A stretch of 43,790 nucleotides of DNA from Acidobacteriota bacterium (GTDB taxonomy: Bacteria > Acidobacteriota > Terriglobia > Acidiferrales > UBA7541), in contig QHYS01000044.1 in assembly GCA_003223325.1 (NCBI GenBank), forward strand, positions 7,314 through 51,103, given 5' to 3'. Below, in pieces: positions 1 through 43,790 of the stretch. The first letter of the stretch is position 1; each line of letters starts with the position of its first letter. The notes under the pieces were generated by a model. That model worked only from the letters and a program-made list of their open reading frames with translations, was not told the origin of the DNA and searched no databases. Made by a program: the position numbers and the translations under genes.

Positions 1-1
1 C

Positions 2-466
2 GTCGAATGTCTCCCTTTCCCTGATAACAGCTTCAACCTGATCACGGCAAATATGGTTGTAGAACATTTAGCAGCCCCCGGTCGCGTGTTTGCCGAGATA
101 CAACGTACCCTCGTTCCACGAGGATTATTTCTCTTCCATACTCCCAATGTTAACTCATATATTATTATAATAAATAGGCGCCTTCCAAATGTTTTCAAGA
201 CAATTGCCGCTAAACTGCTGGAAGGGCGCGCCCCGCAGGACGTTTACCCGACTTACTATCACTGTAACTCGGACAGAACAATCGTTGAAACCGCCGCCGT
301 CAGTGGACTTGAAGTGAAGCAGATCCACTATATTCCTTCGACCGCAACATTTGCCAGGATCCTTCCAATGGCTGCTCTCGAGCTTTTGTGGATTAGAGCC
401 ACAATGCGCGAGTCTCTCGCTTGCTACCGCTCGAACATTCTTGGCTTTTTGTATAAGACATCCTAA
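2..466 (+). CDS. SAM-dependent methyltransferase, C-terminal part (5' end outside window)
   Basis: The frame is open from the first bases of the window, so this is the 3' part of a gene that begins upstream. About 154 residues are visible. The start reads LPFPDNSFNLITANMVVEHL, followed by a glycine turn and FHTPN. This is the post-motif part of a class I SAM methyltransferase of the Methyltransf_11/23 type (acidic motif, helix with EHL, then strand-5 'PRGLFLFHTPN'). The SAM-binding GxGxG loop lies off the window. Such enzymes in glycan loci usually methylate sugars or sugar-derived acids; the substrate here is unknown. The next gene starts 84 bases downstream on the same strand. Confidence 0.75.
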   Translation, partial: VECLPFPDNSFNLITANMVVEHLAAPGRVFAEIQRTLVPRGLFLFHTPNVNSYIIIINRRLPNVFKTIAAKLLEGRAPQDVYPTYYHCNSDRTIVETAAVSGLEVKQIHYIPSTATFARILPMAALELLWIRATMRESLACYRSNILGFLYKTS

Positions 467-549
467 TCAATCATCGTGGGTCACTTCTTTTCCCGAATGA
501 TTACGCAGCAGCACGGTGCGCTGCGAATCAAAGTCAGAACATAAGACGG

Positions 550-1737
550 TTGGAATCATTGGAGAAAATCAAAAACATCCTGCGTTGGCTGCCTGCCTAC
601 GTGTGGCAACGCTGCGTTCGACGCCTACCAAATGTCCGCCCAGTACATTTATTGATAGGGGTGGCCGATCACTTCGAGCCTATGACTCGGCTCGAAGCCA
701 CAGGCAGACTCCCTAATCGCGGGGAGCAGGAGCAGCGTTTAAAACGGTGGTGCCGCAAATATCCTGCGGCGGTGAGTCCCTGGCTGGACGAGGAAGGGCA
801 GCCCTTCCGCCATACATATTTTTATCCCGCTGAAGAATATAACGAAGCCCTAATCGACCGCCTGGTAGAGCACTGCCATTCGGGGTGGGGTGAAATCGAA
901 ATTCACCTGCATCACGGTGTTGCGGCTCCAGACACGGCCGAGAAGACACTTCAAACGCTCGTAGAATTTAGAGACGCTCTAGTAGCCCGCGGCTGTCTCT
1001 CAAGTGAGAGCGGATGTAGCGCCCCGCGATATGCCTTCGTGCACGGGAACTGGGCTTTAGCAAATTCGGATCGAGGACGATTCTGCGGCGTTGACGAGGA
1101 AATGCAGATTTTGGCCGATACAGGGTGCTACGCCGACTTCACTCTCCCCGCGCCTACGTCCGCGCAGATTGCCAAGATCAACGCACTCTATGAGTGTTCG
1201 CTGCCCCTGAACCAGCGCGCGCCCCATCGCCAGGGTCGGGACCTTCAATGTGGCCGCCCGCCAAGGGCGTTTCCCTTGATCATCCAAGGGCCTCTCCTCG
1301 TTGACTTCGGCCGCCGAAAGCGCGGATGGCCTTTCCCCAGAATCGAGTATGGGGACCTGTCCGGAAACAATCCGCCAACCCTACACCGCTTGCAGCTCTG
1401 GCGCGAGGCGGCAATCACCGTTCAAGGACGGCCCGATTGGCTCTTTATCAAACTTCATTGCCACGGGATGGAGCCCAGAGATGAGTCGGCGATGCTTGGA
1501 TCGTCAATCCAACACTTCCTTCGGGAATTAGTTCAGGGACCGGGGAATCGAACAGAATACCGCCTGCACTTCGTCACGATGCGCGAGATGGTCAACATCG
1601 TTCTTGCAGCTTGCGATGGGCGCGAAGGGAACCCCGGCGAATACCGCGACTACCGCTTTCGGCTTGTCCAGGCTCGCTTATCTGCAGATCGCATGGGTAG
1701 ACGGTCAGATGTATGTTCGCTGCCGGCCGCGAAATGA
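550..1737 (+). CDS. polysaccharide-deacetylase-like protein (degenerate NodB-type fold)
   Basis: 395 residues from a TTG start. No strong ribosome site is visible, so the start is uncertain. The sequence has VADHFEP (residues 38-44), a histidine-rich strand EIHLHHG (about 117-123), FVHGNWAL (163-170), CYADFTLP (about 193-200) and FIKLHCHG (about 299-306). These fit the glycoside hydrolase/deacetylase beta-alpha barrel seen in unnamed deacetylase-like proteins of exopolysaccharide loci. The classical NodB TFDDG motif is absent, so metal binding and catalysis may differ or be lost. It has no signal peptide. Its place between a methyltransferase and a glycosyltransferase suggests a glycan-modifying role, which is an inference. 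Confidence 0.55.
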   Translation: MESLEKIKNILRWLPAYVWQRCVRRLPNVRPVHLLIGVADHFEPMTRLEATGRLPNRGEQEQRLKRWCRKYPAAVSPWLDEEGQPFRHTYFYPAEEYNEALIDRLVEHCHSGWGEIEIHLHHGVAAPDTAEKTLQTLVEFRDALVARGCLSSESGCSAPRYAFVHGNWALANSDRGRFCGVDEEMQILADTGCYADFTLPAPTSAQIAKINALYECSLPLNQRAPHRQGRDLQCGRPPRAFPLIIQGPLLVDFGRRKRGWPFPRIEYGDLSGNNPPTLHRLQLWREAAITVQGRPDWLFIKLHCHGMEPRDESAMLGSSIQHFLRELVQGPGNRTEYRLHFVTMREMVNIVLAACDGREGNPGEYRDYRFRLVQARLSADRMGRRSDVCSLPAAK

Positions 1738-2060
1738 AAAGAGAAAACCGAGCCTACATCACAGGTTCAACGCTTGAAAGCCCGGTCGCGCTCGTGTTAG
1801 TCGAATCACGGGGACGCGCGAACGTAAGTACGGTCCGAGTCAAACCGTCTATGTCCGCGCGTGAATCCCTAGCACCCCGCGAAACCGAACTGTTGAGGCT
1901 GCGCCGGACATAGCCGAATTGCGGCCTGCGTAGCTTTTGGTGCTTTATGCTTGCCGGAATTGACGTGCGTTGCAGCCTGTCGGCCGTCTGTGGCGACGCG
2001 ACTGGCAGGTGAGCGGAAAACGGGAAACGTCGATGCCCGAACCGCTCACCAGCTTGTGAA
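1738..2060. other. intergenic stretch with inverted repeat before a glycosyltransferase gene
   Basis: No coding signal is convincing in these 323 bases. A perfect 9-base inverted repeat, GGTGAGCGG at 2008-2016 and CCGCTCACC at 2042-2050, has a 25-base loop and ends ten bases before the next start codon. It could be an operator or an RNA hairpin covering the ribosome-binding region. No -35/-10 pair stands out. Confidence 0.4.
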
Positions 2061-3425
2061 ATGATTCGGAAAACCAGCATTCAGAATTTTTTGCTGCCTG
2101 CACGGCTGCTAATTGTCGACGCGTTGCGAAACAGTCGCGCGGTCTGGCAGTGTGCTGCAGCGGCAGCGCTAGCGCAATCATTCGTCGCCAGTGCGCCTAA
2201 AGAGAGGCTAGTGCTGCGGGCCACCGCGTACCGCCGCGCCAACTCTGGTTTTTTGCGCAAGCGACTCGAAGCGTATTTGTCATCGTGGCTTGAGCCGCCT
2301 CGCGCCGATGTTTGGCGCAAGGAAAAAATCGGCTGGAAACGCTTCCAGCGCGACCTGGCCAGTAGAACCATGAATAGAAGCATCATCTTGAAATCCCCCA
2401 CCGTTGATGGCGAAAAGGGCGTTTTGTACGTGTCGTTTGAGCACAACTGGCTGCGCCTGATCGAACATTACGACCTGCCAAGACTGCTGCAGGACTATCT
2501 CCTAGTCGGCGCATCATCCTCGTCGCCTCCCGATTTTCCAACGCACTGGGCGCTAGCTCATATCGGACCGGATCCGGTTTTCCTGCAGATTTCCAATCCG
2601 TCCGACATGGAAATACACCAACGGTTCCACCACAACATCTGTCCCGTGCCGATCATGGCGTCGGATTGGATCAATCCAGAGTTCTATCAACCTCGGCCAA
2701 ATCACCAACGCGAGATCGATATCCTGATGGTCGCTGGCTGGTCGAGCCTCAAACGACACTGGCTGTTGTTTCGCGCCTTGCGCAAAATGCGACGCGATTT
2801 GCGTGTAGTGCTGGTCGGACAGGATTCCGAGGGGCGAACAGGGGATGACGTGTGGCGCGAAGCGAAGGCATTTGGCGTGGCCGACAGGATCGAAATGATT
2901 CGCGACGCAACAATCGAGATGGTCACCGAGCATCAGTGTAACAGCAAGGCATCGGTCGTCCTTAGCGCCCGCGAAGGCTCATCTGTGGTCGTGACCGAAT
3001 CATTCTTTGCGGACGCGCCGGTAGCGATGATGCACAACGCGCATGTTGGGTCTCGAGCGTACATCAATGGTCAGACGGGCATTCTGCTGCGGTCGGAAAC
3101 GATGGCCGCCCAGCTGAGCCAACTCATCGAGCAACACACGTCCTATAGTCCCCGCGCTTGGGCTATGGCCAAAATCACGTGCTTCCACTCGACGAAAACT
3201 CTCAACTTGCTGCTCCGTAGATATAGCGACGAACGCAGATATCCGTGGAACCGAGAGATTGTACCGTTTTGTTGGCGACCCGACCCGGTTTACGTGAGTG
3301 ATACCGACGCAGTGCAGTTGGTGCCAGCCTATCAGGATTTGTACGATCGGCACGGGATCGTCGTGGCCGGACACACTGCTATGAAAATTCCCTCTGCGGC
3401 CTTCTCTTCTAGAGTCACGGTGTAG
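2061..3425 (+). CDS. glycosyltransferase, GT4-like, with altered C-terminus
   Basis: 454 residues, starting at the ATG at 2061. The C-terminal half has the GT-B nucleotide-sugar fold. It shows a strand 'IDILMVAGWSSLKRHW' (about 220-235), RVVLVGQDSEG, and the GT4-type segment AREGSSVVVTESFFADAPVA, with the glutamates of the E-x7-E pattern. The N-terminal ~120 residues are arginine-rich and unrecognised. The last ~13 residues (after GHTA) are encoded by DNA that on the opposite strand is the end of an IS110 transposase. The natural C-terminus has therefore been replaced by read-through into the insertion-sequence remnant. The transferase core precedes the junction, so activity may survive. Donor and acceptor are unknown. 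Confidence 0.7.
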   Translation: MIRKTSIQNFLLPARLLIVDALRNSRAVWQCAAAAALAQSFVASAPKERLVLRATAYRRANSGFLRKRLEAYLSSWLEPPRADVWRKEKIGWKRFQRDLASRTMNRSIILKSPTVDGEKGVLYVSFEHNWLRLIEHYDLPRLLQDYLLVGASSSSPPDFPTHWALAHIGPDPVFLQISNPSDMEIHQRFHHNICPVPIMASDWINPEFYQPRPNHQREIDILMVAGWSSLKRHWLLFRALRKMRRDLRVVLVGQDSEGRTGDDVWREAKAFGVADRIEMIRDATIEMVTEHQCNSKASVVLSAREGSSVVVTESFFADAPVAMMHNAHVGSRAYINGQTGILLRSETMAAQLSQLIEQHTSYSPRAWAMAKITCFHSTKTLNLLLRRYSDERRYPWNREIVPFCWRPDPVYVSDTDAVQLVPAYQDLYDRHGIVVAGHTAMKIPSAAFSSRVTV

Positions 3426-3862
3426 CCGAGACGTTCCAGGCGATGAACGAGATTCCGTGTGAGGTGGTGTTTGTCCAGGTAGAGATCTCCGAGTTCGTTG
3501 TAGGAGACTTAGTGGGGAAACATGTGATAGATGGCCACCAAGATCTTATGGGCCACCGCCACGACAGCCCGCTTGTACCCGCGTCGGGCTTTTAAGGCCG
3601 AAAAATTTGTCCCGCAGATAAGTGGCCTTGGTTCGTGCCGCCGCGTTGGCCGCCTCCACCAAAGCCGTCTTCAGATACACATTGCCCTTGGGAGTGCGGC
3701 TGCTCACGCTTGCCGGCCGATTCGTTGTTCCTCGGAGAGACTCCCGCCCAAGAAGCCAGCCGTGAGACACTCGGGAACACGCTCATATCTACACCCAGGA
3801 ATGCTGGTTCGCAGCCAGCCTGGCGCAACCTCGCAAAAAACTGAACCTGCGGCGGACACCAA
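3380..3862 (-). pseudogene. IS110-family transposase remnant (C-terminal half, frameshifted)
   Basis: Minus-strand reading in shifting frames gives, in order: GVDMSVFPSVSRLASWAGVS and PRNNESAGKR (about 3800-3725); KTALVEAANAAARTKATYLR (about 3680-3610); RRGYKRAVVAVAHKILVAIY (about 3575-3520); then, after an in-frame stop, ELGDLYLDKHHLTRNLVHRL and ERLGYTVTLEEKAA, ending near 3385. This is the transposase_20 domain of IS110/IS116/IS902 enzymes, with at least two frameshifts and one stop. The N-terminal DEDD catalytic domain is missing. Its 3' end overlaps the tail of the preceding glycosyltransferase. Confidence 0.85.
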
Positions 3863-4190
3863 CGTCCCAACTTTCACTCCTCAGGCTGCGGCAGGTACTT
3901 ACCGACTACGCTTCGTGATTTCAGTCTCAGCGGCCAGTGCAGCGACCTTGGGGTGGACGGCGACTTGGACGGACTCAAATGGCAACGCGCAGACGCCGAC
4001 GAACCTGTCCCTCGTCCAGAGCGGAACCGCTGCTCCGGCATTGACATTCACCACGAGCGCGGCGGGAAACTATTACGGTGATGCCACCATCGACGTGAAT
4101 AATGCGCGAGAGAACATCGTGATGAAGCTCACCTTCAGCGGCACGTCTTTTACGGCTAAAGTTTCGGCGACTGTGGGGAGGCTACAGTGA
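3850..4190 (+). pseudogene. 5'-truncated gene for a beta-rich, phage-structural-like protein
   Basis: The frame that ends at 4190 reads sensibly from about 3850 (TFTPQAAAGTYRLRFVISVS onward) to ATVGRLQ. It is rich in Ala, Thr, Gly and Ser, with alternating beta pattern such as GNYYGDATIDVNNAREN. The 5' part is replaced by the IS110 remnant, and no start codon with a ribosome site is apparent. The stop overlaps the next start as GTGA, so the two were translationally coupled. I do not recognise the family. Composition resembles small phage or tail-associated structural proteins, which is a guess. Confidence 0.5.
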
Positions 4191-7100
4191 GACGCCTACT
4201 TCTGCTCTTTGCACTTTTCTTTCTGCCCTGCGCGGCTCATGCCACCTGGGGCAGCGGGGGCAATTTTACTCAGGTTGTATTCAACAACTCCTGCGGCTCA
4301 GGAACAAGCTGCTCAGTCACCGTTGCGGCCCTGGGAGCAGGGCATCTTGTCTTCGGTGTTGCGCATATCCCGAACGGTTCTAACCAACTCCTTAGCGGCG
4401 TAACCGCAGCGGGCGAAACGTTCTCCACGATAAACGGCGGAGCCCAGCAGGGCTGCCCCGTAAACTGGGGCACCAACAATACCGGGCAAACCTTCGGATG
4501 CGGATATACGCTCAACTCCGTCGGCGGAGCCACCAGCGTTACCTTCAATTTCACCGCTTCTGTTACAGGCGCAAGCGTCGGTGTTTATGAGGCACCATAC
4601 ACAGCCCCGTTTATCTTTTTGGAGCGCAATAATTTTAATAGTCAGAACTCAGCCGCTTCCACATTCCCCGGCATAAATTTCTCTGGTAATGGTGCGGTCA
4701 CCTGGATTCAAAGTACCAATGCAGTTTGTTTTCAGTTGGCCAACGTTGCATCAGGTACGATTTCGGCGATTGATTCTTCCTATGTACTCGACAATCACAC
4801 AGGTCAGGTGGCCGACGCACACATCCTGAACTATTTCAATGATTTTAATTCGGTCGCCCCGACGTGGACCAACAGCGGCAGCGCTGCTTCGGTAACAGCT
4901 GCAGTCTGCTTCGGTGAAGACTACAATCCCGAGACTTTAACCGCAATTCCAGCGAGCACTCCAGGAGGATTGCAGGTTTCTTACGGCACGACGAATGGAC
5001 CGGCTCTGACGGTGATTTCTCCGGGATTATTCGAGTTGGTGTTTGAGGCTACTGACAACTGGGGTCTCGCGCAGTGGTATGACCTCGTGAACGACCCCAA
5101 TGCGAGCGTAAACATACTCGACAATTCCGGTGGCAACGGCCCGAACGATACCAGTACCGAAGCCGCTTTGTTCAACAGAACCTACTACGACTACTTGGAT
5201 GTAAAGCTATACGACCGCGCGGCGGGTAACGCTTTTTCTCTAGCCCCTAAGCAGTTGTCGCTCGTTGAATACAACGCTTCGCGCGTAGTGATCGAAACCA
5301 AATCCGAGCCTGTGGGGAATGCCGAGGCTGAGTTCAATAACCTGATCGGCACAACCCGATACTACATCTACCCGAATGGTCAGATTTATGTCCATCATGT
5401 TTCGACCGTTACGAACGCATTCACATTCACGACAGGCGCAATTTTCAGCGAAGTGACTCTGCCGGAGCCAGGCGTCACCATTACGAATCCTCCAGATTCC
5501 TCGGGATGGATTCGCGCATCTACAACGCAAAATCCTTACACGTCGGTCGCCAGCGCTGAGCCTTATCTATTCGCTTATTGGACTGGTACAACCTTTACCA
5601 AGGCCAGCGTCTTGATGGTACGCAGCCCCAACAATCTCTACGATGGAACACAAATACTTTTCACGCAGCCAAACGGTAGCGGTCCCTTTCTCCGTTGGGG
5701 CTGGCAAAACGGGGTCGGAAACATCGTTTTAGGAAGTGGCGGAACTATAGTCGAGGACTGGTTAATCCAACTGGGGACACAGGGCAGCACTGTACTTCCA
5801 AACCTCACTACCAGCGCTGTCTGCGATCCCATCGCTTTCGCCTACATCGCCAACCCGACTCCGCCCCTGCCAACCAGTCAGAATATCCTGACGCTGTCCA
5901 ATGAAGCAGTTGTGAATCAGGGCAAGACGATGCAGTTCACAGCTACGGACGCGGGTAGCTGGACTTGCCCGAGTTGCGCGGGGAGCATCAACTCAGCGAC
6001 CGGACTATATACCGCTCCGGCCAGCGTGACTGCGCAGCAGACTCAGGGCGGCTATCAGCTGCTCCCGAACAATCACATCTTCAACACACGGATCGACTCG
6101 CTGCCGCAGCATCCGATGAATTCCACATGGCAGTCTCTCATCAATGTCGGCGGTGGTCAGCCTTCGTTCAACGTCGTTGGCAGGCCGATCACCTACATCA
6201 CGAACGCCACGCCGACAAAGGCTATGACTTTCTTCTATACGACTGCCAACAACGGCAGCTATCAGATAGCCCCATTCCCAAATACCAAGCTGGAGGGCGG
6301 CTATTTCACAGCCATCTCGAACTCGGCAAATCCGGTCGATCATCACCTGTTAGAGATGAATACGGACAATGGGGTGCTGTCGGATTTCTACCAGTATTAT
6401 GCTTCGTGCGCCACTTCAGCAGCTTCGGTCACGAACAACGTAGCTACTTTAACCTGCACCACGAACCCGCAGTCCGCAGGCTTTTTAGTCGGTTCGACGG
6501 CTTGCGTGGGAGGATTTACCGGGGGAGACACCTACTTCAACGCCTGTACGACGCCCGTCACCATCACGGCGGTAACGCCTACATCTATTAGCTATGCCCT
6601 GGTCCACGCAAACGCTTCGGCCATCACGAACGGAAGCGCCACGCTCAACACAGCTAACAGCGGGTGTTCGACCGCAGGAACCTGTAACTCACAAGGCGGT
6701 CTAGCCTACACCTATTACGATTACAAACTGCCGAATAGTGGCGCTGGGGGTGGGGCTACGGGTGCCGCTGGAACAGAGGCGCAACCTCTGCAAATGCGCC
6801 TCGCTGAGTGGAACAATGCCGTGGCGAATAACGGGACTATCAATCATGCCTTGCGCGTGACGTTCGGTGTCGGGGTCGAGTGCTCCTGTCTGCTCTGGCC
6901 CGCTACTGCGTATGCACCGGACGGGGCCACTATTCCTTTCGGAGCACGGCTGCGCCTGAAACCCAGCTTCGACATCTCTGGTTATTCGGCCCCCGCTCAA
7001 ATCCTGCTCAAGCAGCTACAGCAGTACGGCATCATCAATGACGACGGAGGGAACGGCTACGACATCTCTGCCATAGAGAGCAATCACTGGCCTGCGAACT

Positions 7101-8263
7101 ACATCGCTGCGGCTAATGAGGTTGTGAATGCCGGACCTGTGTTCTCGCCGATTACGAACACCGTATGGAGCAGCAACGTGGCCACGATCACCGTGGCGAA
7201 CTCCTTGGCGGTCGGCAACAATGTCCTCATCAATGGCACTTCTGGCGGGACCTATGATGGCTGGCATACAGTCGCTTCTGCGAATGGGACCTCCTTCACG
7301 TTTAATCAAACTCATGCCGATGTAGGGTCAGCGTCAAATTCTGGGACTGTGCGGCTAGGCTTGTCTAACTTCATGGAATTTGTGGACGAATCGAGCCTCA
7401 TGGTCTCCTCGACTTCAGGGGTTACTACGAGCAATCGGGAATTGGTCACTTTCACGCGAACGTCTGACTCCGCAACCTCGACCGTGGATGTCGCCTTGCA
7501 AGGGGTAGCCGTGAACCTCACTTCGGATTACCTCAACATCATGGCTGGAACTCCTGCGCAGCAGTTGACCGCTCTCGTGAACATAGGCGGCGTGACTTGG
7601 ACTATGAATCCGTTGGTTGGCACTTTAACTTCTACCGGACTTTATACGGTTCCGTCTAGCGTGGCCTCACCTACCACGACCACGATCACGGCAACCAGCA
7701 CGGTAAATCCTGCGGTAAAGGCTCTACTGAGTGTTACCGTTTTCCCTGGCCCTGCCATCCGCATCCTCCCATCCAAGTCCACGAACTATGTGGACAGTTT
7801 TGGGAATATGTGGTGGGGAGGTTACGGCATCGGGACAAGCCAGGCCGTGCAGAGCGGGTGCTGCGCAGACAACGGCAGTTTTCCAGCGATCACGGATGCC
7901 TCCCTGTGGAACTCTCAGGTCGGTTCTTCGAGCGTAGCCAGCGCCGATACGCGAATCGATATGCTCGTTCCGAATGATGTGTATCAAGTTACGTATAGAT
8001 TTGGGACTAGGAATGTGTCTGGCTATGCGACTAACAAACTCGCTGTTCAGGGAAGTGTGTTCTTGACCCAAGACTTTGCTACAGCTTCGGGCGGGGCAAA
8101 CCAACCATATAGCGCAGTGGTTACGAATGTCACCGTCACCGACAACCACCTGAGATACATCATCTTTGGTGCCATGGGCGGATCGAATAACGAAGTGCAG
8201 CCTATTTCGTCTCTGAGTATTATCCCCGGAGCGGTGCGCTCTCGCGCAGGAGGATTACCGTGA
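4187..8263 (+). CDS. large secreted multidomain protein with Ig-like and malectin-like domains
   Basis: 1358 residues from a GTG start that overlaps the previous stop. Residues 1-20 form a signal peptide (MRRLLLLFALFFLPCAAHA, AHA cleavage). Residues ~20-245 and 245-565 are beta-rich and unrecognised. Residues ~570-610 form an Ig-like unit ending GSINSATGLYTAP. A conserved module follows, with LLPNNHIFNTRIDSLP (~625-640), INHALRVTFG, ECSCLLWPAT and QYGIINDDGGN (~945-955). It is interrupted at ~739-830 and ~978-1058. A second Ig-like unit (GTLTSTGLYTVP) and a malectin-like end (IRILPSKSTNYVDSFGNMW to the C-terminus) close the protein. From ~570 on it is paralogous to the minus-strand lipoprotein at 30829-32874. 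Likely an extracellular carbohydrate-binding or carbohydrate-active protein; enzymatic activity is unproven. Downstream coupling is again GTGA. Confidence 0.8.
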   Translation: MRRLLLLFALFFLPCAAHATWGSGGNFTQVVFNNSCGSGTSCSVTVAALGAGHLVFGVAHIPNGSNQLLSGVTAAGETFSTINGGAQQGCPVNWGTNNTGQTFGCGYTLNSVGGATSVTFNFTASVTGASVGVYEAPYTAPFIFLERNNFNSQNSAASTFPGINFSGNGAVTWIQSTNAVCFQLANVASGTISAIDSSYVLDNHTGQVADAHILNYFNDFNSVAPTWTNSGSAASVTAAVCFGEDYNPETLTAIPASTPGGLQVSYGTTNGPALTVISPGLFELVFEATDNWGLAQWYDLVNDPNASVNILDNSGGNGPNDTSTEAALFNRTYYDYLDVKLYDRAAGNAFSLAPKQLSLVEYNASRVVIETKSEPVGNAEAEFNNLIGTTRYYIYPNGQIYVHHVSTVTNAFTFTTGAIFSEVTLPEPGVTITNPPDSSGWIRASTTQNPYTSVASAEPYLFAYWTGTTFTKASVLMVRSPNNLYDGTQILFTQPNGSGPFLRWGWQNGVGNIVLGSGGTIVEDWLIQLGTQGSTVLPNLTTSAVCDPIAFAYIANPTPPLPTSQNILTLSNEAVVNQGKTMQFTATDAGSWTCPSCAGSINSATGLYTAPASVTAQQTQGGYQLLPNNHIFNTRIDSLPQHPMNSTWQSLINVGGGQPSFNVVGRPITYITNATPTKAMTFFYTTANNGSYQIAPFPNTKLEGGYFTAISNSANPVDHHLLEMNTDNGVLSDFYQYYASCATSAASVTNNVATLTCTTNPQSAGFLVGSTACVGGFTGGDTYFNACTTPVTITAVTPTSISYALVHANASAITNGSATLNTANSGCSTAGTCNSQGGLAYTYYDYKLPNSGAGGGATGAAGTEAQPLQMRLAEWNNAVANNGTINHALRVTFGVGVECSCLLWPATAYAPDGATIPFGARLRLKPSFDISGYSAPAQILLKQLQQYGIINDDGGNGYDISAIESNHWPANYIAAANEVVNAGPVFSPITNTVWSSNVATITVANSLAVGNNVLINGTSGGTYDGWHTVASANGTSFTFNQTHADVGSASNSGTVRLGLSNFMEFVDESSLMVSSTSGVTTSNRELVTFTRTSDSATSTVDVALQGVAVNLTSDYLNIMAGTPAQQLTALVNIGGVTWTMNPLVGTLTSTGLYTVPSSVASPTTTTITATSTVNPAVKALLSVTVFPGPAIRILPSKSTNYVDSFGNMWWGGYGIGTSQAVQSGCCADNGSFPAITDASLWNSQVGSSSVASADTRIDMLVPNDVYQVTYRFGTRNVSGYATNKLAVQGSVFLTQDFATASGGANQPYSAVVTNVTVTDNHLRYIIFGAMGGSNNEVQPISSLSIIPGAVRSRAGGLP

Positions 8264-8325
8264 AGATTCTCGTAAGTACTACAAGATCTACTCGGGAACG
8301 CGACGGAAATGGTTCCGAGAATTGA
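8260..8325 (+). pseudogene. truncated third gene of the GTGA-coupled block
   Basis: A GTG start overlaps the previous stop as GTGA and has an AGGAGG ribosome site at 8249-8254, five bases away. The reading frame begins MKILVSTTRSTRERDGNGSE and stops after 21 codons. The strong start with such a short frame suggests that a longer gene was cut near 8280 and joined to unrelated DNA. The product is unknown. Confidence 0.45.
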
Positions 8326-8573
8326 TTTCTCTCACGGTCTGGTGGTCATGATCGACCTGCCTTGTGCGAACCCCTGGCGGGGGAACCGAACCAATCGTAG
8401 CATCCCACACATCGTTGCAAGCCGGAAGCCACGACAGCCGCTCGCTGCGGAGGTACAGCCTACGCTGGGAGGTCAAACAGAATGTTCCGTCGCGCTGTAA
8501 CTAGAGTCGGCTCGTCGTGTGCCAGGATCAATTCCGCACCTGCGATCAAACGTTCCTCCGTATCGCGTGCTTC
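8326..8573. other. intergenic stretch, no gene recognised
   Basis: About 250 bases without a convincing coding frame on either strand. The region lies just after the broken end of the GTGA-coupled block and before a methyltransferase gene, so it may contain a junction scar. No tRNA, terminator or attachment site was seen. Confidence 0.4.
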
Positions 8574-9380
8574 ATGATCTTAAGTCAAACATACGCGCAG
8601 GAGGAGATTCATTCTCGCTGGGAGTCTGTTTACAGAGGCCACCCTACCCTGAATCGTTTCAACGATAGGGTTATCGACAAGGTCCTCAAACACTTGAATC
8701 CTCCGCGCAACGCTCTTTTTCTGGATGCGGGCTGCGGCATAGGTGATCACTCACTGCGGATCGCCCGCCAAGGCTACCGGTGTGTGGGGATAGATCTTTC
8801 AGAGACTGTCCTTAGGACGGCCAGAAGGGAAGCCGCGCTGAGCGGTCTCACATCGAGGACGTCCTTCGTATGTCAGGCTTTGGAAGAACTCGCGTTTCGG
8901 GACGACACCTTCGATGCGGTGCACTGCAGAGGTGTTTTAATGCACGTCCCGCAGTGGGAAAAGGCCCTTGCAAACCTTTGTAGAGTCTTAAAGCCCGGGG
9001 GTCGGATTGTCATTCTGGAGGGCAACCACAGGTCTCTCGAAATGGCGATTGTCCTGCTGGTTCGTAGAATCCAAGCTAGAAATTCCAAAATGCTCAAAAC
9101 GGCCGCAGGCTTCGAGTTCTGGTCCGAGAAGAACGGACGGCCGTTTGTAGTCCGCATCGCTAACATTCAACGCCTCACAAGCGAGCTAGGGGCCAATCGA
9201 ACTCGCGTGTTGAAGATATTTGCGCACGAGTTTTGGGACGTCAATAGGTTTCCGGCGGGAGCCGTTAGAAACGCTGTGATGCGATGCAATTGTGTCCATT
9301 TCCTTTTCGGCCTTCCACGTTTTGGGTGCATTGGCCACGCGATCATCGCAGAAAAGCAGGCCGCACCAAAAAGTTTGTGA
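8574..9380 (+). CDS. class I SAM-dependent methyltransferase
   Basis: 268 residues from the ATG at 8574, giving MILSQTYAQEEIHSRW. An upstream GTG at 8517 in the same frame is possible but adds unrelated residues. Motif I is LDAGCGIGDHSLRIA (~50-64), followed by the acidic strand end CVGIDLS, the post-I segment ALEELAFRDDTFDAVHCRG, then HVPQWEKALANLCRVLKPGG and IVILEG. This is a complete Methyltransf_11 core with a C-terminal cap. Family members methylate sugars, lipids or small molecules. The cluster suggests glycan methylation, but the substrate cannot be read from sequence. Confidence 0.8.
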   Translation: MILSQTYAQEEIHSRWESVYRGHPTLNRFNDRVIDKVLKHLNPPRNALFLDAGCGIGDHSLRIARQGYRCVGIDLSETVLRTARREAALSGLTSRTSFVCQALEELAFRDDTFDAVHCRGVLMHVPQWEKALANLCRVLKPGGRIVILEGNHRSLEMAIVLLVRRIQARNSKMLKTAAGFEFWSEKNGRPFVVRIANIQRLTSELGANRTRVLKIFAHEFWDVNRFPAGAVRNAVMRCNCVHFLFGLPRFGCIGHAIIAEKQAAPKSL

Positions 9381-9901
9381 TCAAAAGGGGCGAGATGCGA
9401 TATAGGCAGCCGCTCGCACGGGTCCCGTTCGCGGCGACTGCTTGTGGTTCACAAGGCCGCCGGATTGTTGGGTCGTCTGGCTGTAGCCATCCACAGCGTT
9501 CTTAGCATGCCACCTCTTAGTTAGGCAGAAGTTTTGGTTTAGGCGCGGAAGCCGAAACGGGCCTGCAGAAAATGGCCGAGGGCGACTAGAGAGCGGTCGA
9601 GCTGAATCTCCATAGGGGCAGAGAGAGCGCTGGAACCAACGCCCGGATGTTCGTTTTCACTCCGAGGGTAGCCGCAATAGTGAAAAGGCTGGGCCGAGCA
9701 GCCGGGTGAGAAGAATGAAGCACGCCGCAAGTGCCACGGCTTCCCGACCTGCAGCAGAACCACGTACTTTGAGCACAAGATAAGCTTCTGCCAGAATCCA
9801 ACCGAGGGCTATCGCACAAAATGCCACAAGAGGCCACGAAAGTCGCTTCCGCAGCAAGCCGCTCCCATCGTCTGTGCTCTTCGAACGGTCTGGTAGTGAG
9901 C
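9381..9901. other. non-coding stretch with possible minus-strand membrane-protein remnant
   Basis: About 520 bases without a plus-strand gene. On the minus strand, roughly 9850-9660 encodes two hydrophobic stretches (LVAFCAIALGWILAEAYLVL and AVALAACFILLTRLLGPAFS). A second frame, 9620-9540, ends ALGHFLQARFGFRA. The frames are broken and the family is not recognised, so this may be a decayed membrane protein or chance. Nothing else is seen. Confidence 0.3.
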
Positions 9902-11887
9902 ATGATCTCCTTAACTCCCGTCCTACTTCTGTTTGGTTTAGTACTAGGATTTCTTGCAACTTCTGCAACCTCTTATGAGTTGCTCAGAATGCCAGGTTGG
10001 GCGTTTTTTGCGGCTATTGGGTACGCGTTGTTCTGCTGGCTGGGAGCTCGGCAGATTAAATTTCACTGCGACCGCGTATCCGATGTCGCGTTCATTTCAG
10101 CCTTAGCGGGACTCTGCGTGGTCTCCCGCCTGGCGGTAGCAATCGCGTTTCCGAAATTCGTGCTGATAGGCGATGATCTGTATTTGCGTCGCTTTGTCTT
10201 GGCGGTTGTTCATGGAGGCCTGACGCGGGCAAATCTGGGAACGCTGAGCGCATCGTACGACTACCCGGTTTGGCTGTCGCGGTCTCTTCCTCTGTACTAT
10301 TGGCTTGAGAAGCTCTTTTCCAGCGCTGGCCTCTCTGCGCTCCATATAGCGAACGCACTGCTGGATGCCGTTACGGTAGCAGCGACCTTCGCTATCGCTC
10401 GGCAACTCGTCGGCTCGACTTCCGCTCGCGTCGCCTCTTGGTTTGTTGCCATCATGCCTTACCGCATATTTGACGTTTTGAGCTATACACCGCAAATTCC
10501 TGGAACAGCTCTGTTTCTATTGGGCATTCTGCTGTTGATGCGCACACTGAAAAGCAATGTCATCACTCGGGCGCAAGCGGTCGCATGGGGAGTCGCGCTG
10601 GGATTTCTGCTGGTACTGATGCGGATGCAGCGGGGCGGTATTGATTCTCTTCTGCTTGCGCTCGCGGTTGTTAGCATTCCCGCCTACGCGCCATCGCGCC
10701 GCACTCTTCAGCTCGCCTTTGGGACTCTTCTTATTGCCGCGCTTGTCAGCCTGCCCACCAGCAAGTCGTTCGAGAGATGGGTGGAATCGAACGACCAATA
10801 CCATCTTCGATCCCATTCCTTGGGATTTCTGAGCCGGGGCTGGAATCCCGTTACCCTCGGCGAGTACTTCCTCCGCTATGAGCTTCTCGACAAAGCCTCC
10901 TCCCCCAAAGAAAAGCGGCGCGTGCTTTTCGCGACCTTGGCTACGGAGATAGTGCGCGAACCGGTAGTAACTTTTATCGTGGTGCCGGTCGCAAAGGCGA
11001 CTAAGTTCTTTGCTATCGGGTATTCATCGGTAACAGAGGCGGGCCTGGCAGCGGGAGGTTACGAAAGCGCGGCAGCTTGGGCCAAAGCGATGCGACTGGG
11101 GTATGCTCCTATTCTGCTGCTGTTTTGCGTGGTAGGAGCGATGGCGGCAATTCGGCATGAGACCGTAGCGCGTCGGCTGGCCCTGCCAATATTTACCACC
11201 CTGCTTGCGGCCGGAGCGATCGTTTCCATATGGGAAGCTTCTCCGCGATACTCCCACTGCATCCGCTTTGCCCTGGTCACGATTGCAGCAGTCGGATTTA
11301 CAGAGTTTAGTGACACGATAAGGGGCGTCACTTCGATAGAGCGTAAGATGATAGGCAGGCGCGCCGTAGCGACCGTCGTGGTTGCAGCGCTTGCCTGGAT
11401 TCTAATTGCCGTTTCTGCCTACTTCGTTGCTCGTGGCGCTTCTTCCTACACCTTTGCCAATCTAGGTCAGGCGACTAGCAACATAAACGGCGACCAGACC
11501 GCAGCGATTGCCATCACCCCGCGAACAGCGTCGTGGGAAAGGGCTATTGCGATTCCAGCCGAGACAAAGCTGCCGGCGAAAATCCAGTTGGGATGGCCAA
11601 TCACCGCTACTGCGATAAATCCGGCCAATGTGAGACTAAGTGTTTGGCTGCCGGATATACCGACTGGCTATTGGTCTCGATGCAGGATTGTCATTCCTTC
11701 GAGCAGCGGGGCGCCGGACGAATATGAATTTCGCGGTATAGTCCCCATGAAGCGTGGCACTTGGTCAGTTCAATCCAACGACAAGGAAGCCAAGATTGAG
11801 ATTCTCATCCAGCCCCCTAATGAAAAGGTGGTGCAAATGGCACCGCAGCCCCTCAGTTTGGATGTCGGCTACGTTCTGCCAGATTGA
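9902..11887 (+). CDS. multi-pass membrane glycosyltransferase, GT39/ArnT-like
   Basis: 661 residues from the ATG at 9902 (MISLTPVLLLFGLVL). An ATG at 9821 would add 27 polar residues before the first membrane helix and is less likely. There are about 10-12 hydrophobic segments up to residue ~510. The first long loop holds an acidic pair in LIGDDLYLRR (~115), where GT-C enzymes keep their catalytic Asp, followed by a polar loop with SASYDYPVWLSRSLPLYYW. A soluble ~150-residue C-terminal domain follows. The layout fits GT-C enzymes that take sugars from polyprenyl-phosphate donors on the outer face. Alternatively it could be an O-antigen polymerase-like protein. No close family is certain. Confidence 0.65.
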   Translation: MISLTPVLLLFGLVLGFLATSATSYELLRMPGWAFFAAIGYALFCWLGARQIKFHCDRVSDVAFISALAGLCVVSRLAVAIAFPKFVLIGDDLYLRRFVLAVVHGGLTRANLGTLSASYDYPVWLSRSLPLYYWLEKLFSSAGLSALHIANALLDAVTVAATFAIARQLVGSTSARVASWFVAIMPYRIFDVLSYTPQIPGTALFLLGILLLMRTLKSNVITRAQAVAWGVALGFLLVLMRMQRGGIDSLLLALAVVSIPAYAPSRRTLQLAFGTLLIAALVSLPTSKSFERWVESNDQYHLRSHSLGFLSRGWNPVTLGEYFLRYELLDKASSPKEKRRVLFATLATEIVREPVVTFIVVPVAKATKFFAIGYSSVTEAGLAAGGYESAAAWAKAMRLGYAPILLLFCVVGAMAAIRHETVARRLALPIFTTLLAAGAIVSIWEASPRYSHCIRFALVTIAAVGFTEFSDTIRGVTSIERKMIGRRAVATVVVAALAWILIAVSAYFVARGASSYTFANLGQATSNINGDQTAAIAITPRTASWERAIAIPAETKLPAKIQLGWPITATAINPANVRLSVWLPDIPTGYWSRCRIVIPSSSGAPDEYEFRGIVPMKRGTWSVQSNDKEAKIEILIQPPNEKVVQMAPQPLSLDVGYVLPD

Positions 11888-12040
11888 CTGCTGACGCTCG
11901 GCCGGAGACCCGGGTGCCGAATGAGACTTGAGAGATTCGGACACCAGGGTTGCAGAAGGAGCCGAACGCCAACTTCGATTGCGCCATCTCGTTCATACCG
12001 TCCCCCGGGGACGCAATCAGGCTGGGGCTGCCCAAAAAAC

Positions 12041-13168
12041 ATGCCGTCGAAGAGTCTACCTCGCGTTCTGTACGCGGTTGTGCTAGATCCCGCAATGAAA
12101 TTCGGCTCCTTGGAAGAGCAGATCATTCGCCTGGCGCGCACCTTTGAGCTCCATGACAGCCTCTTTTATCCGCTTTTCATTTGCCCTGAAGGTGGCAATA
12201 AAAGCACAGCGTTCCAGGAAGCTGGGATCGAAACGGCGTGCCTGGATCTGCGCAGTTTTCACTGGGCGCGGCTGGCGAGACTGTTGCGGCTCATCGCCCG
12301 GCACCGGATCACCCTGGTGCATTGGAACTTTACGGACATGTTGCGCAATTGCTATCTCTGGTGGCTGACGCTCCTCCGTCCGAACGTCAGGCACTGCTAC
12401 ACGGACCACATCTCCCGCATGCCTGGGAGTCGGCAGTTTTCCGGAGGGCTGAAGAAGATCCTGAAACGATTCCTTGTGCAGCGCTACGACAAAGTCTTTT
12501 GTGTGAGCCAGTTCGTTCTGAACGATCTCCGGCGCCAGCAGATTCGCTCTGATCTCATACTCTGTCGTTACTTCATCAATGCGGAACGTTTCCGCCCGGA
12601 CCAGGCTATGCGCGCCGACCTTCGCAGACAACTCCATGTGGAGGGTAGCTTTGTTCTCCTGACGGTCGCCCACTTGATCAAGGAAAAAGGGATCGATGTC
12701 GTCATCAGGGCCTTGACCGAGCTACCTGACAGCGTTGTCTTGTGGATTGTAGGAGACGGCGACGAGTCAGAGAGGCTCCACCAACTATGCTCGGAGCTCC
12801 AGTTGACATCCCGGGTCTTCTTTCACGGACTGCAAGAGAATGTTGCACCCTTGATGCAGGCGGCAGACTGTTTTGTATGCCCGTCGCTGTGGTCGGAAGC
12901 CGCTGGGCTGGTGAATCTGGAAGCAAGCGCTAGCGGTCTTCCTGTTATCGCGAGCCGGATCGGTGGGATACCTGAGTTTGTCGAGGAGGGCCGTACAGGT
13001 TTTCTGTTTACGCCAGGAGACTACCGTGAACTGATTCGCTGCGTTCAATTCCTGAATGAGGATCCAGGCTTGTGTCAGAAAATGAGCGTGCAGACGCGGG
13101 CTCGGGCGATGGAGAGGTTCGCCCCGGATGTGCGGGTCCCTGAATACCTCGACTTGTACAGGGCATAG
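12041..13168 (+). CDS. glycosyltransferase family 4
   Basis: 375 residues from the ATG at 12041 (MPSKSLPRVLYAVVLDPAM). The frame is open further upstream, but without a glycosyltransferase-like sequence. The C-terminal GT-B half shows LLTVAHLIKEKGIDVVIRAL, LWIVGDGDE, RVFFHGLQENVAPLM, then PSLWSEAAGLVNLEASASGL with the E-x7-E pair, and GGIPEFVEEGRTGFLF. This is a typical Glycos_transf_1 enzyme with retaining chemistry and an NDP- or UDP-sugar donor, acting in the cytosol or at the inner membrane face. It is followed 37 bases later by a dioxygenase gene with its own ribosome site. Confidence 0.88.
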   Translation: MPSKSLPRVLYAVVLDPAMKFGSLEEQIIRLARTFELHDSLFYPLFICPEGGNKSTAFQEAGIETACLDLRSFHWARLARLLRLIARHRITLVHWNFTDMLRNCYLWWLTLLRPNVRHCYTDHISRMPGSRQFSGGLKKILKRFLVQRYDKVFCVSQFVLNDLRRQQIRSDLILCRYFINAERFRPDQAMRADLRRQLHVEGSFVLLTVAHLIKEKGIDVVIRALTELPDSVVLWIVGDGDESERLHQLCSELQLTSRVFFHGLQENVAPLMQAADCFVCPSLWSEAAGLVNLEASASGLPVIASRIGGIPEFVEEGRTGFLFTPGDYRELIRCVQFLNEDPGLCQKMSVQTRARAMERFAPDVRVPEYLDLYRA

Positions 13169-13205
13169 AGATTCAGAACATCCATTTTAGGGGGTGGCGA
13201 CAGAT

Positions 13206-14102
13206 ATGCTAAGTCCAATGACGAAGGAACTGGAGGAAAACGGCATCGTAATCATTCCTGACCTGCTAACGGCTAGTCAACTTCGGGGCATGCAGGTGAG
13301 CTTCAACGCAAGGTTGAGGCGCATGCGTTGGAACGACTTCGACGGCTACGAAAAAAATGACCGGTACCGTCACATGGTCCAGGACGTTTTGATCCTGGAT
13401 CAAGGCTTTATAGATGCCGCTCTGCACCCGGTTGTCGTGCCTGCGCTACGCGAGTATCTCGGCGACACGTTTGAGTTGGTCGAGGCCAAGGGTTGGAAGT
13501 CGCTGCCGACCAAACGCGACTTCCATGGCTGGCACGGGGATGCCTGGTACGATCAGGAACGGGTTAAAGACCGAATCCCGCGCGAAGTAAAGCTCGGGCT
13601 CTATCTTACGGACGTCAAGAGCGGAGGCTTTGTTTATGTCAAAGGAACCCATGGCCGACAACACCCGAAACCGCTGAGCCGGGACGAGGCGCGCGCTCTT
13701 CCCCGTGAGCGATTTGTTGAAGTATCCGGACCTGCAGGCCTAGCCTTCCTCTTTGACACTTCGGGATTTCACCGGCAAAACGTACCGATTTTAGAGCCGC
13801 GTCAGGCCGTTTTCTTTGCTTACCACGATCCAAAGCTCCCCCTTCAGCAGGAGGATCTTGAGTATTACCGCTATCACCCACTGCAGCTCAATGCTGCATT
13901 TCTGGGTAACCTGACGGAGGAAGAACGGCGCATCTTGGGGTTCGGCAACACGACCAATTTCCAGCCAGGCTATGAAAGAAGGCCGATGCATGCCTATTTC
14001 CAAGTGTTAGTCGGACGAAGTTATCACGCGAAGGTATTAGCGGGAGAATTTCATCAACGGGTGAAAACCAAACTCAAGCGTCTAACGGGACTAAGCAACT
14101 GA
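13206..14102 (+). CDS. phytanoyl-CoA dioxygenase (PhyH) family oxygenase
   Basis: 298 residues from the ATG at 13206. The AGGGGG ribosome site at 13189-13194 sits 11 bases upstream and rules against the GTG at 13194. The Fe(II)/2-oxoglutarate triad is visible: H110 and D112 in HGWHGDAWY, and H189 in SGFHRQNVP. VKLGLYLTDVKSGGFVYVKG forms the conserved strand before a typical loop. Family members hydroxylate small molecules or lipid and acyl groups using O2 and 2-oxoglutarate. It lies directly before the VOC, FkbH and ACP genes, so it could hydroxylate a carrier-bound or sugar-bound acyl unit. That role is inference. Confidence 0.85.
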   Translation: MLSPMTKELEENGIVIIPDLLTASQLRGMQVSFNARLRRMRWNDFDGYEKNDRYRHMVQDVLILDQGFIDAALHPVVVPALREYLGDTFELVEAKGWKSLPTKRDFHGWHGDAWYDQERVKDRIPREVKLGLYLTDVKSGGFVYVKGTHGRQHPKPLSRDEARALPRERFVEVSGPAGLAFLFDTSGFHRQNVPILEPRQAVFFAYHDPKLPLQQEDLEYYRYHPLQLNAAFLGNLTEEERRILGFGNTTNFQPGYERRPMHAYFQVLVGRSYHAKVLAGEFHQRVKTKLKRLTGLSN

Positions 14103-14107
14103 CAGGA

Positions 14108-14674
14108 ATGACCTCGAGTTTCAGCAGACCGGCTCTTTCTCAGTTACGGCAACGGCGGCAGGGTTCACCTACCAGGGCTGCTTTTCCCCCGCCGGCACCG
14201 CGGCCGGACAAAAAAAGAGAACTACAACGTAGGGCAAAAAGCGAGACCCAGCCAGGAGCAGGCGCGGTGCGGGAAGGTACTCTCCATCATGTTGGATTTG
14301 TAGTTGCCTCGATTGCCCAGATGGGCAAGGAGTTCGCGCAGTCGCTAGAGGCGGAGTGGAAGGGTGAGATCATTCACGATCCCTTGCAGCAGGCCAGAGT
14401 GACCTTCATGCGCTGTGGCCGCCCGGATAGTCCGGCAATGGAGTTACTTGAGCCCGAGACTGAGAAGTCACCACTGCAGAAGTTCTTGGTTAAGGGCGGC
14501 GGCTTGCATCACATCTGCTACGAAGTGGCATCACTTTATGAGCAGCTGGAATACTGCCGGTCCGTTGGCTCTTTGATCGTGAAGCAGCCGTTACCAGCCG
14601 CGGCATTCGGTGGACGGCGCATCGCGTGGGTATATACCAAACAAAGGCTTCTGGTGGAGTATCTGGAACGATGA
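14108..14674 (+). CDS. VOC-superfamily protein, methylmalonyl-CoA epimerase-like
   Basis: 188 residues. After ~55 polar, low-complexity residues comes one VOC module: LHHVGFVVASI (metal His H60 or H61), MELLEP, SPLQKFLVKGGGLHHICYEV (second His) and VEYLE (likely metal Glu). This order matches methylmalonyl-CoA epimerase and glyoxalase-like proteins. The N-terminal extension is unusual, and a GTG at 14268 (VREGTLHHVGF) is a possible true start. The stop overlaps the FkbH start as ATGA, which ties it to the acyl-carrier module. It may epimerise or rearrange a carrier-bound acyl group. The substrate is not known. Confidence 0.75.
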   Translation: MTSSFSRPALSQLRQRRQGSPTRAAFPPPAPRPDKKRELQRRAKSETQPGAGAVREGTLHHVGFVVASIAQMGKEFAQSLEAEWKGEIIHDPLQQARVTFMRCGRPDSPAMELLEPETEKSPLQKFLVKGGGLHHICYEVASLYEQLEYCRSVGSLIVKQPLPAAAFGGRRIAWVYTKQRLLVEYLER

Positions 14675-16593
14675 GCAGTGGAACCAGCGCAATGGCGCTC
14701 TCGCAATCAGGGCGACTAAACGTGGCGGAGTTGCGACAGGAAATCGATCGCCTGATGGAGCGCGGCGAGGCTACCCGCGCTTCGCACCTGCTTTCGGAAT
14801 TGTGGACGAAAGATAACACGGTTTCAACCGCTACGTTCATCGTATCGCGCTATGAACAGCTTCGGCCCAAGCTCAACCTGCTTCCCTACCGCATGGCTAT
14901 TCTCCGTTCGTTCACCGTTGAGCCGATTGTCCCATTGCTGCGGGCGGGCAGCTTCCACGCGAGGATAGATCTAACTGTCCACATGTCAGATTTCAATGCC
15001 CATGTTCAGGAGATTCTCGATCCTAAAAGCTCGCTTTATGGCTTCGCGCCCGATGTGGTCTTCTTGGCCGTTCAGACGCGTGATGTCGCGCCGGAGCTAT
15101 GGCGAGACTATGCGGACCTGAATTCAGAACAGGTGCAGAGCGCTGCGACCCGGGTCGTTGGGGATTTCCGCAGCTGGGTGTCGAACTTTCGTGCGCGCAG
15201 CAAGGCTCACCTGATCATTCACAACCTTGAGCAGCCGTCGGTGCCCAGTTGCGGCATTCTCGACGGCCAGGTTGCCAATGGGCAGGCAGTGGCAATCCAG
15301 CAAATCAATCGAAGGCTACAGGCACTCGCAGCTGAGCGGACTGGTGTTTATATCCTGGACTACGATTCGCTGGTAGCGCGGCACGGACGCGCGCACTGGC
15401 ATGACGAGCGGAAGTGGCTGACCGTACGCTTGCCGATGGCGGCTGAGAACCTGAATCATGTGGCGAAGGAGTGGCTCAAGTTCCTGCACCCGCTCACGGG
15501 GAAGGTCGCTAAGACCGTCGTTGTGGATCTCGACAATACTCTTTGGGGCGGAGTGATCGGCGAAGATGGCATGGCCGGCATTGAGTTGGGTACCGAATAC
15601 CCCGGGGTTTATTTCCACAACTTGCAGCGCGCCTTACTGGATCTTCATCAGCGCGGAATCCTGCTCGCGATCTGCAGCAAGAACAATCTTGATGACGCCC
15701 TGGAAGCTTTAAAAAACCATGCCGGAATGCTTCTCAAACCCAGCCATTTTGCGGCAATGCGCATCAACTGGACCGACAAAGCGGAGAACCTGCGGGCCAT
15801 CGCCGAGGAATTGAACATCGGTGTGGAGAGCCTGGCATTTCTCGACGACGATCCAACTGAGTGCCAGCAGGTCCGCAGCCAGGTGCCGGAAGTTTTCGTC
15901 ATCGATCTGCCAAGTGATCCTAGGGGGTTCGCTCAGGCGGTGCGCGAGAGTCCGGTGTTCGAGCGACTTGTGCTATCGGAGGAGGACCAGCGGCGTGGGG
16001 CCATATATCAGGCCCACCGCGATCGCCAAGAACTGGCCCAGACGGTAGCTTCGCGCGACGACTTTTACCGGTCTCTCCAGCAAGAAGCGGAAATTGCTCC
16101 TCTCACGAAAGCAAGTCTCACGCGGATTGCGCAACTAACGAGCAAAACAAACCAGTTCAATCTGACCAGCCGGCGGTACACAGAACAACAGATTTCGGAG
16201 ATGGTTTCGTCGCCGGGCTGCGACTGTTTCTCGATCCGCGTGCGTGATCGGTTCGGAGACAATGGCCTGGTGGGAGTGGCCATCACGCGGTTCGAGGGCC
16301 AGCGGTGTGAAATTGACACCTTGGTTCTAAGCTGCAGAGTGATAGGGCGCACCGTTGAAACGGCATTTCTGTCTTTTATCGCCGATCATGCACGCAAACT
16401 CGGTGCCCGCAGGCTCCGGGGCTGGTTCCTGCCGACCACAAAGAACGCCCCGGCAAGAGACTTTTATGCGAGCCACAGCTTCACCCCTCTGGAGCAAAAC
16501 GGCAAGGGCATCCTGTGGGAGCTTAATCTCAGCCAAGTGCCAGTGTCATGCCCTGAGTGGGTTAAGGTTACCGTACGGAACGGAGACAGATAA
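14671..16593 (+). CDS. FkbH-like HAD-family protein with C-terminal acyltransferase domain
   Basis: 640 residues from the ATG at 14671, overlapping the upstream stop (ATGA). An N-terminal ~270-residue region precedes the HAD domain, whose motif I is VVVDLDNTLWGGVIGEDG (D286, D288), with AICSKNN and FLDDDPTE as later motifs. From ~470 a GNAT-like domain contains TLVLSCRVIGR, whose Cys (C555) is the conserved thiol of FkbH-type proteins. Known FkbH proteins take a three-carbon unit from 1,3-bisphosphoglycerate, hold it on this Cys and pass it to an acyl carrier protein. The next gene is an ACP, three bases away, which supports the same reaction here. A glyceryl-ACP product is inferred from homology. 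Confidence 0.88.
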   Translation: MSSGTSAMALSQSGRLNVAELRQEIDRLMERGEATRASHLLSELWTKDNTVSTATFIVSRYEQLRPKLNLLPYRMAILRSFTVEPIVPLLRAGSFHARIDLTVHMSDFNAHVQEILDPKSSLYGFAPDVVFLAVQTRDVAPELWRDYADLNSEQVQSAATRVVGDFRSWVSNFRARSKAHLIIHNLEQPSVPSCGILDGQVANGQAVAIQQINRRLQALAAERTGVYILDYDSLVARHGRAHWHDERKWLTVRLPMAAENLNHVAKEWLKFLHPLTGKVAKTVVVDLDNTLWGGVIGEDGMAGIELGTEYPGVYFHNLQRALLDLHQRGILLAICSKNNLDDALEALKNHAGMLLKPSHFAAMRINWTDKAENLRAIAEELNIGVESLAFLDDDPTECQQVRSQVPEVFVIDLPSDPRGFAQAVRESPVFERLVLSEEDQRRGAIYQAHRDRQELAQTVASRDDFYRSLQQEAEIAPLTKASLTRIAQLTSKTNQFNLTSRRYTEQQISEMVSSPGCDCFSIRVRDRFGDNGLVGVAITRFEGQRCEIDTLVLSCRVIGRTVETAFLSFIADHARKLGARRLRGWFLPTTKNAPARDFYASHSFTPLEQNGKGILWELNLSQVPVSCPEWVKVTVRNGDR

Positions 16594-16596
16594 GGT

Positions 16597-16845
16597 ATGA
16601 CTTCGCCACTGTTCGAGCGCGTTCGCGGAATTGCTGAGAACGTTCTGAAACTTCCTGGCAGCCAGATCACTGCGCAATCCTCTCCCGAGACGATTGCATC
16701 GTGGGACTCCGTCCAGCACCTCAATCTGATCCTTGCGTTAGAGCAAGAGTTTGGATGCCAGTTCGAGCCCGAAGAGATCGATCAGATGAACAGCATCGAT
16801 CGAATCCACAGCGTTGTCCAAAACAAGCTCAACCACGGTTCCTAG
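16597..16845 (+). CDS. acyl carrier protein
   Basis: 82 residues, starting three bases after the FkbH gene. It has the four-helix carrier pattern with the phosphopantetheine site in WDSVQHLNLI (S38, the usual DSL reading DSV), followed by ALEQEFGCQFEPEEIDQM and the last helix. It needs a 4'-phosphopantetheinyl transferase encoded elsewhere. As a free-standing ACP next to FkbH, it most likely carries the three-carbon or acyl unit destined for the glycan rather than serving fatty acid synthesis. Confidence 0.9.
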   Translation: MTSPLFERVRGIAENVLKLPGSQITAQSSPETIASWDSVQHLNLILALEQEFGCQFEPEEIDQMNSIDRIHSVVQNKLNHGS

Positions 16846-16853
16846 TGCCTCTT

Positions 16854-17966
16854 ATGGCAATCTCCATTAAGTCTTATACAGAAGAATGGATTCCTGCCGT
16901 TAAGGCTTTCAACCAGCGCCTGGCTACAGGAGGCGTACCCAGCGAATTCCATTTCCCCGAAAAGGACGTCCCCAGTTGGCTGCCGAAACGCGACGGCCGC
17001 CGCATTTACCAAGAGTTTTACCTGGCGCTCGAGGGGCAGGAAGTTCGCGGCGCATTCATTTTGAAAACTCAAGACTTCTCAGTGCGCGGCAAAATCCAGG
17101 TGGTTGCTTTTTACCATTTGCCGATTTCAGAAGGAATAATTAACAAGCGGTACTCCAGCGTGGGCGTCCATATGCTTAGAAGTGCCACGAAAGCGGCCCC
17201 TTTACTGTTTTGCCTGGGCATGGGGGGCTTCGATCGCCCTCTGCCTCAAATGTTGAGGGCGATGGGCTGGAATCTGCATGCATTGCCCTTCTATTTCAGA
17301 GTCCTTCATCCGGCAAATTTCCTGCGCCAGATCGCGCCCTTGCGGCAGACACCCGGGAGACGTTTCCTGGCCGATTTGGCCGCACTTACCGGAACGGGTT
17401 GGATCGGGATCAACATCCTGCAGAGATTTCACGCTGCCCGACACGATCAGTTCACCAAAACTGAATTGGTGGGCAGGTTTGGAAACTGGGCCGATGAATT
17501 GTGGGAGCGGTGCCATTCCCATTACATGCTGATTGCTTGCCGGGACAGTACAAATCTCAACATCTTGTATCCGACGAACAAGAACTTCTTGTGCCTCAAA
17601 GTAACCCGCGACAAAGAGGTGCTGGGCTGCGTGGTAATGCTCGATACAAAGATGCAGAATAACAGATACTTTGGGTGTTTACGGGTTGGGGCGATAGCAG
17701 ACTGTCTCGCTTCTCCCGAGAATGCCGGTACTGTGATCCAAGCGGCGACTCGGTTTCTGGAGGATCGGGGGGTCGACCTGATTGTCTCGAATCAATCCCA
17801 TGTTGCCTGGACCGAAGCGTTGAAGTCGGCGGGATTTCTCAAGGGACCGTCAAACTTCATCGTTGCAACATCGAAGCCGCTCAGCCAATTGATTTTCCCT
17901 TTCGAGTCGAACCAAAACCAGCTGTTCTTTATGCGCGGGGACGGCGACGGCCCGGTAAACCTGTGA
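16854..17966 (+). CDS. GNAT/FemAB-like acyltransferase of FkbH-ACP cluster
   Basis: 370 residues from the ATG at 16854, eight bases after the ACP stop. The N-terminal half contains a GNAT-type strand set (EFYLALEGQEVRGAFILKTQ, then VVAFYHLPISEGII). The C-terminal half repeats the pattern (KEVLGCVVMLDT, DLIVSNQSHVAWTEALKSAG), giving the tandem-GNAT look of FemAB-like proteins. No signal peptide is present. Position after FkbH and ACP makes it the natural candidate to move the carrier-bound unit onto an amino sugar or other acceptor. The reaction is inferred from context. Confidence 0.6.
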   Translation: MAISIKSYTEEWIPAVKAFNQRLATGGVPSEFHFPEKDVPSWLPKRDGRRIYQEFYLALEGQEVRGAFILKTQDFSVRGKIQVVAFYHLPISEGIINKRYSSVGVHMLRSATKAAPLLFCLGMGGFDRPLPQMLRAMGWNLHALPFYFRVLHPANFLRQIAPLRQTPGRRFLADLAALTGTGWIGINILQRFHAARHDQFTKTELVGRFGNWADELWERCHSHYMLIACRDSTNLNILYPTNKNFLCLKVTRDKEVLGCVVMLDTKMQNNRYFGCLRVGAIADCLASPENAGTVIQAATRFLEDRGVDLIVSNQSHVAWTEALKSAGFLKGPSNFIVATSKPLSQLIFPFESNQNQLFFMRGDGDGPVNL

Positions 17967-17968
17967 AC

Positions 17969-18790
17969 ATGGAGCAGCCACCAAGCGAGTCTCGCATGAG
18001 TGCTCGAAGCATCGTGCACCTGATGTACCACGAAATCGAGTTGCCCGGCAGGCCCATGTGTCAGTCGGAGCTGGGCTACGTGAGGTACATCGTTTCGGAA
18101 GCAGATTTCCGCGCGCAGCTTCAGTGGCTGCAGAGCGCGGGATGGCGAGGGATGAGTGTCCCGGAAGCGCTCAAATATCCGGATGGGTTGGGAGTTGCGA
18201 TAACATTCGACGATGGCTGTGAAACCGATCTGCTAACCACAGCGCCCTTGTTCAAGGCGGCTGCGTTCAACGCGACCTTCTACATAACGGTCGGCTTCCT
18301 GGGGAAGCCCGGTTATCTTTCGACAGACGAACTTCGAAGCCTCAGTGATTGGGGTTTCGACATCGGCTGCCATTCCATGACTCACGCCTATCTTTCGGAC
18401 TTAGACCTTAAAGGCTTGCGGAGGGAGCTGATCGAACCAAAACTCCGTTTGGAACAGATAACGGGCCAGGCGGTGGAGCACTTCTCTTGTCCCGGGGGCC
18501 GGTGGGATCGTCGGGTCGCCGAACTGGCGCGTGAAGCGGGATACAAGTCGGTGGCCACTAGCCGGAACTTCGCAAATTCCATCCGCACCGATCCTTTCTC
18601 TTTGGGGCGCGTAGCCGTGATGCGAGATACTCCACTCAGTGTTTTTCAGCGAATCTGTCGGGGTGGCGGCTTATGGCAGCGCCAAGTAGCGGATCTGACC
18701 CGAGCAACAGCAAAAAAGCTCATGGGCAACACTGGGTATGACGCTCTACGCGGGCTGTTGCTGAGTCGGGGAAAAACAGCTAATGGCTGA
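17969..18790 (+). CDS. polysaccharide deacetylase (NodB domain, CE4-like)
   Basis: 273 residues from the ATG at 17969. A GTG at 17963 that overlaps the previous stop is the alternative. Motif 1 is ITFDDG (D81, D82), motif 2 is HSMTH (H135, H139) and motif 3 is SCPGGRWD. All expected metal ligands and the catalytic Asp are present, so it should be active on N-acetyl groups. There is no signal peptide, so it probably acts on a cytosolic or lipid-linked intermediate. It directly follows the acyltransferase. Deacetylation would free an amino group that the neighbouring enzyme could re-acylate; this link is inference. Confidence 0.88.
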   Translation: MEQPPSESRMSARSIVHLMYHEIELPGRPMCQSELGYVRYIVSEADFRAQLQWLQSAGWRGMSVPEALKYPDGLGVAITFDDGCETDLLTTAPLFKAAAFNATFYITVGFLGKPGYLSTDELRSLSDWGFDIGCHSMTHAYLSDLDLKGLRRELIEPKLRLEQITGQAVEHFSCPGGRWDRRVAELAREAGYKSVATSRNFANSIRTDPFSLGRVAVMRDTPLSVFQRICRGGGLWQRQVADLTRATAKKLMGNTGYDALRGLLLSRGKTANG

Positions 18791-19121
18791 GTCGTCCCTA
18801 CCGCAATGCCCATCACCAAATCGTGGGCTATCGGCACCGTTTGGCCCTGGTCAACTGTGCGAACGGGGCTGTCCGTGCCTCTCGATGGAAGCCTACGGGT
18901 CCGGACATAACGAATACGCCGCCGGTCAGCACTTGGTGCGCCAAGCCATCGACCTGTTGCAGGCCCGCCCGCAAGGAGACTTTCCAGAACTGTTGCCCGC
19001 AGTATAAAAACAATTCCGTTCCCGGCCTCCCCAACTGATCTTGGGTTTGTTTCCGCTCCTAGCCGCGCAATTTCACACAGACTCACGATCCATACTCTGC
19101 AGCGGTTATCCGCCAGGCTCC
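18791..19121. other. intergenic stretch, unidentified short coding-like segment
   Basis: About 330 bases separate the deacetylase from the next glycosyltransferase. Short frames exist on both strands (for example a plus-strand frame ending QARPQGDFPELLPAV at 19007), but none has a recognised family, ribosome site or consistent frame. It may hold a decayed insertion sequence. No tRNA or clear terminator is present. Confidence 0.3.
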
Positions 19122-20372
19122 ATGAGGTTACTGTACTTCACCGCACATCAGATTTGGCCCATCAATACCGGTGCCCGACTGCGCGACTATCAGTTGGCAC
19201 GGCGGTTGGCCGCGCGCTTCTCAGTCACGTTTGTCGAAATGCGCCACGCTGGAGAAGGGCACACCATGCCCCCAGACGGTTCTGGCTTGGCGAGTGTCGT
19301 CACGCTGTATAAGGGCCGTACCTACTCTGCATTTAAAATCCTGCGTGGCCTGGCAGGCCCTACGCCGGTGACCGTGTTGAATTGTTGGTCGCTCCGATTG
19401 GCTTCAGAATTGGCGGATGTCCTACGGTCGCGCCAGTTCGACACAGTGCAGATCGAGGGGATGCAGCTGATGAAGTATCTGCCGGTCATCGGGCAAGGGC
19501 CGGGATGCCCAGCTACCGTGGTCGACTGGCACAATATTGAATCCGAACTGATGTGGCGTTATGCGAAAACCGCCGGCAACCCGCTCAAGAGAGTGGCGGC
19601 CTGGCGGGTGGCGAAACTGATCGAGCGCGCCGAAAACCGACTGCTTGACACGTGCGACACGCACATAGTTACGAGCGAACGTGAGCGGCAAAAGCTGCTT
19701 GCACGGCACCCGGGCGCGAACATCCACGTCATACCGAACGGTGTCGACGCCGGCTACTACTCACCGACGCAGATCGCCGAAGCCCGCCGCCGGACCGGCC
19801 AATGCGACTCGAAACGAACCATTCTGTTTGTCGGCTCTATGGACTATCACGCCAACATCGACGCGGTGACCTGGTTTTCGCAGGCAGTATGGCCGGAGAT
19901 AGCCCGCAATCACCCTGACCTCAAATTTACAATCGTAGGCCGCGATCCGGCGCCCGAGGTCCGTGCCTTGGCCTCGGATCGGATCCGTGTAATAGGCACT
20001 GTTGACGATGTTCGCCCTTTCTATGCTTCTGCCGTAGCGGTAGTCGTGCCGCTTCGGTCTGGCAGCGGTACGAGGCTGAAGATTCTGGAGGCAATGGCCG
20101 CTGGGGTCGCGGTGGTGTCCACACGCCTGGGGGCCGAAGGGATAGACGCTGAGAACGATGTCCACCTGTTGTTGGCTGACAGCGGCCCGGAAATCGCGGC
20201 GGCGGTTGGGCGCGTCGTCTCATCGGCCGAAACGCGAGCTCGGCTCTCCGCCGCTGCGCGGGCCTTCGTCGTCAGCCGCTACGACTGGACCGTTGTCAGC
20301 GAGCAGCTCTGCCGGATCCACTGTGACCTCGTGCGTCCGCGGCAACTCAGCTCTTTCCCCAAGGGGCTATGA
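19122..20372 (+). CDS. glycosyltransferase family 4
   Basis: 416 residues from the ATG at 19122 (MRLLYFTAHQIWPINTGARL), where the typical N-terminal glycine/arginine donor-acceptor loop begins; the longer frame upstream adds unrelated residues. Key segments are VVDWHNIESELMWRYA, VIPNGVDAGYYSP, ILFVGSMDYHANIDAVTWF, RIRVIGTVDDVRPFYASAVA and PLRSGSGTRLKILEAMAAGV, with the conserved Glu. This matches GT4 enzymes of the WcaI/sugar-transferase type with the 'GSGTRLKILEAMA' signature. It is the first of a run of adjoining glycosyltransferases on this strand. Confidence 0.88.
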   Translation: MRLLYFTAHQIWPINTGARLRDYQLARRLAARFSVTFVEMRHAGEGHTMPPDGSGLASVVTLYKGRTYSAFKILRGLAGPTPVTVLNCWSLRLASELADVLRSRQFDTVQIEGMQLMKYLPVIGQGPGCPATVVDWHNIESELMWRYAKTAGNPLKRVAAWRVAKLIERAENRLLDTCDTHIVTSERERQKLLARHPGANIHVIPNGVDAGYYSPTQIAEARRRTGQCDSKRTILFVGSMDYHANIDAVTWFSQAVWPEIARNHPDLKFTIVGRDPAPEVRALASDRIRVIGTVDDVRPFYASAVAVVVPLRSGSGTRLKILEAMAAGVAVVSTRLGAEGIDAENDVHLLLADSGPEIAAAVGRVVSSAETRARLSAAARAFVVSRYDWTVVSEQLCRIHCDLVRPRQLSSFPKGL

Positions 20373-20375
20373 GCC

Positions 20376-21515
20376 GTGCACACCATTCGCGTTCTGGCGA
20401 TGGTCGAGGCCCACTCCATTAGCGGATCGGCGAAAGCCGTTCTGGAATTCGCCAAGGAAGCAATCCGCGGGCAGACAGCTCTGCCACGAGTGGACCTTTC
20501 CATCATGACCTTCAGTCGGGGTCCAGTCGAAAATAGCTTCACCGCAGCGATCCGAAATACCGGCGTGCCACTTGATATCGTCTCTGAGAGCGGCCGGTTC
20601 GACACGGGCGTCATCCCGCAATTACGCGCTCTCGTAGAAAACCGGCCTACCGATCTCGTCTGGTCTAACGGCGTAAAATCGCATTTTTTGGTTCGGTGGA
20701 CAGGCTTGAACCGGTCCCGTGGCTGGGTCGCATTTCACCACGGATATACAACGACCGACATGAAGATGCGGATTTACAATCGACTGGACGGGTGGTCACT
20801 GAAGGCCGCAGATGCAGTTCTGACAAGCTCCTGCGCATTCGTCAAAGAACTCGAACGAAAGAGTGTCCACTCCAGCCGCATTCACGTTCAGCACATGCCG
20901 ATTCGTCCGTTCGCGCCGGTTCCGGAGGCGCGGATATCCGCACTACGCCGCCAACTCGGGCTGGATAGTCGAACAAAAGTAGTGTTGAGCGTCGGACGCC
21001 TTTCGCGCGAAAAGGGACACGCAGACCTTATCCGGGCATTTCCAGGAGTGCGCGAACTGCTAGGCTCCGTTCCAGTGCGGCTAGTGTTGGTCGGAGAAGG
21101 CCCAGAGCGGTCCAGAATCGAGGAGCTCTGCCGCAGCCTGTGCCTGACCAATGCCGTGACTCTGGCCGGGCAGCAGGACGACCCCAACCCCTATTACGCG
21201 ATTGCCGACGTATTTGCATTACCCTCTCACAGCGAGGGATCCCCCAATGTCCTTCTCGAAGCCATGGCCGCCGGTATCCCGGTGGTGGCAACAGCGGTTG
21301 GCGGGGTTCCAGAACTTGCCTCTAACGGAAGGGATGCTTTGCTGGTGAACAAGCATGACAGGGCTGGTTTGGCTTCCGCGGTCGCCCAACTCATCCTGGA
21401 TCACGCTCTCAGCGACCGTCTGGTGTCATTGGCTCGCCAGATTGTCTTGCGGAAAACCCCGGAAGCCTATTTCCAATCGATCGTTTCCGTTTTCAATGGC
21501 GCCTTGCGACGATGA
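20376..21515 (+). CDS. glycosyltransferase family 4
   Basis: 379 residues from the GTG at 20376, three bases after the previous stop. An ATG at 20400 is an alternative, but it would lose the first beta strand (HTIRVLAMVEA). Core motifs are VLSVGRLSREKGHADLIRAF, LVLVGEGPERSRIEELCRSL, VTLAGQQDDPNPYYAIADVF and PSHSEGSPNVLLEAMAAGIP with the E-x7-E pair, then VGGVPELASNGRDALLV. This is a complete GT-B retaining transferase. It overlaps the next gene by ATGA, so the two are translationally coupled. Confidence 0.9.
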   Translation: MHTIRVLAMVEAHSISGSAKAVLEFAKEAIRGQTALPRVDLSIMTFSRGPVENSFTAAIRNTGVPLDIVSESGRFDTGVIPQLRALVENRPTDLVWSNGVKSHFLVRWTGLNRSRGWVAFHHGYTTTDMKMRIYNRLDGWSLKAADAVLTSSCAFVKELERKSVHSSRIHVQHMPIRPFAPVPEARISALRRQLGLDSRTKVVLSVGRLSREKGHADLIRAFPGVRELLGSVPVRLVLVGEGPERSRIEELCRSLCLTNAVTLAGQQDDPNPYYAIADVFALPSHSEGSPNVLLEAMAAGIPVVATAVGGVPELASNGRDALLVNKHDRAGLASAVAQLILDHALSDRLVSLARQIVLRKTPEAYFQSIVSVFNGALRR

Positions 21516-22690
21516 TGGCCGGGGATCGACTACGGCCTGCGATTGGAGGAGCCAGCACAATCCCCGCAAATCCGATCCCAATCCTGCTAACAGTGAGGGA
21601 GCTTCACCACGGTGGGATCGAGCGGGACGTAACGAAGATTGCGATTCAGCTCGATCGTTCGCGATTTGAGCCGCACGTCGCCAGCTACCACGCCGAAGGG
21701 ATGAGATTCGAGGAGCTCAGCCGTGCGGGTGTTCCTGTCCTTCATCTGCATGTATCTTCTCTGAAGTCGCCAACTGCTCTGTGCGCGGCGATGCGGATGC
21801 GGCGGTATATCCGGGAGCATGCGATTCGCCTCGTACATGCCTGGGATCCGAGCGCCGTATTCGCGGTGCCGCTGGCGCGGAGCCTGCGCGTGCCGGTGGT
21901 TCTTTCGAGCCTGCTCGGCAGCCGAGATCTGCTCGACCAGCGTACTCGCCGCCAAGTGCGGTGGACGGACCGCATGGTGGATGCTGTAGTGGTCAACTGC
22001 GAGGCCATGCGCCGCCACATGATCGACGAACAAGTCCGGGATGAGCGAATCGAAGTCTGCTATAACGGCATCGACACCGCCGAGTTCTACCCAGCGCCGA
22101 CGCCTAAGCCCACTCCCGTCGCGGATGCTTCGCTTCTTATTGGAGCGGTCTGCGTGCTGCGCCCGGAAAAGGCTCTCGATTTGTTGCAGGAATCGTTTGC
22201 CCGCATCCGGCATCTACAGCCTGGCATGAAGTTGCTCATTGTGGGAAGCGGGCCGGAACTTCCGCGATTGCAGATCAACGGCCAACGCTTAGGAATCCAA
22301 AACGATTGCGTGTTCGAGCCCGCCACGTCACAGGTGCCTCAATATCTCCGCGCTCTCGATATTTTTGTGCTGTGTTCTCGTTCGGAGGCCTTTTCCAATA
22401 CACTGCTCGAAGCAATGGCTTGTGGCTGCTGCGCGGTCGGATCGCAAGTCGGGGGCACTCCGGAGCTGATCGGAAACGATGAACGCGGTCTGCTCTTCCG
22501 ACCGGGCGATGCCGGCGATCTCGCCGAAAAATTGACTACTCTCATCGGCAACGAACGACTCCGACGTGAATTTGGAACTCGTGCTGCGGACTTTGCGAAA
22601 ACAAGACTCAGTATCGAAATCGCAGCCGAGCGCATGGCGGAAATCTACGAAATGATGCTGCGGCGGAAAACAGCGTGGCTAAATCATTGA
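21512..22690 (+). CDS. glycosyltransferase family 4
   Basis: 392 residues from the ATG at 21512 (ATGA overlap). The N-terminal domain reads ILLTVRELHHGGIERDVTKI, a nucleotide-sugar-side signature close to many capsule GT4 enzymes. The C-terminal domain has IGAVCVLRPEKALDLLQESF, LLIVGSGPELPRLQ, VFEPATSQVPQYLRALDIFV and SRSEAFSNTLLEAMACGCCA, then VGGTPELIGNDERGLLF. All parts are present. It overlaps the following, broken epimerase gene by 16 bases. Confidence 0.9.
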   Translation: MMAGDRLRPAIGGASTIPANPIPILLTVRELHHGGIERDVTKIAIQLDRSRFEPHVASYHAEGMRFEELSRAGVPVLHLHVSSLKSPTALCAAMRMRRYIREHAIRLVHAWDPSAVFAVPLARSLRVPVVLSSLLGSRDLLDQRTRRQVRWTDRMVDAVVVNCEAMRRHMIDEQVRDERIEVCYNGIDTAEFYPAPTPKPTPVADASLLIGAVCVLRPEKALDLLQESFARIRHLQPGMKLLIVGSGPELPRLQINGQRLGIQNDCVFEPATSQVPQYLRALDIFVLCSRSEAFSNTLLEAMACGCCAVGSQVGGTPELIGNDERGLLFRPGDAGDLAEKLTTLIGNERLRREFGTRAADFAKTRLSIEIAAERMAEIYEMMLRRKTAWLNH

Positions 22691-23468
22691 ATGTACCAAT
22701 ACCTCTGGTTATCGTGGCAGGCGCCCGGCCTAATTTCTTGAAGGTCGCGCCCATGATGGACGTTCTTTCGCGCGATCCGGATTTTGCCCCTATCCTGGTT
22801 CACACCGGCCAGCACTATGACCACAACATGTCGGGACAGTTCTTTCAAGATCTCGGCCTGCCGGAGGCTCATTATTATCTTGAGGCCGGCTCTGGCAGCC
22901 ATGCACACAAACGGCCGACATCCGTGAGCGTCTCGGGATCGGCCGTGATCGTTTTGGATTGGTCACCATGCACCGGCCGGCCAACGTTGATAACGACCGG
23001 CAGCTCGCCGAGATTCTAGAGGCCCTTTCTGTGATCTCGAGCCATATCCCGCTGTATTGGCCAATGCATCCCAGAATCCTCGCCCGCACTGGAAAGGGCG
23101 CAATTCCACTTTCCGGCCAGATCCATATCGTGGAGCCCCTGGGCTATTTCGACTTCCTCTGCCTGCAGGCGAGCAGCGCCATGGTGCTGACCGATTCCGG
23201 CGGGATTCAGGAAGAGACCACCGTGCTGGGCGTTCCCTGCCTGACCCTGCGCGACAAGACTGAACGGCCGGCCACGATCGAGTACGGTACCAACCGGCTG
23301 GCCGGAACGCGCAAAGAGACCATTCTCGAAGCCTGGAACCAGAGCCTTGCCCATCCCAGAAAGGGGCAGATTCCGCCGTTGTGGGATGGAAAAGCCACCC
23401 TGCGATGTCATGCCGTGTTGCGGAAATTCCCTTTGTGCCAAAGTGCCGTTGAGTTACAGACCCAATGA
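22675..23468 (+). pseudogene. wecB: UDP-N-acetylglucosamine 2-epimerase, internally deleted and frameshifted
   Basis: The GTG at 22675 opens VIVAGARPNFLKVAPMMDVL and HTGQHYDHNMSGQFF, the N-terminal UDP-GlcNAc 2-epimerase signature, to GSGSHA at 22905. The sequence then continues in the next frame with TQTADIRERLG, RFGLVTMHRPANVDNDRQL, LTDSGGIQEETTVLGVPCLT and PPLWDGKA. About 110-130 family residues between GSGSHA and the MHRPANVD block are missing, including the central catalytic acids. A -1 frameshift falls at the same place. The product cannot be a functional epimerase, so UDP-ManNAc supply must come from elsewhere or is not needed. The frame still overlaps the next gene by ATGA. Confidence 0.9.
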
Positions 23469-24712
23469 CCGGGCACCTAGTGCTGATCCTCGCCTACCAC
23501 TTTCCGCCGGCGAACGCGATAGGCGCGGCGCGGCCCTTCCGCTTCTCGAAATACCTCTCCAGGCTGGGCTACACCTGCCACGCTTTTACTGCCGCTGACC
23601 AGGCTGGCCGCGACGACTCGAATACGGAGTACGTGCCGGATCCATTCGCCGCAAATCCGCGACGCGGCCTCGGATGGCAGCTCGAACGAGTGGCCCAGAA
23701 GGCGTTATTGCCAGGCGATCTGAACATTAGATGGTCCTACCACGCTTCCCGGGCCGCCCGCGCACACATCCGAGCGCAGCTCGGTGCTCGCGTTACGATT
23801 TTCTCGACATTTCCGCCGCTCGGGCCGCATCTTGCCGCCTGGCAACTGGCTAGGAGCGAACGCGTGCCTTGGATTGCCGACTTTCGCGATCCCCTTGCGG
23901 ATATTTGGATAGACCAGGACATCAGCTGTTACCAGAAACAAGCGTATCAATGGTTGGAAAGTGCCCTGGTGCGAAGGGCGGATGCGGTGATTGTCAATAC
24001 CGACGCTGCCAAGGTTAGATGGCAGGAGAAGTTCCCATCCCTCAACGACAGAATCCACTTGATTTGGAACGGATTCGATCCGGAGGAGCGTATCCAGCCG
24101 CTTCCTGTTCCACCGCGAGATTACAAGCTACTGAGCCATACCGGCGAGTTATACAACGGACGCAACGTGGCACCGATTCTCGAATCACTAGCGCGCTTGA
24201 TTGCAGCGGGGCGGCTCGCCGCCGAGAGTGTACGTGTGCGCTTGATTGGTCCGGTTCAACCCGATTCCATCCCTGGTCCGGAGTTCATTCATCGGGCGAA
24301 GACCGAAGGCTGGCTGGACCTTGTGACCGAGCAAATGCCCCAGTGGGAAGCACGCCAAATCGCACAGACCTCCGACGGCCTATTGCTGTTGCAGCCACAA
24401 TCCGCCGTTCAGGTTCCCGGGAAGCTCTTCGAATATCTGAAGATCGGGCGGCCAATTCTGGCCTTCATTCAACCGAATTCTCCTGCAGAGCACCTTCTCA
24501 AGGGAAGCGGCGTGCCTTATCGGTGCGTGTACCCTGGCAGCTCTCCCGAGGCGATTGACGACGCCGTGGCCGGCTTTTTCGATCTTCCGTCCACGGCGGT
24601 GGCTCCCAGCCCGTGGTTTGAAGAGCAGTTCAACGCCGAGCATCAGACGCGGATGCTCGATGCTCTCATCCGCTCCTTGGACAGCAACCCAATGAGGGCC
24701 GCAAGCTCCTAG
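23465..24712 (+). CDS. glycosyltransferase (GT4-like)
   Basis: 415 residues, ATGA-overlapped with the epimerase pseudogene. The N-terminus MTGHLVLILAYHFPPANAIG followed by ARPFRFSKYLSRLGY is typical of a GT4 subgroup in exopolysaccharide loci. Later segments are PWIADFRDPLADIW, ADAVIVNTDAAK, LSHTGELYNGRNVAPILESL, LLLLQPQSAVQVPGKLFEYL and KIGRPILAFI, where the conserved Glu of the donor site lies in KLFEYL. The protein looks intact, although its upstream partner is dead. Confidence 0.85.
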   Translation: MTGHLVLILAYHFPPANAIGAARPFRFSKYLSRLGYTCHAFTAADQAGRDDSNTEYVPDPFAANPRRGLGWQLERVAQKALLPGDLNIRWSYHASRAARAHIRAQLGARVTIFSTFPPLGPHLAAWQLARSERVPWIADFRDPLADIWIDQDISCYQKQAYQWLESALVRRADAVIVNTDAAKVRWQEKFPSLNDRIHLIWNGFDPEERIQPLPVPPRDYKLLSHTGELYNGRNVAPILESLARLIAAGRLAAESVRVRLIGPVQPDSIPGPEFIHRAKTEGWLDLVTEQMPQWEARQIAQTSDGLLLLQPQSAVQVPGKLFEYLKIGRPILAFIQPNSPAEHLLKGSGVPYRCVYPGSSPEAIDDAVAGFFDLPSTAVAPSPWFEEQFNAEHQTRMLDALIRSLDSNPMRAASS

Positions 24713-24955
24713 CCTGGACTTCTCGCCCCCAGCACACGAACTCGTGCCGGCGTCGGGACGAGTTGCGATATGCAATGGCTCGAAACGGTTTGGTCTGTCG
24801 ACCACCTCGCGATTGTTTTCTCCAGACATGGGCCGATTTGTCCGACGCCGCGACGGGGTCTCCTTGAGAGCTCTCTACGCAATTCTCAGAGTTGTCAGTC
24901 GAGGTTGCACAACAAGAGCACGTAATTGAGGACTGGTGAGGCGCAAAGAGTCCTG

Positions 24956-26200
24956 ATGGATCAAGTCTTTGGGCGCAGCCTTCGTGAGCATTACTGGGCT
25001 GCGGGCCAGGTGTGGCGTCGCCTTGCTCTCTTGCGACTCCCCGTCAATCGCGCCTTTGCGCAAGTTGTGCGTACAGATCTTGGGCGCGCTCTGCTTGGCA
25101 CCATCCGTCCGATCACTGGCGAGACGAAGGAGCGGGCCCACGCTGCAGTGGATTGGATTCTGCGCGCTCAAGCGGCTGGCAGCGATGGCGGAGTATCTCT
25201 TGGGTATTTCCCTTGCGACACCGAGAATGGTTGGCGCCCCTCCTATCCCGAAACGACCGGTTACATCATCACCTCTTTGCTGGAGTTTGCCCGGCGGTAC
25301 CAAAATGCAACCGCAAGCGAGCAGGCGCTGCGAATGGCGAATTGGGAAATAGATGTTCAGATGCCTAGTGGGGCCGTCCAGGGCGGCCCGGTGTGTCCTC
25401 CCGAAAAACAGACGCCCACCGCATTCAATACAGGTATGGTTCTGGACGGATGGATCAGCGCCTATCAATTCAGCAAGGACGATCGCTTCCTCGAAGCAGC
25501 TGTGCGGGCTGCCGAATGGTTGGCTAGGGACCTGAACGAAGACGGCTATTTTCGAACTAATGGGCAGTTCGTTGAACCCGGGCGGATAAAAACCTACAAC
25601 GTCCTCTGTGCGTGGGCGTTGTATCGACTCGGGGAACTCGTCACGGGCAGCTGCTGGCAAACTGCAGCGATCCGCGCCGTGGAAGCGGCCCGTCGCCAAC
25701 AACGAGCGAACGGATGGTTTGCAAACAATTGCCTGACTTGCTCTGAGGCGCCCTTGCTTCACACGATCGGCTACACGCTGCAGGGTACGCTTGAAGTTGG
25801 CATCGCCGCAGGGCGCGCGGACTTCGTTGAGGCGTCGCAGCGGGGCGTGGATGCCCTTCTGCCGCACATAGACGCCGGTGGATTTGTGCCCGGCCGTTTC
25901 TTCTCGGACTGGAGCCCCGCGTGTTTCTCCTCTTGTCTCACGGGTGCGGCGCAGCTCGCTGTAGTCTGCTATCGTCTCTCCGAGCACCTAGGCGATCATC
26001 GCTACTGGCTCGCAGCGGAGCGCTTGCTGAATTATCTGAAGCCACTACAACTCCTCAATTCTCCCAACCCCGGGCTCAATGGTGCATTGCCCGGTTCATT
26101 CCCCATTTTCGGCGGATATATGACCGCGGGTTACCCAAATTGGGCTACCAAGTATTTTCTCGATGCGCTTCTGCAGCAGGATCGCCTCGCGGAGAAATGA
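24956..26200 (+). CDS. alpha/alpha-toroid (six-hairpin-like) protein of unknown activity
   Basis: 414 residues from the ATG at 24956; a TTG at 24926 in frame is the alternative. Repeating helix pairs alternate with glycine-rich turns: AHAAVDWILRAQAAGSDGGV, GWRPSYPETTGYIITSLLEF, ETTGYII and AFNTGMVLDGWISAYQF, KTYNVLCAWALYRLG, LLHTIGYTLQGTLEVGIAAG, and LTGAAQLAVVCYRLSEH. This is the (alpha/alpha) toroid pattern of glycoside hydrolases, C5-epimerases and prenyltransferases. The exact family is not assigned. It has no signal peptide. It overlaps an AAC(3)-like gene by ATGA, so the two probably act on the same glycan. Confidence 0.6.
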   Translation: MDQVFGRSLREHYWAAGQVWRRLALLRLPVNRAFAQVVRTDLGRALLGTIRPITGETKERAHAAVDWILRAQAAGSDGGVSLGYFPCDTENGWRPSYPETTGYIITSLLEFARRYQNATASEQALRMANWEIDVQMPSGAVQGGPVCPPEKQTPTAFNTGMVLDGWISAYQFSKDDRFLEAAVRAAEWLARDLNEDGYFRTNGQFVEPGRIKTYNVLCAWALYRLGELVTGSCWQTAAIRAVEAARRQQRANGWFANNCLTCSEAPLLHTIGYTLQGTLEVGIAAGRADFVEASQRGVDALLPHIDAGGFVPGRFFSDWSPACFSSCLTGAAQLAVVCYRLSEHLGDHRYWLAAERLLNYLKPLQLLNSPNPGLNGALPGSFPIFGGYMTAGYPNWATKYFLDALLQQDRLAEK

Positions 26201-27057
26201 TGCTTTCCTGGTTGCCATCGAACTTCAAGCGCAAGGCGAAGTCCCGTTGGAAAAGCCTGCGCATTGCCATTTCCAGAAAGAGCCGGGGCTTTTCGAAGCG
26301 ACAGCTCGTACAGATGCTGCAACAATTGGGAGTAAAGCCTGGTGACACGCTGTTGGTCCACAGTTCCCTCGACCAGTTCAGCGCATTCCTGGGTAAACCA
26401 ACAGACATCCTCCTAGCCCTTCAGGAAGCGATCGGCCCCAATGGCACGCTTCTGATGCCTACACTTCCCTTCACTGGCAGCGCCATAGAGTACATCCGCA
26501 CGCCGCGCGTCTTCGACGTCCGAAGAACTCCATCGCAGACGGGGCTGTTGAGCGAGTTGCTTCGCCGTTCCCCCGGGACAATTCGGAGTGTACACCCGAC
26601 ACACGCGGTCGCGGCCTGGGGCGCCCACGCCAGCGAAATGGTCCACGACCACCACGCGGCGTCCATGCCTTGCGGGCGACAGACTCCCTACGGGCGGCTG
26701 CTCAATCATGCGGGCAAGCTTCTGTTTCTAGGCGCAGACATTAGCGCGATGACCTTCTTTCACACCGTGGAGGAGATCCTCGAGCCTCTGATGCCGTTCT
26801 CTCCCTTTACCAGGGAAGTATTTTCACTGGAAAGCCGCGATGGGCAGGGAAACGCGATGATCACGCAAACGCGATTGTTCGAGCCGAAGTACTCCCAGTG
26901 CCGCAACCTCGAGAGGCTTGTCCGGGAACTGAAGTGCCGAGGGTGGTGGTTCGAGGCACGCCGGGGAGGGCTAAAGGCGATTCTCGTGAACGCCGATCAA
27001 GTTTTGGACGTATGCTCAGCATTAGGTAAGCGAGGGATTTTCTGTTATGACGTCTAG
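26197..27057 (+). CDS. AAC(3)-family N-acetyltransferase
   Basis: 286 residues from the ATG at 26197, overlapping the previous stop. It shows the Antibiotic_NAT pattern: GVKPGDTLLVHSSLDQFSAF, LLMPTLPFTG, RSVHPTHAVAAWG, GADISAMTFFHTVEE. The HPTHAVAAWG and FHTVEE histidines and acids match the acetyl-CoA and amine site of the aminoglycoside 3-N-acetyltransferase fold. In glycan clusters such enzymes acetylate amino sugars, so this is unlikely to be a resistance gene. No promoter is seen, and transcription is probably shared with the upstream genes. Confidence 0.85.
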   Translation: MMLSWLPSNFKRKAKSRWKSLRIAISRKSRGFSKRQLVQMLQQLGVKPGDTLLVHSSLDQFSAFLGKPTDILLALQEAIGPNGTLLMPTLPFTGSAIEYIRTPRVFDVRRTPSQTGLLSELLRRSPGTIRSVHPTHAVAAWGAHASEMVHDHHAASMPCGRQTPYGRLLNHAGKLLFLGADISAMTFFHTVEEILEPLMPFSPFTREVFSLESRDGQGNAMITQTRLFEPKYSQCRNLERLVRELKCRGWWFEARRGGLKAILVNADQVLDVCSALGKRGIFCYDV

Positions 27058-27137
27058 CTCAGACACTCCAACCTTCACCCGAAGTGCATTCCTTTCGGCA
27101 TTATCAGATCGCTGATAAGTTTTCACCAATCCGAGCA

Positions 27138-27160
27138 GCCCGCAGGAGGGGTCAGCGGGC
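27138..27160 (+). terminator. possible stem-loop after the main plus-strand cluster
   Basis: GCCCGC and GCGGGC pair perfectly over six bases with an 11-base loop. There is no downstream T-run, so factor-independent termination is weak at best. It lies between two convergent transcription units. Confidence 0.25.
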
Positions 27161-27190
27161 AACCGGTGCCCCTATGCCGACTTTTTCCCG

Positions 27191-27396
27191 TTATGTCGAT
27201 TTATTTTGCGCGCCTATATAGATGATGTTTGCAGCGTAGAATCGGACCCGAGGATAACGCTCGGAAGTTTCTCTGACCGCATGATCGGATAAGTCAACGC
27301 CCGTTGTCGGCCCGAACTGTGCCAAAACCTCCTGCCCCGCAGCCAAGATGCCTCCGTTGGTCGTAAATATTCCTTTTGAGTTTCGCAGAGATTCAT
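27191..27396 (-). pseudogene. SAM-dependent methyltransferase fragment, frameshifted
   Basis: On the minus strand an ATG at 27396 overlaps the stop of the preceding glycosyltransferase (ATGA). Three frames give pieces of one protein: the start (MNLCETQKEYLRPTEASW), a SAM-loop reading LGCGAGGFG, and VLAQFGPTTGVDLSDHAVRE followed by TSERYPRVRFYAANI, with a stop at 27191. These are motif I, the acidic strand and the post-I region of a class I methyltransferase. The rest of the gene is missing. It was probably the second gene of the minus-strand operon. Confidence 0.7.
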
Positions 27397-28667
27397 GTAT
27401 CCACCTCCCACTTAGCGGATTCAGCTATCAAAGCGTTGTGACTTGCGCCATCGCCGGCGAGCTGTAAATACTTTTCATATGTGTTTTTCCAGGTCAAATT
27501 GTTCCTAATGTAGTCGCGGAACGATGTTGCGATTCGCTGCGCTTTTTCTGGATGCGTAAGAAGGTCGATCATGGCCTCCGCGAGAGCATGCTCGTCGTCG
27601 ACATCCACCAGCCGCCCCGTAACCCCGTCGGAGATCAGTTCACTCGTGCCGGCACTTCGCGTACAGATCACCGGCAAACCAGCTGCACCGGCCTCAATTG
27701 CAGCCAGGGGATGACCTTCCCGACGCGAAGCTAGAACGAAAAGTTGTGCCTGGGCCAGAAATGCGGGGATGCGTTTGTGAGGGACATCTTTGTACATGAA
27801 GACCCGTTCCCCCAACGACAGTGTATCAATTAACTGTCGCGTCCTCTTGAATTCCGGGCCATCCTGCCCCACTATGATCAGACGCACGTTCGGGACGTCT
27901 TTCACGACAAGCGAGAAGGCCTGCACCAGAACATCGTGACCTTTGCGTGTCGAGAACACGCCGACGCTCATGATTGTCGGTCCCGTTTGTGCTGGGGGTA
28001 GCGGTCCCTGATCACGATTGGGAGATGCAAACATTCCAAGGTCGACGCCGTTGTATATCGTTGTGAGTTTATCTGCGACCCTGGGTTCCAGAGTCAGAAG
28101 TTCTGTACCAAGGCTGTTTGACACCACAACAATTCGGTCTGCATGTCGCAGTAGAATCCCCCATAGGTGCCGCTCCAGTCCTGTAGTACACAACGCGTCC
28201 CTGACATCACTATTATGAAACGAAAGCACGATCTTGCCGTCGAATTGGCAGAACCTTTTTAAGGCTAAGAAGGTAAGTGAACTGAGGTCCGGAAAGTGCG
28301 GGTTGATAATCTTTATGTTGTATCGATTGACTATCGACCTTAGCTCCTGACACCTGAAGGGAAGCCGGCAAATGAAGGACAATAGAGCCCGGAGGGGGTA
28401 CCGACCATCCAAAGGGCCCGCGATATCGAGAGCAATTTGTTTTATCGCTTCCGGGACAGGTTCGGAATCTCCTTTCGAATCTCGCGGCGTAATCAACAGG
28501 GGAGAAAACACACCCCCCTCCCTAAGGCAGCGGATGAGGCTCCTCACGACGTGATTCACGCCCCCCGGGGGTTGGACAGACCAGGGCAAAACTAGCAACC
28601 AGCCCGGGGCGGCTTGCCCAGAAGCTTCGTGAAACCCGTTCGGTCTGCCGTTGCCTCTCGAGGGCAC
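27393..28667 (-). CDS. glycosyltransferase family 4
   Basis: About 424 residues if it starts at the GTG at 28667. The frame stays open to 28874, but that part would lie over the divergent flippase gene and lacks family-like sequence. A TTG at 28685 is another option. Motifs are LLVLPWSVQPPGGVNHVVRS, IYNGVDLGMFASPN, IMSVGVFSTRKGHDVLVQAF, LIIVGQDGPEFKR, DVPHKRIPAFLAQAQLFVL and SRREGHPLAAIEAGAAGLPV, with TSELISDGVTGRLV. The enzyme is complete. Its stop overlaps the start of a decayed methyltransferase. Confidence 0.85.
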   Translation of the reverse strand: MPSRGNGRPNGFHEASGQAAPGWLLVLPWSVQPPGGVNHVVRSLIRCLREGGVFSPLLITPRDSKGDSEPVPEAIKQIALDIAGPLDGRYPLRALLSFICRLPFRCQELRSIVNRYNIKIINPHFPDLSSLTFLALKRFCQFDGKIVLSFHNSDVRDALCTTGLERHLWGILLRHADRIVVVSNSLGTELLTLEPRVADKLTTIYNGVDLGMFASPNRDQGPLPPAQTGPTIMSVGVFSTRKGHDVLVQAFSLVVKDVPNVRLIIVGQDGPEFKRTRQLIDTLSLGERVFMYKDVPHKRIPAFLAQAQLFVLASRREGHPLAAIEAGAAGLPVICTRSAGTSELISDGVTGRLVDVDDEHALAEAMIDLLTHPEKAQRIATSFRDYIRNNLTWKNTYEKYLQLAGDGASHNALIAESAKWEVDT

Positions 28668-28772
28668 GCGTAATCCTTCCGTCAAATGGCATCGCAAAGC
28701 CTTACAAGGTATGGCCGAACAGTAGTGCTTTTCTTGAAGCAATTCAAGTCCCCGGACTAGGACAAACGGAAA

Positions 28773-30371
28773 ATGGGTCGGGCTCGCCTCCTGATAAGCG
28801 GGGTCTTCGTGAACTGGACGGCTGTTGCCGTTTCCGGCATGGTTTCTTTCCTGCTCTCTCCATTCGTGGTTCATCGTCTTGGAAATATTGTCTATGGTGT
28901 CTGGGTTCTAGCCAATTCCTCCATCGCTTATATGGGTTTGCTCGACCTGGGGATGCGGGGCGCTGTGGGGTATTTTGTGGCGAAGTATCAGGCCCGAGGA
29001 GACCACCTCGAATCGAGTCGCGCCGTCTCGGCTGCTCTTGGGTTTCGGATCTTGATCAGCCTGTTGGTGGTAACGGCTGGTCTCATTCTTGCGGCACTAG
29101 CGGCCAAAATCTTTCGCATACCTTCCGATATGTGGCAGGCAGCTCAGTGGGCTATCTTCATAACCGGCCTCAACCTGTCTCTAAACCTTATCGTCGGAGT
29201 ATTCGGCGGGGTGCTCACGGCTTTACAGCGCTTCGATTTGGCGAGTGGATTAGTGATCGCTCAGACGTTAATCAGCGCCGCGGGCACTGTATGGGTACTT
29301 GATAGCGGGTATGGGATCGTTTCCCTGGCCGTCATGCACCTGACAGTGTCGCTCGTCATCGGCACTGTGACGATCATTCTCTGCTTTCGAGTTTACCCGG
29401 AACTCCACCTCAGCTTTGGCCTCGCGAACAGAGGCATTCTTCCCGAACTTTGGCGGTATAGCTTTTATCTATTTGTGATCGCAGCCACAAGTCAAATCAT
29501 TTATTATACCGACAATCTAGTTGTGGGCGCGTTCCTGTCTGCCGGTGCAGTGACCCTTTACGCGATCGCCGGGCGGTTTATCGAGTACTTGGGACAGCTT
29601 GTCGCATCGCTCGCTCAGACGTTCATGCCGGCGGCGAGTAACTTGGCTGAACGGAATCAGCGCGATCAGTTGCAGCGGTTGCTGATCCAAGGGACCAGAG
29701 CCGCGCTTTTTGTTTCCCTACCTGTAGGTTGGGTGTTGTTCTTTCGAAGCTTCACTTTCATTGGTTTGTGGATGGGGCCGCAATACGCGCAACCTTCCGG
29801 GCGAATACTTCGGATCTTGCTTCTGTCAACCCTTCCCCATGCTGGCAATCGCGTCGCCGGCAACATCGCCTTTGGTTTGGGTAAAAACAAGCCATTCGCT
29901 CTGTGGCAGTCGTGCGAGGCGGTTGCTAATCTAACCCTGAGCATTTACCTGGTCCGGAAAATCGGACTAGACGGAGTGGCTTGGGGCACAGTGCTCCCTA
30001 GCCTGGTCAGCCAAATTGTGCTATGGCCGCGATATATATCCAAGCTCTTGGACCTGACGGTTTGGAGCTATTTCCGGGAATGTTGGATACGGCCTGCTCT
30101 GGCCTCCGCACCATTTTGCGTTGCGTGCCTTTGGACAGATCATTACTGGAGCGCAACTAGCATGGTCCACTTTTTTCTCCAAATTGCAGCACTGCTGCCT
30201 CTAATACCCCTAGGCATAATCTTATTCTTCTGGAAGGAGGTGAATTGGCAGTTACGGAGCCAGGAAAGTTTTATTCGGCGCACATTGTCAGGCAAGCTGC
30301 ACTCAGATGCGACATCACTGGGGCCCGCTAGTGGCCAAGCGGAGAGACGAGTGGCTGGAGCGATTAAGTAG
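28773..30371 (+). CDS. Wzx-like polysaccharide flippase (MATE/MVF superfamily)
   Basis: 532 residues from the ATG at 28773. There are about 12-14 hydrophobic helices. The N-terminal VFVNWTAVAVSGMVSFLLSP and YGVWVLANSSIAYMGLLDLG match the polysaccharide biosynthesis (PF01943/PF13440) type. It would move polyprenyl-linked repeat units across the inner membrane. It is divergent from the GT4 gene, and the ~100 bases between the two starts (28668-28772) must hold both promoters; none is clearly readable. The last ~30 residues are polar and may be a tail. An IS21 remnant begins within about 20 bases of its stop, so the natural downstream context has been lost. Confidence 0.87.
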   Translation: MGRARLLISGVFVNWTAVAVSGMVSFLLSPFVVHRLGNIVYGVWVLANSSIAYMGLLDLGMRGAVGYFVAKYQARGDHLESSRAVSAALGFRILISLLVVTAGLILAALAAKIFRIPSDMWQAAQWAIFITGLNLSLNLIVGVFGGVLTALQRFDLASGLVIAQTLISAAGTVWVLDSGYGIVSLAVMHLTVSLVIGTVTIILCFRVYPELHLSFGLANRGILPELWRYSFYLFVIAATSQIIYYTDNLVVGAFLSAGAVTLYAIAGRFIEYLGQLVASLAQTFMPAASNLAERNQRDQLQRLLIQGTRAALFVSLPVGWVLFFRSFTFIGLWMGPQYAQPSGRILRILLLSTLPHAGNRVAGNIAFGLGKNKPFALWQSCEAVANLTLSIYLVRKIGLDGVAWGTVLPSLVSQIVLWPRYISKLLDLTVWSYFRECWIRPALASAPFCVACLWTDHYWSATSMVHFFLQIAALLPLIPLGIILFFWKEVNWQLRSQESFIRRTLSGKLHSDATSLGPASGQAERRVAGAIK

Positions 30372-30384
30372 CCTCCGGGAGGAG

Positions 30385-30800
30385 TTTGGACGCCCTCCAG
30401 TATCTCCAGGGAGCCCGCGAAACTTGTATGGTCGACAACACGCACGTAGTGGTGTTGAAGGGCACGGGCCGGGACATGGTGCCGGTGCCGAAGAGGTCTT
30501 CGCCGACCGCTACGGATTCCGCGTCTAAGCTCATGAGAAAGGAGACGCCAATCGCTCGGCTGGCGTCGAGAGAAGCTTCCTCTGGCGCCTGGCGGTTCTT
30601 CTCAGTCCCGAAATCTGCGGCCGGCCAACCAGTGGTGCGATAAGGTTAATGCCAGGTTCTGCGACGATCTCAAGGCCAGTCCGCGCGAGTTGGTTCGCCA
30701 TCGAGCAGCCCCACCTGAAATCCCTGCCGATGTGGGTCCATCTTCTCCACCTGAGAAGCTGGGAACGAAGGGGAAACTGCGATTGCCAGTTTCACGCTCG
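30385..30800 (+). pseudogene. IS21-family transposase (IstA-like) remnant
   Basis: Shifting plus-strand frames read LQGARETCMVDNTHVVVLKG with GTGRDMVPVP, EEVFADRYGFRV, a stop, AHEKGDANRSAGVERSF, then NQWCDKVNARFCDDLKASPR, and QPHLKSLPMWV. These are consecutive blocks of IstA integrase/transposase proteins, with frameshifts and a stop codon. The N-terminal helix-turn-helix and the IstB partner are missing. The remnant fills nearly all the space between the flippase and the convergent lipoprotein gene. Confidence 0.85.
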
Positions 30801-30828
30801 GCCTCCCTCCCACAATGTTTGTTAGTTA

Positions 30829-32874
30829 CTATTGGGGTGTTATCTGTAGAGATGATACAACACCGATGTTACCCGTGGGCATATCCCAAATGACGAAGGA
30901 CAACTTGTTGTCGCTGCCTACGGTCACTGTGGCTGTAAACGTGTAAGGCTTGTGGTTGCCTCCAGCATCAGCAAGCAAGTCTACATTGTCAGCTAGAATT
31001 TGTCCTTGTGCTCCCAATTTCACGACAACCGGCCCAAGCCCGAAATTCGTCCCCAGTCTGTACGTGATCTGGTAGGTGCCAGCGGGCACCCTGAAATCCA
31101 TGTGTATGTCGTTGAATCTATACATCATGTAGGACCACAATTGACTGTCGGTAATGTTGGGGAACGATGGATCAAAATTGCAGCAGCCTAGGTCGTCTTC
31201 AATGTTGGAAACTCCAGTTCTGCTTGTCCAGGTATGACCGGATGAATCGACATAGTCTGCGTTGGAAGATGGCATGACGCGGATAGAGCCAGTTGGGAAT
31301 ATCGTGATGGTCATCGAAGCCGCAACCGATGAGTTCACGACACTGGTTGCGGTCACGGTTGTGGTTGTCGGCGACGCTATGCTTGACGGAGCCGTGTACA
31401 GCCCTCCGCTCGTCAGCGTGCCGACCGACGGACTCATGGACCACGTGACACTCCCGATGTTGACAAAGGCCGTGAACTGTTGGGCTGGTGTGCCTGCTTG
31501 GATGTAGAGCACATTGTCCGGCAGATTGACCGCCACGCCCTGAAGGACCAAGTCCACGCTCTTTGTGGTTGAGTCAGAAGTAGGGGTGAAGGTTACGATC
31601 TCCCGGTTTCTGGTAGTCAAACCGGACCTAGGAGAGACCATCAAGCTGGATTCGTCGACCCACTCCATGTTGCTGGCCAAATGAGCATTAGCCACCTCCC
31701 GGAAGGCGTTGACGTAATTGGCGGGCCATCTGCTGCGCTCCAGGCTGATCGGCCAACTGTTCCCTCCATCCGCATTGATGATTCCGTACTGCTTAAGCTG
31801 AGTCATGAGAATCTGGGCGATTGCTGAGTAAGAAGAGATGTCAAAGCTCGCCTTCAATCGCGCACGCGCTCCGAACGGAAGAAATGATCCGTCACTTGCA
31901 AACGTCGTCGCAGGCCAAAGGTTGCAACTGCACTCAAGGCCTAGGCCAAAAGTAACCCGGAGGGCGTGATTGATAGTTCCACCAGTAGCCACGGCCTGTT
32001 CTAGCTCCTGTTGGCCGATTTGAAGGGGCATGAGTAGGAGGCCTGCGGCATCAGTGCTGGATGCTGGCAAGTCATAAGAATAGCTAAGATACTTGACTCC
32101 GCTTTGCGAGTTGCATGCGGGGCAACTGCCGTTCAAGCCTACCGCATAATATTGGTAAAACTCTTCAAACTCCCCTGTGCTTGTGTCGATCGCCTCCAGG
32201 TGATGATCCGGCCGCGAATTTGTTTGTGCACTGAACCATCCGGATTCAATCGTGGCCGTTGGAAAGCTGGGAACCTCGAATTGTCCGTTACTTCCTGGGG
32301 TGTAGTAGAAGACCATGTTCTGCTTTGGCGTTGGCGTTAGCGTTGGCGTTATGTAGTTGGTTGGAAAATCGTATGAATAGCTTGGCCCTGCATTGGGCCC
32401 AAGCATGGTCTGCCAAGTCGAATTGTTCGAGTTCAAGGGTAGGGAGTCGATTCGCGTGTTGTAGATGTGGTTGTTCGGCAGCAGCTGGAAGCCTCCATAA
32501 GAATGCTGCGCCGTGACAGTGGCAGGCGCGGTATAGAGTCCGGTGCTGGCATTGATGCTTCCCTTACAGGTGGTGGCCGCCCCAGCCGAGTCCGTTCCCG
32601 AGCATGACCAGGTGCCCGGCGCGTCTGCACTAAACTGGAAGGTGGTTCCCTGATTGACTGCCGGAGGAGTCGAATTAGTTGTGATGTCCTGACCAGAAGC
32701 CGGGGGCCTGGTGCCGGGCTGGGAAACCGCCGGAACGGCCCTAGTCGCTGAACCGACGCATCCTGACAGGGTGACGGTTCCCACTAAAACGATAACTAAC
32801 ATACCGAAAGCAAGTAATTTACCATCACCTGGAGCGTTGCTGTAGCAGCCGTGGCTAGGCGCAAGAGTACTCAT
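30829..32874 (-). CDS. secreted lipoprotein, paralogue of the 1358-residue protein, malectin-like end
   Basis: 681 residues from the ATG at 32874. A hydrophobic segment (LLAFGMLVIVLVGTVTLSGC) ends in a lipobox LSGC, C39, so it is predicted to be lipid-anchored. Residues ~60-110 form an Ig-like unit ending GSINASTGLYTAP. The ~110-470 module has LLPNNHIYNTRIDSLP, INHALRVTFGLGLECSCNLW, QYGIINADGGN and DESSLMVS. A second Ig-like unit (GTLTSGGLYTAP) and a malectin-like end (IRVMPSSNADYVDSSGHTW) follow. It aligns in order with residues ~570-1358 of the plus-strand protein at 4187, but lacks that protein's two insertions. Likely a surface glycan-binding or carbohydrate-active protein. An imperfect TTGGCG tandem repeat (32324-32350) encodes Thr-Leu-Thr-Pro. 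Confidence 0.85.
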   Translation of the reverse strand: MSTLAPSHGCYSNAPGDGKLLAFGMLVIVLVGTVTLSGCVGSATRAVPAVSQPGTRPPASGQDITTNSTPPAVNQGTTFQFSADAPGTWSCSGTDSAGAATTCKGSINASTGLYTAPATVTAQHSYGGFQLLPNNHIYNTRIDSLPLNSNNSTWQTMLGPNAGPSYSYDFPTNYITPTLTPTPKQNMVFYYTPGSNGQFEVPSFPTATIESGWFSAQTNSRPDHHLEAIDTSTGEFEEFYQYYAVGLNGSCPACNSQSGVKYLSYSYDLPASSTDAAGLLLMPLQIGQQELEQAVATGGTINHALRVTFGLGLECSCNLWPATTFASDGSFLPFGARARLKASFDISSYSAIAQILMTQLKQYGIINADGGNSWPISLERSRWPANYVNAFREVANAHLASNMEWVDESSLMVSPRSGLTTRNREIVTFTPTSDSTTKSVDLVLQGVAVNLPDNVLYIQAGTPAQQFTAFVNIGSVTWSMSPSVGTLTSGGLYTAPSSIASPTTTTVTATSVVNSSVAASMTITIFPTGSIRVMPSSNADYVDSSGHTWTSRTGVSNIEDDLGCCNFDPSFPNITDSQLWSYMMYRFNDIHMDFRVPAGTYQITYRLGTNFGLGPVVVKLGAQGQILADNVDLLADAGGNHKPYTFTATVTVGSDNKLSFVIWDMPTGNIGVVSSLQITPQ

Positions 32875-32899
32875 AAATACGGGCAGCTTACGCCCCGCG

Positions 32900-33284
32900 C
32901 AAGATGGCCTAAACTGGTCAGAGGGACAGGTGTTGACCGAAGCGTCACGTTAACCGTGGCCACGCGGCCGGAGGGGTTGCATCTCCTGCAGGCCGGTCGT
33001 CACGCACATAGGTCCAACAGGCGTCCCAGCTTGGTTCTTCCCACCGGGCGCCAGCACCGCAACTGGCTGCAACTGCTCGATCTGCCCCTCCACCTTCTCC
33101 GACTTGCGCCCGAACAGCATCCGCCGCAGCTTGCGATGAGCAGCTTCAACTGCTCGATCTCCGCCTCGCGTGAAGACAACTGCTCGCGCTCGAAAAGAAT
33201 CTGCTCGTGCTCGGAGAGGATTAGCGTTCTCAGTGCGGCGGAATCGAGTGTGTCCAGATCAGGAAAGGCTGCACGCCATGTCAT
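32900..33284 (-). pseudogene. IS66-family transposase (TnpC) remnant with internal deletion
   Basis: The minus-strand start at 33284 reads MTWRAAFPDLDTLDSAALRT, then REAEIEQLKLLIA. A shifted frame continues RKLRRMLFGRKSEKVEGQIE, the N-terminal signature of IS66 TnpC. A third frame then gives WTYVRDDRPAGDATPPAAW, which normally lies hundreds of residues later in the catalytic domain. The middle of the gene is therefore deleted. The element ends are not clear. Confidence 0.85.
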
Positions 33285-33705
33285 CGTGAGCCCAGTATGC
33301 CAGAAACTTTTTCACCCGCAAGAAAAATGCGCGCGAAAAATAGAAAAACAGCAAAGAAAATTGCGCAATCGAAAAACGGCGGTAGCGCACACCGCCATTT
33401 GCGGCGCATAGTGCGTACCGGATTGCCGCCAGTCGATCCATGGGAGCCCCACCACGACGAGTCCGACGATCGCTTCGACCTCGTGGGTGGCAGTTTCTTA
33501 GCTCACATCTACAAATCCTTGATGACAGCTGGCCCCCGAACGTTCTTTGCCCATACTGCTCCGCAGTCAAGTCACTAAGAAAAAGGCGTTAAGCCAGAGC
33601 TCATCGGATGCGACAGTTTAGAGGATCAATTGCTAAAATACTTAAGCTGCACGTAACTTGTAGGGAAATTCCTCCTAAAGAAGCGATCGATATAGGGAGA
33701 CTGGA
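33285..33705. other. intergenic stretch between the IS66 remnant and a secreted-protein gene
   Basis: No gene is recognised in these 420 bases. It is partly very A-rich (33310-33380) and may be the flank of the former IS66 element. Near the end, AGGGAG at 33692-33697 lies eight bases before the TTG at 33706 and decides that start. No sigma-70 promoter can be named with confidence. Confidence 0.4.
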
Positions 33706-34908
33706 TTGGGGAAGATTCCAGTTCTGCTGCTGATTTTCGGCGCATTCTTTTCTGCTCTACCCGAAAGGGCTCGGGCGGATTCAGTGATCGTTGGCGCGCT
33801 CGTCTTTAACGTGGAGTCTTTTGGCTCGCCTGGAACTACGAATTTTGAGATTGATAATTTTACGGGATCTAACAACCTCGGCGTCTTTCCCGTCTCTGAC
33901 AATTTGGTTTTCTTGAATGCAAACCTTGCTCTCACTTGCGGTAACGCTACCTGTGTTACTGACTTAGGTGGAAGCTCCGCAGCCTTTGTACTTGGGGACA
34001 TCGCCCCTCCTTCGGCCACGTCTCAGGCATTCTCCGCCTTCGATGAATTTTCCCAAGCGGTTTTTACCGCGAACTTCAACCTAACCAGTCTTGCCCTCAC
34101 CGATGGCACCACCTTCGAGGGTTCTCCCTCGGTCTCCTTTACACTGCTTCCGTCGTCGGGCCAGTTTCTTGTGGCAGGAGTCGATCAGGGCACGATAAGT
34201 GACTCGGCCCCGGTTCACGGAGGGGATCATTACGCCGGAAAATTCCCGGAAGATGGCTCGGGATTCGCCGATGTGGGGGGCCATTTCCTTCCCTACGACG
34301 TGGGGAACTTCGACTTCTCCAGCAAGCCTGGGCTGACGAAGTGCGACCAAGAGGAGGCGATCTACTCTCTGAATCAAAACGTACTCAATGCGAGACCGAC
34401 CACAGCGGAAAAGGAACTGATTGCGGGGTGGTACGCCAACAACAACGGTAGCCGATGCTCCAATGTTGTGCACGTGCTCGACGAGTTCTTTGTACCGAAA
34501 AGCTGCCAGGACGCTCAAAGTCAGAATCCCCAGGTAGATATAGTCGGCTTTTACCAGAAGGCGAACTCACGCAGCTGCCGTACTTGTCACGTGGCGATGA
34601 TCGAGGGCTACAATTTCGACCACTACGCAAATCTGACGAGCGCTAACACCGACAGATTCGCAATTGTTGGCTTCGATAACGGCATCAATATCTGCGGCGG
34701 GAGTCTTCACTTTCAGCGAGACCACATGATGCCGAATTCACTGGTGACGTTCAATAGATTTTGGTTGTCGGCCGACCCTAACGCTAACATTACGCCTCTG
34801 CCGAACCAGCTCGAGCTAACCAGCAACTTTTTCCTGGCGACCAGCGGCGGCTTCGGCAGCTTCAACGCCAATCCCCCGTGCCCTACGCCTGCCGGAACAA
34901 CCCCATGA
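33706..34908 (+). CDS. chimeric secreted protein: PEP-CTERM-like N-part fused to a cytochrome c-like C-part
   Basis: 400 residues from a TTG start with an AGGGAG ribosome site. Residues 1-24 are a signal peptide ending RARA. Residues ~25-165 read like a PEP-CTERM-type ectodomain (NFEIDNFTGSNNLGVFPVSD, LPSSGQFLVAGVDQGTIS). At ~165 the sequence switches to GNFDFSSKPGLTKCDQEEAI, LNARPTTAEKELIAGWYANN and SCRTCHVAMIEG. The last contains a CxxCH heme-binding motif, a pattern found in cytochrome c-like secreted proteins. No C-terminal PEP-CTERM anchor is present. Either a gene fusion or a rearrangement made this protein. Confidence 0.65.
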   Translation: MGKIPVLLLIFGAFFSALPERARADSVIVGALVFNVESFGSPGTTNFEIDNFTGSNNLGVFPVSDNLVFLNANLALTCGNATCVTDLGGSSAAFVLGDIAPPSATSQAFSAFDEFSQAVFTANFNLTSLALTDGTTFEGSPSVSFTLLPSSGQFLVAGVDQGTISDSAPVHGGDHYAGKFPEDGSGFADVGGHFLPYDVGNFDFSSKPGLTKCDQEEAIYSLNQNVLNARPTTAEKELIAGWYANNNGSRCSNVVHVLDEFFVPKSCQDAQSQNPQVDIVGFYQKANSRSCRTCHVAMIEGYNFDHYANLTSANTDRFAIVGFDNGINICGGSLHFQRDHMMPNSLVTFNRFWLSADPNANITPLPNQLELTSNFFLATSGGFGSFNANPPCPTPAGTTP

Positions 34909-35233
34909 GGCCGTTAAATCCGGGCGTTCACTCACAGAAATGTTCCCGGAGTGCTCGACTGGAAGTTCTTGAGGGACCGATCGCCGCCCGAGGAGTATAG
35001 AGGCCAGATCTATACGGGCCTGCAGCAATTCTAGAAAACGTTGGATATTCTAGATCACGGGCAAGCTCTACGCTAAATGGTCGGCGCCGACCTTTTTCTA
35101 ACAGACTTGGTTTCACTTCCTTGGAAGATATCTCGGGTACGTTTCAAGATGCCCTTCGGCCCCGTGCTTGCTAGAAATGGCACACAGTGTGTGGTCTGCC
35201 TAAGAGTGGGCGGGTGCACGGGGCTACTTGTTC
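34909..35233. other. intergenic stretch with a possible coding scrap
   Basis: About 325 bases. A short plus-strand frame (about 34940-35033) reads DWKFLRDRSPPEEYRGQIYT and ends at a stop. It may be the end of a lost gene, but the family is not recognised. ATTCTAGA-type words occur twice near 35030-35055. No clear promoter or terminator was found. Confidence 0.3.
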
Positions 35234-36475
35234 ATGAGCACGATGGCGCAAACGGCGACGAGAGCAACTCAGTTGGAGCTCTCTCTGTCCGAGGGCCTGG
35301 TGATCCCCGGTCTGACGCAGTTGAGTGTCATCGTACCCGTTCTTAACGCGCCCGAGGCTTTACGGCGTGCGCTCGAAGCGCTAGCCACCTCGACCTTCCG
35401 GGAGTTCGAGGTGATCGTGGTGGACGATTGCTCGCGAGACAACGCCGCTGCCGGGATTGCAGGGTCCTTCGGGAATCACTATCTGCGCACCGCGCACCGG
35501 ATAGGGCCAGCCGGAGCGCGCAACTTCGGCGTGCGCCACGCACGGGCTCCGGTGGTTGTCTTTGCGGATGCAGACGTGGAGTTTCGCCCGGATGCACTCG
35601 GTCTTATTGCAGCGCAATTCGAAGCGGACACACAGCTCGCAGCAGTCTTCGGCTCCTACGACGATTCGCCAGGGTGCTCGGACTTCCTTTCCCAGTATAA
35701 AAATCTGTTCCACCACTATGTCCACCAGGTCTCTGGTGAAGGGGCGGTAACCTTCTGGGCTGGCTGTGGCGCGATCCGCAAGGACATCTTCAACGAATTG
35801 GGCGGATTCGATGAAAACCGGTACCAGGAGCCTTCGATCGAAGACATCGAATTGGGCTTCCGTCTCACGCAGGCAGGATGGAAGATACGCCTGCTGAGAG
35901 AGTTGCAGGTCAAGCATTGGAAAAAGTGGACCCTGCTGAACCTTTTGCACTCTGACATCTTTCGCCGGGCCACACCGTGGGCCCGCCTGATCCTTTCCAC
36001 CCGCCAGATGCCGCGAGACCTCAACCTTTCCTACTCCTCCCGGTTGAGCGCCGTCGTGGTAGGCGTGTCTGTTGTGCTGGGGGCGGCGATCCCGTTGAGC
36101 GCGGCGCGTCTATTCCCGCGAATCGGCTCCGGCTGGTTACTTGCCTCGATCGGGCTGGCCATACTCCTTCTGCTGATCCTGAATCGCGGCCTGTATGGTT
36201 TCTTTTGGCGAAAGCACGGATGGCGCTTTACCGCCGCGGCGTTGCTCATGCACTGGTTTTACTACCTGTACTGCGGCGTCGTGTTCGTTTGCTGCGCTGC
36301 GGATCACCTTTTTCGGCGACACCCCAGCGCTAAGAGTCTTCACGCGAGGTTGGCAGATCCAGAACGCCGGTTCGGAGAGGGTGTGGTGGTTGGCGGGTGC
36401 GTAGAGGGGTTCGCTGGCCTAGATACACGAGGAACGGCGGCGCCGTCGCGGGAAACAAAAGATGTCTGCATTTAG
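35234..36475 (+). CDS. glycosyltransferase family 2 with C-terminal membrane helices
   Basis: 413 residues from the ATG at 35234. The GT-A core shows LSVIVPVLNAPEALRRALEA, FEVIVVDDCSRD, VVFADADVEFRPDAL (the DxD metal site), WAGCGAIRKDIFNELGGFDE, and EPSIEDIELGFRLTQAGWKI with the ED catalytic base. After residue ~270, two to three hydrophobic helices (VVGVSVVLGAAIPL, WLLASIGLAILLLLIL, AAALLMHWFYYLYCGVVFVC) anchor it to the membrane. It is the first gene of a three-gene plus-strand unit and overlaps the next by 14 bases. Confidence 0.9.
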   Translation: MSTMAQTATRATQLELSLSEGLVIPGLTQLSVIVPVLNAPEALRRALEALATSTFREFEVIVVDDCSRDNAAAGIAGSFGNHYLRTAHRIGPAGARNFGVRHARAPVVVFADADVEFRPDALGLIAAQFEADTQLAAVFGSYDDSPGCSDFLSQYKNLFHHYVHQVSGEGAVTFWAGCGAIRKDIFNELGGFDENRYQEPSIEDIELGFRLTQAGWKIRLLRELQVKHWKKWTLLNLLHSDIFRRATPWARLILSTRQMPRDLNLSYSSRLSAVVVGVSVVLGAAIPLSAARLFPRIGSGWLLASIGLAILLLLILNRGLYGFFWRKHGWRFTAAALLMHWFYYLYCGVVFVCCAADHLFRRHPSAKSLHARLADPERRFGEGVVVGGCVEGFAGLDTRGTAAPSRETKDVCI

Positions 36476-37976
36476 TTCACACCATCAGTCGGTTGTCATC
36501 ATCGGCGCGGGGCCTGCAGGATTAACGGCTGCGGCTGAGCTTTCCGAACATGGGGTTGCTGCCGTGGTGGTCGAGGCCGATGATGCCGTGGGGGGCCTCG
36601 CTCGCACAGTCAACTACAAGGGCTATCTCTTCGATATTGGCGGACATCGCTTCTTTACAAAATGGGAGGTGATCCAGCGTTTCTGGCAACGGATTCTGAG
36701 GGAAGAGTTCCTCGAACGTCCCAGGATGTCCCGGATTTACTACAGAAAGAAATTCTTCTCTTATCCGCTCAGGCCCGCGGATGCGTTGCGGGGTGTGGGC
36801 CTGCTCGAGAGCTTGTTGATTCTGAGTTCCTATCTACGTTCCCGTCTTTTCCCACACCGTGGAGAGGAAAGCCTGGAGCAATGGGTCTCGAACCGCTTCG
36901 GAAAGCGGCTTTATAAGATCTTTTTCAAGACCTATACGGAGAAGGTGTGGGGCGTACCTTGTGCAGAGATTCAAGCGGAGTGGGCGGCTCAGCGGATCAA
37001 ACAACTTTCGCTAGGCACTGCAATCCGGAACGCTTTCCTTCGGACGAATGGGACGCAGGCAAAGACCCTGATTGACCACTTCCATTATCCGAAGCGTGGA
37101 CCCGGACAGATGTGGGAAACACTCACGGCACTGCTAGAGCAGAAAGGATATCCGGTCCTGCGGCAGCGAAGGGTCGTGCGAGTGTGTCGGAACGACCGGA
37201 GGGTTACCCGCCTGGTAACCTGCGGGCCTCACGGGGAGGAATACTTTGAGGGCACGCACTTCATCAGCTCGATACCCATGCGGGATTTGATCATGGCCCT
37301 GGACCCGCCCGCCCCAGACGAGATCCAGGAGGCCGCCCGCCTCCTGCGTTATCGAGACTTCCTTATTGTCACGCTGATTGTGAACCGCAAGGATGTGATG
37401 CCGGACAACTGGATTTACGTCCATGATCCGCAGGTTAGAGTCGGGCGGATCCAGAACTTTAAGAACTGGTCTCTCGCGATGGTCCCTGACGCGAACAAGA
37501 CCTCTCTCGGGATGGAGTACTTCGTGTTCCAGAACGATGCGCTCTGGGCAAGCCCGGACGGGAGCCTCCTCGCATTGGCAAAGAGAGAACTCGTTCAGCT
37601 TGGGCTCGCACGGGCAGACGAAATCGAAGACGGAACGGTCGTGCGCATGCCGAAGGCGTATCCGATGTACGACCGCGGCTGGGAGACGCGGGTGAAGAAG
37701 ATCCGTCTTTACCTCGACGAGAATTTGCCCGACGTCCAACTCGTGGGGCGCAACGGTATGCACCGGTATAACAACCAGGACCATTCCATGATGACTGGGC
37801 TGTGTGCAGCGCGAAATATCCTGGGAGCTAGGTACGACTTGTGGGCCATCAATGCAGAGCCTGAATACCATGAAGATAGGATCGTGGATGCGGGCGTCGA
37901 GCCCCACCAGCCGGCATATGCTGAGCCACCACTCATCGAGCGAGTCCATCCCGCATCCGCGTTGCCCCCGAACTGA
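36462..37976 (+). CDS. FAD-dependent oxidoreductase, UDP-galactopyranose mutase-like
   Basis: 504 residues, overlapping the GT2 gene by 14 bases. The N-terminal Rossmann loop is VVIIGAGPAGLTAAAEL (residues ~11-27), followed by VEADDAVGGLARTVNYKG and FDIGGHRFFTK. These match the flavoprotein family that includes UDP-galactopyranose mutase and protoporphyrinogen oxidase-like proteins in exopolysaccharide loci. The conserved C-terminal FAD segment is LVGRNGMHRYNNQDHSMMTG. Lying between glycosyltransferases, it may remodel a sugar nucleotide or a lipid-linked sugar. The reaction is not established. Confidence 0.82.
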   Translation: MSAFSSHHQSVVIIGAGPAGLTAAAELSEHGVAAVVVEADDAVGGLARTVNYKGYLFDIGGHRFFTKWEVIQRFWQRILREEFLERPRMSRIYYRKKFFSYPLRPADALRGVGLLESLLILSSYLRSRLFPHRGEESLEQWVSNRFGKRLYKIFFKTYTEKVWGVPCAEIQAEWAAQRIKQLSLGTAIRNAFLRTNGTQAKTLIDHFHYPKRGPGQMWETLTALLEQKGYPVLRQRRVVRVCRNDRRVTRLVTCGPHGEEYFEGTHFISSIPMRDLIMALDPPAPDEIQEAARLLRYRDFLIVTLIVNRKDVMPDNWIYVHDPQVRVGRIQNFKNWSLAMVPDANKTSLGMEYFVFQNDALWASPDGSLLALAKRELVQLGLARADEIEDGTVVRMPKAYPMYDRGWETRVKKIRLYLDENLPDVQLVGRNGMHRYNNQDHSMMTGLCAARNILGARYDLWAINAEPEYHEDRIVDAGVEPHQPAYAEPPLIERVHPASALPPN

Positions 37977-37988
37977 GGAGAGAACCGC

Positions 37989-39710
37989 GTGGCCTCGACC
38001 ACGCTCCTTTCGCGCCAGCATGAAGTCCGCCGACCAGGAGACTCGTTTCACACCGAGGCTCTCGTGACTCCTCTTGCGACGAAGCGTAGAATTGCGTGCC
38101 TCTGCATTTCTGCCCTGCTGGTAGTGGTTGTACCGCTCGTGAGGGGCATCACGGCTGGGGAATTCGATCCGCTATCTGACGAGCCAACGCATGCGGCCAC
38201 AGGTCTTTTTTTTGCGGATTTTTTCTTTCACATGCCGTTGGCCCACCCCGTCAGCTACACGTACCTTTACTATGCGCAGTATCCGGCGCTCGGCCTGATC
38301 CACTGGCCGCCTCTTTTTCATCTTGTAGAGGGTGTTTTTTTCCTCGCCTTCGGTCCTTCGACAGCAACCGCGCGACTCGCCGTCCTGTTTTTCGCTCTCC
38401 TCGGTTGTTTCGCCTGGTTCCAGATCGTGCGTCGCTTGCAGAATTCGTGGGCTGCAGCAGTCTCCACGGCACTGCTAGGCGTGTCACCAGGGATGCTGGG
38501 GCTCGAAAGAGCCGTCATGCTGGAGATTCCTTCGTTGTCTTTGTGTCTGGCGGCCATCTACTTCTGGATTGATTACTTGAAGTCGGAAAGAAGCCGCCCG
38601 CTGTATTGTTTTGCCCTCCTCACTGGCCTGGCTCTGCTGACAAAACAGCAAAGCGCCTATTTGCTCCTCTTTTGTTTGCTGACCCTGCTGGCGCAGCGAA
38701 AATGGGCACTTCTGTTCCGTGCCAATGCCCGACGTGCCTTAGTGATGTCACTCCTGCTCCTCGCTCCCTTCTATGTGCTGAGCCTTGCGTTCCACTGGCA
38801 AACCGTCTCGCGCCACATCATCGGGCAATCGCTGCCGGGAATGTCCGCGTTTACCTACTACCCTGCGGCCATTCCGCAACAGCTCGGCTGGCCTGTCTTG
38901 CTCCTCAGCGCGTTGGGCATAGTCACAGCTTGGTGGTGGGACCGCCGTGAGAACGCTGTCCTGATGCTCCTTTGGTTGCTGGCTTGTTACCTGACCTTGA
39001 GTTTTCTATCGGCTCGAGAGCCCCGGTACAGCATCTATTGGATTCCGCCTTGGGTTTACTTTGCCGTGGCTCCCCTATTTCTGGGGGGCGCGGCCACACG
39101 GCGCCGCGTCGCAGGAGCGATCGCGGGCGGTTTCCTGTTGCTGACCTATGTGCTGTCGGCCTGGAGGAATCCTCGGCCTTTGGTAGCGGGCTATGAAGCG
39201 CTGGCGCAGACCATCGCCGCAAGGGACGAATCCGGAGGACTCCTTCTTTTTGACGGCGAAGGCCCGGCTGACTTCATTTTCTACTTGCGAGCCTCTGATC
39301 CTGGACGACGGTATGTGGTGCTCCGCAAGGCCCTCTATGTGACGCGGATCACAAAAGAGTTTGGAAGTGCGGAGCTCATTCAAACCCGCGATGAGCTGGA
39401 GCGGCTCATCGACGGCTACGGCATCCGATACATTGTCATATCAGAGATGCCCGCCTTTGATTTCGACATCCAGAAGACGCTTCGCGAGGTGCTCGCGTCT
39501 CCTAGATTCAAGCTGGTGAAAAAGGTGCCAATAGAGAGCAGCGCGCCTCGCTGGAAGGGCAGGAACCTGCTTCTGTATGAGAACGACAGGGTGGCGCCGC
39601 GGACGGAAAGGACGCTGACGTTGAGGATGCTCACATTGGACTGGGACATCGTTGTGCCGCTTGAGGATCTGGGAATCCGGAGGGGAACGTCGCATCGGCT
39701 CACACAGTGA
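37989..39710 (+). CDS. membrane glycosyltransferase, GT39/ArnT-like
   Basis: 573 residues from the GTG at 37989, 12 bases after the flavoprotein stop. The first long loop holds PLSDEPTHAATGLFFADFFF, with the Asp-Glu pair expected in PMT/ArnT-type GT-C enzymes. About ten hydrophobic helices follow to ~residue 395. A periplasmic C-terminal domain of ~170 residues contains the segment GYGIRYIVISEM. It would transfer a sugar from a polyprenyl-phosphate donor on the outer face of the inner membrane. It ends the three-gene unit; an IS605 right end lies 30 bases downstream. Confidence 0.82.
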   Translation: MASTTLLSRQHEVRRPGDSFHTEALVTPLATKRRIACLCISALLVVVVPLVRGITAGEFDPLSDEPTHAATGLFFADFFFHMPLAHPVSYTYLYYAQYPALGLIHWPPLFHLVEGVFFLAFGPSTATARLAVLFFALLGCFAWFQIVRRLQNSWAAAVSTALLGVSPGMLGLERAVMLEIPSLSLCLAAIYFWIDYLKSERSRPLYCFALLTGLALLTKQQSAYLLLFCLLTLLAQRKWALLFRANARRALVMSLLLLAPFYVLSLAFHWQTVSRHIIGQSLPGMSAFTYYPAAIPQQLGWPVLLLSALGIVTAWWWDRRENAVLMLLWLLACYLTLSFLSAREPRYSIYWIPPWVYFAVAPLFLGGAATRRRVAGAIAGGFLLLTYVLSAWRNPRPLVAGYEALAQTIAARDESGGLLLFDGEGPADFIFYLRASDPGRRYVVLRKALYVTRITKEFGSAELIQTRDELERLIDGYGIRYIVISEMPAFDFDIQKTLREVLASPRFKLVKKVPIESSAPRWKGRNLLLYENDRVAPRTERTLTLRMLTLDWDIVVPLEDLGIRRGTSHRLTQ

Positions 39711-39740
39711 CCAGATGATTGACATTCCAGAGGCTCGAAT

Positions 39741-39769
39741 GTGACTACTCCGTCGCCTAAAGATGACGG
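39741..39769 (-). repeat. IS605-type right end with degenerate hairpin
   Basis: CCGTC (39750-39754) pairs with GACGG (39765-39769) around a loop GCCTAAAGAT. On the minus strand the unit ends AGTAGTCAC at 39741, the usual form of IS200/IS605 right ends. It overlaps the end of the TnpB remnant. The last four bases, TCAC, mark the probable cleavage site. Confidence 0.6.
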
Positions 39770-40005
39770 TTTCTCAGAACATGCGAGTTAACACCCACAT
39801 TTGGTTCTGCTGGCCCAGTCCGGGCCAGGGCAAGGATGTTCCTTGCCGCATTGACGTCGCGATGCAGCGCCAAACCGCAGCAGCAGACATGTTGGCGTTG
39901 TCGCAAACATTTCTCCACAACCTGGCCGCAGTTGCTGCATCGTTGGCTGGTGCCTCGGGCATTCACTTCCACCACCACGACGCCAGCTCTTTCAGCCTTG
40001 CATCG
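39757..40005 (-). pseudogene. tnpB: IS605-family TnpB remnant (C-terminal zinc-ribbon part)
   Basis: The minus strand reads CKAERAGVVVVEVNARGTSQ, RCSNCGQVV, then HVCCCGLALHRDVNAARNIL. These are the zinc ribbon (CxxC pairs) and the RuvC-III Asp of TnpB. The frame ends at 39757 within the right-end hairpin. Everything upstream of CKAERAG is missing, including RuvC-I and RuvC-II, so no nuclease can be made. Beyond ~40005 the sequence changes to a glycosyltransferase fragment on the other strand. Confidence 0.88.
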
Positions 40006-40363
40006 CGGCGGCGACGTGATCTTGGTTCAGCGCGCCATTGACGTGTACGCTGTAAAAGCAGTCCGATATGCACCGCAAGCACTGGTACAACATATAGAAG
40101 ATCACGGGCCCTGGGTGTGGGTTCAGAAAATGTTCATCTACGGGCGCGCGACCCGGAAATACCGCCCGATCGTCCGCAGGAGTGGGTGCATAACTGCCAC
40201 GGAGCGGCTTCAGGTCTTCCGGCAGACCATCGCGCGGTACGGGTACTCACGCGCGAACCGTACGACGTTGTTGTTTCTGCAAGCGCTCGGCGTCGGTGCG
40301 CATCTGGACGGACCTTCGAATCCCGAACCAAGGGGAGGGCTAGCAACCTTCGGACCGGAGTAG
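40005..40363 (+). pseudogene. glycosyltransferase family 2, C-terminal fragment
   Basis: The plus-strand frame reads VRYAPQALVQHIEDHGPWVW, VQKMFIYGRATRKYRPIVRR, ERLQVFRQTIARYGYSRANR and LLFLQALGVGAHLDG, ending at a TAG at 40363. The VRYAPQALVQHIEDHG part resembles the post-catalytic segment of GT2 enzymes, and the rest their basic amphipathic tail. The catalytic GT-A domain with its DxD is gone, replaced by the TnpB remnant. The stop lies two bases before the next start, so it was probably once an operon partner of that GT4. Confidence 0.65.
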
Positions 40364-40365
40364 TG

Positions 40366-41529
40366 ATGAATATTCTAATCATCAGCCCCTTTCCCCTCTT
40401 GCCGCTCTCGCACGGCGGTCGGGTGCGCACCTATGGCTTGGCTACTGGCCTTGCCCGGGCCGGGGCAACGGTTCACGCGCTCTTTCCCTGGCAACCTGGG
40501 GTACCGCGGAAGGAATTCCAACGCGACGGTATCACCTGCCATCCCCATATCTGGGCGGCGAACGTCATACCTGCGATCTTGGGAGACCGACTCCTTCCGC
40601 CGATCGTTGCGCTCTCTGGGCAGCCCTTTGCCCTCGGACCGCAACAGCGGCTGCGGCGGTTGGGTCGCTTTGACATCATCCAGTTCGACTTCTGCGCCTA
40701 CCCCCGCTGGATGGAATTGCTGGGTGGGCGCGCCAAAATCGTCTACTCGGCACATAATGTCGAGTGCGATCTTGCCACCGCCCAGCCATGGCGACGCATC
40801 GTACGTGGACAGGCGCTTCGGCGCCTTGCACGACTGGAATCAGGGAGCATCCATGCAGCTGACCTGCTTATAACCTGCAGCCAAACCGATGCTGGACGCA
40901 TCGCCGAACTTTATGGCGCTGCTCGCCAAACCGAGGTGATACCTAACGGATTCGACGACGCACTTTTGGCCATCGACTGGGACCACGAGCGTAGCCGGAC
41001 TAGGGCGTCCTTCGGTTTCACGCCGGACAATGTCGTTCTCCTGTTCGTCGGCGGCCGCGCCCACCACAATCGCGAGGCGTTCCGCTTCTTGGAGCAGGAC
41101 CTAACGCCGCGCCTCGCTCTGGGCGCACGGCTCTTGCTCGTTGGCGAGTGCTGCCGCGGGCGGCAATCGTCCGATCCGAGGGTTCGGAATCTCGGGTACG
41201 TTGAGGATCTTAAGCCTCTTTACGCTGCAGCCGACATCGGCTTAAACCCCGTGACGTATGGTTCGGGGACAAGTGTCAAAGTGATTGAGTACTTGGCAGC
41301 GGGATTACGCGTCGTCTCTACGGCGGCTGGCATGCGCGGCTACGAGCAGCTACGCGAGAGGATACACAAGACCGAGCTTGCTGATTTTGCGGCGGTGATC
41401 ACAACGCTGGGACGGACCCCGCCGAAGGTACCCCCTGAAGTGCGTGAACTCACTTGGGGTGCCCTCGGCCAACAACTCCATCGAACATACACGCGCCTCT
41501 GCAACCGCACCGCCGAGGGATACATGTGA
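40366..41529 (+). CDS. glycosyltransferase family 4
   Basis: 387 residues from the ATG at 40366, giving MNILIISPFPLLPLSHGGRV, the natural GT4 start; the open frame further upstream is a shadow of the GT2 fragment. Motifs are KIVYSAHNVECDLATAQPWR, TEVIPNGFDDALL, VVLLFVGGRAHHNREAFRFL, RVRNLGYVEDLKPLYAAADI and YGSGTSVKVIEYLAAGLRVV with the conserved Glu. The protein appears complete, though its upstream neighbour is only a fragment. It closes this plus-strand unit. Confidence 0.88.
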   Translation: MNILIISPFPLLPLSHGGRVRTYGLATGLARAGATVHALFPWQPGVPRKEFQRDGITCHPHIWAANVIPAILGDRLLPPIVALSGQPFALGPQQRLRRLGRFDIIQFDFCAYPRWMELLGGRAKIVYSAHNVECDLATAQPWRRIVRGQALRRLARLESGSIHAADLLITCSQTDAGRIAELYGAARQTEVIPNGFDDALLAIDWDHERSRTRASFGFTPDNVVLLFVGGRAHHNREAFRFLEQDLTPRLALGARLLLVGECCRGRQSSDPRVRNLGYVEDLKPLYAAADIGLNPVTYGSGTSVKVIEYLAAGLRVVSTAAGMRGYEQLRERIHKTELADFAAVITTLGRTPPKVPPEVRELTWGALGQQLHRTYTRLCNRTAEGYM

Positions 41530-41822
41530 GCGGCCCTTGAGGGCAATCTTCAGGCCATCAAAGAAACCGCCGATGGCACGAGAGTTCCGCAGGCAGGTGT
41601 GGAGGAACCGACCGGGAGATCACGGTCAATATTCAACGTATCGGCGGCACAGAGGCATTCGACACTATCCGTCGTCAGTCTGATGAAAAAAAACAAAATT
41701 ACAAAACGAACTACCCATCTCTTTGTGACGTCTCGAGCTGGGAACTTCGTCCGAGATAAAATTACCAAAACGAACTATTGAGGTGGCTTGGCCGGCTGAT
41801 CTCGATGCGATCGTCTATCCCA
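41530..41822. other. intergenic stretch with an A-rich imperfect direct repeat
   Basis: About 290 bases between convergent genes. AAAATTACAAAACGAACTAC (41695-41714) is repeated as AAAATTACCAAAACGAACTA (41758-41777), 63 bases apart, in an otherwise GC-rich locus. This could be a scar of a lost insertion or a protein-binding site. No coding frame is recognised. Confidence 0.45.
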
Positions 41823-43016
41823 TCAGGGCAACTCCACGTCGCAAGCGCGAACCTTCGTCGACGACAAGTTGCTGCGCACACTCTCCGACCGGTCCAGCAG
41901 CCCAAGAGTCATGGCCAGGATGAGGGCGAGCACAGGATCAGTGATCTCGGCCACCCTCCCCGGAAGGTGGATTTGAATCACTTCGATCACGCCCAGTAAC
42001 ACTGCAACGGCAATAGCTGCACGGGCTAGGCGCCAGCCAGCCGCGCGCAACAGCCAGACCGCCGATCCATACCAAAAGGACTTCTGAAGAAGGGTCAGTA
42101 GGCCGAAATCCCACTCAGCTCGAAGAAACCCACCGAATGGCACCCAGGAAAATGGATTTGCGATACGGCTCCAATGATACGGAACGAGCCCGCGCACGAT
42201 CAGCAGCGACACGATCAGGCCGCCCACAACCGTTGTGCGCTTTGAATATCCGCTTAGAAAGTACCAACAGATGCATGCGAGCACTGCACCGGCGAGCTCG
42301 GACCAGGTGACGATCCTACCGGCTACTAGGAGCTTGGCTGGCAACACCAGCAGCAGCAGCGGGAACAATCGGCAGGCGCGCTCTGCGCCGAGCACGTTTT
42401 CGAGCAGTTGGGCCACGACCAACCACTCGACGAAATAGCTGAAAGTCTGGAGCGGGGAGATCGACACCGCCGCGAGGAGGTAACGAAATTTGTCATCCAA
42501 CCTGGTGTGGCTGAGTGCCGGGAACAGAGGAAATCCTTGGTATGCAAGCCAGGTATAGAAGAGCAGCACTGCGCCGGACGGATGCAGAAGGTTGGTGGTT
42601 TCCGCTCGAGCAAAGAAGCGCTTCAACCATTGCTGATGGACATAGCCAAGTGCTACACCCAGCACCGTGCCACTCACATTGCAGACCACGTCAAAAGCGT
42701 TGCATTCGCGTGCATCGTCGAATAATTGAGTCATCTCGATAGTGCTTGACAATGCCAATGCGAGCAACACCGTCACGGTCATGGCAAAAGGCGTATGAAA
42801 CTTCTGGCGGAGTGCAAGCAAGCCAAACACGCCAACCGGCACGTAGATCACTACGTTGACCGCGATATCGCGGAACAGGAACCGGTCAATGTGGTCCGGC
42901 CAAGAATGAATCAGAACCCAAAGCAGGCTCGCAGCTAGTTGTGTGGAGTGGAAATCCCAGGGATACAGGGATCCGTACACGATTAGCACGATCACGATTA
43001 GGAGAACGCGATACAA
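41823..43016 (-). CDS. VanZ-family membrane protein with two VanZ-like halves
   Basis: 397 residues from the ATG at 43016, with about 10-11 hydrophobic helices. The N-terminal half carries YPWDFH, DIAVNVVIYVPVGVFGLLAL and SSTIEMTQLFDDARECNAFD followed by VVCNVSGTVLGVALG, the classic VanZ signature. The C-terminal ~120 residues repeat the pattern less strictly: PFSWVPFGGFL, LGVIEVIQIHLPGRVAEITD. VanZ proteins are named for teicoplanin resistance but commonly occur in exopolysaccharide and exosortase loci; function here is unknown. The single-VanZ family is usually much shorter. The promoter region is shared with the adjoining IS605 right end. Confidence 0.85.
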   Translation of the reverse strand: MYRVLLIVIVLIVYGSLYPWDFHSTQLAASLLWVLIHSWPDHIDRFLFRDIAVNVVIYVPVGVFGLLALRQKFHTPFAMTVTVLLALALSSTIEMTQLFDDARECNAFDVVCNVSGTVLGVALGYVHQQWLKRFFARAETTNLLHPSGAVLLFYTWLAYQGFPLFPALSHTRLDDKFRYLLAAVSISPLQTFSYFVEWLVVAQLLENVLGAERACRLFPLLLLVLPAKLLVAGRIVTWSELAGAVLACICWYFLSGYSKRTTVVGGLIVSLLIVRGLVPYHWSRIANPFSWVPFGGFLRAEWDFGLLTLLQKSFWYGSAVWLLRAAGWRLARAAIAVAVLLGVIEVIQIHLPGRVAEITDPVLALILAMTLGLLDRSESVRSNLSSTKVRACDVELP

Positions 43017-43099
43017 GTTAGACCCGACTCACTCCGGAAGTACTCTATAGGTTTATCTACACCCTCTATACAAAAAATCTGTCCCGCGCAGGAGCTGGA

Positions 43100-43141
43100 T
43101 TGAGACTCCCCACGCCTAAAGGCGGGGGATTCTTGGAGTTA
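43100..43141 (-). repeat. IS605-type right end with hairpin
   Basis: Read on the minus strand after the TnpB stop, GAATCCCCCGCC, a TTTA loop and GGCGTGGGGAG form an ~8 bp stem with one bulge, followed by TCTCAA. The TCAA at 43100-43103 (TTGA on the plus strand) is the likely cleavage site. This is the standard right-end form of many IS605 elements. Confidence 0.75.
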
Positions 43142-43250
43142 CTAAGCAGCATTGCCGCTCGTCTCCAACGATGTTTCCTGCTTCACGGGCGCACGCCTAG
43201 GCTCTCGCTTAGGTCTTACTGGGCCTCCACAGGCGGCTACCGAGCGTCCC
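43100..43250 (-). ncRNA. predicted omega RNA (TnpB guide RNA) overlapping tnpB 3' end
   Basis: In IS605-type elements the guide RNA runs from within the 3' part of tnpB through the right-end hairpin, with the guide taken from host DNA beyond the end. By that rule the scaffold lies around 43250-43100 and the guide corresponds to about 43099-43080 on the minus strand. The 5' boundary cannot be seen in sequence and is approximate. Confidence 0.4.
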
Positions 43251-43790
43251 TCGGCTAAGATTCTCAAACCCTCTACGAAAATGTTTACGATGGCATTTTC
43301 GTCCCGCTGATGTTCTGTTTTGCAATGGGGGCACCGCCAGCGGTCTTGGAGTTGGAGTTCTGCATTCTTCTCGTGGCAAATGCAGCACAACTTTGACGAC
43401 GGAAAGAACCTGTCTACTTTGACCAGCGTCCTTCCGTACCACTGGCATTTGTATTCCAACATGCGGAGGAAGTCGCCAAAACCAGCATCCGAAATGGCAC
43501 GAGCCAGACGGCGATTCTTTAGCATGTTCTTGGTGCGCAGCGTCTCAACAAATATCACTTGGTTCTCGTGAACAAGTTGAGTGCTCCATTTCTGAAGAAA
43601 ATCTGTGCGAATATCTGATACCCGTTGATAAATCTTGGCTACTTTAATTCTAGCTTTCTCTCGATTCTTTGAGCCTTTCTCGCATCGACTTACATGCTTC
43701 TGTGCTGTGCGCAGCCGTGATAAGGCTGCCAGCAGAGGACGAGGCAGTTCCACCTGGGACCACCTTCTACCATTGAAAAAATGGAACGCC
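43142..43790 (-). CDS. tnpB: IS200/IS605-type TnpB nuclease, C-terminal part (start outside window)
   Basis: The frame is open to the window edge (AFHFFNGRRWSQ before a GTG at 43753), so the N-terminus is off the window. Counting from 43753: RuvC-II Glu in VIFVETLRTKNM (E70), zinc ribbon C123/C126 and C141/C144, and RuvC-III Asp in QRDENAIVNI (D151). All catalytic and zinc positions that can be checked are intact. TnpB is an RNA-guided DNA nuclease that helps the element persist. A TnpA partner is not visible. The ~45-residue tail after the RuvC-III block is basic. Unlike the copy at 39757, this one shows no disruption in the visible part. Confidence 0.87.
   Translation of the reverse strand, partial: AFHFFNGRRWSQVELPRPLLAALSRLRTAQKHVSRCEKGSKNREKARIKVAKIYQRVSDIRTDFLQKWSTQLVHENQVIFVETLRTKNMLKNRRLARAISDAGFGDFLRMLEYKCQWYGRTLVKVDRFFPSSKLCCICHEKNAELQLQDRWRCPHCKTEHQRDENAIVNIFVEGLRILAEGRSVAACGGPVRPKREPRRAPVKQETSLETSGNAA

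Follow-up and report, generated by a model that had tools for sequence, protein, structure and literature searches.

Here, we describe a six-gene cassette in an acidobacterial glycan cluster that we predict, with a probability of roughly 55%, to be a module that N-glycerylates a cell-surface glycan by way of a carrier protein. In the pathway we propose, FkbH would accept 1,3-bisphosphoglycerate and its HAD domain would strip the phosphate; the glyceryl unit would then pass to Cys555 of FkbH and from there to the phosphopantetheine arm that the ACP carries at Ser38, to give glyceryl-S-ACP, as the chemistry of the family suggests. The VOC protein, present in about half of these systems, probably epimerizes C2 of the glyceryl thioester, and NodB would work in the cytosol, de-N-acetylating an amino sugar within an intermediate that is linked to a nucleotide or a lipid. 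The acyltransferase, AT, would move the glyceryl unit onto the uncovered amine to yield an N-glyceryl (2,3-dihydroxypropanamido) sugar, and the cluster's glycosyltransferases and flippase would finish and then export the glycan. We infer the glyceryl nature of the product from sequence. The cassette probably brings into a glycan pathway a glyceryl chemistry so far documented for polyketide and peptide antibiotic pathways.

Table 1. Genes of the cassette, with positions in the window (the whole 43,790-nucleotide stretch of DNA analyzed)
Gene	Position	Strand	Match or model
PhyH	13206-14102	+	PF05721, 38.9 bits
VOC	14108-14674	+	PF13669, 55.9 bits
FkbH	14671-16593	+	TIGR01686, 292.8 bits; PF21211 (FkbH_N)
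ACP, stand-alone	16597-16845	+	PF00550, 24.8 bits
AT (acyltransferase)	16854-17966	+	tandem-GNAT structure model; no Pfam or NCBIfam match
NodB-type polysaccharide deacetylase	17969-18790	+	PF01522, 73.8 bits

The six genes run head to tail as the original prediction had placed them, with successive joints of 5 bp, a 4-bp overlap, 3 bp, 8 bp and 2 bp. That prediction had described most joints as ATGA overlaps or gaps under 10 bases; the tight packing holds, and a true ATGA overlap occurs only between VOC and FkbH, the remaining joints being gaps of at most 8 bp. The catalytic residues it had named in FkbH and ACP are also in place. FkbH, which occurs once in the genome, scores above the curated TIGR01686 cut-off of 146.65 bits, matches PDB entry 3slr_A at 147 bits, and combines FkbH_N, a HAD-IIIC domain with D286 and D288, and a C-terminal domain with Cys555. 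These three residues are kept in at least 93% of 61 FkbH sequences, and the phosphopantetheine site of ACP, S38 within W36-D37-S38, is conserved to at least the same degree among 38 ACP sequences. FkbH and ACP are adjacent in all close relatives and in most distant ones. According to published accounts, FkbH proteins draw the glyceryl that they load from 1,3-bisphosphoglycerate (PMC7489565; PMC8949500), and by analogy the window's FkbH probably loads glyceryl onto ACP.

The cassette resembles the FkbH/ACP pairs of polyketide synthase (PKS) and NRPS pathways, such as FK520 methoxymalonyl-ACP, tetronate Mad7/Mad8 and the vioprolide FkbH domain, in having an FkbH above the curated cut-off, with DxD and Cys kept, next to a stand-alone ACP. 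Unlike those systems, the window contains no PKS/NRPS, FabH-like tetronate enzyme or methoxymalonyl dehydrogenases, and places an acyltransferase and NodB downstream, within a glycan cluster. The original argument had leaned on the absence of a polyketide synthase, and the window proteins that were scanned agree with it, including neither a PKS nor an NRPS; in a control, a Methylosinus locus, a PKS/NRPS module adjoining FkbH was detected. It is improbable that the product is a small secondary metabolite, or that a peptide or protein amine is modified rather than a glycan, even though the characterized FkbH proteins come from PKS and NRPS lines and the nearest fold to AT acylates protein N-termini: PKS/NRPS genes were not seen in the flanks scanned, and in relatives the flanks encode sulfotransferases, UDP-sugar dehydrogenase, NeuB, flippases and glycosyltransferases. 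The many sulfotransferases of relatives prompted us to consider sulfation for the window's own product as well; it was dropped, as the genome itself has no Sulfotransfer_3 match.

The preference for N-glycerylation draws on AT, whose profile found nothing useful in a PDB sequence search. Its structure model (pLDDT 87 overall, about 50 at the extreme C-terminus) best matches N-myristoyltransferases (VIA Z 19.6; 309 aligned residues; rmsd 4.7), with its two GNAT domains in the N-myristoyltransferase arrangement; identity is about 8%, and the alignment range reaches the N-myristoyltransferase C-terminus. N-myristoyltransferases acylate amines, using their own C-terminal carboxylate as the base (PMC7048800). 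AT ends in RGDGDGPVNL, and all 19 of 19 relatives carry the same C-terminal motif in the same register; the C-terminal carboxylate of AT may likewise act as catalytic base. By likeness, then, AT looks like an amine acyltransferase, which favors N-acylation. Eukaryotic N-myristoyltransferases and AT share the tandem GNAT, but AT is bacterial, its expected donor is a short hydroxyacyl-ACP and its expected acceptor a sugar.

The other three proteins can be fitted around this core. NodB carries the metal motifs TFDDG (79-83) and HSMTH (135-139), and neither a signal peptide nor a membrane segment is evident from motifs and hydropathy; from the motifs and the lack of a signal peptide we infer that it would act in the cytosol. 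VOC resembles the methylmalonyl-CoA epimerase family by sequence but is not a member, its score against TIGR03081 (47.9 bits) falling under the equivalog cut-off of 114.95. Its residues H61, Q94, H135 and E184, which we take from alignments to be metal-ligand positions, are kept at 93% or more in 19 sequences, and VOC is probably a methylmalonyl-CoA-epimerase-like metalloprotein that epimerizes the glyceryl thioester. PhyH, for which a PDB sequence search gave nothing useful, has an HxD...H facial triad (H110-G-D112 and H189) and adjoins FkbH only in the same genus (L033/L056); it is an accessory Fe(II)/2-oxoglutarate dioxygenase of this lineage, not part of the core.

PhyH bears on whether the carrier-bound unit is glyceryl itself or a derivative of it, whether oxidized by PhyH, methylated as in related loci, or of a lactyl type, with the transfer unchanged. 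We regard a derivative as unlikely. The intact triad of the window's PhyH would allow one, and methyltransferase genes adjoin FkbH and VOC at four other loci (L083, L133, L136 and L078); against this, PhyH does not accompany the module, and the window's cassette contains neither a methyltransferase nor a dehydrogenase.

A sample of about 70 FkbH loci was used to separate the core from its passengers. FkbH-ACP-AT forms a compact module, with AT coming after ACP in 17 of the 21 close relatives that could be tested; its recurrence in about 20 other genomes places it beyond chance. VOC adjoins in about half of the close relatives. About half also have a matching NodB no more than 10 kb away, immediately downstream in the nearest relative but usually several kb off, and it is missing from some loci as far as they were read. 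At one distant locus (L073), AT occurs together with FkbH, VOC and NodB. Across 37 FkbH loci in 28 other genomes, with counts that ignore shared ancestry, NodB lies within 2 kb of FkbH at 7 loci (0.19 expected) and VOC at 8 (0.18 expected). The idea that all five families travel together is accordingly not borne out: the survey upholds FkbH-ACP-AT, finds VOC adjacent, and a NodB within 10 kb, in about half of the close relatives, NodB usually several kilobases away, and does not extend to PhyH beyond the genus. Taken as a whole, the original interpretation is partly supported: its central proposal of an ACP-bound three-carbon unit, an acyltransferase and an amine-freeing deacetylase without a polyketide synthase is strengthened by the conserved synteny, the NodB and VOC adjacency statistics, the N-acyltransferase-like fold of AT, and the combination of FkbH and NodB with other soluble acyltransferases elsewhere. 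This last arrangement is seen at L066-L069, L048, L053, L135 and L138, where the alternative enzyme is a hexapeptide protein (Terriglobia) or a GNAT (NeuB clusters).

FkbH-ACP-MBOAT cassettes, in turn, recur in Alphaproteobacteria. NodB and MBOAT occur together at one FkbH locus, NodB alone at 17 and MBOAT alone at 14 (p 0.012, shared ancestry ignored). This second FkbH-ACP branch, with MBOAT O-acyltransferases and almost never NodB, looks separate and devoted to O-transfer. The existence of such cassettes, and the several kilobases that separate NodB from FkbH in many relatives, could suggest that the window's glyceryl-ACP donor instead forms an O-ester on a glycan hydroxyl, with NodB serving an unrelated maturation step. 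We consider this quite unlikely: a home-made MBOAT profile found no MBOAT gene within 5 kb of the window's FkbH, the modeled AT fold is of the amine-acyltransferase type, and NodB is enriched beside FkbH. The original prediction had allowed either N- or O-acylation of a sugar; the amine acyltransferase-like AT favors the N side. More tentatively, and with less confidence than in the cassette itself, we suggest that FkbH-ACP may supply glyceryl to bacterial surface glycans in general, through two branches recruited outside polyketide synthesis: an N-branch (NodB with an N-myristoyltransferase-like, GNAT or hexapeptide acyltransferase) would swap N-acetyl for N-glyceryl, an O-branch would use MBOAT, and the VOC epimerase would set the glyceryl configuration.

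Several known systems offer partial parallels. The Neisseria meningitidis PglB2 pathway makes the glyceramido sugar GATDH through PglB2, an ATP-grasp/phosphoglycosyltransferase, and without FkbH, ACP, VOC or NodB (PMC11130364; PMC6959607). Its product and the one proposed here are both bacterial N-glyceryl amino sugars with another acyl group in place of acetyl, whereas an ATP-grasp Pfam match was not seen among the window proteins scanned. Dlt D-alanylation and alginate O-acetylation are MBOAT systems that give a small acyl group to a surface polymer, from a carrier protein in the case of Dlt, and the FkbH-ACP-MBOAT cassettes look parallel to these systems; the window differs from both in having a soluble acyltransferase next to a deacetylase, with no MBOAT nearby. 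Gellan carries L-glyceryl as an O-ester on glucose, likewise a glycerate decoration of a bacterial exopolysaccharide but an ester rather than the amide proposed here; genes for its glyceryl donor were not found in the open literature searched.

The chemistry itself is known, but our search of open papers turned up no example of an FkbH-ACP pair applying it to glycans: no paper tied FkbH to polysaccharide or LPS biosynthesis and, judged by titles, none to MBOAT outside natural products. If our reading is correct, glyceryl-decorated glycans, about whose enzymes little is known, could be recognized at the gene level by this cassette, and PKS/NRPS carrier-protein chemistry would also be a route from glycolytic 1,3-bisphosphoglycerate to surface-glycan decoration. 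The same reading would also predict functions for the Pfam-less tandem-GNAT family, for FkbH-adjoining VOC proteins and for the FkbH-ACP-MBOAT cassettes.

Beyond these loci, AT shows no significant similarity to the GNAT that adjoins ACP in NeuB clusters (hhalign probabilities 1.4% and 7.8%), a family with no match in the 199 genomes searched and with a structure model (pLDDT 61) too poor for a fold search; since the two proteins share a similar short motif at their C-termini, they may still have a common ancestry. On Azospirillum plasmids, where FkbH is absent from the stretch shown and the intervening small gene is not ACP-like, an AT relative with 23-25% identity is accompanied by a deacetylase.

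The six genes of the cassette lie where they were originally predicted, all on the + strand, when their placement in the window is re-checked, with successive joints of 5 bp, a 4-bp ATGA overlap, 3 bp, 8 bp and 2 bp. The residues singled out in that prediction are also present: D286, D288 and C555 of FkbH (61 sequences) and S38 of the ACP (38 sequences) are each conserved at 93% or more. NodB possesses the metal motifs TFDDG and HSMTH, PhyH has an HxD...H triad, and none of the six proteins shows a membrane segment by hydropathy. FkbH is encoded once in this acidobacterial genome. Neighboring genes encode GT4 glycosyltransferases, an AAC(3)-type N-acetyltransferase, a flippase and further glycan proteins, and our scan of the window's proteins found no PKS or NRPS around the cassette, as had been claimed.

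Features of the cassette and its glycan cluster in the window
Feature	Position	Strand	Profile match
PhyH	13206-14102	+	PF05721
VOC	14108-14674	+	PF13669
FkbH	14671-16593	+	TIGR01686 at twice its cut-off; FkbH_N
ACP	16597-16845	+	PF00550
AT (acyltransferase)	16854-17966	+	no match in Pfam or NCBIfam
NodB-type deacetylase	17969-18790	+	PF01522
Aminoglycoside 3-N-acetyltransferase family	25921-27057		PF02522, 164.5 bits
UDP-GlcNAc 2-epimerase, two ORFs	22675-23468		PF02350
1358-residue open frame	4187-8263		no Pfam match

Elsewhere in the glycan cluster, the PF02522 protein may be a second sugar-amine acyltransferase, and the UDP-GlcNAc 2-epimerase is an internally deleted or decayed copy, its two ORFs spanning only profile positions 3-50 and 185-346. 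A long open frame also lies mid-cluster.

FkbH has relatives (48-69% identity) at about 22 further loci, almost all of them from Acidobacteriota MAGs. The ACP gene directly follows FkbH in every one, and AT comes next in 17 of the 21 whose contig permits testing. VOC lies upstream of FkbH in about half. Ten of the loci have, no more than 10 kb away, a NodB sharing 52-57% identity with the window's; at one of them (L055) it directly follows AT, as in the window. PhyH adjoins FkbH only in the same-genus copy (L033/L056). By this co-occurrence pattern the core module is FkbH-ACP-AT, often partnered by VOC and NodB; PhyH is a passenger specific to one lineage. The proposal that the genes travel together thus holds for FkbH-ACP-AT; VOC and NodB are not fixed members, and PhyH falls outside the module.

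As a control for chance proximity, we mapped Polysacc_deac_1 and Glyoxalase_4 matches genome-wide in 28 other genomes containing 37 FkbH loci, a few from the close group. Of the 37 loci, 7 have NodB within 2 kb of FkbH (0.19 expected) and 8 have VOC that close (0.18 expected); four have both. The Poisson probabilities (1e-9 and 3e-11) treat the loci as more independent than they are, as five NodB cases belong to one Terriglobia clade; our reading of the FkbH tree leaves about three separate groups for NodB (L005-L009, L021, L024) and about six for VOC.

Published work on PKS and NRPS pathways describes FkbH as the protein that takes glyceryl from 1,3-bisphosphoglycerate and loads it (PMC7489565; PMC8949500). 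Glyceryl-S-ACP is the likely intermediate in the cassette too, given that its FkbH retains the catalytic residues and that a cognate ACP is encoded 3 bp away. VOC H61, Q94, H135 and E184 occupy the metal-ligand positions of methylmalonyl-CoA epimerase, yet the protein scores far under that enzyme's equivalog cut-off, making epimerization of the glyceryl thioester a guess. NodB would deacetylate a sugar intermediate in the cytosol, and AT would acylate the amine thus exposed.

A structure model of AT built from 15 orthologues (pLDDT 87) is a tandem GNAT. Among solved structures it best matches N-myristoyltransferases (VIA Z 19.6, 309 residues, rmsd 4.7, ~8% identity). The catalytic base of human NMT1 is the carboxylate of its last residue, Gln496 (PMC7048800), and the structural alignment stops at that residue. 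An R-x-D-G-D-G motif precedes the C-terminus in each of the 19 AT relatives read, the distant L073 copy among them, and all then end in the same register, mostly in -N[LF]. We infer that AT's C-terminal carboxylate may serve as catalytic base, at an end where the model is not confident. The amine-acyltransferase fold favors an amide product, narrowing the original choice of N- or O-acylation to a preference for N-acylation in the window's branch. AT relatives of 23-25% identity occur at 8833-10011 in L119 and L120, Azospirillum plasmid exopolysaccharide clusters with a polysaccharide deacetylase; no FkbH lies near them in the stretch shown.

Neisseria meningitidis makes an N-glyceryl sugar, a glyceramido sugar, but with an ATP-grasp enzyme, PglB2 (PMC11130364, PMC6959607). 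The cassette's FkbH-ACP-AT route, if correct, would therefore be a second, unrelated route to an N-glyceryl-type group. As far as the open-access literature shows, the cassette's chemistry is of a known kind and its setting is new. The original observation stands, and its interpretation is mostly strengthened, with corrections on PhyH, on VOC and NodB, and on N versus O.

FkbH also occurs in other configurations. Terriglobia loci L066-L069 have the order hexapeptide acyltransferase-FkbH-ACP-(VOC)-NodB-glycosyltransferase, and GNAT and NodB accompany FkbH in L048, L052, L053, L135 and L138. L060, an Oceanicella locus, belongs to the Alphaproteobacteria; of 289 genomes sampled evenly from that class, 27 encode FkbH, and many regions read carry FkbH-ACP-MBOAT, some with VOC. 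Beside FkbH, NodB alone occurs at 17 loci, MBOAT alone at 14, both at 1 and neither at 23 (Fisher p 0.012, ignoring shared ancestry), and the midpoint-rooted FkbH tree mostly separates NodB/soluble-acyltransferase loci from MBOAT loci. Since a deacetylase is needed only for acylation on nitrogen, this is how separate N-acylating and O-acylating branches would look.

The FkbH-ACP-MBOAT cassettes that recur in Alphaproteobacteria (L122, L123, L125, L126, L128, L130, L131, L133 and L136 from this sample, and L084), several with VOC and a methyltransferase, resemble a system for O-glycerylation of surface polymers. One Rhodobacteraceae plasmid encodes ACP-FkbH-MBOAT-hypothetical-VOC-acyltransferase adjoining a sulfotransferase and ATP sulfurylase. 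Separately, FkbH lies within NeuB-containing (nonulosonic acid) clusters in L048, L052, L053, L129, L134, L135, L137 and L086, several with GNAT and NodB; NeuB and cytidylyltransferase genes surround it in L048, L052, L053 and L135. These clusters suggest N-glyceryl nonulosonic acids.

The flanks of many close relatives encode ATP sulfurylase/APS kinase, a CysQ-like phosphatase and several sulfotransferases, along with a UDP-sugar dehydrogenase, a heparinase II/III-like lyase and an exosortase-type amidotransferase, a gene content that fits a sulfated, uronic-acid-containing polymer. No Sulfotransfer_3 match occurs in the genome from which the window comes, which leaves the decoration independent of sulfation. 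In acidobacterial clusters L037-L047, read as far as 10 kb on each side of FkbH, NodB occurs together with sulfotransferases, ATP sulfurylase/APS kinase, a CysQ-like phosphatase, a heparinase II/III-like lyase and a UDP-sugar dehydrogenase, making these clusters candidates for a sulfated glycosaminoglycan-like polymer.
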